From: Geomonas ferrireducens
Lineage (GTDB): Bacteria > Desulfobacterota > Desulfuromonadia > Geobacterales > Geobacteraceae
Reading direction: 5' to 3'
Length of the DNA stretch: 64,000 nucleotides
NCBI RefSeq assembly: GCF_004917065.1
Contig: NZ_SSYA01000001.1
Span: 886,550 to 950,549 of the forward strand
The notes below the pieces were generated by a model. That model was given only the letters and a program-made list of their open reading frames with translations. It was not told where the DNA came from and searched no databases. Each line of letters begins with the position of its first letter. Position 1 is the stretch's first letter. A program made the position numbers and the translations under genes. Below, piece after piece: positions 1-64,000 of this stretch.

Positions 1-152
1 ACTCAGGATAACATACGGCGTCAAATATTGCATGACAGCTCCGGACTGAAGAATCATCGCTCTTTGCCGAAGAGTAATGCCAGTTTGGGGTTGAACAGGG
101 AGAGCTTATCCTGAATAATAGGTAACGCTGCAAGTCAGCATCTGGAGGGAAG

Positions 153-635
153 ATGAAGGCGCTTCTGGCATTATTGCTGCTCACGTTCTCGGCCACCACC
201 GCGTCGGCCGACATTTACACCTGGAAAGACAACAAGGGGACCAGGTTTTACACCAACAGCCTGCACGAGATCCCTGCGAAGTACCTGAAAAAGGCACGGG
301 TTCTGGACGTGGCCACGGGCAAGCTCGGTGGGCTCGCCACCGCACAGCCCCCCGCACCGGCGCAACCGGTGGCGTCCGCCACGGCAAGGGCGCCGCTGGC
401 GCTGCCGGCTCCGGCGGCCGCCCAGCCTGCCGCACCGCCTACCGCAGCGCCGTCACCAGAACCTGCCGCAGCCGCTGCCGGGCAACCGGCGACGCCCCCA
501 CCCGGGCCGGCCGCTGTAGCTCAGCCTCAGCCGGCACCGCAGCCGCAGGTAACCACGCCATCCTCTCGCCGCCCCACCAGCTTCGCTGAACGCCGGGCGG
601 CCCGCAGGGCGCGTATCAACGCCGCGGACGAGTGA
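153..635 (+). CDS. Exported DUF4124-type protein with Pro/Ala-rich tail
   Basis: This 160-residue protein has a clear Sec signal peptide (basic start, Leu/Ala core, cleavage near ASA-D at about residue 19). A short DUF4124-like domain follows, with the pattern DIYTWKDNKGTRFYTN, which in other proteins lies just after the signal peptide of envelope proteins. Residues from about 62 on are a low-complexity Pro/Ala/Gln tail ending in an Arg-rich stretch. The ATG is preceded by a good ribosome site (GGAGGGA). The next gene starts 19 bases downstream and is also exported, so the two are probably co-transcribed. The molecular role is unknown. Confidence 0.75.
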   Translation: MKALLALLLLTFSATTASADIYTWKDNKGTRFYTNSLHEIPAKYLKKARVLDVATGKLGGLATAQPPAPAQPVASATARAPLALPAPAAAQPAAPPTAAPSPEPAAAAAGQPATPPPGPAAVAQPQPAPQPQVTTPSSRRPTSFAERRAARRARINAADE

Positions 636-654
636 CACGCCCCGGAGGAAACTC

Positions 655-981
655 ATGAAGAGACTCATGGCACCGGCAATCCTGCTTCTTTTGCTGACCG
701 GCACCGCCGGCGGCGAGGAACTCTTTTGCCGCGGCAACATCATCAGCACCCAAGGGGAGGGAATCGTGGCACGCAAGCACCGCTTCGAGGTGGCAGACGT
801 CACCGGAAGCGACGTGAACGCGGTCCTCGCCCAATGCAAGATCATCGCGCGCGAACGCCAGGCAAGGGCGGCGCGCAAAAATCCCGGCGGCAACTTCAGG
901 GCGGTCTCGGAGGTGGAGCTGCACTGCACCAGGGGGACGGAAAGCTTCGAGGTGCGCCGCTCGCTACAGACCTTGCCTTAG
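655..981 (+). CDS. Small exported protein of unknown function
   Basis: This 108-residue protein has a signal peptide over about residues 1-19 and a mature part with three cysteines, which could form a disulfide in the periplasm. It starts after a GGAGGAAA ribosome site, 19 bases behind the DUF4124-type gene. A strong intrinsic terminator follows. I do not recognise a domain. The two genes form a short operon of envelope proteins. Confidence 0.65.
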   Translation: MKRLMAPAILLLLLTGTAGGEELFCRGNIISTQGEGIVARKHRFEVADVTGSDVNAVLAQCKIIARERQARAARKNPGGNFRAVSEVELHCTRGTESFEVRRSLQTLP

Positions 982-1019
982 CACTTCATCCGAATAGTTC
1001 GCTGACTGCGGTCAAAAGG

Positions 1020-1045
1020 GGAGCCCCATCGGGCTCCTTTTTTTT
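1020..1045 (+). terminator. Intrinsic terminator
   Basis: A 7-bp GC-rich stem (GGAGCCC / GGGCTCC) with a CATC loop is followed by eight T residues. It ends the two-gene operon of small exported proteins. Confidence 0.9.
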
Positions 1046-1191
1046 AAACCTGTGTTACTATTTACTCTTAATTTGAAATTCCACCCGCGGTTGCCGATAA
1101 GTCCTACATGCCGCTTCGCCGCAAAGGCAAGCGGAACGGACGCTTACCCCGCATGCGCTGAAAATCCATAGCCGCACCAGAGGAGATCGTG

Positions 1192-2349
1192 ATGAACATT
1201 CATGAGTATCAGGCCAAGGAGATACTGAATGCGTACGGCATCCCTATCCCGCGTGGCCGCGTGGCGCTCACCGCCGACCAGGTGGAACGAGCCGCGAAAG
1301 AGATGGGAGGGCGCTGCGTCGTCAAGGCCCAGATCTACGCCGGCGGACGTGGCAAGGCTGGCGGCGTCAAGCTGATCCATCATCCCGAGCAGGCGCAGGA
1401 ATACGCGAAGGAGCTTTTCGGCAAGACCCTCGTGACCCCGCAGACCGGTCCGGAGGGGCTCAAGGTGCGCCGCATCCTCGTGGAGGAGGCGGTGGACATC
1501 GCGCGCGAGTTCTACCTCTCCATAACGCTCGACCGCAGCAGTTCCCGCTACGTCCTGATCGCCTCCGCCGAAGGGGGGATGGAGATCGAGGAGGTCGCCA
1601 GCAAGACCCCGGAGAAGATCCATACCCTCACCATCGATCCCTTCACCGGTCTCAGGTCCTACCAGGCGCGGTGGATCGCCCTGCAACTTGGGCTCTCCGG
1701 CAGCGTCTGCGAGGACTGCGTGAACCTGATCCTCAACCTCTACCGCGTCTGCCTTGAGAAGGACTGCGCGCTCGTGGAGATCAACCCGCTGGTCGTGACT
1801 CGGGCCGGATGGCTCATGGCGATGGACGCCAAGATCACCTTCGACGACAACGCCATCTTCAGGCACCGCGAATACCCCGACATGATGGACTACTCGCAGC
1901 TCGACCCGCTCGAGATCAACGCGGGCAAATACGACCTCGCCTACATAAAGCTCTCCGGATCCATCGGCTGCTTGGTGAACGGCGCCGGGCTCGCCATGGC
2001 CACCCTGGACGTCCTGAAGGAGTACGGCGGCGAGCCGGCGAACTTCCTGGACGTCGGGGGGGGCGCCACCCGTGAAAAGGTCGCCGAGGCCTTCAAGATC
2101 ATCCTGCAGGACACCGACGTGAAAGGGATCTTCGTCAACATCTTCGGCGGCATCATGCGCTGCGACGTGATCGCCCACGGTATCATCGAGGCGGCCGGCG
2201 AGGTGAATTGCACCCTCCCCATCGTGGTGCGCATGGACGGCAGCCAGGTCGAGGAGGGGAAACGCCTCCTCACCGAGAGCGGCCTGAACGTCCAGTGCAG
2301 CGACAACCTGGGCGACGCGGCCTCCAAGATCGTAGGTATGCTTGGATAG
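1192..2349 (+). CDS. sucC: Succinyl-CoA ligase (ADP-forming) beta subunit
   Basis: This 385-residue protein is the beta subunit of succinyl-CoA synthetase, which interconverts succinyl-CoA and succinate with ATP formation in the TCA cycle. It starts [12 protein letters not shown], the family N-terminus, continues with an ATP-grasp domain (GGRGKAGG near residue 53), and has the ligase segment [14 protein letters not shown] near residue 310. The ATG at 1192 is chosen over an in-frame GTG one codon upstream because AGGAG lies six bases before it. sucD follows 44 bases downstream. Confidence 0.97.
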
Positions 2350-2393
2350 CTCCCCCAACCCGGGTAGGGATTCAAATTCAGGGAGATAGCGAT

Positions 2394-3284
2394 ATGTCCA
2401 TACTGGTAAATAAATCCTCGAGAATTGTGGTCCAGGGGATCACAGGCCGCAGCGGGCTCTTCCACACCCAGCAGTGCCGCGAGTACGGCAGCAACATCGT
2501 CGCAGGGGTGACTCCGGGCAAAGGCGGGATCCACATCGAGGGGATCCCGGTCTTCAACACCGTGGCAGAGGCCGTGAAGTACACCAACGCCAACGTCTCC
2601 ATGATCTTCGTTCCGCCCCCCGGCGCGGCGGATGCCATCCTCGAGGCGGCTGACGCGGGGCTCGAACTCGCGGTCTGCATCACCGAGGGGATCCCGGTCC
2701 GTGACATGGTACCGGTGAAGGCGATCCTCAAGCAAAGCAAGATGCGCCTTGTCGGCCCCAACTGCCCCGGCGTCATCACCCCCGGCGAGTGCAAGATCGG
2801 CATCATGCCGGGACATATACACAAGCCCGGGAGCATCGGCGTCGTCTCGCGCAGCGGCACGCTCACCTACGAGGCGGTGAAGCAGCTCTCCGACGCCGGT
2901 CTCGGCCAGTCCACCGGCGTCGGTATCGGCGGAGACCCCATCATCGGCATGAGCTTCGTCGATGTGCTTAAGCTTTTCAACGAAGATCCCGGTACCGAAG
3001 GTGTCTTCATGATCGGGGAGATCGGGGGGGCCGCGGAGGAAGACGCGGCGCACTGGATCCAGGAGAACATGAAGAAGCCGGTGGCCGCCTTCATTGCGGG
3101 GGTGACCGCCCCGCCGGGCAAGAGGATGGGGCACGCCGGTGCCATCATCACCGGCGGCAAGGGAAAGGCCGAAGACAAGATCCGCACCCTTACCGAGTGC
3201 GGGGTCATCGTGGCATCGAGCCCGACGAGGATGGGAGAGGCAATGCAGATGGCGATGGCGGCGAAAGGGAAGGGAAAAGGGTAA
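2394..3284 (+). CDS. sucD: Succinyl-CoA ligase (ADP-forming) alpha subunit
   Basis: This 296-residue protein is the partner of SucC. It carries the CoA-binding Rossmann fold (VQGITGRSG near residue 12), the SRSGTLTYE segment, and the phospho-histidine loop [11 protein letters not shown] near residue 250. The reading frame is open upstream into sucC. The ATG at 2394 begins the family N-terminus ([15 protein letters not shown]) and has GGGAGA about seven bases before it, so it is the start. A terminator follows directly. Confidence 0.97.
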
Positions 3285-3312
3285 CTGACCCGGCGACGTT
3301 ACACTTACACCA

Positions 3313-3345
3313 GGGGCACTCGGCATCGGCCGGGTGCCCCTTTTT
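3313..3345 (+). terminator. Intrinsic terminator of sucCD
   Basis: The stem GGGGCAC / GTGCCCC, with extra inner pairs around CGGCATCGGCCG, is followed by five T residues. It starts 29 bases after the sucD stop. Confidence 0.85.
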
Positions 3346-3496
3346 GTGCATTATTTTTATCTAACCTCATTGTTATCGTTGAAGAAACGTTCAAGTTCGA
3401 TCCTTCTCCCCCGATAAGAGCCATGTCCCTTAAAGGATCGCGGACAGGCGTGAGGAACTGTTTCACTGGTAGCGGCTGCAACGCAAGGAGATGGAC

Positions 3497-4678
3497 ATGA
3501 CTCAAATCTGGAACTACTACCTAAACCTCACTATCAAATTCAGGCTGAGCCTCTTGTGCTTTTGCTACAGCCTCTGTCTCATTGCGGCAGCATGGGCGGC
3601 CCAGGCAGACTCGATCATCATCAAGTACGGCTCCGTCGCACTTTTCATCGTGCTGGGAGGCATCTTCGGCTGCATAAACATTTGGTCCATCAGAACCCCG
3701 CTGGTAAGGGCGGTCGGCTACTTGGAGACCATGGCGCAAGGCGACCTGAGCGAGGAAATCGTTATCAACCGCCGCAACGAGATCAGCCAGATGCTGCGTG
3801 CTCTGCAGAAGCTGCAAGGCTCGATGCGCGGCATGATAGCGGGGATTCAGCAAACCGCCGATCACCTGACCAGCGCCTCCAACGATCTGAGCAGCACCTC
3901 CACCATGATCGCCCAGGGAACCGAGCATGCCTCGCACCAGTCGCACTCTGTCTCGAGTGCGGTCGGGGAAATGGCCGGGGTGAGCAACAATATCGCCGAA
4001 AGCTGCCAGAAGATGGCCGAGCGCGCCGGTAGCACCAACAGCGCCACCAGCAAAGGGGAAGAGACCATCGCCCGGATGATCGCGGTGATGGATGAAATCG
4101 AGACGATGGTTACCGGTACCGTCGAGGCGGTGAAGGCCCTCGGGACCAACTCCGACAAGATCGGCGACATCGTGGTGGCCATCCAGGACATCGCCGACCA
4201 GACGAACCTCCTGGCACTGAACGCGGCCATAGAGGCGGCGCGCGCCGGCGAGCAGGGGCGTGGCTTCGCGGTCGTGGCCGACGAAGTGAGAAGGCTCGCC
4301 GAGCGGACCACCTCGTCGACCAGGGAAGTCCAGACCATCATCGCATCGCTGCAGGGTGACGTGCGAAACGTGGTGGGGCTCATGGAGCGGAGTGCGACGA
4401 GCGTCAGAAGCGGGACGGAGGACGTGCATCACTCCAGCCGGGCCATCGGCACCATCAAGGAGCAGATAACCCCGCTGCTGGACGACGTATCCCAGGTGGC
4501 CACCGCCGCCGAGGAGCAGTCCGCGACGACCAACGACATTTCCGAGAGCATGCGGCAGATCATGGATGTGGTGCGTGAGACGGCGAGCGGAGCCCAGGAG
4601 TCGGCCTGCGCCGCCGAGGAACTCGCCCGCTCCGCACAATCGCTGCAGGAGATGGTGAACCGGTTCAAAACCAATTGA
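3497..4678 (+). CDS. Methyl-accepting chemotaxis protein without periplasmic sensor domain
   Basis: This 393-residue chemoreceptor has two membrane helices very close together (about residues 16-34 and 44-62), so it has essentially no extracytoplasmic sensor domain. A HAMP linker (63-115) and a cytoplasmic signalling domain follow. The hairpin tip reads GRGFAVVADEVRRLAERT near residue 256, the CheA/CheW-contacting region. The ATG at 3497 is preferred over that at 3491 because AAGGAG ends directly against the upstream ATG but sits six bases before the downstream one. The protein may sense a cytoplasmic or membrane cue. No che genes lie nearby. Confidence 0.9.
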   Translation: MTQIWNYYLNLTIKFRLSLLCFCYSLCLIAAAWAAQADSIIIKYGSVALFIVLGGIFGCINIWSIRTPLVRAVGYLETMAQGDLSEEIVINRRNEISQMLRALQKLQGSMRGMIAGIQQTADHLTSASNDLSSTSTMIAQGTEHASHQSHSVSSAVGEMAGVSNNIAESCQKMAERAGSTNSATSKGEETIARMIAVMDEIETMVTGTVEAVKALGTNSDKIGDIVVAIQDIADQTNLLALNAAIEAARAGEQGRGFAVVADEVRRLAERTTSSTREVQTIIASLQGDVRNVVGLMERSATSVRSGTEDVHHSSRAIGTIKEQITPLLDDVSQVATAAEEQSATTNDISESMRQIMDVVRETASGAQESACAAEELARSAQSLQEMVNRFKTN

Positions 4679-4725
4679 CGATTGACGATGGGCAATTGAG
4701 AACGAAAAGCCGAAGCAACAAAGAA

Positions 4726-4770
4726 GGGGGATGACCGCTGCCTAAAGGCGTTGCAGTCATCCCCCTTGTT
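4726..4770. terminator. Bidirectional terminator between MCP and prkA2
   Basis: A 10-bp stem (GGGGGATGAC / GTCATCCCCC) is followed by a T-rich tail on the plus strand. On the minus strand the same stem is followed by CTTCTTTG. It lies between two converging genes and probably serves both. Confidence 0.75.
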
Positions 4771-4829
4771 TGTTTATTCAGCCAAAGCTGCCGTCGCATT
4801 GTCAATGTCAATGGTCCATTGTCAATTGA

Positions 4830-7118
4830 CTACACATGGAACTTGCGGGCCAGGTCGTTGTCGATCACGTACACGCAGATCTCCTTGGCGCACTGCTTGG
4901 TGTACTTGAACTTTTCGGAGCTCAGGTTGTTGATCAGGAAGGTGACGTCGTCCCGGATCCTCTTGTCGTAGGTCTTGAAGGCCTCGGTGTCGAAGTCCTT
5001 GATGGCGCGCCGGAAGTTGGCGTTCTCGAGGAACGGCTCGAGCACCTTTTCCTTCAGGTTGAAGACGTAGCGGTCATGCAGCGACTGGAATAGCTGGGTC
5101 TCCTGGGCCCTTCTCCCCTCGACCATGATCTCCTGCGTCAGGGTGCGGCCGGTGTATTCGCGCTGGGTCTCCTGACGGAAGGCGAGACGCGCCTCGTCCT
5201 CTACCTTCGCCCCCAAGAGGCGCCGCTCGATCGCGGCCAGGAACTCTTCGGTGATCTCGAGCTTCTCACCGGTGAAGCGGCACACCTCTACGGCGCCCGG
5301 CTCGAAGTTCACCGCGAACATGTAATGCAGGATGTCGCGCTCGATCTGCGCCTCGTTGTAGTAATAGAGCGCCTCCTTCACCTCCTGGAGCACCACGTAG
5401 TCGTAGTTGTGCACGAGGCTCTCCATGAAGCCGTCCGGGATCGATTCCTTGAGCTCCTTGTGCCATCTCGTGAAGAAGGTGGACAGGTTGTTCATGTTGA
5501 TCATCTTGTCCTTGCGGGCGTAGGCGGCGTAGAAGTCGGAGAAGATCTTGATCGACTCGCGCCCCGAGAAGCCGTGGTCCCCTTCGTGCTCGCTCTCGGC
5601 GATGATCTTTTTCCTCCGCTTCGCGTTCAGCCTCTTCCTGTCGTCTTCCGAGAGCCAGTCGGGGATGTGGCCGGTGTAGATCTCCATCTTCAGGAGCTGC
5701 AGGTTCTCGTCGCAGTAAAGCCGATACTTCTCGGGGTCGCCGATCCACTCCAAAAGCGCATCGGACTTCACGTTCATCCTGGTGGAGATGATGACCCGGG
5801 CGAAGTTGTGCAGGACCCTCGGCAGGAAGCTCGTGTCGATGTGCTTGCCGAAGATGTTGCGGTAGATCTCCACCTCGGTGTTCAGGTCCATGACGTAGGG
5901 GATATTGATGAACTCGATGCGGTCCGTGAAGGACTGCACCCCTTCGATGCTCCGCTCGTCCTCGGGGTTCATGAGAGCGATGAAGAGGCTCCTCACGTTC
6001 TCCTCAATGTCCTCGACCTTGTGGATCCCCTCGCTGATGATGTTGTGCAGCTCGAGAAGCCGCTCCGCGTTGTGCGACTTCACGTCCATGAGGGCGTAGA
6101 TGCCGTTGTTGGTCTTGGCGAAGTTGGAGAAGAGGTACTTCACCTCGTTGCTGTCCCCAAGAAGGAGGTCGATCTTCCTCTGCAGCATGTCGTTGGTGAG
6201 GATGTTCTGCTTCATCGACTTGTCGCCGGGGTTGAAGACTGTGATCCCCTCGCCGAGCCTGCGGTTGAAGCGGTAGGGACGCACCTTGATCATGCTGAAG
6301 ATCTCGGCCGGGTCCTGGAGCCGCGCCGAAAGGGCCTGGAAGATGGAGGTGCAGATGGTGCATGGCGAGTCGCGGAAGACCCAGTCGTACTCCTTCTCGG
6401 TGAAGAGCTTCCATTTGAAGGAATCGTTCTGGAACAGGTCGTCGAAGAAGGCCCGGCGCTGCGCCTTGTCGATCATGAGGAGCGGGCTGTCGTGCGACGG
6501 GCAGGGGACCTCGACGACGTCGCCGCCGCGCAATAGGGCCCGCGGATCGATGTGGTCGTGGGTTTCCAGCTCGTACTCGTCCAGAAGGTGCGAAAGCTTC
6601 TCGACGAAGGCGCTCACCTGGTGCTCCTTGAAGCTCCCCAGCACGCGGCGGTCCAGGTGCCACACCACCTCGTAGGTCTTACCTTCTTCGGTGCTCGCGT
6701 ACTCCTCGAATTTCATCAGCAGGTTGTTCAGGAAGGTGCTCTTGCCGGAACCCGGCGGCCCCTCGAAGATGTAGATCTTGTTCTGGCGCGCCCCGCTCTT
6801 CATGGCGGCCACGTGGTTCATGAAGCGGTTGGCGAAGAGGCGATCGGCGAAGAACGGGCGGTCGGATTCGCGCACGAAGAGCTTCCCGGTATCGTACGGG
6901 ACGAAGTTGATCGACTCCGGGTCCTCCGGATATTCGTCGTTGCCTTCGTTCACGTAACTCTGCACCATGTCGTGGAAAAGCTGGAAGATGTTGCGCATCA
7001 CCCGTTCCGGCTGCTCCGTGGCGAGACGCATATACTCCTCGAACGACATGTACGCCGCCTTCTTGTGCTCGACGATGGTGCGGCTCAACTGCTTTATGAC
7101 TGTCTCTAGATCTGGCAT
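4830..7118 (-). CDS. PrkA-type AAA+ protein, long paralogue
   Basis: This 762-residue protein belongs to the PrkA family, AAA+ ATPases long described as serine kinases and for Bacillus PrkA also reported to have protease activity. A Walker A motif, GPPGSGKST, lies near residue 119. The PrkA C-terminal half follows, including a stretch with several conserved charged segments. It is about 80 residues longer than the second PrkA in this cluster and differs throughout, so it is an old paralogue. It is the last gene of a minus-strand run prkA, yeaH-type, spoVR, prkA2, and starts 14 bases after spoVR. The cluster is associated with stationary phase and starvation in other bacteria. Confidence 0.9.
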   Translation of the reverse strand: MPDLETVIKQLSRTIVEHKKAAYMSFEEYMRLATEQPERVMRNIFQLFHDMVQSYVNEGNDEYPEDPESINFVPYDTGKLFVRESDRPFFADRLFANRFMNHVAAMKSGARQNKIYIFEGPPGSGKSTFLNNLLMKFEEYASTEEGKTYEVVWHLDRRVLGSFKEHQVSAFVEKLSHLLDEYELETHDHIDPRALLRGGDVVEVPCPSHDSPLLMIDKAQRRAFFDDLFQNDSFKWKLFTEKEYDWVFRDSPCTICTSIFQALSARLQDPAEIFSMIKVRPYRFNRRLGEGITVFNPGDKSMKQNILTNDMLQRKIDLLLGDSNEVKYLFSNFAKTNNGIYALMDVKSHNAERLLELHNIISEGIHKVEDIEENVRSLFIALMNPEDERSIEGVQSFTDRIEFINIPYVMDLNTEVEIYRNIFGKHIDTSFLPRVLHNFARVIISTRMNVKSDALLEWIGDPEKYRLYCDENLQLLKMEIYTGHIPDWLSEDDRKRLNAKRRKKIIAESEHEGDHGFSGRESIKIFSDFYAAYARKDKMINMNNLSTFFTRWHKELKESIPDGFMESLVHNYDYVVLQEVKEALYYYNEAQIERDILHYMFAVNFEPGAVEVCRFTGEKLEITEEFLAAIERRLLGAKVEDEARLAFRQETQREYTGRTLTQEIMVEGRRAQETQLFQSLHDRYVFNLKEKVLEPFLENANFRRAIKDFDTEAFKTYDKRIRDDVTFLINNLSSEKFKYTKQCAKEICVYVIDNDLARKFHV

Positions 7119-7132
7119 AGCTTATCCGCCTG

Positions 7133-8758
7133 TCACAGTACCTGCCGGCTGAGAACCTTGTCTTTCATGGTGTAGACCACACGCTGCCAGGTGATATCCG
7201 CCTCTTCCACCCCTTCACGCCCGGCGCCGCCGCGCGGCTGCTCGATGTGCGCCTCGCTCGTCTCGAGCTGCACCGGCGCCCCCCAAAGGTATTCGATCCC
7301 GACCATGGTGTTGGCGATGTATTCCGAGACGAGCTGCTTCCCCTCGAAGTGGTGCACCAGGTAAAGGCTCCCCTCCTCGCCTCGTTCCGGCGCGATCTCG
7401 ATGTGGGGGGGATGGTAGAGCGAGGCGAGCACCATGTCGCGATACTCTTTGGCGTCCCGGCTCTTCACGTAGTACTGCCAGACCATGCGCTGCGGGTCGA
7501 GCCTCTTTCCGGTCACGAAAAGGTCGTAGCGGTCGGTGAATTCCTGGTCCACGAAGTCCTTGATGAAGAGGTAATCGCAGTAGTTGCTCCTGATCTTGAA
7601 GAGGTACTCTTCCCCCTTGCCGGCTTCGGTGTCAAAGTGACGCCTCTGCTCGCGGTCCGAGAGACGGTCGAACTCGTAGCCGGTCTTGCCCTTGTCCCCC
7701 GCATCCTTCAACTGGTACATGAGGCGCATGCCGAGCGCGTACGGGTTCATCCCCACTCGCGGCATCGAGGTGACCCCGGCGTGGACGCGGGCGAAGTCCA
7801 CCTCGTGTCCCTTGATGCGGTCGTCCACGAGGAAGAGCTTCTCGTGCCAGTAGCTCGCCCACCCCTCGTTCATGATCTTGGTGCGGATCTGCGGCTGGAA
7901 GAAGATCGAGGTCTTTCTCACCACCTCAAGCACGCTGCGCATCCACTGGTTCTCATCCCGGGAGAGGAACTCCGAGTTCTCGATCAGGAACTTCATGAGG
8001 TCGCGGCGCTCCACCCTTTTAACGTTTTGCGCCTTGGCGAAATGCGCCTCCATCTCCGGGTACTTCGCGGTCACCTCGGCGAAGAAGATGCGCTCCCCCT
8101 CTTCCCTGTTCTGAGCGATGGCCTCGTTGTAACGCGCCACCTCCTTCAGGTAGTCCCCCACCGGGAGTTTTTTCTCCACTTGGAGGAATACGTCGAAGTA
8201 GTAGTCGAGCCGACTAGAGGTGGCCGCTTCCGGCGCCGCGAAGAGCGGTGAGAGCTCGTCGTGGTAGGCCACAAGGTTGTCGATGGAGCGTGCGAATTCC
8301 AGGATGTAGTCGACCCAACGCCCCTTCTCCGCCCTCAGTTTCGCGATCACCCGTTTGTCGGAAAGGGCCTGGCCGGTGAAGTCGTACTCCCAGGTGTGGC
8401 GGAAGTAGAGGTTGTTCTGGAAGAAGTCGATGTGACCGAGCACGTGATAGAAGATCATCACGTTGAGCCAGTCCGGGTTGTTATCGTTGTAGAAGGAGAT
8501 TGGGGGACGGGTGTTGATCACCGTCTCGTAGGGGTTGTGCGGGTAGAGCTCGTACTCCCCCTTGCCCCGGAGCACCTCGACGTCGTGCACCCAGTAGTCG
8601 TAGAGCGTCGGGATCATTACCTTAGGGGAGAGCTCGATCAGGTCGCGATTCGTGACGATGTACTCGAGGCTCTCGTCGGTGAAGGTGAGCCCTGCGGCCC
8701 GCGCCCTCTCCTTGCACCCTTCCATGATCGCTTTGGTATGTTGGTTGATGAGTTCCAT
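7133..8758 (-). CDS. SpoVR family protein
   Basis: This 541-residue protein matches the SpoVR/YcgB family in length and features, such as the Trp/His-rich segment NEGWASYWHEKLF near residue 300. SpoVR acts in spore cortex formation in Bacillus. In non-sporulating bacteria its genes are linked to prkA and yeaH and the biochemical role is unsettled. The start ATG at 8758 lies nine bases behind the stop of the yeaH-type gene, so the genes are co-transcribed. Confidence 0.93.
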   Translation of the reverse strand: MELINQHTKAIMEGCKERARAAGLTFTDESLEYIVTNRDLIELSPKVMIPTLYDYWVHDVEVLRGKGEYELYPHNPYETVINTRPPISFYNDNNPDWLNVMIFYHVLGHIDFFQNNLYFRHTWEYDFTGQALSDKRVIAKLRAEKGRWVDYILEFARSIDNLVAYHDELSPLFAAPEAATSSRLDYYFDVFLQVEKKLPVGDYLKEVARYNEAIAQNREEGERIFFAEVTAKYPEMEAHFAKAQNVKRVERRDLMKFLIENSEFLSRDENQWMRSVLEVVRKTSIFFQPQIRTKIMNEGWASYWHEKLFLVDDRIKGHEVDFARVHAGVTSMPRVGMNPYALGMRLMYQLKDAGDKGKTGYEFDRLSDREQRRHFDTEAGKGEEYLFKIRSNYCDYLFIKDFVDQEFTDRYDLFVTGKRLDPQRMVWQYYVKSRDAKEYRDMVLASLYHPPHIEIAPERGEEGSLYLVHHFEGKQLVSEYIANTMVGIEYLWGAPVQLETSEAHIEQPRGGAGREGVEEADITWQRVVYTMKDKVLSRQVL

Positions 8759-8767
8759 GACTGCCTC

Positions 8768-10129
8768 TTACGAGATGAGCCTCTTGATCCCCTCGATGAC
8801 TCGCGCCTCCTCGGCGTCCTCGTGCATGATGTCCATGCGCAAAAGGTCGGGCTTGTCCCGCAAAAGCCCGGAGTTCTCGAGGTAGCGCGCCACCTCGGTC
8901 CACTGCGTCCCGGCGTGTTCGGCGATGGTGACCCCCATGCGGCTTACGTAGCTGAGGATCTTAACCAGCTCGGGAATCGACTTGTCGCCGCCGGTGTCCC
9001 AGTCGTCGCCGTCGGTGCCGTGGAATACGTAAATGTTGTAGTCGGCGGCGAGATTTTCCTTCTCCACGATCTCGTTCACCAGGCGGTACGCGCTCGCCAC
9101 CTCGGTCCCCCCCGCCACGCGCGAATTGTAATAGGTGTCGAAGTCCGGCACCTCCTTCGCCTCGGTGTCGTGCAGGATGAAACGGGACTCGACCTGCCCC
9201 GCGTACTGGTACAAAAGCCAGCTGTAGATCATCACGTGCTGGGTCGCCACGAGCTCGGTCACCTTGCCCGCCATGGATCCGGAGTAATCGCGCAGGAAGA
9301 AGACCATGGCCTGCGGCTCGTAGTCCTTCTCCTGTGAGAAGATGCGGTAGACCTTGTCCCGTGGCGAGATGAGGAAACGGGTGGGATCGAGGTCGGAGGG
9401 GTCGGGAAGGTTGCCGAGCGAGATGTTGGTCTCGACGATCTTTCTCAGCGTCGCCTTCTTGTCCATCACCTGCCCGGAGCCGCGGTTGCGGTCGGTGAGC
9501 TCGTAAATGTAGCGGGTGAAGGAGCGCTTCTTCCCTTTCTCCTTCAGGTTCGGGAGCTGGAACTGTTCGGTAAGCACCCGCCCGAGTTCGTAGGCCGAGG
9601 CGCCCATCTCGTGGGCCTCCCCCTCGCCCTGCCCGGGCCCCTGCCCCGGTTCCTCACCGGTCTCGCGCACCTTCTGCTCGCCTATTACCTCCCCTTCCTC
9701 GCCCTTGCCGGAGCCGCCGGTGGAGCCACCCTCACCAGGAGGGCGGATAGTCGGGTCGTGGAGGAACTTCTCCTCTTCCGTCGAGGGAACGACGACGATC
9801 TTACCTTTACCCGCCTTGCCAGGCTTGATGAGGCGCCCCACCCTGATCTTGCGGGGGAAGCCGTCTTTCTCGCGCTGCCGGTCCCTTTCCAGAAGCTCGT
9901 CCAGGGCCTTCATGTGGAGCTGGTACGGGTTCGGCACCCGCTCCTGCCCCATGAGGACGGCGAGGTCGTGCCAGGCGTAGAGGCTGCGGGAAAAGTCCGG
10001 GAAAGGACCGCGCCCGCGGCCTGATGGGAATTCCCTCGTCACGCGCAGTTCCTCCCTGAAGCGCTCCTCGCGCTCCGGCTCGAGCCCCTTGGCCTTCAGC
10101 TCTTCGAGGTATTTTTGAGGATCTTTCAT
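8768..10129 (-). CDS. YeaH/YhbH (DUF444) family protein with VWA fold
   Basis: This 453-residue protein contains a C-terminal von Willebrand A-like domain with a MIDAS-type metal motif, DYSGSM, near residue 280. The N-terminal half has a charged Gly-rich linker (about residues 130-170). DUF444 proteins are encoded next to PrkA in many bacteria and are thought to work with it. The gene sits between prkA and spoVR on the same strand, 105 bases downstream of prkA. Confidence 0.9.
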   Translation of the reverse strand: MKDPQKYLEELKAKGLEPEREERFREELRVTREFPSGRGRGPFPDFSRSLYAWHDLAVLMGQERVPNPYQLHMKALDELLERDRQREKDGFPRKIRVGRLIKPGKAGKGKIVVVPSTEEEKFLHDPTIRPPGEGGSTGGSGKGEEGEVIGEQKVRETGEEPGQGPGQGEGEAHEMGASAYELGRVLTEQFQLPNLKEKGKKRSFTRYIYELTDRNRGSGQVMDKKATLRKIVETNISLGNLPDPSDLDPTRFLISPRDKVYRIFSQEKDYEPQAMVFFLRDYSGSMAGKVTELVATQHVMIYSWLLYQYAGQVESRFILHDTEAKEVPDFDTYYNSRVAGGTEVASAYRLVNEIVEKENLAADYNIYVFHGTDGDDWDTGGDKSIPELVKILSYVSRMGVTIAEHAGTQWTEVARYLENSGLLRDKPDLLRMDIMHEDAEEARVIEGIKRLIS

Positions 10130-10234
10130 GGCGTCATCGGCCTTTTAAAAGGCGGGCGAAGATCATTCGCCCCTACGTTTGTCCATTCACTCGCCCTTCG
10201 GGAGAGGGGTCGTCTCTTCGCGGCAACGCCCGAG

Positions 10235-12286
10235 CTAGCTCTCATCCTCCTGGGTGCAGAAGTACTCGATGGTCTTCTGGGCGCAGGTGCGGCAGTAGCC
10301 GAGTTTCCCCAGCATGGTCACGATCATCCTGTCGTAGAGCTTCTGGTTCTCCTCGTTGGTCCGGTTGGCAAGCGCCCCGATGAGGCTTCCCGCCCCGGCG
10401 ATGTCGGACTTGAGCCGCACGTCGGTGACCGCCTTAACGAGCTCCAGGTTGTCCATGAAGTCGTAGCTCGGGTCTACCGAGATCTTCTGGCCGTAGATCT
10501 TCCGGATCGAGGTCCGGAACGAGGCGCGCTGCTCCTCGGTCTTGAGACCGATGCGCTCCTCTACGCTCTTCACGTAGCGCTCGTCGATCTTCAGCGCCTT
10601 CAGCTCGCCGGTCTGCGGATCCTTGTACTTCCACATCCGGTCCGGCCCGAGGTTCTCGGCGTCTATGCCGATGATCATGTTGACGTAGTTCTGCACGTCC
10701 TTCTTGATCGCGAAGGGCTCGTCCATGTAGGCGTTGAACATCTCGGTCATGATCCGTTCGCGGTAGAGCTTCTTTCCGGTCTTCAGGTCTTCCAGGTATT
10801 TGGCCCGCTCGTTCGGCTCGACCACGTAGTCAAGCACCACCCGCTCGAGGCTCTTGAAGACGTCGTAGGCGACCATGCAGCGCCCCTCGTTGGTCTCCGA
10901 GCTCTCCTTCAAAATCTGGATGCTCCTCCCGAGGCTGCGGTGCCCGAGCCCGCGCTGCCCAAAGCGCTTGGTGATGTCCGGCTCCTGCCCAAGGGTGTCG
11001 ATCACCTCGGCGAGCGCCTTGATGCTCTTCTCGCCGGCCACCTCGCCCGCGGCGAGCTTCATCGTCTCGATCGGGGTGAGTTTCTCCGATCTCGGGAGCC
11101 TGGTCAGCACGACCCCCACCGAAGCCGCGTAGTTCAGGTTCGGGTCCTGGTGCAGCTCTTCCTTCGTGAGGGTGGTCTTCGACTCGCCGCCGATGGCGTA
11201 GGCGGTGAGCCCCTCCTGCATCCGGTAGTTGGTGTTGTGGGAGACGTAGCAGATGCGGCAACGGTCGACGATCGGCGCCTCCTCCTTCTCGGCCAGGAAC
11301 CGGTTGAACTCGGAGTTGTTACTCGTCGCGATGATCATGGAATCGATGGGCCACTTGTACCCGTCGATCTCGATGGCGCGGTTCTGGATCACGCCGAGGT
11401 ACACCTGTACCAGGTCCTTCTTATTCTTGAAGATCTCGTCCGAAAAGTGGATGCCGCCACCGGCCACGCGGGCCAGTGCGCCGCGACGCAGGTCGAAGCG
11501 GTACGGGTTGTTGGTGTCGGAGAGGTGCAACAGGCGCTGGATCGACTCCTCACCCAAGAGGTCGACCGCCGAAGAGGTGATCTTGTCCTTGGCCGGGTAC
11601 TTGCCGGTCAGCGTGCCGAGGCTCTCGCTCATCGGGACGGGGAGCACCGCAATCGAGTCGAGCACCTTCTCGATGTCGTTATCGTGGTGCATCCGGATCT
11701 CATTGAGGATATAGCCGGTACTCGCGCCGAGTGGCCGGTAGTTCCGGTACAGGTTGTCCAGCTCGACCTCCGAGAACCCCTGCTCGCCGATGAAGCGGCG
11801 GCTCTCCTCCGGGTCCTCGAAGAGGTTCATGGCAAGGATCATAGGATCCTCGTACGTCTCCGAGTCGATCTCCCGGATGCGGCCGTAGTTCCCCATCTGT
11901 TCCATGTTCAGGAACCTGAAGCTGTACTTCCGGTTGCGACCTTGCAGGAAGTTGCGGTACTTGCCGCAGAGAAACTCCACGAAGAAGGTCTTGCCGTTGC
12001 CAGGTTCCCCCACCAGTACGAACGCCATCTCCTTGCTGGAGCCCCCTTCGGCCGCGTCCTTCACGAAGGAGACGAAGCTGTTGATCTCGTCGTACATGCC
12101 GATGGTGTGCTTGCGACCGGTCCGGAAGATGTTGAAGTCGTAGGTCGTCTTGCCGTTAACGACGACCTTCTCGAACCCCGGCTCCAGGATCATCCGGATG
12201 ATCCCCTGGAAGGCGTTTTCGAATACCCTTTCTCCCGCCTTGACGGCGGCCAGGTGCTGACGGAGCGTTTCGTTCTTCGCTGTCAT
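10235..12286 (-). CDS. prkA: PrkA-type AAA+ protein (canonical length)
   Basis: This 683-residue member of the PrkA/YeaG family carries Walker A GEPGNGKT near residue 97 and a Walker B-like segment, GGIHFSDEIF, near residue 280. A PrkA C-terminal domain follows. The start is supported by GGAGGGAACC just before the ATG. It is the first gene of the prkA-yeaH-spoVR-prkA2 run and has its own promoter upstream. In E. coli the equivalent genes are induced in stationary phase. Confidence 0.94.
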   Translation of the reverse strand: MTAKNETLRQHLAAVKAGERVFENAFQGIIRMILEPGFEKVVVNGKTTYDFNIFRTGRKHTIGMYDEINSFVSFVKDAAEGGSSKEMAFVLVGEPGNGKTFFVEFLCGKYRNFLQGRNRKYSFRFLNMEQMGNYGRIREIDSETYEDPMILAMNLFEDPEESRRFIGEQGFSEVELDNLYRNYRPLGASTGYILNEIRMHHDNDIEKVLDSIAVLPVPMSESLGTLTGKYPAKDKITSSAVDLLGEESIQRLLHLSDTNNPYRFDLRRGALARVAGGGIHFSDEIFKNKKDLVQVYLGVIQNRAIEIDGYKWPIDSMIIATSNNSEFNRFLAEKEEAPIVDRCRICYVSHNTNYRMQEGLTAYAIGGESKTTLTKEELHQDPNLNYAASVGVVLTRLPRSEKLTPIETMKLAAGEVAGEKSIKALAEVIDTLGQEPDITKRFGQRGLGHRSLGRSIQILKESSETNEGRCMVAYDVFKSLERVVLDYVVEPNERAKYLEDLKTGKKLYRERIMTEMFNAYMDEPFAIKKDVQNYVNMIIGIDAENLGPDRMWKYKDPQTGELKALKIDERYVKSVEERIGLKTEEQRASFRTSIRKIYGQKISVDPSYDFMDNLELVKAVTDVRLKSDIAGAGSLIGALANRTNEENQKLYDRMIVTMLGKLGYCRTCAQKTIEYFCTQEDES

Positions 12287-12350
12287 GGTTCCCTCCGCGT
12301 TTTGTTAAGCTGCGGTTTTTCCGTTTTAATTGATTTTGATATCCAAAAAA

Positions 12351-12380
12351 ATTATACCCCCGCCCCCTTTACTTTTGCAA
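12351..12380 (-). promoter_or_regulatory. Sigma-70-like promoter of the prkA cluster
   Basis: Read on the minus strand, TTGCAA is followed after 18 bases by a perfect TATAAT, about 65 bases upstream of the prkA start. The spacer is G-rich. This is an inference from motif and spacing only. Confidence 0.55.
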
Positions 12381-12644
12381 AGTCTTTAGGGGAGAGCCCC
12401 CGGGGGGGCAAGCGGCGGCACGGCAGCTCCCCGTCCCGCTGTTAATGCCTGCACTTCGGCGTTTACATTAGAATTTAGCCAAGGTATTGTACCCGGCATT
12501 GAGGTTTGTGCAAGCTGCCCCCTTAAACCGAAAAGTGCTCATGGCGACCCCGGCGCCGTCTTTTATTTTCCGTTTCGTCTGGTAGGATTTTGCGTGTTCC
12601 ACCTGGGGGGGGACTCTAATTGGGATGAAGAAAAGGAGGTCTAA
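12381..12644. other. Intergenic region between prkA promoter and lipoprotein gene
   Basis: There is no credible coding frame in this divergent region. It contains a C/G-rich stretch (near 12395-12440) that could fold into a hairpin and a strong ribosome site (AAGGAGGT) for the lipoprotein gene. I see no clear riboswitch or terminator. Confidence 0.4.
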
Positions 12645-13241
12645 ATGAAGAGGAAGATTTTATGGCTGGTGCTGGCGGCGGTGCTTGTTGCACTGGCCGG
12701 ATGTGGTGGTGGAAGCGACAGGCCGGTGTTGGAAACGACCATTGCGAGCGATTTGAACGTCGACGGTGATATTTTTGAGCCGCTAAACGGCGACCCTCGC
12801 ATAGTTGCGCAGGGGTCAACCGTTTTGACAGGGGTGACCAGCACCGGAGAGTACCGGGGATTCCTGAGCTTTCCGCTGAATGCCATCCCCTTGGATGCCT
12901 TCATACATTCGGCGACGTTGACCTTTACGCTCGTTCCGCCCACCGACGACATCCCGCTGGAAATGGAGTTGGTTTCCTTCCAGCCGTCGTCCGGGCTACT
13001 CCCGTCTTACTACGAGGAGGGGCTCACCGTCTACGCCTCGTCCCTGTACACCCTGCCGGCCCCAAACGCTTTCAATCAGGTATCCTTCAACGTCACATCC
13101 CTGATGCGCGAGGCCCAGCGGCGAGGTTTCGACGACTTCCAGCTCCGCGTCCTGGAGAACCGCGACTTCAACGTCCAGGGGCTGGTGGAACTCAGCGAAT
13201 CGAACTTAACGCCTCCGAAGCTGGTCGTGGTCTACGACTAG
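12645..13241 (+). CDS. Lipoprotein, possibly DNRLRE-like
   Basis: This 198-residue protein has a type II signal peptide and lipobox LAGC at residues 17-20, so it is a predicted lipoprotein. The mature part resembles beta-sandwich DNRLRE-type domains: a run of strands around RGFLSFPLNAIP, then IHSATLTFTL, and a C-terminal segment ending PPKLVVVYD. The family match is tentative. AAGGAGGT precedes the ATG. The stop codon abuts the stop of the converging HD-GYP gene with no base between them. Confidence 0.7.
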   Translation: MKRKILWLVLAAVLVALAGCGGGSDRPVLETTIASDLNVDGDIFEPLNGDPRIVAQGSTVLTGVTSTGEYRGFLSFPLNAIPLDAFIHSATLTFTLVPPTDDIPLEMELVSFQPSSGLLPSYYEEGLTVYASSLYTLPAPNAFNQVSFNVTSLMREAQRRGFDDFQLRVLENRDFNVQGLVELSESNLTPPKLVVVYD

Positions 13242-14684
13242 CTAGAAAAACCTGCTCACGTCCAGATCGTAGTGGTAGGCGTCGAGCGTGGCGGTAACGG
13301 TCTGGGGGGAGCCGGGGGAGCCAAGAGCGACCACCTCTCCCCCCTCCACCCACTCACCGCTGCGAGCGGCGATGATACGCACGAGCGGGTTGTCCCACTG
13401 CGCGGGGTCCTCGCTGTTGCCGACCACCACGGCCAGTTCCCCGCCGTCGAGCAGGAGAAGCGAGCCGACCGGGTGGATCCCCACGCAGCCGACGAAGAGT
13501 TTCAAGAGCGCCTGATCGTAGGATCTCCCGCTCTGGGAAAGCATCACCCTGAGTGCCTTATGGGGGGGATAGGCGTTCCTGCCGCTCACCCGTGATGAGG
13601 TAAGGCCGTCGTAGCTGTCCGCGATGCTGATGATGCGCCCCAAAAGCCCCAGTTTCCGGTACCCGACCCGCGGGTAACCCGAGAAATCCGCCATCAGGTG
13701 GTGCTCGAAGATCCCCGTGATGATGCGGGCGGAAAGTTCGTCGAGCCCCTTCAGGTTCATCACCTTCCTCACCCCGTACAGGGGATGCCGTTCCATCACC
13801 TCCCGCTCCTCGGCGGTAAGCTCCCCCGGCTTGTCCAGCAATTCAGGCGGCAGATCGCAGTACCCGATGTCGTGGAAGAGTGCGGCAAGCCCAAGCTCGC
13901 AGAGATGGAACTTGTTCATCCCGAGGCGCTTGCCCATGACGAGGGAGAGGATGCAGACGTTGGCGGCGTGGTGCTGGCTGGAGCGGTCGTGGGAACGCAT
14001 TGTGCTCAGCCCTAAAAGGTCGGCCTCGTGGGTGTAGAGGAGGTCGATCACCTGCTGTACCACGCGCTTCGACTCCCTGAGGCGCAGACGGCGCCCGGAA
14101 GCCACCTCTGCCGCAACCTCATCCATCGTCGCCAGGAGCTTTCGGTACAGCGGGCGGGCGGTGTGTCCCCCTCCCCTCACCCGGCGCTGCCGCGTCGAGA
14201 TGGTCAGCACCTCTTCCGCACGCAGGATATCGAACTCCAGCCCGGTGATCCCCCGCTCTTTGACGGCATCCAGGAACCGCTGGTACGGGTCGTCGCCGGT
14301 TTCCGGCTCACGCAACAGGTATGCGAGACGCTGCACGTCGTCCGCGCTCACGTCGGGAGCGAAGGTGATCCTCCCGAGTTGGTGGCGCTGCATGAGCTCG
14401 ATGATGTAGCGGGGCCCCTCGAAACTCGCGATGTCCGGTTTCAGCCGCAACTCGCCCAGGTACAGATGCGCTCCGGTCAATTGAAGAGAGGCGTCCTCGC
14501 TTCTCCCGGCAATCTCCCGCACCACCGCTAGCAGGTTCGTCACCCGCTGCAGGACGGCCGCATGACCGGGGCTGTAATTGGCGCAATTCTTCAAAAGGAC
14601 GAAGAGGTGCGAGACCAGGGTTTTTCCCAGCCGCGCCATTTCAGCTCCCAGACGTTCCCGGTCTGTCTCGACGTTCACGACCAC
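13242..14684 (-). CDS. HD-GYP domain protein (putative c-di-GMP phosphodiesterase)
   Basis: This 480-residue protein has a non-conserved N-terminal half (about 1-190) and an HD-GYP domain (about 200-400). The HD pair is in HDIGYCDLP, a metal-site His is in HPLYGV, and the GYP signature is in HHLMADFSGYPR. In typical active enzymes the first motif reads HDIGK and the third HHE...DGSGYP. Here Lys is replaced by Tyr and the third motif is partly degenerate, so activity is uncertain. The gene begins with GTG, 10 bases after the HEAT-repeat gene, so the two form an operon. Confidence 0.85.
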   Translation of the reverse strand: MVVNVETDRERLGAEMARLGKTLVSHLFVLLKNCANYSPGHAAVLQRVTNLLAVVREIAGRSEDASLQLTGAHLYLGELRLKPDIASFEGPRYIIELMQRHQLGRITFAPDVSADDVQRLAYLLREPETGDDPYQRFLDAVKERGITGLEFDILRAEEVLTISTRQRRVRGGGHTARPLYRKLLATMDEVAAEVASGRRLRLRESKRVVQQVIDLLYTHEADLLGLSTMRSHDRSSQHHAANVCILSLVMGKRLGMNKFHLCELGLAALFHDIGYCDLPPELLDKPGELTAEEREVMERHPLYGVRKVMNLKGLDELSARIITGIFEHHLMADFSGYPRVGYRKLGLLGRIISIADSYDGLTSSRVSGRNAYPPHKALRVMLSQSGRSYDQALLKLFVGCVGIHPVGSLLLLDGGELAVVVGNSEDPAQWDNPLVRIIAARSGEWVEGGEVVALGSPGSPQTVTATLDAYHYDLDVSRFF

Positions 14685-14694
14685 GCGCTCCCCC

Positions 14695-16380
14695 TCATCT
14701 CTTTCTCACGATCTTGGCCGCCCTCGCTTCGCTCACCGCCTGGTCGAGAAGCTCGCGCAACTCGCTCCCTCTTTTCTGGCTGCGCGCCTCCTCCAGAAGG
14801 GGGAGGACGGCGGAACCGTTGATGCGCGCAAGCCCCGCAAGGGCGAGCTGCACTGCCTCCTTTTCGCTCCCTTTGTTGAACCAATAACGTTTCATGAGCA
14901 GCTCGCGCAGCATCGGGATGGCACGCTCCTGCCCCAGCTCGCCGAGTGCCAGACAGACCGCCATCCGCTCCGGGAAGGGACGCTCCTGGAAATCGTCGGC
15001 CGCGGCCAGGGCGACAATCGGTTTCAAGGCGAAGGGTAGCCGCTCACGCGCCAGCACCTGGAGCGCCTTGATGCGCAACGCGCTCGACTCGTCGCGCAGG
15101 TACTTGAGGATGTACGGCTTGGACTTTTCATCGTCGGTGCGTTCAAGAAACCCGAGCACCTCGCGCCGGATGCGCGCCTCCCGGTTCGAGGTGAGCCCGA
15201 GGATCATCCTGAGTGCCTCGGGTGTCCCGATCAGGGAGAGGATCAGCACGAGGTTCCGTACCAAGTACCAGCGCGGGTCGTTCAGGAAGGGGCGGAACAC
15301 CGCCGGATCCTCGCGCCCGAGTTCAACCAGGACCTCGATCAGCAGCTTGCGCACCTTGAGCTTTTCCACCCTGCCGAGCAGTTCGCAGATCGGCCCGAGA
15401 GCGGGGAGCCCAAGGATCAGCAGCAACTCCTTCAGTTCGCCGTAACCGGTGCGGGCATCGGTGGTGTCCAGGGAGACCTGCAGCGTCTGGACCGTCGCGT
15501 CGGAGAGGACCGCGGCGAGCGCCGCTTCGAGCGGGGTCCGCTGTTCTTCTGTGATACCGATGCGCTGCCTCATCCGGTCGAGGAACCGGACCAGCTTGAG
15601 GGCATGCCCCATGTCGCCGGCGAGGAGCAAGGTGACGGCGAGGGTCTCCATCATCGCGATGAAGTCGCGGTAGAGCTCGGTGTCCCTTGTCCCCGCCACA
15701 GTCGCGGCCAGGACGCCGATGACGTCATCCAGCCCGTTGCAGCGTCCCTCGGCTTCCAGCGCGCCCTGCAGCCATTTCTCCTCGTCGACGTTCAGCATGA
15801 GGAGATGTTTCGGTATCATCCTCGGCGCGGGAGGGGGCTGCTCCGCGAGCGCCTGGCGGATACGTTCCAGCGCCTCGCGCTGGTCCCCCGAGGTGCCGGC
15901 CTCCTCGGTCGGAGCACCCTCCCGGAAATCCTCCTCGGTCAGGTACCCTATGTGCTGGAGGTTACGCTCCCAGAGCTGAGTGACGATATCGTCGTCGTTG
16001 CTCGGGCGGTCGAAACCGGCGATCCCCAGGAAGGCGGTGAGTTCCGCGCTCTGCACCCCCTGGTCGAAGAACAGGGCCCTGATGCCGTCGGCGTAGAGGC
16101 GACTTGCGATGCTCTCTTTGGGATCGGTGTTCTCGTACACCTTGGCGCCCTGGCAGCGAAGCGCGAAGGGGTCAACCTCCAGGCTCAGCTCACCGTAACG
16201 CGCAAGGTGTACCGTCATCTTGGTGTCGAGCTCGGAGATGAACCCGATGAGGACCGGGTTGTTCGGCAGATAGATCCTGAGCGCCTTGGAGGTCTTCACC
16301 ATGGTCTGGATGATCTGCACCACCGAGGCGTGTTCCTCTTTGCCAATGGTGTCTTCTTGTTGCAGCGTCTCTTGCGTCAT
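14695..16380 (-). CDS. HEAT-repeat protein
   Basis: This 561-residue protein has a C-terminal half (about 310-550) made of helical repeats of HEAT type, for example around VRNLVLILSLIGTPEALRMI and SSALRIKALQVLAR. The N-terminal part (20-170) resembles an adaptor region and contains no catalytic motif I recognise. It lies directly upstream of the HD-GYP gene and probably scaffolds or regulates it. No signal peptide is visible, so it is likely cytoplasmic. Confidence 0.75.
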   Translation of the reverse strand: MTQETLQQEDTIGKEEHASVVQIIQTMVKTSKALRIYLPNNPVLIGFISELDTKMTVHLARYGELSLEVDPFALRCQGAKVYENTDPKESIASRLYADGIRALFFDQGVQSAELTAFLGIAGFDRPSNDDDIVTQLWERNLQHIGYLTEEDFREGAPTEEAGTSGDQREALERIRQALAEQPPPAPRMIPKHLLMLNVDEEKWLQGALEAEGRCNGLDDVIGVLAATVAGTRDTELYRDFIAMMETLAVTLLLAGDMGHALKLVRFLDRMRQRIGITEEQRTPLEAALAAVLSDATVQTLQVSLDTTDARTGYGELKELLLILGLPALGPICELLGRVEKLKVRKLLIEVLVELGREDPAVFRPFLNDPRWYLVRNLVLILSLIGTPEALRMILGLTSNREARIRREVLGFLERTDDEKSKPYILKYLRDESSALRIKALQVLARERLPFALKPIVALAAADDFQERPFPERMAVCLALGELGQERAIPMLRELLMKRYWFNKGSEKEAVQLALAGLARINGSAVLPLLEEARSQKRGSELRELLDQAVSEARAAKIVRKR

Positions 16381-16573
16381 GCCCTTCCCTGGCGGCTACC
16401 ATGCCTCATGTGTTTCCGGCCCGAGTCGTTCTCATCTTTGCCCGGGTAGTATACGCGGCGGGAGGGGGGGATGTAAAGACGACGTTCTCATGAGAAGGAC
16501 GGGGAAGGTACAAAGGAGAGGCTTCGGCCCGAAAGCGGGAGAGGGACCAGCCAGAGGCCGTCGTTGATCGGGT

Positions 16574-16612
16574 AAAAAAAAGGGGGACGACCTTGCGGTC
16601 GCCCCCCCTTTG
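16574..16612 (-). terminator. Intrinsic terminator of groESL
   Basis: On the minus strand the stem GGGGCGACC / GGTCGTCCCCC with a short GCAA loop is followed by a run of eight T residues, about 20 bases after the groEL stop. Confidence 0.88.
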
Positions 16613-16631
16613 CTGCCAAATACGACTTTGG

Positions 16632-18338
<1,707 letters not shown>

Positions 18339-18629
18339 TTACTTCTCGACAACGCCGAGGATGTCGTCCTCACGCATGATGAGGTAATCCTCCCCCTCGA
18401 GCTTCACCTCGCTCCCTGCGTACTTACCGAACAGCACCTTGTCGCCCACCTTGAGATCGATCGGGTACACCTTGCCGTCCTCGCCCCTCTTCCCGTTACC
18501 GACTGCCACGACTTCGCCCTGCTGCGGCTTTTCCTTGGCGGTCTCCGGGATGTAAAGCCCACCGGCGGTCATGGTAGCTTCCTCAACCCTCTTCACGATG
18601 ATACGGTCCTGCAGCGGTCTAAGATTCAT
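18339..18629 (-). CDS. groS: Co-chaperonin GroES
   Basis: This 96-residue GroES starts [17 protein letters not shown]. The reading frame stays open for 20 more codons upstream, but the ATG at 18629 is the family start and has GGAGAGGAAAAGC before it. The mobile loop region (about 18-32, [12 protein letters not shown]) that docks on GroEL is present. It is the first gene of the groESL operon. Confidence 0.97.
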
Positions 18630-18682
18630 GCTTTTCCTCTCCTTTCTTGAGATACATACGATCTCTTGATATTGAAAAAATA

Positions 18683-18709
18683 TTAGCACTCAAAACCACT
18701 GAGTGCTAA
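18683..18709. promoter_or_regulatory. CIRCE operator (HrcA site)
   Basis: The sequence TTAGCACTC, nine bases, GAGTGCTAA is a perfect match to the CIRCE inverted repeat bound by the heat-shock repressor HrcA. It lies just downstream of the predicted groES transcription start and about 53 bases upstream of the groES ATG. Confidence 0.97.
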
Positions 18710-18719
18710 AGACCTGCTA

Positions 18720-18748
18720 AATATAAACAGCATGCCCTCAAAAATCAA
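18720..18748 (-). promoter_or_regulatory. groESL promoter (sigma-70 type)
   Basis: On the minus strand TTGATT and TATATT are separated by 17 bases. The expected start falls about 18713, immediately before the CIRCE operator, the usual arrangement for HrcA-repressed groE operons. Confidence 0.75.
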
Positions 18749-18788
18749 GGGCGCTCTCCAAATTATTTTTCCGCGTGCTATTCCAGCG

Positions 18789-19061
18789 TTACCACTTCCT
18801 TTTTGCCAGCTCCTCCGCGTAAAACTTCTGGTACAGGATCTCCCATTCCCGGCTTCCGGGAACCTTGGCCTGGCTGTAGGAGGAGAGTTTCACGCGCACA
18901 GCCTGATCCACCTGTTCCATGATGGAGAAGAAACCCTCGATCGACCCCTTGATCGCTTCCAGGGCGCGCCGCTCGTCCGGAAAATCGGCCAGGTCGTCGT
19001 TGTAGAGCTTGTCGTATATCTTGTGGGCTATGTGCGAGATGCGGTCTTCAGAGATGTGCAT
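18789..19061 (-). CDS. DUF507 family protein
   Basis: This 90-residue, highly charged, helical cytoplasmic protein belongs to the DUF507 family, whose function is unknown. The ATG at 19061 (MHISEDRISHIAHKIYD) is chosen because AAGGAG lies seven bases before it. A longer frame from 19094 lacks this support. A second DUF507 gene lies 39 bases upstream on the same strand; paired copies are common in Geobacter relatives. Confidence 0.85.
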   Translation of the reverse strand: MHISEDRISHIAHKIYDKLYNDDLADFPDERRALEAIKGSIEGFFSIMEQVDQAVRVKLSSYSQAKVPGSREWEILYQKFYAEELAKRKW

Positions 19062-19100
19062 GGTGGGCTCCTTGGTTTGCTTTACCGACGACACCGGTTA

Positions 19101-19382
19101 TCACAGGACGATCTTCCTCTCCTTGGCCAGTTTGTCCTTGATCATCTTCAACATCCTGTGCCGGTCGATCCCCGCCCCTCCCGTCGCCTTCAGGGTCTGT
19201 TCGAGAAGCGCCTCGGCATCGCGCTCAAGGTCCTCTTCCCGCTTCAGATCCTGCGCGATGGCCGCTTTGATGGCGGTAAGCACGGCGCCACGCCCCTGCT
19301 TCTGCTCCACGAGTTGGGCTCGTTCCAAATCGCCCAGAACCTTCTCCGCCAGACGTGCGATCTGCTCCTCTTTAAGACGCAT
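19101..19382 (-). CDS. DUF507 family protein
   Basis: This 93-residue DUF507 protein begins MRLKEEQIARLAEKVL and ends in a Lys-rich helix. It starts behind a GGGAGGGAAG ribosome site. It is the first gene of a two-gene DUF507 operon. No catalytic residues are evident. Confidence 0.85.
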   Translation of the reverse strand: MRLKEEQIARLAEKVLGDLERAQLVEQKQGRGAVLTAIKAAIAQDLKREEDLERDAEALLEQTLKATGGAGIDRHRMLKMIKDKLAKERKIVL

Positions 19383-19493
19383 CTTCCCTCCCGTTTATGA
19401 GGATTTTTCGTTCGGCGCATTCTACGTCAACCGGTCAAAATTGCAACAGTTTTGGGGCCGGTGGCACAACAATTCACATTAAAGAAAACAATG

Positions 19494-19522
19494 TTGCTTT
19501 CACATTTGGGCGACGCTACAAT
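19494..19522 (+). promoter_or_regulatory. Promoter of the 6S-like RNA
   Basis: TTGCTT and TACAAT are separated by 17 bases, and the predicted start near 19529 falls at the 5' end of the structured RNA. Confidence 0.75.
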
Positions 19523-19528
19523 ACAGCC

Positions 19529-19725
19529 ACTTACTTGCTCTCTCTGCGTTGTCCGTGAGGTTATTAACGCCCCTGCGGAATAATTTTTTGTACGGGAGCC
19601 TGTTTCGGTCGTGGTGTGCTGCCCCATTGCGCGGGAATTGCCTAAAGCGACCTACAGGAACCCACCTGAATGGGAACTCGCTGTGAGGCCCCCCAACCAA
19701 ACGACAAGGCGGAGAGAGCTGTAGC
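19529..19725 (+). ncRNA. ssrS: 6S-like RNA
   Basis: This roughly 190-nt transcript has no coding frame, its own promoter and a strong terminator. Its ends close into a long stem: CTCTCTCTGCGTTGTC near 19538-19553 pairs with GACAAGGCGGAGAGAG at 19703-19718. A mostly double-stranded rod with internal openings fits between them. Length, overall fold and isolated gene status match 6S RNA, which binds sigma-70 RNA polymerase in stationary phase. The identification rests on structure and size only. A covariance search with the 6S family model would settle it. Confidence 0.65.
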
Positions 19726-19730
19726 ACTGA

Positions 19731-19758
19731 GGGGATCCGGAAACGGATCCCCTTTTTT
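19731..19758 (+). terminator. Intrinsic terminator of the 6S-like RNA
   Basis: A perfect 9-bp stem GGGGATCCG / CGGATCCCC with a GAAA loop is followed by six T residues. Confidence 0.92.
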
Positions 19759-19823
19759 CGTCTTGCGCTCGGCCCCATATGGATATATAGCAGGAGTTGC
19801 TCCGCCTCCCGTCGTCGACGTAA

Positions 19824-19867
19824 CGCAGAACGCAGAACGTAGAACGTAGAACGTAGAACGTAGAACG
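19824..19867. repeat. Short tandem repeat, 8-bp unit
   Basis: The unit ACGTAGAA (first copies ACGCAGAA) is repeated about five times head to tail just upstream of the MBL-fold gene's ribosome site. It is non-coding. Confidence 0.8.
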
Positions 19868-19884
19868 GCTGTTAAGGAGGCCGC

Positions 19885-20931
19885 ATGACTCCCCACTTCC
19901 TCCCCAGGCTCGTCAACCCACCCTTTGGCGACCCCGGGGTCTATGTCGACTTCCAGTTCGCACGGCGTGCGCTCCTCTTCGACCTGGGCGAGATCGCCTC
20001 TCTTGGCGCACGGAAGATCCTGAGGCTGACCGACGTCTGCATCTCCCACACCCACATCGACCACTTCATCGGCTTCGATCTGATGCTACGCATCATGCTC
20101 GGACGGGATATGACGCTCCGCCTCTTCGGGCCGCCCGGCATCCTGAGCCAGGTGGAGCACCGGCTCGCCTCCTACAGCTGGAACCTTATCCAGAGCTATC
20201 CGACCGAGTTTGTCATCACCGTCATCGAACTGCATCCCGAAGGGATGGCCCGACGCGCCCGCTTCAGCTCCCGGCGCGTCTTCGCCCGGGAAGATGAGGA
20301 AGAGTTCCCGTTCCGCGACGGAGTGGTCCACGAGGAGGAGAACCTGAGGCTCACCGTCACATTCCTGGAGCACAGCATCCCATGCCTCGGCTACGCGTTC
20401 GAGGAGAAGCTGCACGTAAACTTCATGAAGAACAGGCTCACCGCACTCGGTCTGCCGGTGGGCGCGTGGCTCTCCGAGGTGAAGCGCGCTGTGTTGCGCG
20501 GTGCGCCGGACGATACCGTGTTCACGGTGCCCTTACCCTCAGGAGGGGCGCGCGGGCTCTTACTCGGCGAGCTGAAGGAGCAGGTGCTGCAGGTGGTCCC
20601 GGGGGAAAAGATCGCCTACGTGACCGACACCGCGTACACGCCGGAAAACCGCCGCCGCATCGTGGAACTAGCACGCGGGGCGGACTACTTCTTCATCGAG
20701 GCGGTCTTTCTCGATGCTGACCGGGAGCGCGCCCGCGAGCGCGCGCACCTGACCGCCAGGCAGGCCGGGACCCTCGCACGCGAGGCCGGTGCCGCGCGCG
20801 CGATCCCCTTCCACTTCTCCCCGCGACACCTGGGCGCGGAAGAGGAGCTGCGCCGGGAAGTGGCGGAGGCCTTCGGAAGCGGGCACGACCGGCACCCTCT
20901 CGCCCCCGGGCCTGCACGCCGGAGCGCTTAG
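19885..20931 (+). CDS. MBL-fold metallo-hydrolase, ribonuclease Z-like
   Basis: This 348-residue protein has the metallo-beta-lactamase metal motif SHTHIDHF near residue 53, a later Asp ligand in YVTDTAYTPEN, and a terminal His in PFHFSPRH. The general layout resembles ribonuclease Z and related phosphodiesterases, but the first motif is HTHIDH rather than the HGDH of RNase Z. A different substrate is therefore possible. The start is supported by TAAGGAGG. The gene stands alone between the 6S-like RNA and the Deg protease. Confidence 0.8.
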   Translation: MTPHFLPRLVNPPFGDPGVYVDFQFARRALLFDLGEIASLGARKILRLTDVCISHTHIDHFIGFDLMLRIMLGRDMTLRLFGPPGILSQVEHRLASYSWNLIQSYPTEFVITVIELHPEGMARRARFSSRRVFAREDEEEFPFRDGVVHEEENLRLTVTFLEHSIPCLGYAFEEKLHVNFMKNRLTALGLPVGAWLSEVKRAVLRGAPDDTVFTVPLPSGGARGLLLGELKEQVLQVVPGEKIAYVTDTAYTPENRRRIVELARGADYFFIEAVFLDADRERARERAHLTARQAGTLAREAGAARAIPFHFSPRHLGAEEELRREVAEAFGSGHDRHPLAPGPARRSA

Positions 20932-20987
20932 GCCCGCGAAAGCTGGAGAGGGACCGTAGGTGAGGGGGCTGCATGCTCCGCAGAACT

Positions 20988-21025
20988 AAAAAAGGGGACC
21001 CGGCACACCGGATCCCCTTTTGTCT
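20988..21025. terminator. Terminator between MBL gene and deg protease gene
   Basis: The stem GGGGACCCGG / CCGGATCCCC with a short loop has A-rich and T-rich flanks on opposite sides, so it can act in both directions for the two converging genes. Confidence 0.75.
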
Positions 21026-21046
21026 CCTGATTTTATTGTGCGCGAC

Positions 21047-22426
21047 CTAGTCGATCCTGAGAGCGACGAACAGGGAGGCTTCGCCCCTTTTGAGCAGCAT
21101 CTTCAGGTAACCACCCTTCTTCACGGCCGCAATCGACTTGCTGTAATCCTTAACGCTGGTGATCCTGACGCCGTTGATCTCCCGGATCACGTCCCCCTCG
21201 ACGATGCCGGCACGCTCGGCCAGGCTATCCGCATCGACATCGGTAACAAGCACCCCCTTGTCGCCCTGGAGCCTCAGCTGCTGCGCACGCTCCGCCGAGA
21301 GATCGGCCACTTTGAGGCCGAGACGGTCGCCGCTCACCGCGGCGTCTTCCTCCTCGCCGTCCTTCAACTTCTCGATGGTGACCTGCAACGGCACCTGCTT
21401 GCCGTCACGCAGCACCACCAGTTTCACCGTTTTCCCCACCGCAGTTGCAGCAACGCGGCGCGGCAGCTCGCTCATCTCCTTGATGTGGTGACCGTCGTAC
21501 TCGAGGATGATGTCCCCACCCTTGACACCAGCCTTCTCGGCGGGGCTGTCCTTGATCACTTCGGCGACAAGCGCCCCCGCCTCCCCTTCCATACCGAAGG
21601 ACTGGGCGAGATCCTGGGTCACCTGCTGCACCGACACGCCGAGCCATCCGCGGGTCACTTTGCCGCTCTCCTTCAACTGGGGCAGGATGTCCTTGGCCAT
21701 GTTGATCGGGATGGCGAAGCCGATCCCCTGGCCGCCCGAGACGATGGCGGTGTTGATCCCGATTACCTCGCCGTCGGTGTTGAAGAGGGGACCGCCGGAG
21801 TTGCCGGGGTTGATCGAGGCGTCGGTCTGGATGAAGTCGTCATAGGGCCCGCTGCCGATAACGCGCCCCTGGGCGCTGATGATCCCCGCGGTCACCGTCT
21901 GCGCGAGACCGAAGGGGTTGCCGATCGCCATGACCCAGTCCCCGACCTCGATCTTGTCGCTGTCCCCCAAAGGTGCCACCGGCAGGTGCCCCTTGGCGGC
22001 GATCTTTATCAGTGCGAGGTCGAGCTTGTCGTCGCGTCCCTTCACCTCGCCCTTGAATTCGCGGCCGTCGGAGAGCTTGACCTTGATCTCGTCGGCATCC
22101 TTCACCACGTGGTTGTTGGTGATCAGGTAACCGTCGTCGCTGATGATGAAGCCGGAGCCCATGCTCCTTTGCTTGTAGGGGTGCTGCCTGGGCGTCTCGA
22201 AGAACTTTTCGAAGTAGTCCTGGAAGGGATCGCCGCCGGGACCTACGTTCGGGTGCTTCTTCATGCCTACCGTCTTTGAAGTGCTGATGTTGACTACCGC
22301 CGGCTTCAGTTTCTTAGCCAGCTTGGCAAAGTCGGGGGTGAGGGGCGCGGCTCCAGCCACGGCCGAGAATACTGAGGAGAGGAATAAGCTTAACACCAGG
22401 AATCTTGCTACGATTGCTGCCTGCAT
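21047..22426 (-). CDS. Do/HtrA-family periplasmic serine protease
   Basis: This 459-residue protein has a signal peptide (about 1-26), a trypsin-like protease domain with the triad His106 (TNNHVV), Asp136 (KLDLALI) and Ser210 (PGNSGGP), and two C-terminal PDZ domains (about 265-355 and 370-455). Such DegP/MucD/DegQ proteases degrade or chaperone misfolded envelope proteins. GGAGGTAGCC precedes the ATG. It is transcribed from its own promoter and is monocistronic. Confidence 0.95.
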   Translation of the reverse strand: MQAAIVARFLVLSLFLSSVFSAVAGAAPLTPDFAKLAKKLKPAVVNISTSKTVGMKKHPNVGPGGDPFQDYFEKFFETPRQHPYKQRSMGSGFIISDDGYLITNNHVVKDADEIKVKLSDGREFKGEVKGRDDKLDLALIKIAAKGHLPVAPLGDSDKIEVGDWVMAIGNPFGLAQTVTAGIISAQGRVIGSGPYDDFIQTDASINPGNSGGPLFNTDGEVIGINTAIVSGGQGIGFAIPINMAKDILPQLKESGKVTRGWLGVSVQQVTQDLAQSFGMEGEAGALVAEVIKDSPAEKAGVKGGDIILEYDGHHIKEMSELPRRVAATAVGKTVKLVVLRDGKQVPLQVTIEKLKDGEEEDAAVSGDRLGLKVADLSAERAQQLRLQGDKGVLVTDVDADSLAERAGIVEGDVIREINGVRITSVKDYSKSIAAVKKGGYLKMLLKRGEASLFVALRID

Positions 22427-22455
22427 GGCTACCTCCTGAGAGTTTGAGTAGGGTA

Positions 22456-22484
22456 AAGCTAATACCGCTCCCGTACTTTGTCAA
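22456..22484 (-). promoter_or_regulatory. Promoter of the Do-family protease gene
   Basis: On the minus strand a consensus TTGACA is followed after 17 bases by TAGCTT, about 30 bases upstream of the ATG. Confidence 0.5.
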
Positions 22485-22512
22485 GACTCCCGACACTGTA
22501 CCGCTTCCAAAG

Positions 22513-22563
22513 AAAAACGGACCCCTCCCGGTCGTGTTTCGACTGGAAAAGGTCCGTTTTATT
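22513..22563 (-). terminator. Terminator of the response-regulator gene
   Basis: On the minus strand AAAACGGACC pairs with GGTCCGTTTT across a loop of about 25 bases and is followed by TCTTT. It lies 29-79 bases after the regulator's stop. Confidence 0.7.
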
Positions 22564-22591
22564 CAGCAGGGCAGGTGCCTTCGGCCTCTGT

Positions 22592-23266
22592 TTATTCTTC
22601 TTCTTTGAGGATGTAGCCTACCCCCCTCACGGTGTGGATGAGCTTCTTGTCGGCGTCGCGGTCGATCTTCTTACGCAGGTAGTTCACGTAGACGTCGATG
22701 ATGTTGGTGAAGCTGTCGAAGGTGTAGTCCCAGACGTGCTCGGCGATCATGGTCCTGGTGAGCACCTGGTGCGGGTTGCGCATGAAGTACTCGAGCAGGC
22801 CGTACTCCTTCGCGGTAAGGTCGATCTCCTTGTCCTTGCGCCACACCTTGTGGGTTACCGGGTCAAGACGCAGGTCGGCGAAACGGATCTCGGCACCGCG
22901 GTCGAGCTCGCTCCTCCTCATCAGTGCACGGACGCGGGCGAGCAGCTCGGCGAACGCGAACGGCTTGGTCAGGTAGTCGTCGGAACCGGAATCAAGACCA
23001 GCCACGATATCTTCTACGGAGTCCTTTGCGGTCAGCATCAGGATCGGGGTGACGTTCTTCCGCTCCCTGAGCTCCTTCAGAACGGACAGGCCGTCCTTTT
23101 TCGGGAGCATCCAGTCGAGCACGATCAGGTCGAACGGCTTCTCCAACGCAAGTTTCAGCCCCTCTTCACCGTCCGCCGCGGTGGTGACTTCGTACTGCTC
23201 TTCTTCGAGCCCGCGCTTTATGAAGCTGGCAACCTTCTTCTCGTCTTCAACCACCAGAATTTTCAT
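22592..23266 (-). CDS. OmpR/PhoB-family response regulator
   Basis: This 224-residue protein has an N-terminal receiver domain (1-115; acidic pocket EDE near residue 7, phospho-acceptor Asp51 in VLDWMLP, Lys101 in LTKPF). A winged-helix DNA-binding domain follows (about 130-222; ending RGVGYILKEEE). It resembles the metal- and envelope-stress-responsive CusR/CopR group, though assignment to that group is a guess. No histidine kinase gene is adjacent, so it is an orphan regulator in this window. Confidence 0.93.
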   Translation of the reverse strand: MKILVVEDEKKVASFIKRGLEEEQYEVTTAADGEEGLKLALEKPFDLIVLDWMLPKKDGLSVLKELRERKNVTPILMLTAKDSVEDIVAGLDSGSDDYLTKPFAFAELLARVRALMRRSELDRGAEIRFADLRLDPVTHKVWRKDKEIDLTAKEYGLLEYFMRNPHQVLTRTMIAEHVWDYTFDSFTNIIDVYVNYLRKKIDRDADKKLIHTVRGVGYILKEEE

Positions 23267-23301
23267 GTTGTTTTCCCTCTCTTTGTTAAATATGTCGACC
23301 T

Positions 23302-24114
23302 CTAATCGTGCCTGATATCACCATGGAGCCGGCTCAGGATCTCTGCCGCGGACTCCTCAACGGATTTGTTGGTTACATCGATGACCAGCCATGCGGGGTG
23401 GTCCCGGTAAAAGCGCCGGCAGTACGCCAGCTCCTCTTCGACCAGCCTGAAATCCGCGTAACTGCCGCGCGGGCTCTGCCTGAGGTTTCTCAGGCGCGCC
23501 GAACGGATGTCTACCAGCCGCTGGGTGCTGATGATAAGGCCAACCACCCGCTCCGGCTCAACTTCTTCCAGCTCCGGCGGCGGGTCGATCCCCTGTATGA
23601 TCGGGACGTTCGCCACTTTGTACCCCTTGTGCGCCAGGTACATGGAAAGTGGCGTTTTGGAGGAGCGGGACACCCCGACCAGAACGATGTCGGCCTTGTG
23701 CAGGTTGCGCGGCTCCTGGCCGTCATCCTGCTTTACCGTGAAATCAACCGCCTCCATGCGGCGGTAGTACTCCGAGTTCATCTCGTACTGCAGGCCGGGA
23801 AGCTTCTGCGGCCTCATTTCCAGAAACTCGGCAAGCTTGAAGAGAAGCGGCGTGATGAGGTCCACCGCATCGAGCTGCCTTGCCTCGCATTCGTTTCGTA
23901 CGAACTGCGCCAGTTCCGTGTTGACCAGGGTGTAGAAGATTATGCCGGGGGTCTTGGCGACCTCGTCCAGAGCCTTCAGGATGTCTTCCTGGTTCCTTAT
24001 CTGCCCGACCCGGCGCAGCCGGACGTCCACGTCCTTGAATTGGGTCAGCGCGGCCCGCGCCACCCTCTCCACCGTCTCACCCGTTGCATCCGAAAGTAAA
24101 TAGACGTGATACAT
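23302..24114 (-). CDS. ppsR: Pyruvate,phosphate dikinase / PEP synthase regulatory protein (DUF299)
   Basis: This 270-residue protein matches the family of bifunctional serine/threonine kinase-phosphorylases that switch PEP synthase or pyruvate,phosphate dikinase on and off by ADP-dependent phosphorylation. It shows the N-terminal signature [18 protein letters not shown] and a P-loop-like motif, [11 protein letters not shown], near residue 148. Which of the two target enzymes it controls cannot be told from this window. It is transcribed upstream of the response regulator, with a 35-base gap. Confidence 0.93.
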
Positions 24115-24384
24115 CTTTAATCACCCAAAATCCGCGGCCTTACTGGGTTCTTACCGCCCGCCCGGCCAAATTCATTAGATATATACCATGTTTTTTCATT
24201 TTAGGCAAAACTAAAATTTAATGGGAAAAGCTTCTCGATTTTTCTTATCGACACATGCCCGAAAAATTTTAATTATAATTACGCCCGACTTTTTTTGGAT
24301 GTCAAGGTTTTCATTGCCATTTCCTTTATTTCTCTGCTAGTTTAATCCGGCACTCGCAAACCCCAAAGGAGACAAAAACTCATT

Positions 24385-25305
24385 ATGACCACGGACTGGG
24401 CCGAAATCGCCTGCGACGTCCCCGCCGAAATGGTGGACACATTAGCGGACTTCCTCGTCGAACTGACCGGCAACGGCGTCGGCATCGACAACATGCATCT
24501 CGATACCTTTTCCCTAGATTCCCTCGAGGATAGCAGCATCAAAACCGTCAAGGGGTACCTCCCTCTCGACGACTCCCTGGAGGACATGCGCATCAAGGTG
24601 GAGCAGTTCCTCGCCACGCGCGGGCCCGAATTCGAGGGGTACGTCTACAAGCCTCCCGTCGTCACCGTCATCAAGAACGAAGACTGGGCCAACAACTGGA
24701 AGGTGCACTTCAAGCCGGTCCGTATCGGCAGGCGTCTGGTCATCAAACCGACCTGGGAGGAATACCAGGAGGTGGCAGGCGACTTGGTGATCCAGATCGA
24801 CCCCGGCATGGCGTTCGGCACCGGTGCCCATCCCACGACCAAGATGTGCCTCGAGTCTATGGAGCGGATCGCCCTCGACCATTGCGGCGGCGTGCTCCCC
24901 TCCCCCGTTCTCGACGTCGGGACCGGCTCCGGCGTGCTCAGCATAGCCGCCGCCCTTCTCGGCGCCGACGCCATTACCGCCGTCGACATCGACCCCGAGG
25001 CGGTGCGCGTCACCCAGGAAAATCTCGAGCTGAACGGTGTGGCCGACCGGGTGGCCGCGTCCACCACGGACCTTGGCAAGCTCCCGGGCAGCTACCCCGT
25101 GGTGGTCGCCAACATCCTCGCCGAGGAACTCGTACGACTCTCCGACCAGCTCATCTCCCGCGTCGCTCCCGACGGATGGCTCATCCTTTCCGGTATCCTG
25201 ACCGAGAAGGAAGAGTTTGTCCTTGCCGGCTTTCCCTCGCTCACCCTCGTGGAAAACCCCAGGGAGGCCGAGTGGTCCTGCCTAACCCTGAGAAAGCCCC
25301 AGTAG
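24385..25305 (+). CDS. prmA: Ribosomal protein L11 methyltransferase
   Basis: This 306-residue SAM-dependent methyltransferase modifies lysines of ribosomal protein L11. It has an N-terminal L11-recognition domain (about 1-110), the motif PGMAFGTGAHPTT near residue 143, the SAM-binding loop LDVGTGSGVLSIAA, and ANILAEEL near residue 242. A Shine-Dalgarno-like AAAGGAG lies somewhat far (13 bases) from the ATG. rsmE follows three bases after the stop. Confidence 0.95.
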   Translation: MTTDWAEIACDVPAEMVDTLADFLVELTGNGVGIDNMHLDTFSLDSLEDSSIKTVKGYLPLDDSLEDMRIKVEQFLATRGPEFEGYVYKPPVVTVIKNEDWANNWKVHFKPVRIGRRLVIKPTWEEYQEVAGDLVIQIDPGMAFGTGAHPTTKMCLESMERIALDHCGGVLPSPVLDVGTGSGVLSIAAALLGADAITAVDIDPEAVRVTQENLELNGVADRVAASTTDLGKLPGSYPVVVANILAEELVRLSDQLISRVAPDGWLILSGILTEKEEFVLAGFPSLTLVENPREAEWSCLTLRKPQ

Positions 25306-25308
25306 CGG

Positions 25309-26049
25309 ATGCGCAGCTTTTTCCTGGGCGACAACGCCATCAGTGACGGTGAAGCCGTCGTCACCGGTGAGCTCTACCGGCACATGGCCCGCGTGCTGCG
25401 GCTCAAAGAAGGGGCCGAGGTTGAGCTCATCGACGCCGGCGGGGTGAGGCACTGCGGCACTATCGCGGAGGTGGGGGCAAAAACCCTCACCGTCCGCATC
25501 GCCGCAAGCGCCGCACCTGCTGTAGAAGACCCCGCACTCAGCATCACCCTCTACCAGGGGCTCCCGAAGGGGGAGAAGCTGGACCTCATCCTACAAAAGT
25601 GCACCGAACTCGGCATATCCGAGGTGGTCACCTTCGACGGTGCGCGCTCCATCGTTAAATTCCGCGGTGAGAAGACGGCAGGAAAACTTGCGCGTTTCGA
25701 GAAGATCGTGCAGGAAGCGGCCCGGCAGTCGGGGCGGAGTGCCGCGCCAAGGGTCGCGATAGGCGGGAATCTGAAGGAAGTGCTCAAGGAATCGCGGCAG
25801 GATGTGAAGCTGCTCTTGTGGGAAGGGGAGGACGAAAACACGCTGCGGGAAACGCTGGCCCATCACACGGAGCCAAAGAGCGTGGCGATCGTCGTTGGCC
25901 CGGAGGGAGGCTTGAGCCCAGAGGAAGTACAGGAGGCGCTGGCCTGCGGTTTCACCCCGGTCACCCTCGGCAAGCGGATCCTGCGCACCGAGACCGCGGG
26001 GCTTGCCATGGTCTCAATCCTGCAGTTCCACTGGGGCGACATCAGGTAG
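25309..26049 (+). CDS. rsmE: 16S rRNA m3U1498 methyltransferase
   Basis: This 246-residue SPOUT-class methyltransferase has the N-terminal PUA-like region (HMARVLRLKEG) and the C-terminal knot signature IVVGPEGGLSPEEV and LGKRILRTETA. It methylates U1498 of 16S rRNA. The gene begins three bases after prmA, so the two ribosome-modification genes are translationally coupled. Confidence 0.95.
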   Translation: MRSFFLGDNAISDGEAVVTGELYRHMARVLRLKEGAEVELIDAGGVRHCGTIAEVGAKTLTVRIAASAAPAVEDPALSITLYQGLPKGEKLDLILQKCTELGISEVVTFDGARSIVKFRGEKTAGKLARFEKIVQEAARQSGRSAAPRVAIGGNLKEVLKESRQDVKLLLWEGEDENTLRETLAHHTEPKSVAIVVGPEGGLSPEEVQEALACGFTPVTLGKRILRTETAGLAMVSILQFHWGDIR

Positions 26050-26062
26050 CAGGTGGTAATCC

Positions 26063-26389
26063 TCAGTTGAGCGCCACCACCAGCGCTGCGATGGCCACCA
26101 CCAAAGAAACCGCCGTGGCAGCCATCAAAACTTTCTGACGGGCCAGCACCACCTTCAGCGTCTTAACGGCAAGTTGCAGGTGCCCGGAGGTCTCAAGAAG
26201 CGCCTTCTCCAGTTTGCGGTTCTCCTCGTGGAGCTGCTGCACCCTCGCCTCCAGGTCGCTTGCCGCGCCTTCCCCCATGAACCGCCCCTTGGCCCTGTTC
26301 GCCATCTCGACCACTACAGGGAGGTTCTCGAACACCCTTCCCCACGGGATCTTCGTCGCCGCTATCTTCGCCACGCTCCAGATGCTCAT
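26063..26389 (-). CDS. Small coiled-coil protein with C-terminal membrane helix
   Basis: This 108-residue protein has a heptad-like segment (about 48-75, rich in Leu/Glu) and a C-terminal hydrophobic helix (about 88-107, AATAVSLVVAIAALVVAL). It is probably tail-anchored in the inner membrane. No family recognised. It converges on rsmE with 13 bases between the stops. Confidence 0.65.
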   Translation of the reverse strand: MSIWSVAKIAATKIPWGRVFENLPVVVEMANRAKGRFMGEGAASDLEARVQQLHEENRKLEKALLETSGHLQLAVKTLKVVLARQKVLMAATAVSLVVAIAALVVALN

Positions 26390-26486
26390 CTTTACCTCCC
26401 TTATTTGCCTTCCTCGAGCCGGAATCGGCTCTGAGCATAGTCATTTTTCAGGTCGTTCCTGGGGCACGCTACTGCCCCCGTTTTCC

Positions 26487-27191
26487 TCATCCCCCTGCAA
26501 CGATATCGAGAAACTGTCGCGCGAACATGGGGCCCTTTGCCGCATCCTCATGTTTGAAGAAGACAAAAGCGTCGCGCCACCTCTGCCGGTTGACCAAGTC
26601 TACCCAGCGCCCCAACTCCGCAGCGCCGTACTCCGGACGCCGTAGCCTCAGGTATCCCCACCCGGCAGTCGCCACGTCAGGCATCGCTTCGTCTTCCTCG
26701 CTGTCCACCAGGCATAGCGCCGCATCGTTTCGCTGCAGCAGGGAGAAAACCTCGTCATCAAGCCAGGAGCGGTTGCGAAACTGCAGGGCGACCCGGCGCC
26801 CGGGAGGGACCAGGGACAGAAAGTCGTGCAGCAGGGGGACGTCCTTCTTCAGGCTCGGTGGTATCTGGAACAGCACCGCCCCCAGCCGCTCTCCAAGCAC
26901 CCCGGCCACGTCGAAGAAATAAGAGACCGCGTCGTCGACCTCGCGCAGGCGCCGAACGTGGGTGATGCTCTGCGGCGCCTTGAGCGCGAACCGGAACCCT
27001 TCCGGTACCTCACCGCGCCACCCTTCCAGCAACGAGGGTTTCGGCATCCGGTGGAAGGTGTTGTTGATCTCCACACCGTTGAAGCGCGTGCCGTAAAAGG
27101 AGAGCATGTGTTGCCCCGCGAGGTGCTCGGGGTAGAAGCTCCCCTTCCATGCCGCGTACGAGAACCCGCTGGTCCCTACGTATAGAGCCAT
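26487..27191 (-). CDS. DUF72 family protein
   Basis: This 234-residue protein carries the N-terminal DUF72 pattern (VGTSGFSYAAWKGSFYPE) and the conserved segment FRNRSWLDDEVFSLL near residue 137. DUF72 proteins fold as TIM barrels of unknown activity. The gene stands alone on the minus strand. Confidence 0.9.
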   Translation of the reverse strand: MALYVGTSGFSYAAWKGSFYPEHLAGQHMLSFYGTRFNGVEINNTFHRMPKPSLLEGWRGEVPEGFRFALKAPQSITHVRRLREVDDAVSYFFDVAGVLGERLGAVLFQIPPSLKKDVPLLHDFLSLVPPGRRVALQFRNRSWLDDEVFSLLQRNDAALCLVDSEEDEAMPDVATAGWGYLRLRRPEYGAAELGRWVDLVNRQRWRDAFVFFKHEDAAKGPMFARQFLDIVAGG

Positions 27192-27299
27192 CTGCTCCTC
27201 CGCCGATCGCTTCCCACTTCAGCTTCATATTTATACAGCACCCCTTGCCCCGCACAAGGAGTTCTAATGGAAAAGAACGGGCGGCGAGGCTCATTTACG

Positions 27300-27333
27300 A
27301 AAAAAGGCGGGTTCACAGGAACCCGCCTTTTCA
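27300..27333. terminator. Bidirectional terminator downstream of rnd
   Basis: A 12-bp stem AAAGGCGGGTTC / GAACCCGCCTTT with a short loop is flanked by A-rich and T-rich tracts. It lies just after the RNase D stop. Confidence 0.88.
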
Positions 27334-27355
27334 GCACAGCGATATGTACGGTCTT

Positions 27356-28489
27356 TTAGGAAATGAGAGAAGCGAGCTCGTCGCCGAAGGCCTCGCGCTG
27401 CCAGCGCTTCAAAAGCGCGTTCTGCGAGGAGCCGGGCTCGGCCAGGGCCTCCAGCAGCGTGTTGTTAGCGACAAGACCGACGCCGAGCCCGAGCTGGGCC
27501 GACTTCGCCTCGCGCCAGACCTTGAGCCGTTTCACCTTTTCATCCTGGATCCGGTCCAGCACCGGACGACGCGACTGCTGGACCTGGGGGAGCTTATCCT
27601 GCGGCACCGCGAGACCGGCGGCGACCGCCTGCAGCAGGCCGCGACCCAGACGTTCGATAAGCTTTGAGGACATGCTGTGGATGCCGACCAGCTCGAAGTT
27701 GTTCCTCGGCTGCTTCTCCGCCAGCTCGCGCAGCAGGTCGTTGCTCAGAATACGGAATGGAGGGACATCGGCGGTACGCGCCTTCTCGTCGCGGAACTTC
27801 AAGAGCTCCTCAAGGACGGCGAGCTCGCGCGGCTTCATCTTGTTGGCCCCCTTGAAGCGCAGACACATAAGCTCCCCCTCGCGCGAAGGAGAACGCACCC
27901 CGGCCACCAGCTCCGACTCCTCCTCCACCCAGGTGAGACGCCCCTTGCCGACCAGTTCCTGTTCGAGCTGACGGTAAAGCGGGATGAGGAGAGAGGTGTC
28001 CTTCATGGCGTATTCCAGCATCTCCGGCGAGAAGGGACGCTTGCTCCAGTCCGCCTTCTGGTAACGCTTGTCCAACTCCACCCCGAAACGCTTCTTCAGC
28101 AGCGCCGCCAGGCCGAACTCGCTCTCGCCCAGGAATTGGCTGGCGATCATGGTGTCGAACAGGTTTACGACCTCGATGCCGAAGTCGCGGTACAGCGAGC
28201 GCATGTCGTAGTCAGCGCCGTGGAAGATCTTCTTAATGGCGGGGTTCGCGAAAATGGGGGCAAGTACCCTCACATCGAGGTCGGCCAGCGGATCGATCAG
28301 GCGGTTTTCCTGCTCGGAAGAGACCTGGATCAAGCATACCTTCTCGGTGTAGTGGTGCAGCGAGTCAGCCTCGAGATCGAAAGCCAGAACCGTCTCTTTC
28401 GCGAGCCGCTCAACGAGTTCATCCAGGGTCTTTTGGTCGGTGATGAGGTCTGCCGCTGCGGGATTTGTAGCTTTATGTCTGTTCTGCAA
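27356..28489 (-). CDS. rnd: Ribonuclease D
   Basis: This 377-residue 3'-5' exoribonuclease acts in tRNA maturation. The DEDDy exonuclease residues are visible in FDLEADS (near 37), HGADYDMRSL (near 90) and YAMKDTSLL (near 162). HRDC-type helical domains follow (about 210-370). Length and layout match the family. There is a 170-base gap to hisC upstream on the same strand. Confidence 0.94.
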   Translation of the reverse strand: MQNRHKATNPAAADLITDQKTLDELVERLAKETVLAFDLEADSLHHYTEKVCLIQVSSEQENRLIDPLADLDVRVLAPIFANPAIKKIFHGADYDMRSLYRDFGIEVVNLFDTMIASQFLGESEFGLAALLKKRFGVELDKRYQKADWSKRPFSPEMLEYAMKDTSLLIPLYRQLEQELVGKGRLTWVEEESELVAGVRSPSREGELMCLRFKGANKMKPRELAVLEELLKFRDEKARTADVPPFRILSNDLLRELAEKQPRNNFELVGIHSMSSKLIERLGRGLLQAVAAGLAVPQDKLPQVQQSRRPVLDRIQDEKVKRLKVWREAKSAQLGLGVGLVANNTLLEALAEPGSSQNALLKRWQREAFGDELASLIS

Positions 28490-28660
28490 AAGTCTCCGTC
28501 CGTTTCTGCATCTCTATATGCGGTCAAAATGGTTAGCTGGGCAGGATGCCGGCTGGCTGAGCCAGTCGACGCGCCAGCCGCAAAGATTACAACTTTTTCA
28601 CCTAGTACACAAGTGCCTGAATTTCTTTTTTGTGAAAAAACTTCTCGTCCAGGAGACGGT

Positions 28661-29713
28661 TTACCGCCCCGGGCCGATCTCGACCAGGGCCTGCACGGTG
28701 CGCTCCATCTCCTCTTTCGTCCCGATGCTGATACGCAGGCCGTGGCTGAGCTTCGGGTCGGTGAAGTGCCGCACGAGGATCTTTCTGTCGTAGAGCCCTT
28801 GGTAGACGCGGGTGCCGTCTCGGTCGGGGGGGGAGGCAAAGACGTAGTTCCCGCTGGAAGGGATCACGTGGTAGCCGATCTTTTCAAGCTCGGCGGTGAA
28901 CCAGGCGCGCGTCTCCTTGATCTTTGCGACGCATCCGCGGAAATACTCCTGATCGCTCAGCGCGGCGGCAGCGGCGGTCTGGGCCAGGCGGTCCAGGTTG
29001 TAGTGGTCGCGGATCTTGTTGAGCGCAGCGATCACCTCGGGACGGGCGATGGCGAGGCCGAGCCTCATCCCGGCGAGCGAGTAGCTCTTGGAGAAGGTCC
29101 GGGTGACCACGACGTTGTCCAGGGAGCGCACGAGCTCGAGCGAGGTCTCCTCGGCGAAATCGGCGTACGCCTCGTCCACGACGAGTACCCCGGAGAGCCG
29201 GCCGGCCAGATCCGCTATGTACTTCTGGCTGTAGGTGAAGCCAAGCGGCGCGTTCGGATTGGTGAGGAAAAAGAGCTTCGCGTCGTAGCGCTCCGGAATC
29301 CCCTGCGGCTCGAACGCCTCGGAGAGCCCGAAGGTGCGCACCCTAGCGCCCTGGATCTCGGCAAGCGTCCCGTAATAAGAATAGGAGGGATGGATGTAGG
29401 CGACCTCTTCACCCTCGCCGGCGAAGGCGCGGATCAGGTTGTTCAGCACCTCATCCGAACCGTTGGCCATGATGATCCATGATGGATCGAATCCGTACAG
29501 CCTGCCGGCTTCCTCGCGGGCCATGCGGCTCGCGGCATCCGGGTAGCGGCGCAGCCCCTCGCCGACCTCGGCGTTTATCGCCTCGATCACCCGCGGTGAC
29601 GGCGGATAGGGGTTCTCGTTCGTGTTGAGCTTGATGTAGGAGGCCGCATCTTCGGGCTGGAAGCCGGGGACATAGCCTGCCATATCTGCGATATTTTTTC
29701 GCAGGGCACTCAT
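28661..29713 (-). CDS. hisC: Histidinol-phosphate aminotransferase
   Basis: This 350-residue PLP-dependent aminotransferase converts histidinol phosphate and 2-oxoglutarate to imidazole acetol phosphate and glutamate. Key segments are [13 protein letters not shown], the conserved VVDEAYADF and the PLP-Lys motif [15 protein letters not shown] near residue 215. It is not next to other his genes here. Related aminotransferases exist, but the N-terminal signature favours HisC. Confidence 0.9.
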
Positions 29714-29787
29714 GGCAACTCCTTTGCTGGCAGATTCAGGGTGTGAATATAACCAAATTTCAACGGGAAAGTCAAAGATCGCCGCGT

Positions 29788-30852
29788 TTAGTAGCGCTCA
29801 AGCTCCCGGTAGAGGGTGGTGCGTCGGACCGGCGTGAAGCCGGCGCCCTTGATCAGTTCGATCATCTGCTGCTGCGACATGCGGAAGCGACATCCCGCCG
29901 CGGCGACGACATTCTCCTCGAGCATGGTCCCCCCGACGTCATTCGCGCCGAAGAAGAGGGCGACCTGGGCCATCTTGGCTCCCTGGGTCACCCAGCTTGC
30001 CTGGATGTTTTTGATGTTGCGCAGCACGATGCGGGAGAGCGCCAGCACCTTCAGGTATTCAACGCCGCTCGCCGTCTCGCCGCCAAGCTCGGTGTTCCCC
30101 GGCTGATAGGTCCAGGGGATGAAGGCGGTGAAACTGCCACCTTCGGCCTGCAGGTCGCGCACCCGGAACAGGTGCTCGACGACGTCCTCGATGCGCTCCT
30201 TGCTGCCGAACATCATAGTCGCCGTGGTGGACATCCCGAGTTTCGCCGCCTCGTGCATCACCGTCGCCCATCCCTGCCACCCGATCTTCTTCGGGGAGAT
30301 CTCGGCGCGCACGCTGTCCACGAGGATCTCGGCGCCGCCGCCCGGGACGGAATCGAGCCCCGCCTCGTTGAGGCGCGCGAGCGTTTCGGGGATGGAGAGT
30401 CCGGAGAGCTTGGCGACATGGGTGATCTCCGCGGGAGAGAGCGAGTGGTTCTGCACGCCGGGGAAGCGGCGCTTGATCTCTCGGAAGAGCTTCTCGAAAT
30501 AGGTGACGTCGAGGGAAGGATGCAGCCCTCCCTGCATCAGGAGCTGGGTGCCCCCCTGGTCCACGAGTTCCTGGATCTTCGCCATGATTTCGCCGTTTTC
30601 CAGCAGGTAGGCGTCGGGGGAGTCGGCGTTTCTGTAGAACGCGCAGAACTTGCACTGCGACTCGCAGACGTTGGTGTAATTGACGTTGCGGTCGACCACG
30701 AAGCTCACGCACCCATCCGGGTGCATGGTGCGGCGGATAGTGTCGGCGATGCGACCGACGGCAACGAGGTCCCCCTCGGTGAGGCACCAGAGGGCTTCTT
30801 CACGGGTCAGTTCGGCGCCGGAGGCTACTTTATCTTTTATGGTTTTGAGCAT
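29788..30852 (-). CDS. mqnC: Cyclic dehypoxanthinyl futalosine synthase
   Basis: This 354-residue radical-SAM enzyme of the futalosine menaquinone pathway cyclises dehypoxanthinyl futalosine. The Fe-S motif CESQCKFC lies near residue 63 and the family segments [16 protein letters not shown] and [12 protein letters not shown] are present. It lies 100 bases downstream of mqnE on the same strand. The two enzymes are homologous, but each carries its own family signature. Confidence 0.93.
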
Positions 30853-30952
30853 GGTAAACCTGCCATTTTCTTTCGGCTCGCGAGCAACGGGGTGTGGACC
30901 CGGTGGACCTGGTGAGGCAGTGGAGCTGGTGGACCGACCGTGGACGGGGATG

Positions 30953-32029
30953 CTAGTAAACGCGCAGTTCGCGGTAGAGCGTGTCGCGCTCGACCGGGGT
31001 GCGCCCCGCCTTGCGGATCATGGCGACGATAGCGTCGCGGCTCATCGCCTGCGGCGTCTCGGCGCCGGCATCGTGGCCGATGCGTTCCTCTACCACGGTC
31101 CCGTCGAGGTCGTTGACGCCGAAGCAGAGCGCGACCTGCGCGATCTTCTCTCCGAGCATGACCCAGTAGGCCTTCACGTTGGCGAAGTTGTCGAGATAGA
31201 TGCGGCCGACCGCCAGGGTCCGCAGGTCGTCGACGCCGCTCGTGCCGCTTCCGCCGATCTTAAGCTGCGAGTGCTCGGGCTGGAAGGCAAGCGGGATGAA
31301 AACCTGGAAGCCGCCGGTTACGTCTTGCAGCTCCCTCAACTGACGCATGTGATCGACGCGGTCGGCAACGCTCTCCAGGTGCCCGTAGAGCATGGTGGCG
31401 TTCGACTTCAGCCCTGCCTCGTGCACCTGTTTCATGATCGAGAGCCACTCTGCGCCGCTAATCTTCTCGGGGCAGAGCTGGTTGCGGATTTCCGGGGCGA
31501 AGATCTCGGCGCCGCCGCCGGGAAGCGAACCGAGCCCGGCCTCTTTGAGCTTCTCGAGGGTCTGCGGGATGGTGAGCTTGGCAAGGTCGGCAAGGTAAGC
31601 GATCTCGACCGCGGTGAAGGCCTTCACGTGGAGGTCGGGGGAGACCGCCTTGATGGTAGCGAGCAGTTCCAGATAGAACTCGAAGGGTAGATCGGGGTGC
31701 AGCCCCCCGACTACGTGGATCTCGGTAGCCCCCTGCTGCAGCGCCTCCTCGGCCCGGGCACGCACCTCGTCCATGGACATCAGGTAGGCGCCCTTCTCGC
31801 CGGGCCTTCTGAAGAAGGCGCAGAAGCGGCAGCGGTTCACGCAGATGTTGGTGTGGTTGATGTGGCGGTTGACGTTGAAGAAGACCTTGCGGCCGTTGCG
31901 CCGCTCGTTCACGGTCTGGGCCAGTTCACCAAGCGCCAAGAGGTCGGGGTACTCAAAGAGAAAGAGCGCCTCGGCTTCGTCGATGCGCACTCCGGAATTT
32001 ACTTTTTCTGCTATCGCTGCAAAATTCAT
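30953..32029 (-). CDS. mqnE: Aminofutalosine synthase
   Basis: This 358-residue radical-SAM enzyme condenses 3-[(1-carboxyvinyl)oxy]benzoate with SAM to aminofutalosine, the first committed radical step of the futalosine pathway. The motif CVNRCRFC lies near residue 62, followed by GGLHPDLPFEFYLELL and SLPGGGAEIF. It is preceded by the ubiX-like, ubiA-like and ubiD-like genes of the same pathway on the same strand. Confidence 0.93.
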   Translation of the reverse strand: MNFAAIAEKVNSGVRIDEAEALFLFEYPDLLALGELAQTVNERRNGRKVFFNVNRHINHTNICVNRCRFCAFFRRPGEKGAYLMSMDEVRARAEEALQQGATEIHVVGGLHPDLPFEFYLELLATIKAVSPDLHVKAFTAVEIAYLADLAKLTIPQTLEKLKEAGLGSLPGGGAEIFAPEIRNQLCPEKISGAEWLSIMKQVHEAGLKSNATMLYGHLESVADRVDHMRQLRELQDVTGGFQVFIPLAFQPEHSQLKIGGSGTSGVDDLRTLAVGRIYLDNFANVKAYWVMLGEKIAQVALCFGVNDLDGTVVEERIGHDAGAETPQAMSRDAIVAMIRKAGRTPVERDTLYRELRVY

Positions 32030-32052
32030 AGCTGCTTTTTTCCTTTCTTGTC

Positions 32053-32097
32053 GGACGTCGGACCAGTCGGACCAGTCGGACCAGTCGGACAGTCGGA
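32053..32097. repeat. Short tandem repeat, GTCGGACCA-type unit
   Basis: The unit GTCGGACCA (9-bp) is repeated about three times with degenerate copies on both sides, in the 98-base gap between mqnM and mqnE. It is non-coding and resembles repeats at other places in this window. Confidence 0.8.
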
Positions 32098-32127
32098 CGG
32101 GTTTGAAGGGCCCAGCTCACAAGCCCG

Positions 32128-32739
32128 CTATGCTTCAGCACCCCAGCGCTTGAAGAGATCGTGCTCGACCTGCACGCTGTCCAGCACCTTCCCCACCACG
32201 AAGTCCACCAGATCCTCAAGGCTTTGCGGCTTGTGGTAGAAGCCGGGCATCGCGGGGACGATGCGCACACCCAACCGGGAGAGCTTCAGCATGTGCTCCA
32301 GGTGTATCGCGTTGAAGGGGGTCTCACGGGGTACCAGCACGAGCGGGCGCCCCTCCTTGAGCATCACGTCGGCGGCACGCTCGAGCAGGTTGCCCGCGTT
32401 GCCGCAACTGATGCGGGAGAGCGTCCCCATGGAACATGGCACCACGATCATGGCATCCGGCGCGGAGGAACCGCTGGCGATGGGGGCGAAAAGGTCATCG
32501 CTGGCGTAGTAACGCAGCCCGTCACCCTCATACCCCAGCCAGCCGCGCAACTGTTCCTGCACCTCTGCGGCCGTCCCGCCCCAGGAAAGCCCGCACTCCT
32601 CGCGCAGGACGGTGAACCCCGCCGCGGTGAGCAGGACGCTGACCCGGGCACCCCCCTTGAGCAGTTCCTCGACAACCCTAAGCCCGTACACACTGCCGGA
32701 GGCACCGGTTATGGCGACGACGAAGTGCCGCTTACTCAC
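32128..32739 (-). CDS. mqnM: UbiX-family flavin prenyltransferase
   Basis: This 203-residue protein has the UbiX signature AITGASGSVYGLR at its N-terminus and PCSMGTLSRISCGNAGNLL near residue 103. Such enzymes make prenylated FMN, the cofactor of UbiD-type decarboxylases. Its location between the ubiA-like and mqnE genes supports a role in late futalosine-pathway decarboxylation. Start and upstream stop overlap by four bases (ATGA). The mqnM symbol is by context; ubiX would also be acceptable. Confidence 0.88.
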   Translation of the reverse strand: MSKRHFVVAITGASGSVYGLRVVEELLKGGARVSVLLTAAGFTVLREECGLSWGGTAAEVQEQLRGWLGYEGDGLRYYASDDLFAPIASGSSAPDAMIVVPCSMGTLSRISCGNAGNLLERAADVMLKEGRPLVLVPRETPFNAIHLEHMLKLSRLGVRIVPAMPGFYHKPQSLEDLVDFVVGKVLDSVQVEHDLFKRWGAEA

Positions 32740-33605
32740 AGCGCACCCGCGGTCATCGTGTCCAGCAACGTGGCGAAAAAGAGGGTCACGCTGATGTAAC
32801 CGTTCATGTTGAAGAAGGCGGCATCGAGACAGGCGAGGTCCCCGCCGCGCAACAGGTAATGCTCATACAGCAGCATTCCGCAGGTGGCGACCACACCGGC
32901 CAGGAAGAAATGGCCGAGCCCGAGGTGGGAATAAAGGCCGATCAGGAAAAGACAGGAAACGACATGGAAGATGCGCGAGGTCCAGAGCGACCCGTTGACG
33001 CCTAGCCTCGCCGGAATGGAATGCAGCCCGCTTGCGCGGTCGAAGTCCATGTCCTGCAGCGCGTAGAGGATGTCGAAACCGGCCACCCAGAACAGCACGG
33101 CGAAGGCAAGCAGGAAGGCGGGGAGATCGGCGCTGCCGCGAATGGCGATCCATGCACCGAGCGGTGCCCCGGCAAGGCAGATGCCCAGGACCACGTGTGC
33201 CAGCGAGGTAAAGCGCTTGCAGTACGAGTAGAGCAGGATGAAACCGAGTGCCACCGGTGAAAGGTAGAGGCAGAGCGGGTTCAGCATGCGCGCCGCAAAA
33301 AGCATGAGCAGCACGGAAATGGCGATGAAAAAGAGCACGGCGCCGCGCCCCAGAAGGCCCGCCGGAATGGCGCGCCCCGCGGTGCGCGGGTTTCTGCCGT
33401 CGATCTCGGCGTCGATCACCCGGTTGAGCCCCATGGCTGCGGTACGCGCCCCGACCATGGCGAGGATGATCCACCCCACCTGGGCCAGCGTCGGCACCCC
33501 ACGGGCGGCCAGTACGGCACCGGTGAAGGCGAAGGGAAGCGCGAAAATGGTGTGGCTGAACTTTATCATCTCCAGGAAAATTCTTACCCTGGCGTATATC
33601 GTCAT
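32736..33605 (-). CDS. mqnP: UbiA-family prenyltransferase (naphthoate prenylation)
   Basis: This 289-residue polytopic membrane enzyme has the two Asp-rich prenyl-diphosphate/Mg sites: NRVIDAEIDGRNPRT near residue 67 and LQDMDFDRASGL near residue 187. Several hydrophobic helices fill the rest. It should prenylate 1,4-dihydroxy-6-naphthoate. The ATG at 33605 is chosen because GGAG lies five bases before it; an upstream in-frame ATG at 33629 has no such site. It is coupled to the ubiD-like gene upstream and the ubiX-like gene downstream. Confidence 0.88.
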   Translation of the reverse strand: MTIYARVRIFLEMIKFSHTIFALPFAFTGAVLAARGVPTLAQVGWIILAMVGARTAAMGLNRVIDAEIDGRNPRTAGRAIPAGLLGRGAVLFFIAISVLLMLFAARMLNPLCLYLSPVALGFILLYSYCKRFTSLAHVVLGICLAGAPLGAWIAIRGSADLPAFLLAFAVLFWVAGFDILYALQDMDFDRASGLHSIPARLGVNGSLWTSRIFHVVSCLFLIGLYSHLGLGHFFLAGVVATCGMLLYEHYLLRGGDLACLDAAFFNMNGYISVTLFFATLLDTMTAGAL

Positions 33606-33632
33606 CTCTACTCCTGCGTGACTGCTCATGAA

Positions 33633-35000
33633 CTACCTTTCCCGCCCGTCGCTGTCGAAGAAGCCGTACTCACGCCACCTCTTCTCCACTCGGGCGCTTA
33701 TCGATGCGTCCTGCCGTAATTTATCCGATGCAAGCCCCCCTTCCTCCGGAAGCTTGCCTGTCGCGTCGACCCCGAGGCAGCCGTCGGGCGTCACCACCAG
33801 GTCGCGCGGAAATTGAACCGAATTCAGCGCCTGCCAAAACCCTTCCGCAAGGGTCAGCTCCCCTTCCGGCCTATCCACGACCACCAGGAGTTTTCCCCGT
33901 TTCAGCCATCCCTCGCTGCGCAGCCTCTCCAGGACCCGTCGCCCGTCCCCCGGCGCCTTCTTTTCGATGGCGACGATGGCGCAGCCGTGAAAGATCCCCT
34001 CCAAAGGCATGACCAAGTCGACTATCTCGGGACAATCGCGCCGCAAAAGCGGGAGCAGCAGCCGCTCGCCGGCCTTGGCGAGGTAGCAGTCTTCCATGGG
34101 CGGAGGTCCGACCACGGTGGCCTGGCAGATGAGATCTTTCCTGTGGGTGATGCAGGTTACCCGCAGCAGCGGGACCTCTTCCCCCGGATCGTATGCGCCG
34201 GTGTGGTTCCCGAAAGGCCCCTCGCCCCGGGTCGCGCCCGGCTCGATGACCCCTTCGATCACCATCTCGGCGAAGGCCGGAACCAGGAGATCCGAATCGA
34301 GGCAGCGCGACATCTCCACCGGCGCCCCTTCCAGGTAGCCGGCGAAAGTAACCTCGTCCACTCCTTGCGGCAGGGGGAGCGCGGCAGCCAGGGTCAGTGC
34401 TGGAGCCGCACCTACCGCGATGGCGACCGGCATGGGTTTGCCGGCATCGAGGTACTTTTGCCAGTGCGCATGCCCACCGCTTCCCGGCTTCCACCGAATC
34501 CCCGCGGACCGCTCATCGAAGATGCGAACCCGGTACATGCCGCAGTTGGCGGCGCCGGTGTCGTGGTCGCGCGTGAAGACTAGGGGAAGGGTGATGAAGC
34601 GCCCTTGCTCGCCGGGCCAGCTCTTCAGGAAAGGGTAACGTCCCAAGTCCGGTGTACGACAGACCACTTCCTGACAGGAAGGGTGCCGCACCAAACGCGG
34701 CGCCGGGGCCAGGTCCGGAGATTCAAGCAGGTGTTCCATCTTGCCGGTCAGTTGGGAGAGGTTCTCAACCTGGAGCGCGAGCGCCATCCGCAGGGGTGAG
34801 CCGAAGAGGTTTGTTGCCAGCGGGTGTGAACTTCCCTTCACGCTCTCAAAGAGAAGCGCCTTGCCGCCGTTGGGGAGCTTGCTCTGGCGATCCGTGATGC
34901 AGGCGATCTCCAGTTCGGGATCGACCTCCGCATCCACCCGCTGCAGTTCTCCCGCCGCGTCCAGCTCGGCAAGAAAGCCGCGTAAGTCCCTGATGGCCAT
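33633..35000 (-). CDS. mqnL: UbiD-family menaquinone decarboxylase
   Basis: This 455-residue protein is a UbiD-type decarboxylase that would use prenylated FMN. Conserved segments include CGMYRVRIFD near residue 155 and EGPFGNHTGAYDPGEE near residue 270. In the futalosine route it decarboxylates the naphthoate intermediate. The ATG at 35000 is preferred because GGAG precedes it by five bases; a GTG two codons upstream is also open. It is the first gene of mqnL-mqnP-mqnM-mqnE-mqnC. Confidence 0.9.
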   Translation of the reverse strand: MAIRDLRGFLAELDAAGELQRVDAEVDPELEIACITDRQSKLPNGGKALLFESVKGSSHPLATNLFGSPLRMALALQVENLSQLTGKMEHLLESPDLAPAPRLVRHPSCQEVVCRTPDLGRYPFLKSWPGEQGRFITLPLVFTRDHDTGAANCGMYRVRIFDERSAGIRWKPGSGGHAHWQKYLDAGKPMPVAIAVGAAPALTLAAALPLPQGVDEVTFAGYLEGAPVEMSRCLDSDLLVPAFAEMVIEGVIEPGATRGEGPFGNHTGAYDPGEEVPLLRVTCITHRKDLICQATVVGPPPMEDCYLAKAGERLLLPLLRRDCPEIVDLVMPLEGIFHGCAIVAIEKKAPGDGRRVLERLRSEGWLKRGKLLVVVDRPEGELTLAEGFWQALNSVQFPRDLVVTPDGCLGVDATGKLPEEGGLASDKLRQDASISARVEKRWREYGFFDSDGRER

Positions 35001-35373
35001 GCACACTCCGCAAATAACCTGAACTGCAAGTTTTTAACACTTCCACTGGGCGATGACAACGTTTTTCTTCCCCCAGACCAGGGCGCCCAAAGCCTCCCGC
35101 GCACCCCCAGTCTCAGTCTCCGGAATGCGCAGCTGTTCATGAGCCTTCGCCCTGGACTTGGGCAGGACGTGCTGCTAGCCAAGTTTAGTACAGCACCCCT
35201 CAAAGCTGCGCAAACGCTGCACATCAACTTTTTGAAAATAGCGAGCAAAATTTCTCCAGTTCACACAAATTAATGCCGATAAGTGAACTACATACGACGA
35301 TTCTTTCACATGAGAAAATTCTGGCACCGTGTATGTAATAGAGGTAGCAACCACGTAAACAGGGGGGGCTTCC
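35001..35373. other. Divergent intergenic region
   Basis: I see no credible gene in this 373-base stretch between mqnL and the lipoprotein gene. It becomes AT-rich after about 35215, so promoters for both directions are likely here, but I cannot place them with confidence. Confidence 0.4.
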
Positions 35374-35979
35374 ATGAACACCTACACCACCACAAACTAC
35401 ACATTCCGCAAAAGCTCATTCAGCGCCAGGACCAGGGCGCTTCTTCTCTCGATTGCCTTGGTGGTCCTCGCCGGCTGCGGCGGTGGCGGAGGCAGCAGCG
35501 CCCCTGCAGGTGTCGACACGACTCCGACCGCGCCGAGCAACTCCTACACCATCACGAGCGACGGCTACGGGCTGGTAAAGGCGACTTACCTCTCCTCTAG
35601 CAAATCCGATCTCGGCATCGTGTTCCGCGCCGCCATCGCGACGAGCCTCACCGATCCGGACTACAAGACGGTCACCCGCATCGACATCGACCCGGGTGCA
35701 GCGATCACGCCGCAGGTGGTGTACTCCTTGGGGAGCGGTGGAGCGGCCCCGGCCTTCCCCGGCAGCGTCTACTTCCTCAACGGGCAACCTTCTACCCTGA
35801 TCAGAACGATCGGCGGCACGATCAGCTTCACCCGTTACGGCAACAACACCGGGGACAGGGTGAGCGGCAGCTACAACGCGATAATCGAAGACGACAACAA
35901 CCCGGCCAAGCCTACCTACACGATCGCCGCGAGCTTCGACTTCGTGATCGACAGCTACGGCCCGGCACCGGCCCCTTAA
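35374..35979 (+). CDS. Putative lipoprotein of unknown function
   Basis: This 201-residue protein has an unusually long n-region (about 20 residues), a hydrophobic core and the lipobox LAGC at residues 32-35, followed by a Gly/Ser-rich linker. The mature part is Thr/Ser-rich and probably beta-structured, with no recognised domain. A GGGGGG tract precedes the ATG by seven bases. A strong terminator separates it from the downstream riboswitches, so it is not part of the DUF11 operon. Confidence 0.7.
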   Translation: MNTYTTTNYTFRKSSFSARTRALLLSIALVVLAGCGGGGGSSAPAGVDTTPTAPSNSYTITSDGYGLVKATYLSSSKSDLGIVFRAAIATSLTDPDYKTVTRIDIDPGAAITPQVVYSLGSGGAAPAFPGSVYFLNGQPSTLIRTIGGTISFTRYGNNTGDRVSGSYNAIIEDDNNPAKPTYTIAASFDFVIDSYGPAPAP

Positions 35980-36016
35980 CCAAACGTTCACCGCCCCATA
36001 AAAAGCCTGATAAACC

Positions 36017-36058
36017 ACCGCCGTCGGCAGCAACACTGCCGACGGCGGTTTCTTTTTG
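36017..36058 (+). terminator. Intrinsic terminator
   Basis: A perfect 14-bp stem (starting ACCGCCGTCGGCAG) with a CAACA loop is followed by TTCTTTTT. It lies after the lipoprotein gene. Confidence 0.93.
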
Positions 36059-36361
36059 CCCTCCAGCCAGCCCCCTTGATCGAAAGCCGACTCATGAATG
36101 AAGCAGGGTGCCACCCGTCGCAGCGGCAAGACAGATGCGCCAACGCATCCGCCCTACCTCTCATTGGAAAAATAACTTTATATTTTTCAAGCAATTTGGT
36201 ATTGTGGCGCGATTTTGTAGGACATAAGATGGCGGACATCTAAGCACACTCGGAAGTGCCCCTGGAGATCGACGCCGTAACCACTCGACAATATTGGTAT
36301 AACCAGTTTCCAACTAATCAAAGGAAGGCATGGTTCCATAGCTCACCTAAAGACATAGCTT

Positions 36362-36462
36362 ACTCCGATAACGGCAAACCCGGAGCAATCCGGCGACGCA
36401 AAGCCACGGGTCCACTGCAAGCAAGCAGGGGATAGCCGGGCTACCGAAGAGCATCTGGAGTC
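36362..36462 (+). ncRNA. GEMM-I cyclic-dinucleotide riboswitch aptamer, copy 1
   Basis: The RNA shows the GEMM-I hallmarks in order: GGCAAACC at 36373-36380, a stem CCGGA / TCCGG capped by a GNRA loop (GCAA), then GACGCAAAGCC, a second hairpin and the GCCGGGCTACCGA segment. An outer stem ACTCC (36362-36366) / GGAGT (36457-36461) closes it. GEMM-I RNAs bind c-di-GMP, and a Geobacter subgroup binds 3',3'-cGAMP. The base just 5' of GGCAAACC is C, so I cannot assign the ligand by eye. A terminator follows, which implies transcriptional control. Confidence 0.95.
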
Positions 36463-36500
36463 AGGCCCGCAAGGGAAAGCTGCGCTTTCCCACCGGATAG

Positions 36501-36540
36501 AGATGCCCGTCTCCATTTATATGCAGACGGGTATTTTTGT
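36501..36540 (+). terminator. Expression-platform terminator of GEMM copy 1
   Basis: CCCGTCT (36506-36512) pairs with AGACGGG (36525-36531) and is followed by TATTTTTGT. A second hairpin, GGGAAAGC / GCTTTCCC at 36473-36490, lies between aptamer and terminator and may take part in switching. Confidence 0.85.
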
Positions 36541-36632
36541 ATCATAAGTATGAAAGCGTGAAAGCTGGCTTATAAAGTTTTCAACCGATCAAAGGAAGGC
36601 ATGGTTCCATAGCTCACCTAAAGACATAGCTT

Positions 36633-36732
36633 ACTCCGATAACGGCAAACCCGGAGCAATCCGGCGACGCAAAGCCACGGGTCCACTGCGAGCAGCAAGG
36701 GATAGCCGGGCTACCGAAGAGCATCTGGAGTC
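36633..36732 (+). ncRNA. GEMM-I cyclic-dinucleotide riboswitch aptamer, copy 2
   Basis: This aptamer is nearly identical to copy 1, offset by 271 bases, with GGCAAACC at 36644-36651, the same GNRA-capped stem, GACGCAAAGCC and the outer stem ACTCC / GGAGT. The main difference is in the second hairpin, where the loop of copy 1 (CTGCAAGCAAGCAG) is changed to a shorter CTGCGAGCAG. The base before GGCAAACC is again C. It is followed by its own terminator and then the DUF11 operon. Confidence 0.95.
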
Positions 36733-36770
36733 AGGCCCGCAAGGGAAAGCTGCGCTTTCCCACCGGACAG

Positions 36771-36813
36771 AGATGCCCGTCTCCATTTTCATATGCAGAC
36801 GGGTATTTTTGTA
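36771..36813 (+). terminator. Expression-platform terminator of GEMM copy 2
   Basis: CCCGTCT (36776-36782) pairs with AGACGGG (36797-36803), followed by TATTTTTGT. It is about 110 bases upstream of the first DUF11 gene. Confidence 0.85.
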
Positions 36814-36924
36814 TCAGAAACATGAAACTCAGCAAATAGCCGTATAAGCGACACTTATGACGAAAACAAAGAAAAACTAATCCGTGCAAAAACAAGAGCA
36901 CAACGAGCACAACAAGGAGAAGAA

Positions 36925-37422
36925 ATGAAAAGAACCAGTAGGTTATTCGCAGGCGCCGTAGGTTTGATACTGGCGGCAATGCCGCTGTCCGCATGGGCGC
37001 AGCCCAAGGTGGCCATCACCATCAAGGCCGAGAAAGAGGTGAGTGTCACCGCCAAGGGGAAACAGGTTAAGAAACGGGTCGCGGCCAAAGGAGTGCAGCC
37101 GGGCGAGGAGATCATCTACACCCTCAACTACGTCAACTCCGGTACCGATGCCGCCAAAGACGTGATCATCAGTGATCCGATCCCTGCCGGGACCTCGTAC
37201 ATCCCAGGCAGCGCGAGCGAGACCGGCGACCTCTCATTCTCCATCGACAAGGGGAAAACCTTCAAGAAGCCGACACTGCTCACCTACGAGGTGAAGGGGA
37301 GCACCGGGAAACCGGAGAAGAAGGTGGCGTCCCCGGACGATTATACCGATGTGCGCTGGACCATCCCCCAGGTGCCTGCAGGTGGCAAGGGATCGGTCAG
37401 CTTTAAGGTAAAAGTGAAATAG
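36925..37422 (+). CDS. Exported DUF11-domain protein (small)
   Basis: This 165-residue protein has a signal peptide cleaved near AWA-Q (residue 25). It is made of a single DUF11-type beta-sandwich: VQPGEEIIYTLNYVNSG, then VIISDPIPAGTSYIPGSA and a C-terminal strand ending SFKVKVK. DUF11 domains are typical of long surface proteins. AAGGAG stands five bases before the ATG. It is the first gene after the tandem riboswitches, so its expression should depend on the cyclic dinucleotide level. Confidence 0.85.
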   Translation: MKRTSRLFAGAVGLILAAMPLSAWAQPKVAITIKAEKEVSVTAKGKQVKKRVAAKGVQPGEEIIYTLNYVNSGTDAAKDVIISDPIPAGTSYIPGSASETGDLSFSIDKGKTFKKPTLLTYEVKGSTGKPEKKVASPDDYTDVRWTIPQVPAGGKGSVSFKVKVK

Positions 37423-37481
37423 TTATCAACGCAGAACGACTAGAGGAAAACAAAACGACAAGTTACGTACAAAGGAGGCAT

Positions 37482-37496
37482 ATGACACAAGACTAA
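37482..37496 (+). other. Four-codon mini-ORF behind a strong ribosome site
   Basis: AAAGGAGG is followed three bases later by ATG ACA CAA GAC TAA. This is either a relic of a deleted gene start or a ribosome-loading site between the first and second DUF11 genes. I cannot say whether it is translated. Confidence 0.35.
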
Positions 37497-37508
37497 ACCG
37501 AAGCCCCA

Positions 37509-37601
37509 CAGAATCAGCAGAATCAGCAGAATCAGCAGAATCAGCAGTAACAGCAGTAACAGCAGTAACAGCAGTAACAGCAGTAACAGCAGTAACAGCA
37601 G
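37509..37601. repeat. 9-bp tandem repeat array in the DUF11 operon
   Basis: Four copies of CAGAATCAG are followed by six copies of CAGTAACAG and a final CAG. The array lies in the 225-base gap between the first and second DUF11 genes, ending 46 bases before the next ATG. The two half-arrays differ by two base changes per unit, so each seems to have expanded separately. Confidence 0.95.
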
Positions 37602-37647
37602 GACCTTTTATTTTTTATTGAAATGAAGCAGTACAAAAGGAGATCTT

Positions 37648-39087
37648 ATGAAACGCAACCTTTTTGCCGTCCTGGCGCTCAGCGCCGTGGCGGCAGCCGC
37701 CGTTCCCGCCACGGCACTCGCCAACACTTCCGCCGGCGCTAAAGTGGTCAACGTAGTCGAAGTCACCTACAGCGACACCAGCGGCAACAACAAATTCACC
37801 GCAGCAGCCTCCACCACCACCACGGTAAACCTGGTGCAGTCGGCACTTAATGCGACCACCGCCCCTTCCAACGGCACGGTAGGCGGCCTTGGCTGCCTTG
37901 GCACCGTGGATACCGTGTCCGGCGGTACGGTTTCCGCGATCTACGCCCTTAGCGCAACGGCCAACGGCGCGGACACCTATACCCTCACCATGGGAGACAA
38001 CACCCCCAGCACCACCGCAAACGTAACAGACATCACCAGGACCTACACCACACTGACCTACAACGGCGGTGTTGAGACGGTTAACCCCGGCTCCAGGATC
38101 CTCGGCAGCGCCATCCCGGTCGGCGTGAGCGCGGCTGACACCCTTCTCTTCCCGGGCGGCTCGCTGAGCGGCTTTGAGCAGAACGACATAGTCCTCGTGG
38201 AAGTAGCAGAAGGCAGCGGCAAGGTGAAACGCGCCTACAAGGTCCTTGCAGTTACCCCTGGATCACCGGCCACCTACGACAACAACGACGGAGTCACCGG
38301 CTACACCACCGGTGCGTTATCCGACGCAAAACCTGAGGTGAAAGGCTCCCTGAAACTGGGTGCTTACGAAAACACCACCGTGACACTCAACGGTTCTACG
38401 TTCACCTTCGGCGGCAACAGCATCGCACCGGCCTTCACCACCCCGGCCACCGCTCCCACCATGGGAGTGCCGGTCGGAGAAATGGTGCTGGTAAAGGTCG
38501 ACGTCAAAGCCAGCGCATCGAGCATTACCAATGATGGTCTGGTCGGCTACACCCTCACTGCCACCAACGGTACTAAGAGCACCGACCTCACCTGCACCGC
38601 AAGCTTCTACAAGCGCAGCCAGCTCTCCATCCAGAAACAGGTGCGCAACACCGCCGGCGGCGTTTGGGGCGGGACCGCAACCGGCAACCCGGGTGACATC
38701 CTTGAATACAAGATCACCGTCAAGAACATCGGCGGACAGGCAGCGAAGGTCAGCATCAAGGACGCAGTCCCGGCCTACACCACGCTCGTTACCAACGGCA
38801 ACAACTTCGCAACCATCACCGACTCCCTCGGCAAAAGCGTGACGGTCACCACGGCCGTGGACGCTGAGGGGCAGCCGACTTCCATCAATACCGGCTTCGG
38901 CGATGCAGTCCCGACCGATACGAACAGGGCCATAAACTTCTACCTGGGCGATACCTCCAGCCAGTCCGCTGGCGGAACAGTACCTTCCTGCAGCAGCGCC
39001 ACTGCGGCAACGCAGAGCGAGTGCACGACCAAAGGCGGCACTTGGCTTGATACCTACACCATCCTCTATCAGGTCAAGATCGACTAA
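37648..39087 (+). CDS. Exported DUF11-type surface protein
   Basis: This 479-residue protein has a signal peptide (cleavage near ALA-N, residue 26). An N-terminal segment (AKVVNVVEVTYSD) resembles those of the next two genes. A long Thr/Ser/Gly-rich beta region and a DUF11 domain at about 325-420 (GNPGDILEYKITVKNIG...) follow. The last residues are TILYQVKID. Composition and repeats fit an extracellular fibrous or matrix protein. AAAAGGAGATCTT precedes the ATG. Confidence 0.8.
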   Translation: MKRNLFAVLALSAVAAAAVPATALANTSAGAKVVNVVEVTYSDTSGNNKFTAAASTTTTVNLVQSALNATTAPSNGTVGGLGCLGTVDTVSGGTVSAIYALSATANGADTYTLTMGDNTPSTTANVTDITRTYTTLTYNGGVETVNPGSRILGSAIPVGVSAADTLLFPGGSLSGFEQNDIVLVEVAEGSGKVKRAYKVLAVTPGSPATYDNNDGVTGYTTGALSDAKPEVKGSLKLGAYENTTVTLNGSTFTFGGNSIAPAFTTPATAPTMGVPVGEMVLVKVDVKASASSITNDGLVGYTLTATNGTKSTDLTCTASFYKRSQLSIQKQVRNTAGGVWGGTATGNPGDILEYKITVKNIGGQAAKVSIKDAVPAYTTLVTNGNNFATITDSLGKSVTVTTAVDAEGQPTSINTGFGDAVPTDTNRAINFYLGDTSSQSAGGTVPSCSSATAATQSECTTKGGTWLDTYTILYQVKID

Positions 39088-39139
39088 CCGTCCGGCGTCC
39101 CGGCCGCTACGGTGACCGGGACGCCGCAGGAGGCATCCC

Positions 39140-40399
39140 ATGAAGTTTTTCGGCAAGAAGTGGCTGGCGCCTGCGCTGGCCGCTACGGCGGTGTTGTGCG
39201 CCCAGGCTGCGTTCGCCAGCACAGCTGCCAATACCGCCATCGTGAACAAGGCGGTCCTTTCCTATAACGGGGGGCTCACCGCCGAGAGCTCGGTCACGGT
39301 CAAGGTCGACCTGGTACCGTCGCTCCCCAACGTCACCATCACCAGCGGCAGCGGCGCCTACCAGGGCCCCGATACCCCCGCAATCTCGAACACGGTCACC
39401 GTGACCTCGTCCGCGAACGGCCCGGCCGACTACACGGTTACCCCGTCAGTGGCAGCTGCGAGCAACACCACCGGTGCAACCGTTACCGGCGGCACGAGCA
39501 TCAAACTCGGTGCGACCATCACCGCCGGCACCGGTACCACCACCTCCATCGTGGTCCCGGCCCCGATCGGGGGTGCCATCACCGCCGACGCCGAGGTGAA
39601 CGGCATCGCCGTGAACGACATCATCGTCTTCACGGTGAACAACCACACCTACACCCCAAAGGTGACGTCGACCCAGTACAACTCGGCCAACAACACCTTC
39701 ACCATCAACTGGGCCAACACCCAGGCGATCGCCTCTACCGACGTCCTCAGTGCGGGCGTGCAGGTCGGCGAGCGCCAGGAGGTTACCCTCACCGCGAAGC
39801 CCGGCACCATCGCCACGCTCGGCCTGGACATCACCACCACGGTGAAGGCGGAGGTCACCGCGACCAACTTCCCGACCAATTCCGCCACCACCGCGCCGGC
39901 GGACAAGTGGACCTCCACGCCTCCGACCATCACATTCCAGAAGTACTCCAGGAACGTGTCGTCGCCGGTCACCGGCAGCGGCACCCCGCACTACAACTCC
40001 TCCATCGAGGGGAACACCGGCGCGGGCTCGCTTCCCTACTTCACCGGCGGGGTCACCGGGAAACCTGACGACGTGATCGAGTACGTCATCGAGGTGTCCA
40101 ACAGCGGGGCCAGCACCTTCGACCTCACCACGTGCGCCGTCTCGGACCACATTCCGACCGCCTACGTGACCGATCCGCTGCCGGCCTACACCGGCTCCCG
40201 TGCGATCTTCTACATAGACACCAACGCCGCCGCTTCCACCATCGCCGCCGGCGCCGTCGGCGCCAACCAGGCGAGCTACGTAGCAGGCAACTCCCCGAAC
40301 CTGATCGTCAACGTCGGAGATGGCGCCAACGCCACCACCGCCGGGACCATCCCGAAAGGCAAAGGGATTGCCGTGGCTTACCGCGTGAAGATCAAGTAG
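39140..40399 (+). CDS. Exported DUF11-type surface protein
   Basis: This 419-residue protein has a signal peptide (cleavage near AFA-S, residue 29) and an N-terminal module ANTAIVNKAVLSYNG like that of its upstream neighbour. A Thr/Val-rich beta domain and a C-terminal DUF11-like segment (KPDDVIEYVIEVSNSG) follow, ending AVAYRVKIK. The gene starts after GCAGGAGGCATCCC, 52 bases behind the previous stop. It appears to be a diverged paralogue of the previous gene. Confidence 0.8.
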   Translation: MKFFGKKWLAPALAATAVLCAQAAFASTAANTAIVNKAVLSYNGGLTAESSVTVKVDLVPSLPNVTITSGSGAYQGPDTPAISNTVTVTSSANGPADYTVTPSVAAASNTTGATVTGGTSIKLGATITAGTGTTTSIVVPAPIGGAITADAEVNGIAVNDIIVFTVNNHTYTPKVTSTQYNSANNTFTINWANTQAIASTDVLSAGVQVGERQEVTLTAKPGTIATLGLDITTTVKAEVTATNFPTNSATTAPADKWTSTPPTITFQKYSRNVSSPVTGSGTPHYNSSIEGNTGAGSLPYFTGGVTGKPDDVIEYVIEVSNSGASTFDLTTCAVSDHIPTAYVTDPLPAYTGSRAIFYIDTNAAASTIAAGAVGANQASYVAGNSPNLIVNVGDGANATTAGTIPKGKGIAVAYRVKIK

Positions 40400-40420
40400 G
40401 AGCATAACGGCAGCGTGATG

Positions 40421-43400
40421 ATGAAACGGATCTGCAACATCTTGAGCAGTCTCTCCGGCCTTCGGGCCGGGGAACTTGCCGGCGCCAGTGGTCGCCGGCC
40501 TAGTCGCGGTGCGTCTGCGCCGCGGGCTGCGCTAGAGTTGCGTCCGAAGCTGCGCCACATCCCTGCCTCGCTGACACTTCTCATCCTCTCCCTTCTCCTG
40601 CTGTTCGGGGGAAGGGAGGGCCTGGCCGCCGTGAACGGCGTTCAGATCGTGAACCGCGCCACTTTCAGTTGCAGCCAGCTTCCGGAAGTTACGACCCAGG
40701 TAACGGTGACGGTGATGGCGCGCACCAGTTCGACCGCGGAGTTTCTCAAGTACTCACCAGGCGTGACCGGTGCAAGCAGCGTCACCGTCCCTGTCACCTC
40801 CTTCTACGACGCGACCGGCACGCTCGCCAAGCTCGCCGCACCGGTCACCTCTGGAACCGAGAGCACGATCGACCTCTCCGCGCCGGTGCAACTATCCGCT
40901 TCCGACACATTCCACGCCGGTGAGCCCCTCTTCGTCAGGATCACCGATCCGGACCAGAACCTGGATAGGGAAAGCGCCGAAAGTGTGAAGGTGACGATCA
41001 CCGATCCCGCTACCGGCGACAGCGAAAACCTGCTGCTCACGGAAACCGGTCCTGATACCGGCATCTTCGTCGGCTACATCCAGACTACGTCCCAGACGGG
41101 CGTTGCCGGCAACGGTGTCCTCAGCGTGGCCGAGGCCTCCGACATAAGGGCACGGTATGTCGACAAGGTGGACGGCAGTGACAGCTCCGCGGCCGCCGCC
41201 ATCGTCGACCCCTTCGGTATCGTCTTCGATTCAGTGACCGGACGACCAGTCGACGGTGTCACCGTAGAACTCATCGACGCCGGCACCGGGCTTGGCGCCA
41301 CGGTCCTGGGCGACAACGGTGTCGCCGGCAACCTCTTCCCGAACAAGGTCGTATCCGGCGGTATCGCCCACGACAGCGAGGGGAGAACCTACGCTTTCAG
41401 CCCGGGGGGATACCGTTTCCCGTACGTCGCTCCGGGCAACTACATCCTCAAGGTCACGGCGCCGGACCGCTACACCGCCCCCTCCACGGTCGACACCGCG
41501 AAGCTGCAAACCCTCTCCGGGGCGCCGTACAAGATCCTGGAGCCCGGTTCGCGCGGTGAGGTCTTCGTGGTACCGGCAGGCCCCGCGATACGCGTCGACC
41601 TACCGATCGATCCGAAGATCGGCACCCTCTGGCTCAAGAAGAATGCCGGCAAGAGCATCGTTTCCACCGGCGAGTACCTGAGCTACGACGTCGCGGTGCA
41701 GAACACCGACTCGGTCGGCACCGTCTTCAACACCGTGATCACCGACAAGCTCCCCGCCGGGTTCCGCTACCAGAAGGGGTCCGTCCGCCTGAACGGCTCC
41801 GCCGTGGCAGATCCCGCGATCTCCGCCGACGGCAGCACGCTGACCTTCAGGATCGGCGACCTCGGTCCGCAGAGCACGGCACTTCTGCGTTATGTCGTCG
41901 TGGTCGGTACAAGCGCGAGACCCGGCACCGCGGTGAACATCGCTTCGGCCACAAGCACACCCGCCGTCAGCGCGACACCGGCCACCGCTTCCGTAACGGT
42001 GCAGGAGCCGTTCATGCAGAGCCGCAACATCATCATGGGGCGCGTCTTCGTGGGCGCCTGCGGCGAGAACCCTGAGGACAACAAGAAAGGGATGGAAGGA
42101 GTCGGGATCTACCTTGAGGACGGCACCTTCGTGGTGAGTGACAAGCGCGGCATGTTCCACTTCGAGGGAGTGGCCTCGGGCACGCACGTAGTGCAGCTCG
42201 ACATCGACTCCCTCCCCGAGGGTTACCAGGTGCAGCAGTGCGAGAAGAACAGCCGTTTCGCCGGGCGCGCTTACTCGCAGTTTGCCGAGATGCAAGGCGG
42301 CACCATGTGGCGCACCGACTTCTACCTCTCCCGGCTGGGTAACAAGGGCGCCACCGCAGACGCAGTGCCGACCGTAACCGCCGAGAAAACCAGCGCGTCC
42401 GCCCCAGCCACCGCGTCCGCAGTAACCACCTCTGCTGCAAGCGCGCCCAAGGCAACGGCATCCACGGCCACGGCAACCGCGTCCACGGCATCCACGGCAT
42501 CCACGGTCACCGCAGCGCCGCCAGTGGAAGACCCGAGATATCAAGGCGAAGTCGCTCTGGAGATGATCAGCTCCCAAAGCGGTGAAGTAATTGAGTACCG
42601 GATACCGATGCAGGCTGCCGGCGTCCCCCTGCAGAAGCTGCGTCTCGCCGTTCTTCTCCCGCAGGGAGTGAGCTACCGCAAGGGAAGCAGCAACCTGGGC
42701 GGCCTCCCGCACCCCGACCCCGAGAACACCGGAAACCGCCTCATCTTCGATCTCGGTGCTGCCGACGCCGCTTGGGTCAAAGAACTCCGTTTCAAGGCAG
42801 GCATCGACGGTGCAGCGCAAGGAGCCCTGCAGACGAGGGCGACCCTGTCCTTTGACACCCCAGACGCGAAAGGTGTTGCCGCCCCTGAGACAGACAACGT
42901 CCTCTCTCTCGTACGCGAAGAAAGCCGCGTTTCGCTTCCGCCGATGGTGCTGCGCCCGCACTTCCCGACCTTCGGCGCCGAGCTCAACGAAGAGGACCGC
43001 AAGCAGCTCGCAGCGCTGGCCGACCTACTCAAGCAATACAATATCGACCGGATCGACGTAACCGGGCACACCGACCAGGTCCGCATCTCCCCGCGCAGCC
43101 GCGCCGTCTATGCGGACAACACCGCCCTTTCCTTCGCCCGCGCGAAGAACGTCGGGCGTTACCTGACCGCCGCGCTGCACCTACCGCCCGAGGCGCTTTA
43201 TCTTACCGGCCGGGGCGAGAAGGAGCCGGTAGCAAGCAACAGGAGCGAAGCCGGGCGCGCGCAGAACCGTCGCGTGGAAGTGAAGGTCTCGCTCTCCCGA
43301 CAGGTGCAGACGAGCCGGGTGACCATGGTGAAAGACAGAAGCGGCGTGAAGAAGCAGCCGTTGGCCGGTAGCAAACCGGCAGCCATACCGGCTGGGGCAT

Positions 43401-46400
43401 CCGCGGCTGCACCCGCACCCGCACCGGTCGCCACAACCGTACCGGCAGCGACAGCAGCGACAGCAGCGACAGTAGCCCAGGTAGCTCCGGCAACTGCCGC
43501 GCATCCGACCAGTCCGACCAGTCCGACCAGTCCGACCAGTCCGACCAGTCCGACAGCTACGACAGCTGCGGCGCCTGCTGCCGCAGCCCTTAAGGCAGAG
43601 CGCGTCGAGCTCTACTCAGCCCTTAACGAGGGTGTTGTGCACCACCGCATCAAGCTGGCCGGCATGGACCAGGCGCTCAAGAACGTCACGGTGAACCTCG
43701 CGCTCCCGAAGAGCCTCCTCTACATGAACGGCACCTCCCGCCTGTGCGCGAGCGAAACCGCTGACCCGAAAGTCACCGACACCGAACTGATTTACCACTT
43801 CGAAAAGCTCCCGAAGGACGGCAAATTCGACCTGCGCCTGCAGTCGCTCCTCGACCCCGACGTCAAGGAGGAGAACTCCAACACCAACGTCACCGTCCGG
43901 ATCTGCGACGCCGACGGTAAGGCGATCAAGACTCTCAGCGCCACTGCGGAACTCTCCGACAGCATGGACGATATCAACCGCCCCGATGTCGCGTCGCAGC
44001 CCCAGGCGGCACCGACCCCGGCAAAGATGAACGAGGAGACCAGCGTCGAGTTCGAGGAAAAAGTCGCCAAAGGAAAGGCCGACGCCGGCCAAGAGAAGGC
44101 GAACGACCTGCACGTAACCGACAAGGAAGGGATCCTGTCCCTCGCCGACGGCACCGTGCTCGCCTCCCAGATCAACGCGGTTCAGGTCGTGCTCAACTCG
44201 GCCCTCACCCCTGTGCTCATCCTGGACGGCCAGACCATCCCCGCAGAGAAAATCGGCTTCAAGCTGAAAGACAGGGAGAGCGACAAGAGCCTCTACACCT
44301 TCATCGGCTTGGACTTTGGTGACAAGGGGGAGCACATCCTCCGGCTCAAGGGGACGGACACCTTCGGCACTGTTCGCTTCGACCAGAGCGTGAAAGTGAT
44401 CAGGACAGGCGAGATTGCCGCTCTGCGCCTCGTCTCGGCGGACGGTAACGTCGCTGACGGCAGGACCCCGGTCATGGTGCGCATCGAGCTCATGGACCAG
44501 GACGGCAAGCCGGTCCCGGCAAACGCCCAGCTCGCACTGAAGGGGGGGGAGCTGCGCCCCTACATCGAGCCCGGCACCATCGCGGTCAGCGCAGGCAGCG
44601 GCCTCGCCTCGGTGGATGCCCAAGGGTGGATCAAGTTCCAGCCGGTTACCGCAAGCGGCGCGTATCGCACCCAGCTCTCCTACAACAAGGCGACCCTGGA
44701 TGTAGAGACCTACGTGAAGCCTAAGATGCGCGACTGGATCCTGGTCGGCCTCGCCGAAGGAACCGTCGGCTACAACACCGTGACCGGCCATATGCAGAAC
44801 CTCAAGGATGCAGGGGCAGACGAGCACCTCTACGACGACGAGCGCCTCGCCTTCTACGCCAAGGGAAGCGTCAAGGGGGAGTGGCTCCTCACCATGTCCT
44901 ACGACAGCGCCAAGAAGAGCACCGGCCCGAACGGGAACTCGCTGTTCCAGAACATCGACCCGAACGCCTTCTACACGCTCTACGGTGACGCGACGGCCCA
45001 GGCTTACGACGCCTCCAGCCAGAGGAAACTGTTCCTGAAGGTGGAGCGCGACCAGTTCAGCGCAGTCTTTGGCGACTTCGACACCGGCCTCTCGGTCACC
45101 GAACTTTCCCGCTACAGCCGCAGGCTGAACGGCGTGAAGACCGAATACCGCTCCAAGGAATTCGAGGTGACCGCCTTCGGCAGCGAGACCGGCCAGTCCT
45201 TCGTCAAGGACGAGTTGCGCGGCGATGGCACCTCCGGCCTTTATCGCCTGAGCCGCAAAGGCTTGGTGATCAACTCCGAACAGATCACCATCGAGTCCCG
45301 CGACCGCTTCCACAGCGAACGCGTGATCGAAAGCCGCACGCTTAGCCGCTTCATCGATTACAGCATCGATTACGAAGCGGGAACCATCTTCTTCAAGAGC
45401 CCGGTCTTCAGCAAGGACGATCAGTTGAATCCGGTCTACATCGTCGTCGACTACGAGGTGAGCGATGCCGGCGGCGAGGCACTCACCTACGGCGGGCGGG
45501 CCGGCGTGAAGCTCATGGACGGCAACCTGCGCATCGGGGGGAGCTACATCCGCGAGGGGCACATAAGCGGGGACAGCACGCTCTACGGCGCCGACGCCAG
45601 CATGAACGTCGGGCCGGGTACCAAGGCGCGCGCCGAGATCGCCACATCCAGGCGCGACACCCCGCTGGAGAAGGACAGCGGCAACGCTTACCTGGCCGAG
45701 ATCACCCACCTCGACCAGAAGCTCGAGGGAAAGGCGTACTACCGCGAACAGCAGGAAGGGTTCGGCCTGGGACAGCAGAAGGGGACCGAGTCCGGCACCC
45801 GCAAGTTCGGCGCCGAGGGGAGCTACCGGCTGAGCGAGAGGTTCACCCTGGAAAGCCAGTTCTACCGCCAGTACAACCTGGTCGGCGACAGCGTCAGGGA
45901 TTTTGTCGAGGCGCAGGCAGGTTACGCCGATAAGGAGTTCACCGGGAAAGCCGGATTGCGCTACGCCAACGACACCCTGGCAGGCGGCAACAACGACACC
46001 TCGGTGCTTGGTACCGTGGGGGGAAGCTGGAAGACCTTGAACCAGCGCCTGACCCTGCGTGCCGAGCATGAGCAGGCACTGCTCAGCAAGAACAACAACG
46101 CCGACTACCCGACCCGCACCGTGTTAGGCGCCGACTTCCAGGTCATACCGTCGCTGCTGCTCTTCGCCCAGCAGGAACTCACCAGCGGCGATGCCGCGGA
46201 CACCAACACCACCAGGGTCGGGATGAAATCCACCCCCTGGACCGGCGGAACCCTCTCGAGCTCGGTCGGCAGCGACCGCAAGGAGAACGACCAGAGAACC
46301 TTCGCGACCGTAGGACTCGCCCAGAAATGGCAGGTAAACAGCTTCTGGTCCGTCGACGGCGGCCTCGACCGCAACCAGACTATCCGCAGGAGTACCGGCT

Positions 46401-47179
46401 ACCAGTTCGACGCGAAGGTCCCCTCCGCCTCGGGCGGCGAGGACTTCAGCGCCGTATCGCTCGGCGCCACCTACCAGGAGAAGAGACTCCTGTGGTCCAA
46501 CCGGATCGAGTACCGCGACGGAGAGAGCGAAGACAAATGGGGACTCATCTCCGGACTTACCAACGAGCAGGGGCTCTACTGGGGTTGGACCGGAAGGCTG
46601 CAGGTGCTGCAGACCAGAGGCATCGACGGCTCCCGTACCACCGATGCCGACCTGCGACTGGGGATGGCGTACCGGCCGCCGGTCACCCGCTGGATCGTGC
46701 TCGACCGCCTCGACCTGACCTTCAAGGACACCAAGAGCAGCGGGAGCTCGACCCAGGGCAAAAGGATAATCAACAACCTGAACGCCAACTTCCGCCCGGA
46801 CAAGCGCAACCAGCTTTCGCTGCAGTACGGCGCTAAGTACGTTTTGGAACAGCTGGACGATGACGATTTCAGCGGCTACACCGATCTCATCGGCATCGAG
46901 GGACGCCACGACCTGAGCGACACCTGGGACATCGGGCTACGCAGCTCGGTGCTGCACAGTTGGCAGGCACACCAGGCGAATTACAGCCTGGGCGCCTCGG
47001 TCGGCTGTAACGTCATGCAGAATGCCTGGCTCAGCCTGGGCTACAACCTGCTCGGTTTCCGCGATGCCGATTTCTCGGCCGCGAACTACACCGCACAGGG
47101 CCCCTTCGTCCAGTTCCGCTTCAAGTTCGACCAGAACAGCGTGAAGGAAGGGCTGGCCGCGCTGAACCGCGGCGAGTAA
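40421..47179 (+). CDS. Giant DUF11/OmpA-domain outer-membrane barrel protein
   Basis: This protein of about 2,250 residues has an unusually long N-terminal extension (about 48 residues) before a hydrophobic export helix (SLTLLILSLLLLF). Visible modules, in approximate residue positions, are: a beta domain (70-330); a DUF11 domain (395-500); a CnaB/SdrD-like beta domain (515-600); an OmpA-like peptidoglycan-binding domain (840-960, with DVTGHTDQVRISPRSRA); a Pro-Thr-Ser linker (1028-1050); further beta domains; and a large C-terminal region from about 1430, rich in alternating aromatic strands, consistent with an outer-membrane barrel. The protein could anchor or export the DUF11 proteins encoded around it. 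Start choice among GTG 40415, ATG 40418 and ATG 40421 is uncertain; no strong ribosome site is visible. Confidence 0.8.
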   Translation: MKRICNILSSLSGLRAGELAGASGRRPSRGASAPRAALELRPKLRHIPASLTLLILSLLLLFGGREGLAAVNGVQIVNRATFSCSQLPEVTTQVTVTVMARTSSTAEFLKYSPGVTGASSVTVPVTSFYDATGTLAKLAAPVTSGTESTIDLSAPVQLSASDTFHAGEPLFVRITDPDQNLDRESAESVKVTITDPATGDSENLLLTETGPDTGIFVGYIQTTSQTGVAGNGVLSVAEASDIRARYVDKVDGSDSSAAAAIVDPFGIVFDSVTGRPVDGVTVELIDAGTGLGATVLGDNGVAGNLFPNKVVSGGIAHDSEGRTYAFSPGGYRFPYVAPGNYILKVTAPDRYTAPSTVDTAKLQTLSGAPYKILEPGSRGEVFVVPAGPAIRVDLPIDPKIGTLWLKKNAGKSIVSTGEYLSYDVAVQNTDSVGTVFNTVITDKLPAGFRYQKGSVRLNGSAVADPAISADGSTLTFRIGDLGPQSTALLRYVVVVGTSARPGTAVNIASATSTPAVSATPATASVTVQEPFMQSRNIIMGRVFVGACGENPEDNKKGMEGVGIYLEDGTFVVSDKRGMFHFEGVASGTHVVQLDIDSLPEGYQVQQCEKNSRFAGRAYSQFAEMQGGTMWRTDFYLSRLGNKGATADAVPTVTAEKTSASAPATASAVTTSAASAPKATASTATATASTASTASTVTAAPPVEDPRYQGEVALEMISSQSGEVIEYRIPMQAAGVPLQKLRLAVLLPQGVSYRKGSSNLGGLPHPDPENTGNRLIFDLGAADAAWVKELRFKAGIDGAAQGALQTRATLSFDTPDAKGVAAPETDNVLSLVREESRVSLPPMVLRPHFPTFGAELNEEDRKQLAALADLLKQYNIDRIDVTGHTDQVRISPRSRAVYADNTALSFARAKNVGRYLTAALHLPPEALYLTGRGEKEPVASNRSEAGRAQNRRVEVKVSLSRQVQTSRVTMVKDRSGVKKQPLAGSKPAAIPAGASAAAPAPAPVATTVPAATAATAATVAQVAPATAAHPTSPTSPTSPTSPTSPTATTAAAPAAAALKAERVELYSALNEGVVHHRIKLAGMDQALKNVTVNLALPKSLLYMNGTSRLCASETADPKVTDTELIYHFEKLPKDGKFDLRLQSLLDPDVKEENSNTNVTVRICDADGKAIKTLSATAELSDSMDDINRPDVASQPQAAPTPAKMNEETSVEFEEKVAKGKADAGQEKANDLHVTDKEGILSLADGTVLASQINAVQVVLNSALTPVLILDGQTIPAEKIGFKLKDRESDKSLYTFIGLDFGDKGEHILRLKGTDTFGTVRFDQSVKVIRTGEIAALRLVSADGNVADGRTPVMVRIELMDQDGKPVPANAQLALKGGELRPYIEPGTIAVSAGSGLASVDAQGWIKFQPVTASGAYRTQLSYNKATLDVETYVKPKMRDWILVGLAEGTVGYNTVTGHMQNLKDAGADEHLYDDERLAFYAKGSVKGEWLLTMSYDSAKKSTGPNGNSLFQNIDPNAFYTLYGDATAQAYDASSQRKLFLKVERDQFSAVFGDFDTGLSVTELSRYSRRLNGVKTEYRSKEFEVTAFGSETGQSFVKDELRGDGTSGLYRLSRKGLVINSEQITIESRDRFHSERVIESRTLSRFIDYSIDYEAGTIFFKSPVFSKDDQLNPVYIVVDYEVSDAGGEALTYGGRAGVKLMDGNLRIGGSYIREGHISGDSTLYGADASMNVGPGTKARAEIATSRRDTPLEKDSGNAYLAEITHLDQKLEGKAYYREQQEGFGLGQQKGTESGTRKFGAEGSYRLSERFTLESQFYRQYNLVGDSVRDFVEAQAGYADKEFTGKAGLRYANDTLAGGNNDTSVLGTVGGSWKTLNQRLTLRAEHEQALLSKNNNADYPTRTVLGADFQVIPSLLLFAQQELTSGDAADTNTTRVGMKSTPWTGGTLSSSVGSDRKENDQRTFATVGLAQKWQVNSFWSVDGGLDRNQTIRRSTGYQFDAKVPSASGGEDFSAVSLGATYQEKRLLWSNRIEYRDGESEDKWGLISGLTNEQGLYWGWTGRLQVLQTRGIDGSRTTDADLRLGMAYRPPVTRWIVLDRLDLTFKDTKSSGSSTQGKRIINNLNANFRPDKRNQLSLQYGAKYVLEQLDDDDFSGYTDLIGIEGRHDLSDTWDIGLRSSVLHSWQAHQANYSLGASVGCNVMQNAWLSLGYNLLGFRDADFSAANYTAQGPFVQFRFKFDQNSVKEGLAALNRGE
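43440..43556. repeat. In-frame short repeats in the giant gene
   Basis: A GACAGCAGC-type repeat (about 43446-43475) and five copies of the 9-bp unit GACCAGTCC (about 43507-43552) encode Ala/Thr-rich and Pro-Thr-Ser linkers. Unit changes keep the frame, so repeat slippage would change linker length rather than shut the gene off. Confidence 0.88.
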
Positions 47180-47307
47180 CACCAGCAGAAAGTCGCTAAC
47201 CCCTGGTCCTTTTGCCCCGCACACAAGCGCTGTGGCGCGGAAGCGCGCGAGGGCGGCCGCAGACCGGGTGAGGGTCTCCCTCGCGGCTTCACTTGTAGGA
47301 GAAGTAG

Positions 47308-49914
47308 ATGCCCAAAGGTTTCAACAAACATAAAAACCGTCCCGGGTTCCGATCATGGCGTCGCGCCTCCCTTGCCGCTCTTTTCTGCGTCATGGCCGCG
47401 CCCTCCCTCGGCCAGGCTCTCACCACCAGTGCGTGGCAGGACCAGACCTGCGTCGGCTACCGCACCGGCGGCCTTAACTGCACGGCCGGGGAATTCACCA
47501 TAGCCCCCGTGTTCACGGCACAGGCCAACACCCCGCCTTTCTGCACCCTGGGGAGCGACTTCCGCTTCAAGGTGGAACTCGGACTCTCCGGCACCAACAC
47601 CGACCGCTACGATATCGGCTTCTTCGTCGGACAGCAGGGGAACGATCCCCGCGACACGACTCCGGGCAACATCTGTTCCGTAGCCACCTTCCCGACCAGC
47701 CCGAGCCCGTGGCTCAACCTGGACGGGGACGGCTGCGGCGACTTCAAGGGTGGGGCGAACTTCATCACGACCGTCGACGAGATAAAGGTCCTCTGCACCG
47801 GTGACAGCACCGGCGCCCTGAAGATCCCATACGTCGTCACCTACTGGCAAAACCCCGGCAACGTCTGCACAGGCCCCGGCGACGTCAGCAATGGTTCCCC
47901 TTCCAAGTGCAACGCCGGGATCGCCACCGTAGCAGGTAACGTCTCGGTTTATAGCGGCGCTTTTGTCGACGTGACCAAGCAGACCCTGCCCGACGGCAGC
48001 ACCCAACCCTTCACCTTCACCGCCACGGGCCCGGCAGGCTCGAAAGTGGTCGTTCTCACCGGAGCCACCCTGTCGGGAACCTCCGCCACGGGAGGTACCT
48101 ACACTCCGGCGACCATCGCTACCGCAAGCAACAGCGTCAGCTTCACCCTGCGGGACAACGAGACGGCGCGCGTGTTCATCAGCGCCCTTACGACCGACCA
48201 GACCCTCACCATCACCGAGACCGCCGCCGGCAACGACTGGGACAACACCGCCGCGATCAGCTGCGCACCGGTCGCCGGGAGCCCGGCCCTCAGCACGAGC
48301 CCGGCGGACCGTAGCATCAGCGCCACGCTCAATACCACGAACAGTGGCGCGGCCTGCACCGTCACCAACACGAAGCGTCCGCGCATCACCTTGGTGAAAA
48401 GCGTTGCCGGTCGCATCAGCACCGGGGACCAGTTCACGGTAAGCGCAACCGGCGGCGGCACCCTTTCCGGCACCGCCTCGGCCACCACCTCAGGCACCCT
48501 GAGCAGCGTCAGCACCGTATTCAACTCTTCCCCGGATACCGCACTCACCCTGAACGACGTGAAGTCGGCGGGAACCACCGCAGCTTCAAAATACGCGGCG
48601 ACCCTCACCTGCAGCAACGCGTACACCGGCACGGGTGCCACCCCCGCAGCAAACCTTCCGAACCAGCTGTTCGCCGCCAGCTACACCTTCGCGCCGAAGG
48701 CCGGGGATGAACTTACCTGCACCTTCACCAACACGCCGCGCCCGACCCTCACGAAAAGTTATACGAGCGGCAACATCGCGATAGGCGGCAGCAGCACGCT
48801 GACCTTCAACGTCGTGAACGAGCCGACCTCGAAACCGGCCCAATCCACCCTTGCCTTCACGGATGCCTTCCCCGCAGGGCTGACGGTAACCGGTGTCACC
48901 GGCATATCCGGCACCGGTTGCAGCGGTACGCCCTCCTACACCGCCTCGTCCGTCGCCCTCGCCTCCGGATCGATGACCCAGGGCACCTCGACCTGCAGTT
49001 TCAGCGCGACGGTCCGGGGAGATGCGGCGGCCTCCTACTTGAACAACAGCACGAGGTTCAGCGGCCAAGGGGGCGGGCTCGACACGAGCAGCACCAGCGC
49101 CACGCTCAACGTCTTCACCCCTCCGGCGACGGCGAAATCCTTCGGCTCCGCCAATGTCTCCCCCGGGGCACCGGTCGGCCTCACGCTCGTTCTGACCAAC
49201 CCGGCAGCCAACGCAGCCCCCCTGACCGGCGTCAGCGTCACCGACAGCTTCCCCGCAGGAATGGTGCTGCGCGACACGAGCACAAGCTTCATCCCCGCCG
49301 GCTGCGGCAGCGTAACCAACACCTCCGGCGGCCAGATCGCCGCGAACAACGCCGGGGTCCGTTTCTCCGCGGCATCGCTCGCACCCGGGGCCAGCTGCCA
49401 AGTCACCATGAACGTAACGGCATCCGGTACGGGAACGGTGACCAACACCACCGCCGCACCTCTCGCCACCGGTCCAGTCTCCCTCACCGGAACCAGTGCC
49501 TCGGCCGCGGTGAGCCTTTCGATGATGCCGCTCATCTCCATCCTCAAGACCGCCAACCTCGCCACCGTCAATTCCGGAGAGGATGTCATCTACACCATTC
49601 AACTGGTCAACAGCGGTGCCGGCCCCGGGAGCAACGTCGTCCTGACCGATGACCTCGGTCCCTACACCTCACTCTACCTGGGCGGCGGCACCCCATTCGG
49701 CTTCACCGACAGTGCCCCCGCGTCCGGGGTCTCCCTCGGGGCACCTCAATATTCGAGCGACAAGGGCGCGAGCTGGACCTACGTCCCGGCGACCGGCTCA
49801 GGCGGCGCACCGCTCGGGTACGACGGCAACGTCACCGGCTGGCGCATCCCGATGACCGGCAACATCAGATCCGGCGGGAGCTTCACCCTGCAATACCGGG
49901 TGAAAGTGAAGTAA
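47308..49914 (+). CDS. Exported DUF11-repeat surface protein
   Basis: This 868-residue protein has a long basic n-region and an export signal (SLAALFCVMAAPSLGQA). A Cys-containing N-terminal domain (about 40-220) is followed by at least three Ig-like or DUF11-type domains: one around SYTSGNIAIGGSSTLTFNV, one around GSANVSPGAPVGLTLVLTN, and one at the C-terminus, NSGEDVIYTIQLVNSG. It ends TLQYRVKVK. GTAGGAGAAGTAG precedes the ATG. It is the last gene of the DUF11 operon. No clear terminator is visible before the tRNA promoter. Confidence 0.82.
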   Translation: MPKGFNKHKNRPGFRSWRRASLAALFCVMAAPSLGQALTTSAWQDQTCVGYRTGGLNCTAGEFTIAPVFTAQANTPPFCTLGSDFRFKVELGLSGTNTDRYDIGFFVGQQGNDPRDTTPGNICSVATFPTSPSPWLNLDGDGCGDFKGGANFITTVDEIKVLCTGDSTGALKIPYVVTYWQNPGNVCTGPGDVSNGSPSKCNAGIATVAGNVSVYSGAFVDVTKQTLPDGSTQPFTFTATGPAGSKVVVLTGATLSGTSATGGTYTPATIATASNSVSFTLRDNETARVFISALTTDQTLTITETAAGNDWDNTAAISCAPVAGSPALSTSPADRSISATLNTTNSGAACTVTNTKRPRITLVKSVAGRISTGDQFTVSATGGGTLSGTASATTSGTLSSVSTVFNSSPDTALTLNDVKSAGTTAASKYAATLTCSNAYTGTGATPAANLPNQLFAASYTFAPKAGDELTCTFTNTPRPTLTKSYTSGNIAIGGSSTLTFNVVNEPTSKPAQSTLAFTDAFPAGLTVTGVTGISGTGCSGTPSYTASSVALASGSMTQGTSTCSFSATVRGDAAASYLNNSTRFSGQGGGLDTSSTSATLNVFTPPATAKSFGSANVSPGAPVGLTLVLTNPAANAAPLTGVSVTDSFPAGMVLRDTSTSFIPAGCGSVTNTSGGQIAANNAGVRFSAASLAPGASCQVTMNVTASGTGTVTNTTAAPLATGPVSLTGTSASAAVSLSMMPLISILKTANLATVNSGEDVIYTIQLVNSGAGPGSNVVLTDDLGPYTSLYLGGGTPFGFTDSAPASGVSLGAPQYSSDKGASWTYVPATGSGGAPLGYDGNVTGWRIPMTGNIRSGGSFTLQYRVKVK

Positions 49915-49992
49915 CAACGACGCGGTTCCAAGGGATTGGCAGAGTCAGAGATAGAAAAAAGTGCATTATCACTTCTGCCCCTTTCAAAGTGC

Positions 49993-50021
49993 TTGACATA
50001 GAGGCGGGAAAGCTGTTATAT
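49993..50021 (+). promoter_or_regulatory. Promoter of tRNA-Pro
   Basis: A consensus TTGACA and TTATAT are separated by 17 bases, about 36 bases upstream of the mature tRNA 5' end. Confidence 0.85.
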
Positions 50022-50056
50022 CTCTCCTCCTGATTGACCCGTCAGAGTTTCACAAT

Positions 50057-50133
50057 CGGAATGTAGCGCAGCCTGGTAGCGCACCTGCTTCGGGAGCAGG
50101 GGGTCGGAGGTTCGAATCCTCTCATTCCGACCA
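50057..50133 (+). tRNA. tRNA-Pro (anticodon CGG)
   Basis: The cloverleaf can be read directly. The acceptor stem is CGGAATG / CATTCCG, the anticodon arm is CCTGC-TTCGGGA-GCAGG with anticodon CGG, and the T-arm is GGAGG-TTCGAAT-CCTCT. The 3' CCA is encoded. It decodes CCG. Its 3' half (from the anticodon loop) is the integration site of the island that follows, and the copy kept here is complete, so the tRNA should be functional. Confidence 0.97.
50089..50133. other. attL: 45-bp tRNA-Pro 3' half
   Basis: This repeat is identical to 59121-59165. It starts at the anticodon loop (TTCGGGAGCAGG) and ends with the CCA of the tRNA. Confidence 0.95.
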
Positions 50134-50141
50134 ATAATAAC

Positions 50142-50176
50142 AAGGAGTTACGAGATTTTCGTAACTCCTTTTATTT
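50142..50176 (+). terminator. Terminator of tRNA-Pro supplied by the island
   Basis: The stem AAGGAGTTACGA / TCGTAACTCCTT is followed by TTATTTT. It lies inside the island, nine bases after the tRNA. The tRNA's presumed original terminator is now beyond attR. Confidence 0.88.
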
Positions 50177-50188
50177 TGCCTTTTTCGC

Positions 50189-50212
50189 CGTGCAACCTCT
50201 CGTGCAACCTCT
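50189..50212. repeat. Integrase arm-type repeats, left end
   Basis: Two perfect tandem copies of CGTGCAACCTCT start 55 bases inside attL. The same unit occurs three times at the right end next to the integrase gene, the pattern expected for arm-type binding sites. Confidence 0.85.
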
Positions 50213-50538
50213 GCCCCCACCCCTCTCTCCAAATTATTTTTTTTGCCTGCAGCATATTTTTTTAAATCACCTTTCGTCAATCCGGACGAGATGGCATCCA
50301 GCGTCCCACCCCCTAGCCCAGCCTTCGGTCTCCCGGGGTGATACGCTGAACCCGTTACCCCCCCCAACCTGCCCTGCAGTCCTCCCCCCCTGGATCTTGT
50401 CCAGAAGAAGGTCTCGATTCCGGCGGGATTCAATATCGGGACGTTGAAAATCCCATCCCATAAGGCATATCATTGCCTCGGAAGGAAAAGACCGGCCTGC
50501 AGAAGGGTAATGCGAGAAAAGCCATAGAGAGGGACAAA
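50213..50538. other. Island left-end intergenic region
   Basis: I see no credible gene between the arm repeats and the nucleotidyltransferase gene. The stretch is C-rich with several mononucleotide runs. A possible TTG start at 50473 would extend the next gene by 22 codons. Confidence 0.35.
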
Positions 50539-51051
50539 ATGAAAACCGCACGTCTGAGCATCGTCCTAGATCCGGAAGAGAAGGAACTGGCCGAGCAGCT
50601 TGCCGCAGAGTACAGCCACCGGACAGGAACCGAGATGACGTTGTCGTCTTTCGTCCGTCACCTGATCCGGCAGGCCGCACTCAACGCCACGGGTGAGAGT
50701 GAGTTGAACCGGCAGAGGTTGGTGTTGCCTCCCATAAGGCAAAAGCGCCGCCCCCGACCCCGACCGAGCGAACAGCTAGCCATTTACCGGGAGGAGATCA
50801 AGGCCATCGCCCTGGCGCATCACGTTACCAACGTCAGGATTTTCGGCTCGACCGCACGCGGGGAGGATACCAGCAAGAGCGACCTAGATCTTCTGGTGTC
50901 GCCGATAAAGGGGGAAACGGGATTGATGGAGTTGGTGAAAATCGCGGCTAGGGTGAAAAAGCTCATCAAGGTTCCGGTTGATGTCGTTCTTGATACGGAA
51001 ATACCGGAAGAGCACAGGGGACGGATCGACAAGGAGGCAATCGCGATATGA
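50539..51051 (+). CDS. MNT-type nucleotidyltransferase (antitoxin-like) with helical N-terminal part
   Basis: This 170-residue protein has a C-terminal minimal nucleotidyltransferase domain with the signature GSTARGEDTSKSDLDLLV near residues 107-124 (GS plus the metal Asp pair DLD). This is the domain of MntA-type antitoxins that AMPylate HEPN toxins. Residues 1-70 look like a small DNA-binding or RHH-like region, an unusual addition. The ATG at 50539 has GAGGGA before it. The usual HEPN partner gene is missing: an overlapping ATGA start leads only to a 27-codon frame. Confidence 0.8.
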   Translation: MKTARLSIVLDPEEKELAEQLAAEYSHRTGTEMTLSSFVRHLIRQAALNATGESELNRQRLVLPPIRQKRRPRPRPSEQLAIYREEIKAIALAHHVTNVRIFGSTARGEDTSKSDLDLLVSPIKGETGLMELVKIAARVKKLIKVPVDVVLDTEIPEEHRGRIDKEAIAI

Positions 51052-51131
51052 TCGCTACGGCTCAAGGTACCCACCAGCGGCGGAGCGGCATGTTTGCGTT
51101 AGGCTTGTTGAACGATATTAAACAGATCTAA
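51048..51131 (+). pseudogene. Possible remnant start of a HEPN toxin gene
   Basis: An ATGA overlap with the nucleotidyltransferase stop opens a 27-codon frame ending at 51131, inside the 3' end of the oppositely oriented KAP gene. In HEPN-MNT pairs the partner gene often begins in this overlapping way. The frame is too short to be a HEPN protein, so it may be a truncated relic. The evidence is positional only. Confidence 0.3.
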
Positions 51132-52475
51132 ACGTCTTGAGATAAGTGGAATAACATCTTCACGTTCCAGGTTAATGTGCCATAAGAATTGTTCGTAACT
51201 AGTTATATCTCGATCCTCAGGATCAATCGCCTTATACTTTTCCTGTGTTAATGTACAGAAATGCAACATAGGAATTAACTTTTGAATGTGATGCTTCTCT
51301 AGCACTTTTATGTTGGTTACCAGCTTTTGATACACCTCTGCAGCCTCTATCACCTCCAGGGAACTCCCTGACCTAAAATTACCATAATATTGTGGGTATC
51401 TAACCTTCACGATAACCAGAAATGAAACCAACGGTGCCATGTTGAAGGTTAAAGACTTAGCCCCATAATATAGTGCAATGTGTGAATAACATTTTTCAAT
51501 ATCCCTAAAGGACAAGCTGAATAGCTCAGAAAGGCCGATCATCGTCGACTGTAGTGAACTCACATCATTGCCAGCATCAATTCCTAACGCATTGTAAACG
51601 TGGTTACAAAAGGCCCTATAATCATCATTAACATCATCCTCATTTTTTGAAAGCGAAGTCTCGATCGTGAAGAATTTTTGCAAGTATTGAGTTGCCTCTA
51701 ACTTCTCTCCATAAATGGATGACACTGCCGCAGCAAGCTGGTTCTTATTCAGAATCAGTGTGAAGATAACATTCTCAACGGAGAAGATATGTTTAATTTT
51801 TTCTATGAAGTCAACAGCGTAAGTAGGGCGGCACCGATCCAGTTCATCAATTATTAAAACCAACGGGTAAGAAGTATCTTCTTTTATTTGTTTTGCAAAA
51901 TCCGATAAAGTATTTTTGAAATCTTCGACAGTAGCTGCGTCAGCTTTATGATCCCGAAGTTTTTTCTCAAATAAGTTGTTGGCGAAATCAAAAGAATCGT
52001 TCGTTACGGCTTCCTTAATCTCCTCCATATCTTTGAAATCATTATCCTTTAGAATGCCAAGCGTCGCCGCCTTGAGTCCAATCTTCGTACCAAAGCTTAA
52101 CAACTTCACTCCAGCACGGGAGGCCTTTTTCAACACGGACTCAATTGATGAGAAAATGGGATGCTCAGCCGAATATGTTTCTTGGATGTAAGTTGCTATT
52201 TCCCCAACCAGAACTACGAATGGGTCGTCGAGATAATCATTCGCAAAAGCATCTATATAAATACACCTGCAATTCTTACTCTTAAGAGATGCACGCCACA
52301 TCTTAGCAAAGGTTGTTTTTCCTTCTCCCCATGGTGCATCTATCGTGATGACAGCCGGATCATCAAGATTTTGTACGAGATTGGTTAACGCGTTGGCAAA
52401 CGGTTCACGTTTAAGTTTGTCGTTCGCGAATGGCGTTTCAGGCGGCACATAAGGTGCTGGTACTACTATTTTCAT
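51099..52475 (-). CDS. KAP-family P-loop NTPase
   Basis: This 458-residue protein has Walker A APWGEGKTTF near residues 45-54, the KAP-typical YIDAFANDYLDDPF segment, and Walker B LVLIIDELDRCRPTYAVDF near residue 211. KAP NTPases are STAND-like ATPases found in phage-exclusion proteins and several defence systems. No membrane helix is obvious, unlike some KAP proteins. GAGGGGATAG precedes the ATG. It is the last of five minus-strand genes starting with a TIR gene, 89 bases after the metallopeptidase-like gene. Confidence 0.85.
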   Translation of the reverse strand: MKIVVPAPYVPPETPFANDKLKREPFANALTNLVQNLDDPAVITIDAPWGEGKTTFAKMWRASLKSKNCRCIYIDAFANDYLDDPFVVLVGEIATYIQETYSAEHPIFSSIESVLKKASRAGVKLLSFGTKIGLKAATLGILKDNDFKDMEEIKEAVTNDSFDFANNLFEKKLRDHKADAATVEDFKNTLSDFAKQIKEDTSYPLVLIIDELDRCRPTYAVDFIEKIKHIFSVENVIFTLILNKNQLAAAVSSIYGEKLEATQYLQKFFTIETSLSKNEDDVNDDYRAFCNHVYNALGIDAGNDVSSLQSTMIGLSELFSLSFRDIEKCYSHIALYYGAKSLTFNMAPLVSFLVIVKVRYPQYYGNFRSGSSLEVIEAAEVYQKLVTNIKVLEKHHIQKLIPMLHFCTLTQEKYKAIDPEDRDITSYEQFLWHINLEREDVIPLISRRLDLFNIVQQA

Positions 52476-52564
52476 TTTCTATCCCCTCCTCTTCCTGCTT
52501 CTGCACAACGGGCCAGTTGTTTACCTGCCGGGGTTTTGGGCAGGTCCAACAGTTTGGGTGGGCG

Positions 52565-53506
52565 TTACTTCCAAGAACAGCACCATCCTTCTGCATCCTT
52601 CGTAAACATAAGATCTAGCTTCTCACACGCCCTTTCCCAGATTGCGTGGATTTCTTCTCTAAAGGTTTCACTCCCTTCAGGGAATGCCCTGCAAAAAGAA
52701 GTCACCGCCTGTTCAATACGGGGATGCAGCAGTTCCAGGCCAGCTAGCCCGGCAAGCGGGCGGTCAATTTTTTCTGATTCAAACAATGTCCCGTTCTTGC
52801 CAACTGCGATTTTTGAGTACTGAATAATGTACAGCCATATCAACGCTGAACCGATGCAGGCAACACGATAAGCTTGGTCGTCTCCACCCTGAGATTTTTC
52901 TGTTTCGAAATTGGTTTTATGACTCTGAAAGGCACTGGAATCGCTTTCGAAGATGTGACGCAGAAAGTCTTTGCTGTAATACCGATCTGCGTGCAGGCAA
53001 GCTCCGATCTCGGATATTAAAATGTTTGAATAGTAGTCGTGGACCACTCCAAGATCAAAACCGTTTGGGAAGCTTAAGGGTTCTACTGAGGGCCAATGGT
53101 GCAGTTCATTATCACGACAATGTCCTAATTCATGTGCAATGATGAATGGTCCAAGTTGAAAGTCAGGGGACCAGTCCTCAAAATTTTCGCTGCCCGAATC
53201 ATCTATTCCTCCAAGTACCATATTAAAGACGTATGAATGAAATAAGATGCTATGCTGGGGCTCCGAACCATCAAAACTTGTATGTGACATTCCGACACCG
53301 ACATGGGCATGGTTTGAGGTAAAACCCTTGCCAGGGAATAAATGACCTACCGCCGCAACGTAGTTTTCTTTGGTAGCTACACCTATGATGGTTATTCGGT
53401 CGGTGTTCACGTTCAACCTATCAGCAATTGCGGTAACCCAATGGGCTACCATGGCCCCAATTTCTCCTGAATCTGGCCTCTCTTCGAAATACAAATTGAT
53501 TTTCAT
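52565..53506 (-). CDS. Putative zinc metallopeptidase (HELGH)
   Basis: This 313-residue protein has a metallopeptidase motif HELGH at residues 125-129. A possible third ligand is Glu166 in SEIGAC, a gluzincin-like spacing of 37 residues. It has no signal peptide, so it would act in the cytoplasm or on a partner. The ATG at 53506 is chosen; a TTG five codons upstream is also open and no strong ribosome site is visible for either. I do not recognise a named family. The gene lies between the membrane-anchored protein and the KAP NTPase. Confidence 0.7.
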   Translation of the reverse strand: MKINLYFEERPDSGEIGAMVAHWVTAIADRLNVNTDRITIIGVATKENYVAAVGHLFPGKGFTSNHAHVGVGMSHTSFDGSEPQHSILFHSYVFNMVLGGIDDSGSENFEDWSPDFQLGPFIIAHELGHCRDNELHHWPSVEPLSFPNGFDLGVVHDYYSNILISEIGACLHADRYYSKDFLRHIFESDSSAFQSHKTNFETEKSQGGDDQAYRVACIGSALIWLYIIQYSKIAVGKNGTLFESEKIDRPLAGLAGLELLHPRIEQAVTSFCRAFPEGSETFREEIHAIWERACEKLDLMFTKDAEGWCCSWK

Positions 53507-53555
53507 TTTAATGGTATCCAATCATGTTAAGGGCCAACGAAGGGTTAGGCACATG

Positions 53556-54116
53556 TCAGTCAAGAGGAATTTCAACGCCGGTGTGGGTGATTGGTGATCC
53601 AGGATCTCGATACCGGGCAGGATTGAGAAACGTGTCTCGACACTTGATTTTTGCATGGACCCACTGTGGCTCACCAAAAGTGGCCGCCGTCACTACTAGC
53701 ATCTTATTTTCCTTTCGTGCCTGTTCTATATATCTGGGGAGTTCTTGAAGAAATATATCCCGTTTGGCAACAGCGATGGTCCTTGACGAGTGATCGTTCT
53801 CCTCCTTGCCGCGCTCCTGAAGAATGACATAAAATACTAAGGCTTCCGATGGAACGCTGAACTGCTGGGTATCAACGGTCTTCGCAGAACGCGATGGGTC
53901 TGCGGGTAGACCCGGCACCTGGGTAGACACGGACTTGGTTGAGTCGGGCGAGATGGCCGGAGGATCGAGCTTGACAGAAAGCCAAGGGAAGGCTATCTCC
54001 CTTACCTTGTTCCCCTGCCCAAATACAAGGAAGAGAGTTAATGCGAGCCCGATCACCACAACAACTATGAACAGCCAGACGAGTATCTTCCGAGATGCTG
54101 AGAGTTGAGTATTCAT
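53556..54116 (-). CDS. Membrane-anchored protein of unknown function
   Basis: This 186-residue protein has an N-terminal membrane helix (about 11-32, LVWLFIVVVVIGLALTLFLV) and a soluble C-terminal part of about 150 residues without a recognised domain. GGAG stands six bases before the ATG at 54116; an upstream TTG at 54128 is less likely. It sits between the TIR/small-ORF pair and the metallopeptidase-like gene, and could place the system at the membrane. Confidence 0.65.
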   Translation of the reverse strand: MNTQLSASRKILVWLFIVVVVIGLALTLFLVFGQGNKVREIAFPWLSVKLDPPAISPDSTKSVSTQVPGLPADPSRSAKTVDTQQFSVPSEALVFYVILQERGKEENDHSSRTIAVAKRDIFLQELPRYIEQARKENKMLVVTAATFGEPQWVHAKIKCRDTFLNPARYRDPGSPITHTGVEIPLD

Positions 54117-54186
54117 CGATTGCTCCAATATGCCTAACGGGGCCGGAGTTGACGGCTTGGCCGGTCATATTTCCTGGTTGGAAACC

Positions 54187-54348
54187 TCATGTTGCGTCAA
54201 CCTCTTCAGTATCTTTAGTTGGTTTTAAGCCGCCACCGCCGTGCTCAGTGTCGATCCATATGTTTCCATTATCGAAAACTGCCGTAGGTTCGCCGGTTAG
54301 GCTAGAGTAGCGGTGAATGTCTTCAATATCCTCAATGTTCAAATTCAC
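54187..54348 (-). CDS. Small 53-residue ORF overlapping the TIR gene
   Basis: A GTG-started frame overlaps the last codons of the TIR gene and runs for 53 residues. The composition looks coding: an acidic N-terminal half (NIEDIEDIHRYSS), then TGEPTAVFDNGNIWIDTEHG and an acidic C-terminus. The overlap suggests translational coupling with the TIR protein. No domain is recognised. It would be a fitting size for an inhibitor or a small subunit, but that is speculation. Confidence 0.55.
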   Translation of the reverse strand: MNLNIEDIEDIHRYSSLTGEPTAVFDNGNIWIDTEHGGGGLKPTKDTEEVDAT

Positions 54349-55084
54349 TGTCAAAAGCCCAGCCCTTAACCAACAAATTCACCAAGGGCAAAAATACTTC
54401 CACCATTTCTTCAAGCATATCTCTGTACTCGGCAAATAAATCTTCCTCTGCATCTTCGTCTGTTTTGAAAATAGCATTAAGCATACGCATTCGTTGTAAC
54501 TTTTCCTTGATTCTTACAGGTATTTGAATTTGTTCTGTAACAACATTGTCGCCAGTCGCGGTCACAGGATTGAGAATCGTTTCACTCTTTAATAATGAAG
54601 GTGCGGCACTTTCTGATGCCTTTGCTAGCTCCTCTACTACCCTGCGTATGCCACGAGCAACTTCGTTGAATGCTTGGTCATGTGTAGACCAGTCGGACAC
54701 CGGCTTACCGTCCCTAGGAAGAGCTTGAAGCTTGCCGAATCGAGACCATGGCCAGTCGCACGGCCTTAGAATAATTGGAATTACACGGGCTTCTCCTGCA
54801 TCGTGCCGAGCCATTGCGCGATCCATTTCGACGTCGTAGCAGTAATCCGAGGCTAGGAAGTCTGCGCTTATGAGGAGTAAAATTATCCTAGAAGAATCCA
54901 AATGAGAATCAATCTGGCCTTTCCACTCAGTACCTGGCTTAATTTTCCGGTCGTGCCACCCCAAAATAAGGCGTTCCCGCTTAAGTGAACTCAGGTGTGC
55001 CTCTAGCCGACTGCGCATTCTTTCGTCTCTATGTGAATAACTGAAAAAAATTTCTATAGGAGTAGTATGTGTGGTAGCGAGCAT
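54332..55084 (-). CDS. TIR-domain protein
   Basis: This 250-residue protein has an N-terminal TIR domain (about 8-150): the first motif is EIFFSYSHRDE, followed by ILGWHDRKIKPG, IILLLISADFLASDYC and RVIPIILRPCDW. A candidate catalytic Glu is residue 86 in DYCYDVEM. Bacterial TIR domains of defence systems cleave NAD+ or make signalling nucleotides. The C-terminal 100 residues are helical and unassigned. The ATG at 55084 has AAAGGA eight bases before it, which favours it over an in-frame ATG at 55114. It is the first gene of the five-gene run. Confidence 0.88.
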   Translation of the reverse strand: MLATTHTTPIEIFFSYSHRDERMRSRLEAHLSSLKRERLILGWHDRKIKPGTEWKGQIDSHLDSSRIILLLISADFLASDYCYDVEMDRAMARHDAGEARVIPIILRPCDWPWSRFGKLQALPRDGKPVSDWSTHDQAFNEVARGIRRVVEELAKASESAAPSLLKSETILNPVTATGDNVVTEQIQIPVRIKEKLQRMRMLNAIFKTDEDAEEDLFAEYRDMLEEMVEVFLPLVNLLVKGWAFDSEFEH

Positions 55085-55284
55085 CTCTGGTATCCTTTGT
55101 GTGAAACAATACAAGCGTAAATCGGGGACGCCAAGGCTTTTCCTCCACGACGATCTCCACCGTCTTCAGCCTCGCCGCGCTCCGCGTCGTAGCGATATTG
55201 AACATAGAGCAGCGCTTTCCCGTACCTTTCCACCAGATGTTTGGTTCCCCTCTGGCCCGGCTTGAGGTTCAGGCGCGATTTCAT
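54949..55284 (-). pseudogene. Frameshifted small gene upstream of the TIR gene
   Basis: The frame starting at 55284 (MKSRLNLKPGQRGTKHLV) matches the N-terminus of a small protein that I recall from other mobile islands, continuing in a second frame as RLKTVEIVVEEKPW. A shift near 55165-55180 breaks it. The second frame then runs to a stop near 55037, inside the TIR gene. It is probably a dead gene truncated when the TIR block was joined here. Family recognition is from memory only. The listed left boundary is approximate. Confidence 0.5.
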
Positions 55285-55764
55285 ACCTTACCCCTGGTAG
55301 GCGCACCATACCATGCAAGGTTAATGAATAACAATAAGAAATTACTCCTACTGTTGGCGTTGGAATGTCGACGATCTTTGTTAAAGCGGCGTCGCCCTCA
55401 CCATCAGGACCCGGGAACCGCCAAGACCTCTACACTCGAGATCGTCGAGTGCTTCAACGAGGAGGTGCTACGCCCCGAGGGGAGGGAGCATCTCTCCGTC
55501 AACCGCTCCTACACAGGGAAGGCTGCCCGGGAACTCTCCGTCGCCACCGGAAAGCCCGCCCTCACTCTCGACAGTTTCGAAAACGTGAATCCGGCTTCCA
55601 AATTCGCCCCACAGGGGGCGGACAGCGGCTTGGCAATAGGAAACTATGGATGGGGGAGCTCTAACCATAACAAAGGAAGTGATGGACCAACCGGGGTAAG
55701 CACTTCTGGCGAATCATGTTGGCCTTTTACAGAGACGCCTTCTTTAGCCGCTAAAATACCGGAC
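55285..55764. other. Decayed or unassigned island segment
   Basis: A plus-strand open frame (about 55330-55824) contains a coding-like segment, TLEIVECFNEEVLRPEGRE, but other parts have poor codon structure, and neighbouring frames carry short plausible pieces. It may be a decayed gene. I cannot name it. Confidence 0.3.
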
Positions 55765-56060
55765 TCACCGCTTCAAGGTCTGCATTACCTCGTGCATCTG
55801 GTCCATGGTCGTTTGTATTTTTGAAAGGAGGACACGGATCAGTGACTTGCCGTACTGCGCCGTGCGCCGGTCGTCGTGCAGCCGAAGCTTCAAGTGGCCT
55901 CCCAATCGGCCGAGATCTCCGTTGATGCGTGCTGCCATTTCTTCAACTCGCCTATTTACAAGGACGTAGCGAATCCGGCACCCCAATTCCACACTCCGCA
56001 GGTCGGCTGCAACAGAAAGACCGGTGACGGCGCCCAGGTCTTTGATGGCAGCTTCTTATT
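55765..56060 (-). pseudogene. Remnant of a TraJ/MobC-like conjugal transfer gene
   Basis: The minus-strand frame ends with segments typical of plasmid TraJ-type relaxosome proteins: TGLSVAADLRS, then RVEEMAARINGDLGRLGGHL and a helical end TTMDQMHEVMQTLKR. Upstream, the frame is interrupted by an in-frame TAA near 56057, just before EAAIKDLGAV, and no start is visible. It is a truncated relic of a conjugative element. The right boundary is approximate. Confidence 0.6.
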
Positions 56061-56413
56061 CGGGAAACACAGGAACTGATGGCGCACTTTTCGTATCGGC
56101 AGCCGTCTGGCCTCGCAGAGCAGGATACCCGTTGAGCGCGCAGCGCGAATAAGGGGACGGTTAAGGGGGGCAACCGGCTTGCCGGGTGGCCACCTTCACC
56201 TATCCTGCCCTGCTCTGAACGACGATTTTCTCAATACGAATTTCGACCACGTCGCAATTTCACCCTGATTTTCCAATAAACAGACGCCGATCAATAAAAA
56301 TTTTCAAATAATACGGCAGAATTTCGCAAAATATTGCCCGATACATAGAAGTTAGTCTGAAATCGCGAAAAATCTCGGTCCGACACCATGAAAACGCTGC
56401 AGATGAAGGAAGC
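56061..56413. other. Non-coding stretch between remnants and abiF-like gene
   Basis: There is no credible gene. The part around 56215-56340 is AT-rich. Confidence 0.35.
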
Positions 56414-57313
56414 TCAAGGCTTTTCCCGCCAAGGAAAGCGCTCCTCCCACCCCAATGGGAAATCCATCATTCGAGTCTCGATGTGATGCTGAACGATAAG
56501 CGCCTTGAGTCTGCTGCGCCAATGGTGGTGAGGCGCCACGATGTCCATGAAGTGCAGGATTATCAGGAGGGTGTTGTAAATCTTCCTGGAGCCATGAAGA
56601 AACTCGGCGCCAAGCCGGGGCGGTTTCCCTTTCGGGGGCAGAGGGATGATGGAAAAGTCCCTGTTCCACAGCCGCGCATGGTGCGCGGACAGATTCCGGA
56701 CCAGGGACAGGTGGTGAAGCCACGACTGCAGAACCTTTTCATCAAGTCCGTACACCGATGCGATCGCGCGTCTCGTCGGCATCGGTTTAAGGCTGTTGTA
56801 CCACCGGGACAAAAGGCCTATCGACATCACCTCGCAGACCGCCCATACCGGCGGCAGCGGCTCACTGTAGGTGGAAAGCAGGTGGCGGATGAAAGTTTCT
56901 TCAGAGCGGTCCACTTCATTGGTCAGTTTGTCCAGGTTGCTTTTCCAGTGAGCTTGTTTGAAGGCGAGAGACCGGTCCAGATGCGCGTGGGGACCGTGCC
57001 GGTGCGCCAGTTGATATGCCCATTGGCTCCGCACCGAGACCTCGATGCGTTCGATGGCATCCAGCACGAGGAGCCGCAACTCACGGTCGAAAATGTAATG
57101 GTTCAGGACCCGGCCGAAATCGGTTTCGGCCTTGAACCTGTGAGTGGCGTGGTCCGCCTCGAAAGGGAGCCAATAGGCACTCAGGCGGTAGTAGTTGATG
57201 TGCTGGAGGTAGAATTCGGCTGATGCGGGGTCATTGATGATCATGCCGCGCTGCCTTAGCAGGGCGACCTGCTCACCGTAGGTGGTGGCGGGTTTTTTAA
57301 AAGGGGTACTCAT
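56414..57313 (-). CDS. AbiF-like Abi_2 family protein (HEPN)
   Basis: This 299-residue protein of the Abi_2 (AbiD/AbiF) abortive-infection family has the N-terminal pattern [20 protein letters not shown]. Its putative HEPN RNase motif is [13 protein letters not shown] near residue 206 (Arg-x4/5-His). Abi_2 proteins stop phage growth by killing or arresting the host cell. The ATG at 57313 follows a G-rich ribosome site. A structured RNA with terminator-like end lies directly upstream, as described for abiF genes. Confidence 0.88.
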
Positions 57314-57324
57314 GGCGCCCCCCT

Positions 57325-57420
57325 GAAAAAAAGTAACCCCCCGGTTTGAGCTTCACGGCAGCGAGCTGCCGGATAGGCTTGGGGGGTTTTGTTGGCAGTA
57401 GTATGTATCACATTTCCCTC
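57325..57420 (-). ncRNA. abiF-associated structured RNA
   Basis: On the minus strand an outer 8-bp stem AACCCCCC / GGGGGGTT (57381-57388 with 57335-57342) encloses an inner 7-bp stem CGGCAGC / GCTGCCG and is followed by a T-run of seven. It lies 11-12 bases upstream of the abiF-like start. Conserved RNAs located before abiF genes (abiF RNA motif) are known. The resemblance here is by position and fold, not by alignment. Confidence 0.65.
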
Positions 57421-57528
57421 CATAAGCAAGTAAAATCCTCCCACCCGATGGTCAGTCATGAGGACGCCTGAAGGAAATCACCTTCCGGCGTGAGGTCTCG
57501 GACTGCTTACCATGCTTTTTAGCTGGTG

Positions 57529-57557
57529 GCAGTTGTTGCACTTTTTGCAACAACTGC
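57529..57557. repeat. Perfect 12-bp inverted repeat
   Basis: GCAGTTGTTGCA and TGCAACAACTGC flank a CTTTT loop, 18 bases after the integrase stop. It lacks a clean T-run on the integrase strand, so it may be a transcript-end hairpin or a protein site. Confidence 0.75.
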
Positions 57558-57574
57558 GAGACACCGGAACGGGG

Positions 57575-58912
57575 CTATGCATCCAGGTTCCTGCGTAGCC
57601 TGATGACTTTGCTTGCTGTTGCCAGATAAGCACCATCAATGGCCGCCCCTGTAACGATGGCCAACAGCTCTCGCTCCCAGGACTCTAAGGCTGCCTGTTT
57701 CTCGTGGTCATAGGCGTATCGGTTGTACACCTTGATGATGCCCTTTTTGAGATGGGCCAGTACTGCATCGACAGTCTCATCTGGGTATCCGATACGTGCG
57801 ATCATCGTGGCGCCGGTACGGCGCAAGTCATGGGGGGTGAAGTGGTCCATGTCGATCTTGCGTTCCTCCTTCACCTTCACCATTTTGGGGACGTCCCCAG
57901 CCTTGGGGTTTGAAGATGGCTTGCGCCGGGTGTACCCCTTGATGTTGCGCCGTATGGCGTAGGCCAGCGACCTTTCGGTGATGTGGCCTCCGGTCGTCGG
58001 CGAGGGGAAGATATACCCATCCTCGTTGCCGATCAATCTGAGGGCCAGGTCGGTGAGATAGACCCTCTGAGGCCTCGGCCTCTCGCGGGTCACCTTGGTG
58101 CTTTTCGGCATGAACTCCCACCAGCGCCCCTTGATCTGGGAGCGGTGCATCGCCACCACCTCGCCTGGACGCTGGCAGGTCACCAAAATGAGTTTCAAGG
58201 CACGGCGCGTTGCGTCGCTCATGGAAGCGTTGTTCACGCCCTCCCAGAAGATCCGGATCTCTTCGGCATCGAGGTTACGCTCGCGGCTGGCGACAACCGG
58301 CAACTCATCATCCTTCTCAAAACCGATGCAGGGTGACTGGCCGACTATCTCCTGCTTCACGGCGTACCTGAACATGCGGCGGATGATTTTGAAGGTATTG
58401 AGAGTGATGGCGGGGCCGCGCCTCTTCATACCTTCGACGAGAAGCAGGACATCCCGACGCTCGATATCCCTTGCCTTACGGTCTCCCCACACCGGCAGCA
58501 CGTCCTTTTCGAGGATTCTCTTATCCTCCGCCCAGGTCTTCTTTTTCTCCTTGGCGAAATTCTCAACATACTCCTCGACCAGCCGCGCTATGGTCGGGCG
58601 CTTTCTGATCTCGTCCCGCTCCTGTCTCTCCCTGTCCAGCCTTTGGGCTCTCTCGCCCAGCGGATCGCGTGGGTTGCCTGGGTCGTGCAGCATGGCGTAC
58701 GCCGCGGCGTGGGCCGCGCGCGCCTCGGCGAGCGTTTGCGCAGGATAGGTCCCCAGGTTCAGTTGCCGCCTCTGGCCATCAAAGGTGTAGATGAAGAGAA
58801 AGGTCTTTTGGCCCGTTGGCAGCACCCTGATCGCGAAGCCCCGACGCTCCCTTTCCACATACTGCTTCGACCTCGGTTTCAGACTCGCAACATACCTGTC
58901 CGTGAAATCCAT
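57575..58912 (-). CDS. Tyrosine recombinase (island integrase)
   Basis: This 445-residue integrase has an N-terminal arm-binding domain (about 1-90, including FAIRVLPTGQKTFLFIY), a core-binding domain (about 110-205), and a catalytic domain with Arg in CQRPGEV, HDLRR (His-x-x-Arg) and the nucleophile Tyr region KVYNRYAY. The ATG at 58912 is chosen because GGAG precedes it by about eight bases. The frame is open further upstream only because it runs through the tandem arm repeats. It reads away from attR into the island. Confidence 0.93.
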   Translation of the reverse strand: MDFTDRYVASLKPRSKQYVERERRGFAIRVLPTGQKTFLFIYTFDGQRRQLNLGTYPAQTLAEARAAHAAAYAMLHDPGNPRDPLGERAQRLDRERQERDEIRKRPTIARLVEEYVENFAKEKKKTWAEDKRILEKDVLPVWGDRKARDIERRDVLLLVEGMKRRGPAITLNTFKIIRRMFRYAVKQEIVGQSPCIGFEKDDELPVVASRERNLDAEEIRIFWEGVNNASMSDATRRALKLILVTCQRPGEVVAMHRSQIKGRWWEFMPKSTKVTRERPRPQRVYLTDLALRLIGNEDGYIFPSPTTGGHITERSLAYAIRRNIKGYTRRKPSSNPKAGDVPKMVKVKEERKIDMDHFTPHDLRRTGATMIARIGYPDETVDAVLAHLKKGIIKVYNRYAYDHEKQAALESWERELLAIVTGAAIDGAYLATASKVIRLRRNLDA

Positions 58913-58925
58913 TTTTGTCTCCGGG

Positions 58926-58978
58926 AGAGGTTGCATGGCCGCCGTGCAACCTCTCGTGCAACCTCTCGTGCAACCTCT
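58926..58978. repeat. Integrase arm-type repeats, right end
   Basis: Three perfect tandem copies of CGTGCAACCTCT (58943-58978) are preceded by one inverted copy, AGAGGTTGCA (58926-58935). The inverted copy lies just upstream of the integrase start, so integrase could also repress its own gene. Confidence 0.85.
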
Positions 58979-59120
58979 AGGGGGTGAAATGCGTTGAAAA
59001 AAAGCGAACGCCCCTGCACAGTTTATAGCCAAAAAACCTATATTAGTCAACCAGATAGACCCTGCTAATGGCATGAATTGAAACTAATCGAAACGTCCTG
59101 AAAAGGCTATATTTGATTAT

Positions 59121-59165
59121 TCGGGAGCAGGGGGTCGGAGGTTCGAATCCTCTCATTCCGACCAT
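59121..59165. other. attR: 45-bp tRNA-Pro 3' half
   Basis: This is the right copy of the 45-bp repeat. It lacks the tRNA 5' half, so it is not a tRNA gene. Confidence 0.95.
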
Positions 59166-59172
59166 CATTTAG

Positions 59173-59206
59173 AAAAGGCCCTTGGCATCAGCCAAGGGCC
59201 TTTTTT
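59173..59206. terminator. Displaced original tRNA-Pro terminator
   Basis: A 13-bp stem AAAAGGCCCTTGG / CCAAGGGCCTTTT is followed by extra T residues, eight bases after attR. Before integration it would have directly followed the tRNA. It can also end the converging beta-helix gene. Confidence 0.85.
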
Positions 59207-59260
59207 CTTCATCTCTCCGATCTTTTCCGGTCCACGGAAAAGATTCCTTTACTCAGTGCC

Positions 59261-60559
59261 TCATTTCGTGGGGTGAGAGGCAGCCGGATTCAGCTCGGCT
59301 TCGACGTACCCCATATCCGGAATCCCGTCGACGACTCTCGGGTTCCCTTCAAAATCAGTGGCTGGAAGATCGGTTGCATTGAGGGTCCCTGCATTGATGC
59401 AGGGAGAGTGCTGCCGTAGAAAAAACTTGTCACCCCCCTTGAACATCGGATCGGCGTCGATGTTGCCGGCGCCGGCAAAGCCCCCCATGATGTCGGAATA
59501 TGTGACCTCGACGCTATCGGAGCGCAGCGCTCCTATCTGATCCGGAAGGTTCCCCCAGATGATGCAGTTTGCAATTCGAAGGGTCACCCCGCTCTCCTCA
59601 GCGAGGGAGTTGCAGTGTACGGCCCCACCGCCGACCCTGGCCCGGTTGTGGACGAAGGTGCAATTGGTGAAGAAGCCCGACGGGTACATCTCGGCGCAAT
59701 ATACCGCGCCGCCGTGCTGCGCCTCATTCTCGGTGAAGAGACAGTTGATGAATCCCTGGTTGATCCCCCTGTCCATACAGATCGCGCCGCCATCGAGATC
59801 GGCGCTGTTACCGATAAAGGCGCAGTCGAGGACTCGGTCGAGATAGAAGCAGTTTACGGCACCTCCGGACCCTGCGGAGATATTTCCGGTGAATGAGCAC
59901 CCCTCGATGCTTCCCCTTGTGCTGGTGCCTCTGATGGCGGCGCCGTCCTTGGAGGAGACGTTCCCCGTGAATTCACAATTCTTGATCAGAAAAAACCCCT
60001 CATGTATCGATACCGCTCCGCCCCTGTTGTCGGTAAGCTTGCAGTTGCTCACGTTGAGTCTTCCGGAGATGGAAGTCGTGACGATTGCGCCATCCAGACA
60101 GCGAGTTAATGCCACTCCGTCGACGATCAGCCTGCCGGCTGATTGTTCTTTCACGATTCCCCGGAACAGGTTGTCGCCGTCAATGACCGTCTTGTGCTTT
60201 TCCCAGTCCCTTTGCGACAGTTCCACCTCATTGCCGTCGAAACCGCCGTAGATGCGCGGCGAGCCGCTGACATGGAGCTCTGCCGGGAGGTGGTAGGTGC
60301 CGTGCCTGATCCACACCTCGTATTCCGAATCTGGCGACAGGTTCTGCGCGAAAGCGGCCTGAAGGGAGTCGAATGCGGTATCCCAGGATTTCCCGTCGCC
60401 ACCGGGCCGCGCATCCAGGTCTACTCGGTAGACCGTCGTTGTTTGTGCTTCCTTCTGAACGGCAGTTTGAGTAGGCTGTGACTCGGACAGGGTAGAATCT
60501 CCACACCCAGCCGACAAGCCCATAGCGGCGACCAGCAGGATCTTCGTCCACGTCCTCAT
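59261..60559 (-). CDS. Lipoprotein with right-handed beta-helix domain
   Basis: This 432-residue protein has a lipobox, LSAGC, at residues 15-19. It then has a parallel beta-helix built of repeats such as NCKLTDNRGGAVS, NCEFTGNVSSKDGAA and DCAFIGNSADLDGGA (about residues 150-340). The end resembles the choice-of-anchor segment seen in such surface proteins (SPCINAGT...GIPDMGYVE). A carbohydrate-binding or adhesin role is possible. A GGAGG site precedes the ATG. It stands alone between two terminators. Confidence 0.85.
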   Translation of the reverse strand: MRTWTKILLVAAMGLSAGCGDSTLSESQPTQTAVQKEAQTTTVYRVDLDARPGGDGKSWDTAFDSLQAAFAQNLSPDSEYEVWIRHGTYHLPAELHVSGSPRIYGGFDGNEVELSQRDWEKHKTVIDGDNLFRGIVKEQSAGRLIVDGVALTRCLDGAIVTTSISGRLNVSNCKLTDNRGGAVSIHEGFFLIKNCEFTGNVSSKDGAAIRGTSTRGSIEGCSFTGNISAGSGGAVNCFYLDRVLDCAFIGNSADLDGGAICMDRGINQGFINCLFTENEAQHGGAVYCAEMYPSGFFTNCTFVHNRARVGGGAVHCNSLAEESGVTLRIANCIIWGNLPDQIGALRSDSVEVTYSDIMGGFAGAGNIDADPMFKGGDKFFLRQHSPCINAGTLNATDLPATDFEGNPRVVDGIPDMGYVEAELNPAASHPTK

Positions 60560-60588
60560 TGTTTACCTCCTTTGATCGGGTAGTGATG

Positions 60589-60617
60589 GCACCGAACTGC
60601 ACCGAACTGCACCGAAC
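60589..60617. repeat. Short tandem repeat, 10-bp unit
   Basis: About three copies of ACCGAACTGC lie just upstream of the beta-helix lipoprotein gene (minus strand). It is non-coding. Confidence 0.8.
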
Positions 60618-60884
60618 CAGACCATGGCGCTGCCCAAACAGTAGGTCCCGGCGACGAAATGTCAACACCCGACCCGCGACCTCCCACCCGCATGCCGACC
60701 ATTAATTGAAAAGGCCCTTGGAGAAATCCAAGGGCCTTTTTCGTTGCCGCTCATCCTGATTGCAGATCGCACTTCCGTACCATCACGCCGCCGCCATTCA
60801 CCGGCACCTTGTGCCATCTCAATGGCACATGGCACTCCGTGCATCGCCGCAGGCCGATCCAGCTGACCGTATCTTACCCGATAT
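60618..60884. other. Intergenic region with a second copy of the terminator sequence
   Basis: No gene is visible. Positions 60694-60741 resemble the sequence after attR: CCGACCA followed by a short AT-rich spacer and the AAAAGGCCCTTGG hairpin (stem 60709-60721 / 60728-60740). The hairpin can terminate transcription in either direction. Confidence 0.6.
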
Positions 60885-61268
60885 TTATCGATGCTCGCTG
60901 TGCTCCGGAAAAAGCTGGACGTGAAGTTCCGTCTGATCCAGGTCCCAGGCGCCTGCCCCCATGATGCCGATCGCGGGGACCAGGAACACGGCTGCGCCCA
61001 CGACGTCCAGCTTGCCGGTGGCGTTCAAATGGTGGTCGATCAGCCGTGTGTAGGTTTCAAACCCTTTTTTCTCCGCCTCGACCTCGATGGTCTTGTTGCG
61101 CAGCACCTCGATGGTGGCGGGACAGTCGTGCCTGTTCCCGTTTACCCTGAGGACCGTACCCTTTTCATTGCACGTGATGTTCAACGTCTGCGTTTCGGAC
61201 CTGAATACGGAGCACCCCGTGGTGCAAAGCACCAACCATGTGACCATAAAAAGAAGACAGCTGCGCAA
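60885..61268 (-). CDS. Small putative lipoprotein with PEGA-like domain
   Basis: This 127-residue protein probably starts at TTG 61268, because AGGAGG lies six bases before it; the frame is open upstream to 61343 without such support. The N-terminus has a hydrophobic stretch and a Cys in CTTGCS that could be a lipidation site. The mature part has a PEGA-like beta pattern (VEAEKKGFETYTR). A second hydrophobic segment lies near residues 88-105. Confidence 0.6.
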   Translation of the reverse strand: MRSCLLFMVTWLVLCTTGCSVFRSETQTLNITCNEKGTVLRVNGNRHDCPATIEVLRNKTIEVEAEKKGFETYTRLIDHHLNATGKLDVVGAAVFLVPAIGIMGAGAWDLDQTELHVQLFPEHSEHR

Positions 61269-61417
61269 AAGTTCCTCCTGGCATCCATTACATGAAAAAT
61301 TTTCCATTGAATACATCTTGATGACACTATATGTCAAGAACAAGATGTAATAGAGGGGCTGCGGGCTAAGGCCATCCGTGTTTCATCGTTCTCTCTCCTA
61401 CTCGCGGTTTCGTTCCC

Positions 61418-62143
61418 TCAATACGCATCGGATTTCAACGGCGCACATGCGCCCTGCACGTACTGATAGCCTGGCAAAGGTATCCGGTACTGGTTGTTTT
61501 CGAAGTCCCACGACCCGATCGGAGAGCTTGACATGATCCCTCCATTGTTACCGGTACAGCTGCCGGTGGTCCCCAGAAACGCCGTATCCTCCACCTGGCA
61601 CCTGCAGCTCAACGGCCTCTGCGGGTCGGACGGACCCTGGATTTCCGTGCAGGGCGCGCCGTCGCAAACAGCCCAATTCAAATCCCCGCTGTAGCCGGGC
61701 ACGCTTTGATCGCAACCGACCGGCTTCACCTTCAAAATATCGCACCACCCGCGATAGGAAAAAGTAGAGACCCAGTCATATCTAACGTTGTCCACCTCGT
61801 ACAGTCCGTCCCTGATGGCTTTGCAGACAGGGGCCTCGTCTGTATCGCAACGATGCCTCGTGGTGCATTGTGCGAGTGTCAGGTGTTTCACCGCGACATC
61901 TTGGATATTCGATGTTTCAACGATATGGGGTTCGTTCACCCTCATGCAGTCGCAGTAAGCCTTGTCGCCGTTCATTATGCAGTCGGGGGATGCCGTACAG
62001 AGGGCGTGCCATCCGGTACACACGACAAAGGCCTGAGGCTCGTTGCGTTGCGGTACGTTCTGAGCGTAGGCGTCGGCGCAAATGAAACCAGCCATCGCCA
62101 GGAACGCGAGCGGTTTGAGCACTGCACGTTCAATCCTTTTCAT
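61418..62143 (-). CDS. Exported Cys-rich protein of unknown function
   Basis: This 241-residue protein has a signal peptide (cleavage near AYA-Q, about residue 27) and about 17 cysteines in the mature part, for example CDCMR, CRCQ and CTGNNGG. This suggests several disulfides. No cytochrome CxxCH motif is present. GGAGGTGGAAC precedes the ATG. It lies 26 bases behind the next upstream exported protein gene, so the two are probably co-transcribed. Confidence 0.7.
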   Translation of the reverse strand: MKRIERAVLKPLAFLAMAGFICADAYAQNVPQRNEPQAFVVCTGWHALCTASPDCIMNGDKAYCDCMRVNEPHIVETSNIQDVAVKHLTLAQCTTRHRCDTDEAPVCKAIRDGLYEVDNVRYDWVSTFSYRGWCDILKVKPVGCDQSVPGYSGDLNWAVCDGAPCTEIQGPSDPQRPLSCRCQVEDTAFLGTTGSCTGNNGGIMSSSPIGSWDFENNQYRIPLPGYQYVQGACAPLKSDAY

Positions 62144-62169
62144 TGTTCCACCTCCTGCGAGACTCGCCG

Positions 62170-63489
62170 TTATCGCTCCTTCATGCAGGCTTGCCAGCCG
62201 CCGTGCATAAAGGTCGCTTTATCGCACCAGACAGCGACCGGGTAGTAATCGCCCATCGCGTCCTGGGAGCATGGCCCCTTTTCATCCAGAACGCTTCGAT
62301 CAGGAAGGCTCTTGAAATCCAAATCGAACGCGCAGTTAGCCCATGCCTCCTTGACCGCATAGGGGAAATAGTCCGATACCAGCGTGTGGCGCAAAACCAG
62401 GAACTTGGGATACCGCTCGTCACCATACGGCAGCCAGTTTATGTTGGGACTCAACCAATCGGGGCGCTGCCGATCGTCCGATATGACGATCGTGTAATAG
62501 CCCCCTTCGAGACGTGTCGTCAGATCGGTTGCGCAACCAATGAGCGAAAGCGGCACGGCGAAGTCCTGCTCGCACAGGGCCCAGTAGCGCATGTCGACGC
62601 TCCGGAAGCCCCGTGACGGCTCCCAGATCGGTGCACCATTGAACGTGTCGGGAACCCCAGGTGCCTTGCCGCGTATGACGATGATCCGCCCCGGTTGGTA
62701 ATCGTCCCCCGGCCACATCATCATGTATTTGCCGTCCGGATTGGGCCACAGGATCGACGGCGGGTTGGCCGGTGAAGCAAACCAGAGCCGATCGGTGGCC
62801 GGCGTGCCTTCAATGACCTTCGGGTCGAAGTTCAGCGGGAAGAGCAGTTGGGCCAGGGCACTGATCTCGCCCCACTTGTTGACTGTCGGGCAGGTGTCCA
62901 GCTGCTTGCCGGCCCCGGTTCCGTCCGTCAGCGTTATGGTGGGAAGGGGCACCCCGCCCATCAGGGCTTTGCCGGTTAAGGACGGATCTGCGTTCGGTAC
63001 GTACATGCGCAGGACCACCCAAACAAGGTCCGAGGAAACCTTGATGGTATTCGCCGAGCTGGAGTCGGAGCGCGAGATCACGACCGTATAGGTGCCGCTG
63101 CGACCGCCCGGCGGGACGAACGGGTTGCTGCTGCCCGGATCGGGGGCGATCTGGGCATCGTACAGATGCTGCTCTACGAGATGAAATCCCTGGTTGGTGT
63201 TGTGTTCAGCGTCGTAACCGAGAGTCTCGTAAGCAGTGATGGCAAAATAACGGATTTTGGGATAGGTGCCCTTGATGGTCATCTTTTCGTACCGCGTGTC
63301 GAAGGGCATGATCCAGTAACGGGCAGCACCGTCGGGGCCCTGCACGTTGCCGGAGCCTTCGGGCGAGAATACGAGCGGCCACCCACATCCTCGAGCATTG
63401 AACTCCGCGGCGCGTGCGTCACCGGGATGCATCAGAAACGCGAGGGCTATGAAGCAGCCCAACATAGCGATCCAGGTAGATACTTTCAT
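62170..63489 (-). CDS. Exported protein of unknown function
   Basis: This 439-residue protein has a signal peptide (cleavage near ARA-A, residue 27). The mature part has segments such as ARYWIMPFDTRYE and IKGTYPKIRYFAITAYET, a layout reminiscent of secreted DUF1214/DUF1254-type proteins, but I cannot assign the family. Several Cys and Trp residues are spread along the chain. GGGAGGAAACG precedes the ATG. It is flanked on the same strand by two other exported proteins. Confidence 0.7.
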   Translation of the reverse strand: MKVSTWIAMLGCFIALAFLMHPGDARAAEFNARGCGWPLVFSPEGSGNVQGPDGAARYWIMPFDTRYEKMTIKGTYPKIRYFAITAYETLGYDAEHNTNQGFHLVEQHLYDAQIAPDPGSSNPFVPPGGRSGTYTVVISRSDSSSANTIKVSSDLVWVVLRMYVPNADPSLTGKALMGGVPLPTITLTDGTGAGKQLDTCPTVNKWGEISALAQLLFPLNFDPKVIEGTPATDRLWFASPANPPSILWPNPDGKYMMMWPGDDYQPGRIIVIRGKAPGVPDTFNGAPIWEPSRGFRSVDMRYWALCEQDFAVPLSLIGCATDLTTRLEGGYYTIVISDDRQRPDWLSPNINWLPYGDERYPKFLVLRHTLVSDYFPYAVKEAWANCAFDLDFKSLPDRSVLDEKGPCSQDAMGDYYPVAVWCDKATFMHGGWQACMKER

Positions 63490-63558
63490 CGTTTCCTCCC
63501 TTGCCGGCCGGAAGGCGAAACCGGCCCGGCTCCGGTCCGTTGTGAATGCTCAGTCGCT

Positions 63559-64000
63559 TTACGGACGCGGCGAAAACTTGATGATGCGGTCGTAAAGCAT
63601 CTCCTGCGTGGCGGCTCCCACCTTGGTCGCAGGTTCAAGGTACATGCGGAAGTACACCCCCAGGATCGTGTTTTCATCGAGTTTCACGCGCGCACAGGGG
63701 GCGGACAACGGCACGCAACCGGCTTCGTTGCCGCAGTTGCGCGATGCCTTGTACACGTACATCAGATGCGCATCGGGATCCCCGGCGGGGAGGTAGCTGT
63801 CGGCCGAGCCTACCGGCAGATCGTCGTCGAAAAATCCGCCTAAAAACGCATTCCATTTCTGATGCGGGCCGTCACCTTCCATGTATCCGGTCGCGTAAAA
63901 ATTGACGTTCATGTACGTCGTTTTCCGGGTGGCTACGTGATTGGCGCCATAAATCACGAGATACTCGTCGTCGGCCAGCGTGAGAACGTCATTGAGATTG
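63559..64000 (-). CDS. Protein of unknown function, cut by window edge
   Basis: The frame is open to the right edge of the window, so only the C-terminal 146 residues are seen. The segment DEYLVIYGANHVA is in frame upstream of the first visible in-window start codon, so the true start is outside. Several Cys and aromatic residues suggest an exported protein like its neighbours, and it ends KFSPRP 69 bases before the next gene. No domain recognised. Confidence 0.6.
   Translation of the reverse strand, partial: NLNDVLTLADDEYLVIYGANHVATRKTTYMNVNFYATGYMEGDGPHQKWNAFLGGFFDDDLPVGSADSYLPAGDPDAHLMYVYKASRNCGNEAGCVPLSAPCARVKLDENTILGVYFRMYLEPATKVGAATQEMLYDRIIKFSPRP

Follow-up and report, generated by a model that had tools for sequence, protein, structure and literature searches.

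Tandem c-di-GMP-I riboswitches precede an operon for a giant predicted outer-membrane barrel protein in Geomonas ferrireducens

A five-gene operon for exported proteins behind two riboswitches

The window analysed here is a 64,000-nucleotide stretch of Geomonas ferrireducens DNA. Five genes, which we call A to E, lie on one strand and 3′ of both riboswitches:

36925..37422, forward strand: gene A, 165 aa, exported DUF11 protein
37648..39087, forward strand: gene B, 479 aa, exported, hypervariable, with a DUF11-type repeat
39140..40399, forward strand: gene C, 419 aa, exported, all-beta, with adhesin/pilin-like Ig folds among its matches
40415..47179, forward strand: gene D, 2254 aa, with DUF11/SdrD-like regions, an OmpA domain (aa 854–952) and a C-terminal predicted barrel
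47308..49914, forward strand: gene E, 868 aa, exported DUF7933/SpaA_3/DUF11 protein

A terminator scan detected no terminator-like sites on the forward strand between A and E, and placed a terminator at 36017–36049 that sets the operon apart from the preceding gene. Upstream of the riboswitches is one further element:

36177..36205, forward strand: promoter-like TTTATA-17-TATTGT, 5′ of both riboswitches, in a block nearly invariant among eight Geomonas

The DNA surrounding this block has otherwise diverged among the eight Geomonas. Its hexamers were picked by eye and match at 8 of 12 positions, which is under the threshold of the promoter scan. The position of the conserved block fits a single promoter 5′ of both units with two gates in series, an arrangement to which the comparison between species lends support. 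The first-pass annotation of this DNA had proposed riboswitch control of a surface-protein operon, serial aptamer and terminator units, and one protein of about 2,250 residues. These proposals are supported by Rfam aptamers, terminators and five exported genes on the same strand, by two near-identical copies that each end in a strong intrinsic terminator, and by gene D at 2254 aa.

The riboswitch pair arose by a recent duplication

The leader consists of two repeated units, each with an aptamer and a terminator:

36298..36570, forward strand: duplicated unit, copy 1 (blastn), with TATAA at 36298
36571..36842, forward strand: duplicated unit, copy 2, with TATAA at 36571 and again at 36843
36364..36449, forward strand: GEMM-I / c-di-GMP-I aptamer 1, 63.6 bits, G20 at 36373
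36635..36719, forward strand: GEMM-I / c-di-GMP-I aptamer 2, 62.6 bits, G20 at 36644
about 36503..36539, forward strand: intrinsic terminator 1, fold z = −7.4
about 36773..36811, forward strand: intrinsic terminator 2, fold z = −7.2

The repeat has an offset of 271 nt, and its segments are 94–98% identical, with 90% over the last 40 nt. The blastn comparisons (ortholog loci L076 and L077; neighbouring genomes G010 and G001) align the window sequence from 36571 on, and also the sequence up to 36575, with one and the same single-copy stretch, the overlap being the 5-nt TATAA at 36571–36575. The two window copies share states absent from both of these neighbours. By covariance model search, each of the seven other Geomonas orthologs has a single aptamer preceding the operon. 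Taken together, the single-copy relatives, the TATAA overlap and the states common to both copies indicate that the pair is a recent 271-nt tandem duplication at TATAA microhomology, in this genome alone. Two other origins of the doubling are ruled out: a conserved tandem design, since 7/7 other Geomonas orthologs are single-copy, and an assembly artefact, given the sequence differences between the copies and the exact junction.

With two complete units of the same class, each with its own expression platform, the leader is a tandem riboswitch, an arrangement already known for c-di-GMP-I riboswitches before surface genes. A survey of this class lists 347 doublets and 12 triplets, and cites a triplet from B. 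thuringiensis (PMC9481103). The window pair resembles the surveyed systems in placing complete aptamer–terminator units of one class serially before one operon, with a steeper response expected, but differs in being one recent doubling in one genome, in having a mini-ORF within the unit and in its giant DUF11/OmpA-barrel target (PMC9481103).

c-di-GMP is the expected ligand

Both aptamers belong to Rfam family RF03167 (c-di-GMP-I-GGC; E about 1e-12); the Rfam GEMM search of the leader, suggested in the first pass, returned two aptamers above the gathering threshold, which for this family is 59 bits in the covariance model search. Residue C92 presumably corresponds to the first C in UACCGAAG, judging from the resemblance to Vc2. 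We anchored Vc2 numbering on PMC3764141 (C22–G45 pair, P2 loop at 32–35 and A47–49), such that aptamer column 10 is position 20, a G in both window copies, and column 37, an A in the window aptamers, is A47. Variation between A, C, G and U at column 9 among the orthologs was ruled out as a shift in ligand specificity, that column being position 19 (PMC3764141).

G20 marks the c-di-GMP form of the aptamer and A20 the cGAMP form (PMC6456294; PMC9481103). Because both window aptamers carry G20, c-di-GMP is the ligand to be expected for the pair. The first-pass annotation had named both nucleotides; of these, c-di-GMP is the more likely here, neither copy having the A20 that characterizes GEMM-Ib.

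The 4.8-Mb genome contains 15 GEMM-I aptamers, ten with A20 and five with G20, the latter being the window pair and those of L001, L004 and L015. The ten A20 aptamers have the motif UACU, or one near it, and look like cGAMP sensors. This bacterium probably uses both c-di-GMP and cGAMP signals, given that one of its GGDEF proteins (L112) has the Hypr-type serine signature GHLIGS...GGDEY. The same protein and the ten A20 aptamers are what would be expected if the window aptamers were themselves GEMM-Ib and sensed cGAMP, joining the operon to the Geobacter Hypr/cGAMP pathway, and A20 aptamers indeed precede two more distant operons of the same type (L084 and L088). However, G20 is found in all aptamers before the closer orthologs, including both in the window and those of all other Geomonas, and an A20-to-G change in Geobacter switches preference from cGAMP to c-di-GMP (PMC6456294), which makes cGAMP sensing here improbable. 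GSU2885 (omcAHG) of the related organism Geobacter sulfurreducens also has tandem GEMM-I transcriptional switches before outer-surface genes, but these are GEMM-Ib aptamers with A20 that sense cGAMP and precede cytochromes, whereas the window operon has G20 and no cytochrome (PMC6456294).

The expression platform suggests ON switching

Between aptamer and terminator, each unit contains a candidate antiterminator strand:

36457..36466, forward strand: antiterminator strand 1, GGAGUCAGGC, able to form 8 of 10 pairs with the 5′ arm of the terminator
36727..36736, forward strand: antiterminator strand 2, identical to copy 1

None of 200 shuffles folded as well as either terminator hairpin, and such hairpins are plain in three orthologs that a filtered script scan had passed over. 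Positioned 3′ of the aptamer, GGAGUCAGGC is able to pair with GCCCGUCUCC in the terminator 5′ arm. In an alignment of seven variants, 84% of cells are paired, compared with at most 57% for slid versions, and two pairs show compensatory double changes among orthologs. The covariation score was reached by 13 of 500 shuffles, for seven sequences cut and aligned by hand of which three or four carry most of the changes. From this comparative support, which includes some covariation, we infer that the antiterminator pairs with the terminator 5′ arm. Folding of the ligand-free RNA favours an ACUCC:GGAGU pairing; the 5′ CUCC:GGAGU pairing is nearly invariant among orthologs and hence shows no covariation.

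We propose that transcription from a promoter near 36200 would yield a leader in which two c-di-GMP-I units, each a complete transcriptional ON switch, follow one another. In each unit, the CUCC immediately 5′ of the aptamer would pair either with the near GAG, forming P1 in the ligand-bound state, or with the far GGAGU in the ligand-free state. By fixing CUC to the near GAG, ligand would release GGAGUCAGGC for pairing with the 5′ arm of the terminator, polymerase would get past and read-through would rise. Genes A to E would be reached only past both terminators, such that full expression would need c-di-GMP at both sites.

The direction of a GEMM-I switch is set by its platform, and closely similar aptamers occur as both ON and OFF switches (PMC9262584). 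Were the window units OFF switches, ligand-stabilized P1 would remove the antiterminator and c-di-GMP would repress the operon; at the second locus described below (par1), the antiterminator strand does overlap P1, by two or three bases. In the window unit, by contrast, GGAGUCAGGC shares no bases with the P1 partner GAG, and the antiterminator strand is hidden in the ligand-free fold, both of which make repression unlikely. We favour ON switching, which is also the in vivo behaviour of Geobacter GEMM-Ib switches (PMC6456294). For tandem switches there is a published rationale for a sharper response (PMC9481103), which may apply here.

Mini-ORFs in the leader and in the A–B gap

Very short reading frames and a short repeat accompany the operon:

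36330..36341, forward strand: mini-ORF 1, ATG GTT CCA TAG, with AAGGAAGG 5′ of the start; in eight orthologs
36601..36612, forward strand: mini-ORF 2, copy of mini-ORF 1 inside the duplicated unit
37482..37496, forward strand: mini-ORF 3, ATG ACA CAA GAC TAA behind AAGGAGG, in the A–B gap
37515..37601, forward strand: 9-bp tandem repeat AGTAACAGC, before hypervariable gene B

The ATG of the leader mini-ORF, about 20–25 nt 5′ of the aptamer, is invariant in 8/8 Geomonas, with one to three further codons before the stop; a Shine–Dalgarno-like sequence is present in all Geomonas but G002. The peptides differ (MVP, MVS, MI, MMH and MH) and the stops vary too. The pattern recurs in five of six divergent leaders (shuffled mean 0.01), and the A–B gap has a mini-ORF in all eight Geomonas (shuffled mean 0.36; peptides MTQD, MTQN, MIQI, MTQ, MIKI and MPQN), counts that overstate independence because the orthologs are related, the turnover of codons and stops being the stronger sign. 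A scan of the whole window gave six sites of the mini-ORF type where three were expected, three of the six being mini-ORFs 1–3. The leader mini-ORF is absent from the other GEMM-I leaders examined. The mini-ORFs are a new element, which may serve to load ribosomes and so protect the long leader from Rho, or may act as a start–stop element. The copy number of the 9-bp repeat varies by species, from about ten here to none in G001, G002 and G017, and the repeat could tune expression.

Protein D models as a giant barrel among exported proteins

The OmpA domain of D scores 57.5 bits against a Pfam cut-off of 27.2 and is of the peptidoglycan-binding, OmpA-like type. The C-terminal 916 residues are modelled with a run of 32 long strands as a very large barrel, in a model of D that has a pTM of 0.44 and a pLDDT under 50 for about 19 percent of its residues. 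Foldseek matched D in partial alignments to LptD, SlpA of the S-layer complex, SprA, TonB receptors, the Mtr barrel and ushers; these generic, partial matches support an outer-membrane barrel of no specific family. The giant barrel protein anticipated by the first-pass annotation is retained in this form, as a very large predicted outer-membrane barrel with an OmpA domain, at modest confidence. SprA of the type 9 translocon, a very large outer-membrane barrel as predicted for D, is among these matches (Foldseek E 7e-6, 4e-5 and 6e-4), but its alignment is partial, with a TM-score of 0.24 or less and 7–8% identity, and other barrels match equally.

DUF11 was found in A and E by Pfam and a DUF11-type repeat in B and D by NCBIfam, so A, B, D and E all count as DUF11 proteins, defined by DUF11 or TIGR01451 above cut-off. 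Gene E has DUF7933 and SpaA_3 in addition; gene C has no family match in Pfam or NCBIfam. The domains of A, B, D and E are those of DUF11, SdrD-B and SpaA_3 surface proteins, from which D differs in adding the OmpA domain and the predicted C-terminal barrel. The model of C is all-beta (pLDDT 83), its matches include Ig-like domains from adhesins and pilins, and C shows no significant similarity to the N terminus of D. The C-terminal strand is similar in A, B, C and E. Protein B is 80% identical in G010 and 48% in G001, compared with 92–97% for A, C, D and E, a pattern suggestive of a surface antigen or receptor that is being exchanged or is diversifying.

A conserved module centred on D

Linkage between riboswitch and DUF11 genes in relatives had been set beforehand as a test of the first-pass proposal, and it holds: the order A-B-C-D-E is kept in 8/8 Geomonas, with GEMM-I upstream in 8/8. 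Gene A lies upstream of D in 17 family-1 ortholog loci (L076–L093; one genome has two) and in six of eight more distant loci, the other two being near contig ends. Across the phylum A and D occur together, mostly with an exported protein in between, forming an A-x-D module of a small DUF11 protein, an Ig-like exported protein and a giant OmpA/barrel protein. In L261, from a different family of the phylum, a single 2320-aa protein joins C to the N terminus of D. D has a patchy distribution: with its C-terminal 755 aa as query, it turned up in 29 of the 395 phylum genomes sampled, a count that takes in weak paralogs. In many genomes the distant phylum loci with the operon have no GEMM-I at the gathering score, which makes the riboswitch look like something added in Geobacterales.

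We propose that D forms a very large barrel in the outer membrane, held to peptidoglycan through its OmpA domain, and that A, B, C and E, as Ig-like exported proteins, would be displayed, anchored or helped to assemble by D, the products together forming a surface layer or adhesin coat. D could instead be a large anchored porin or adhesin whose neighbours are independent and share its regulation, with no assembly platform. Its structural matches are generic barrels, and no known secretion-system component was identified, as would be expected of such a protein; that A adjoins D across the phylum, that one genome has a C–D fusion and that A, B, C and E share a similar C-terminal strand argue against it. 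We consider independent neighbours a serious contender, although we lean the other way. For the whole model, serial c-di-GMP ON switches gating a D-centred surface layer or adhesin coat, we estimate a probability of about 60%; its ligand, ON direction, sharper response and role of D are the parts that we infer. A bolder and rather doubtful reading holds that the A-x-D module is an undescribed outer-membrane platform for assembly and display, with a barrel of roughly 32 strands in its giant protein, repeatedly placed under cyclic-dinucleotide riboswitches, and that the Geomonas mini-ORF of 2–4 codons with its Shine–Dalgarno sequence acts in the copied control cassette. If D is a display platform, it would be a testable new outer-membrane machine.

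These riboswitches would connect c-di-GMP, besides the cGAMP pathway known from Geobacter, with a giant surface-protein operon that is conserved among relatives of that genus. Both riboswitch copy number and probable ligand type change before operons of one type, and the giant module, the mini-ORFs and the between-lineage change of probable ligand type are worth following.

Other GEMM-I loci and neighbouring elements

A second operon of this genome (L094, C1:1774500-1794400) encodes giants of 2876 aa (DUF11) and 1732 aa (OmpA/barrel) behind a G20 GEMM-I. The number of G20 units at the second locus (par1) is one in this genome, two in most others and four in G006 and G018. A different GEMM-I, with A20, stands before a hemerythrin-like gene just upstream of the L094 operon. 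Elsewhere in the genome (L269), a G20 GEMM-I stands before three similar exported proteins of about 480–550 aa. Rfam also identifies a 6S RNA at 19538–19719 of the window.

An exact 28-nt repeat of the tRNA-Pro(CGG) 3′ end, at 50106–50133 and 59137–59164, brackets a 9-kb stretch directly 3′ of the operon. This contains an integrase-like gene (57575–59074), a KAP NTPase, a nucleotidyltransferase-domain protein and, judged by eye, TIR-like and Abi-like proteins, and is an integrative element resembling a defence island. Within it, Rfam finds a traJ-II RNA motif on the reverse strand (56109–56210; 82.8 bits).
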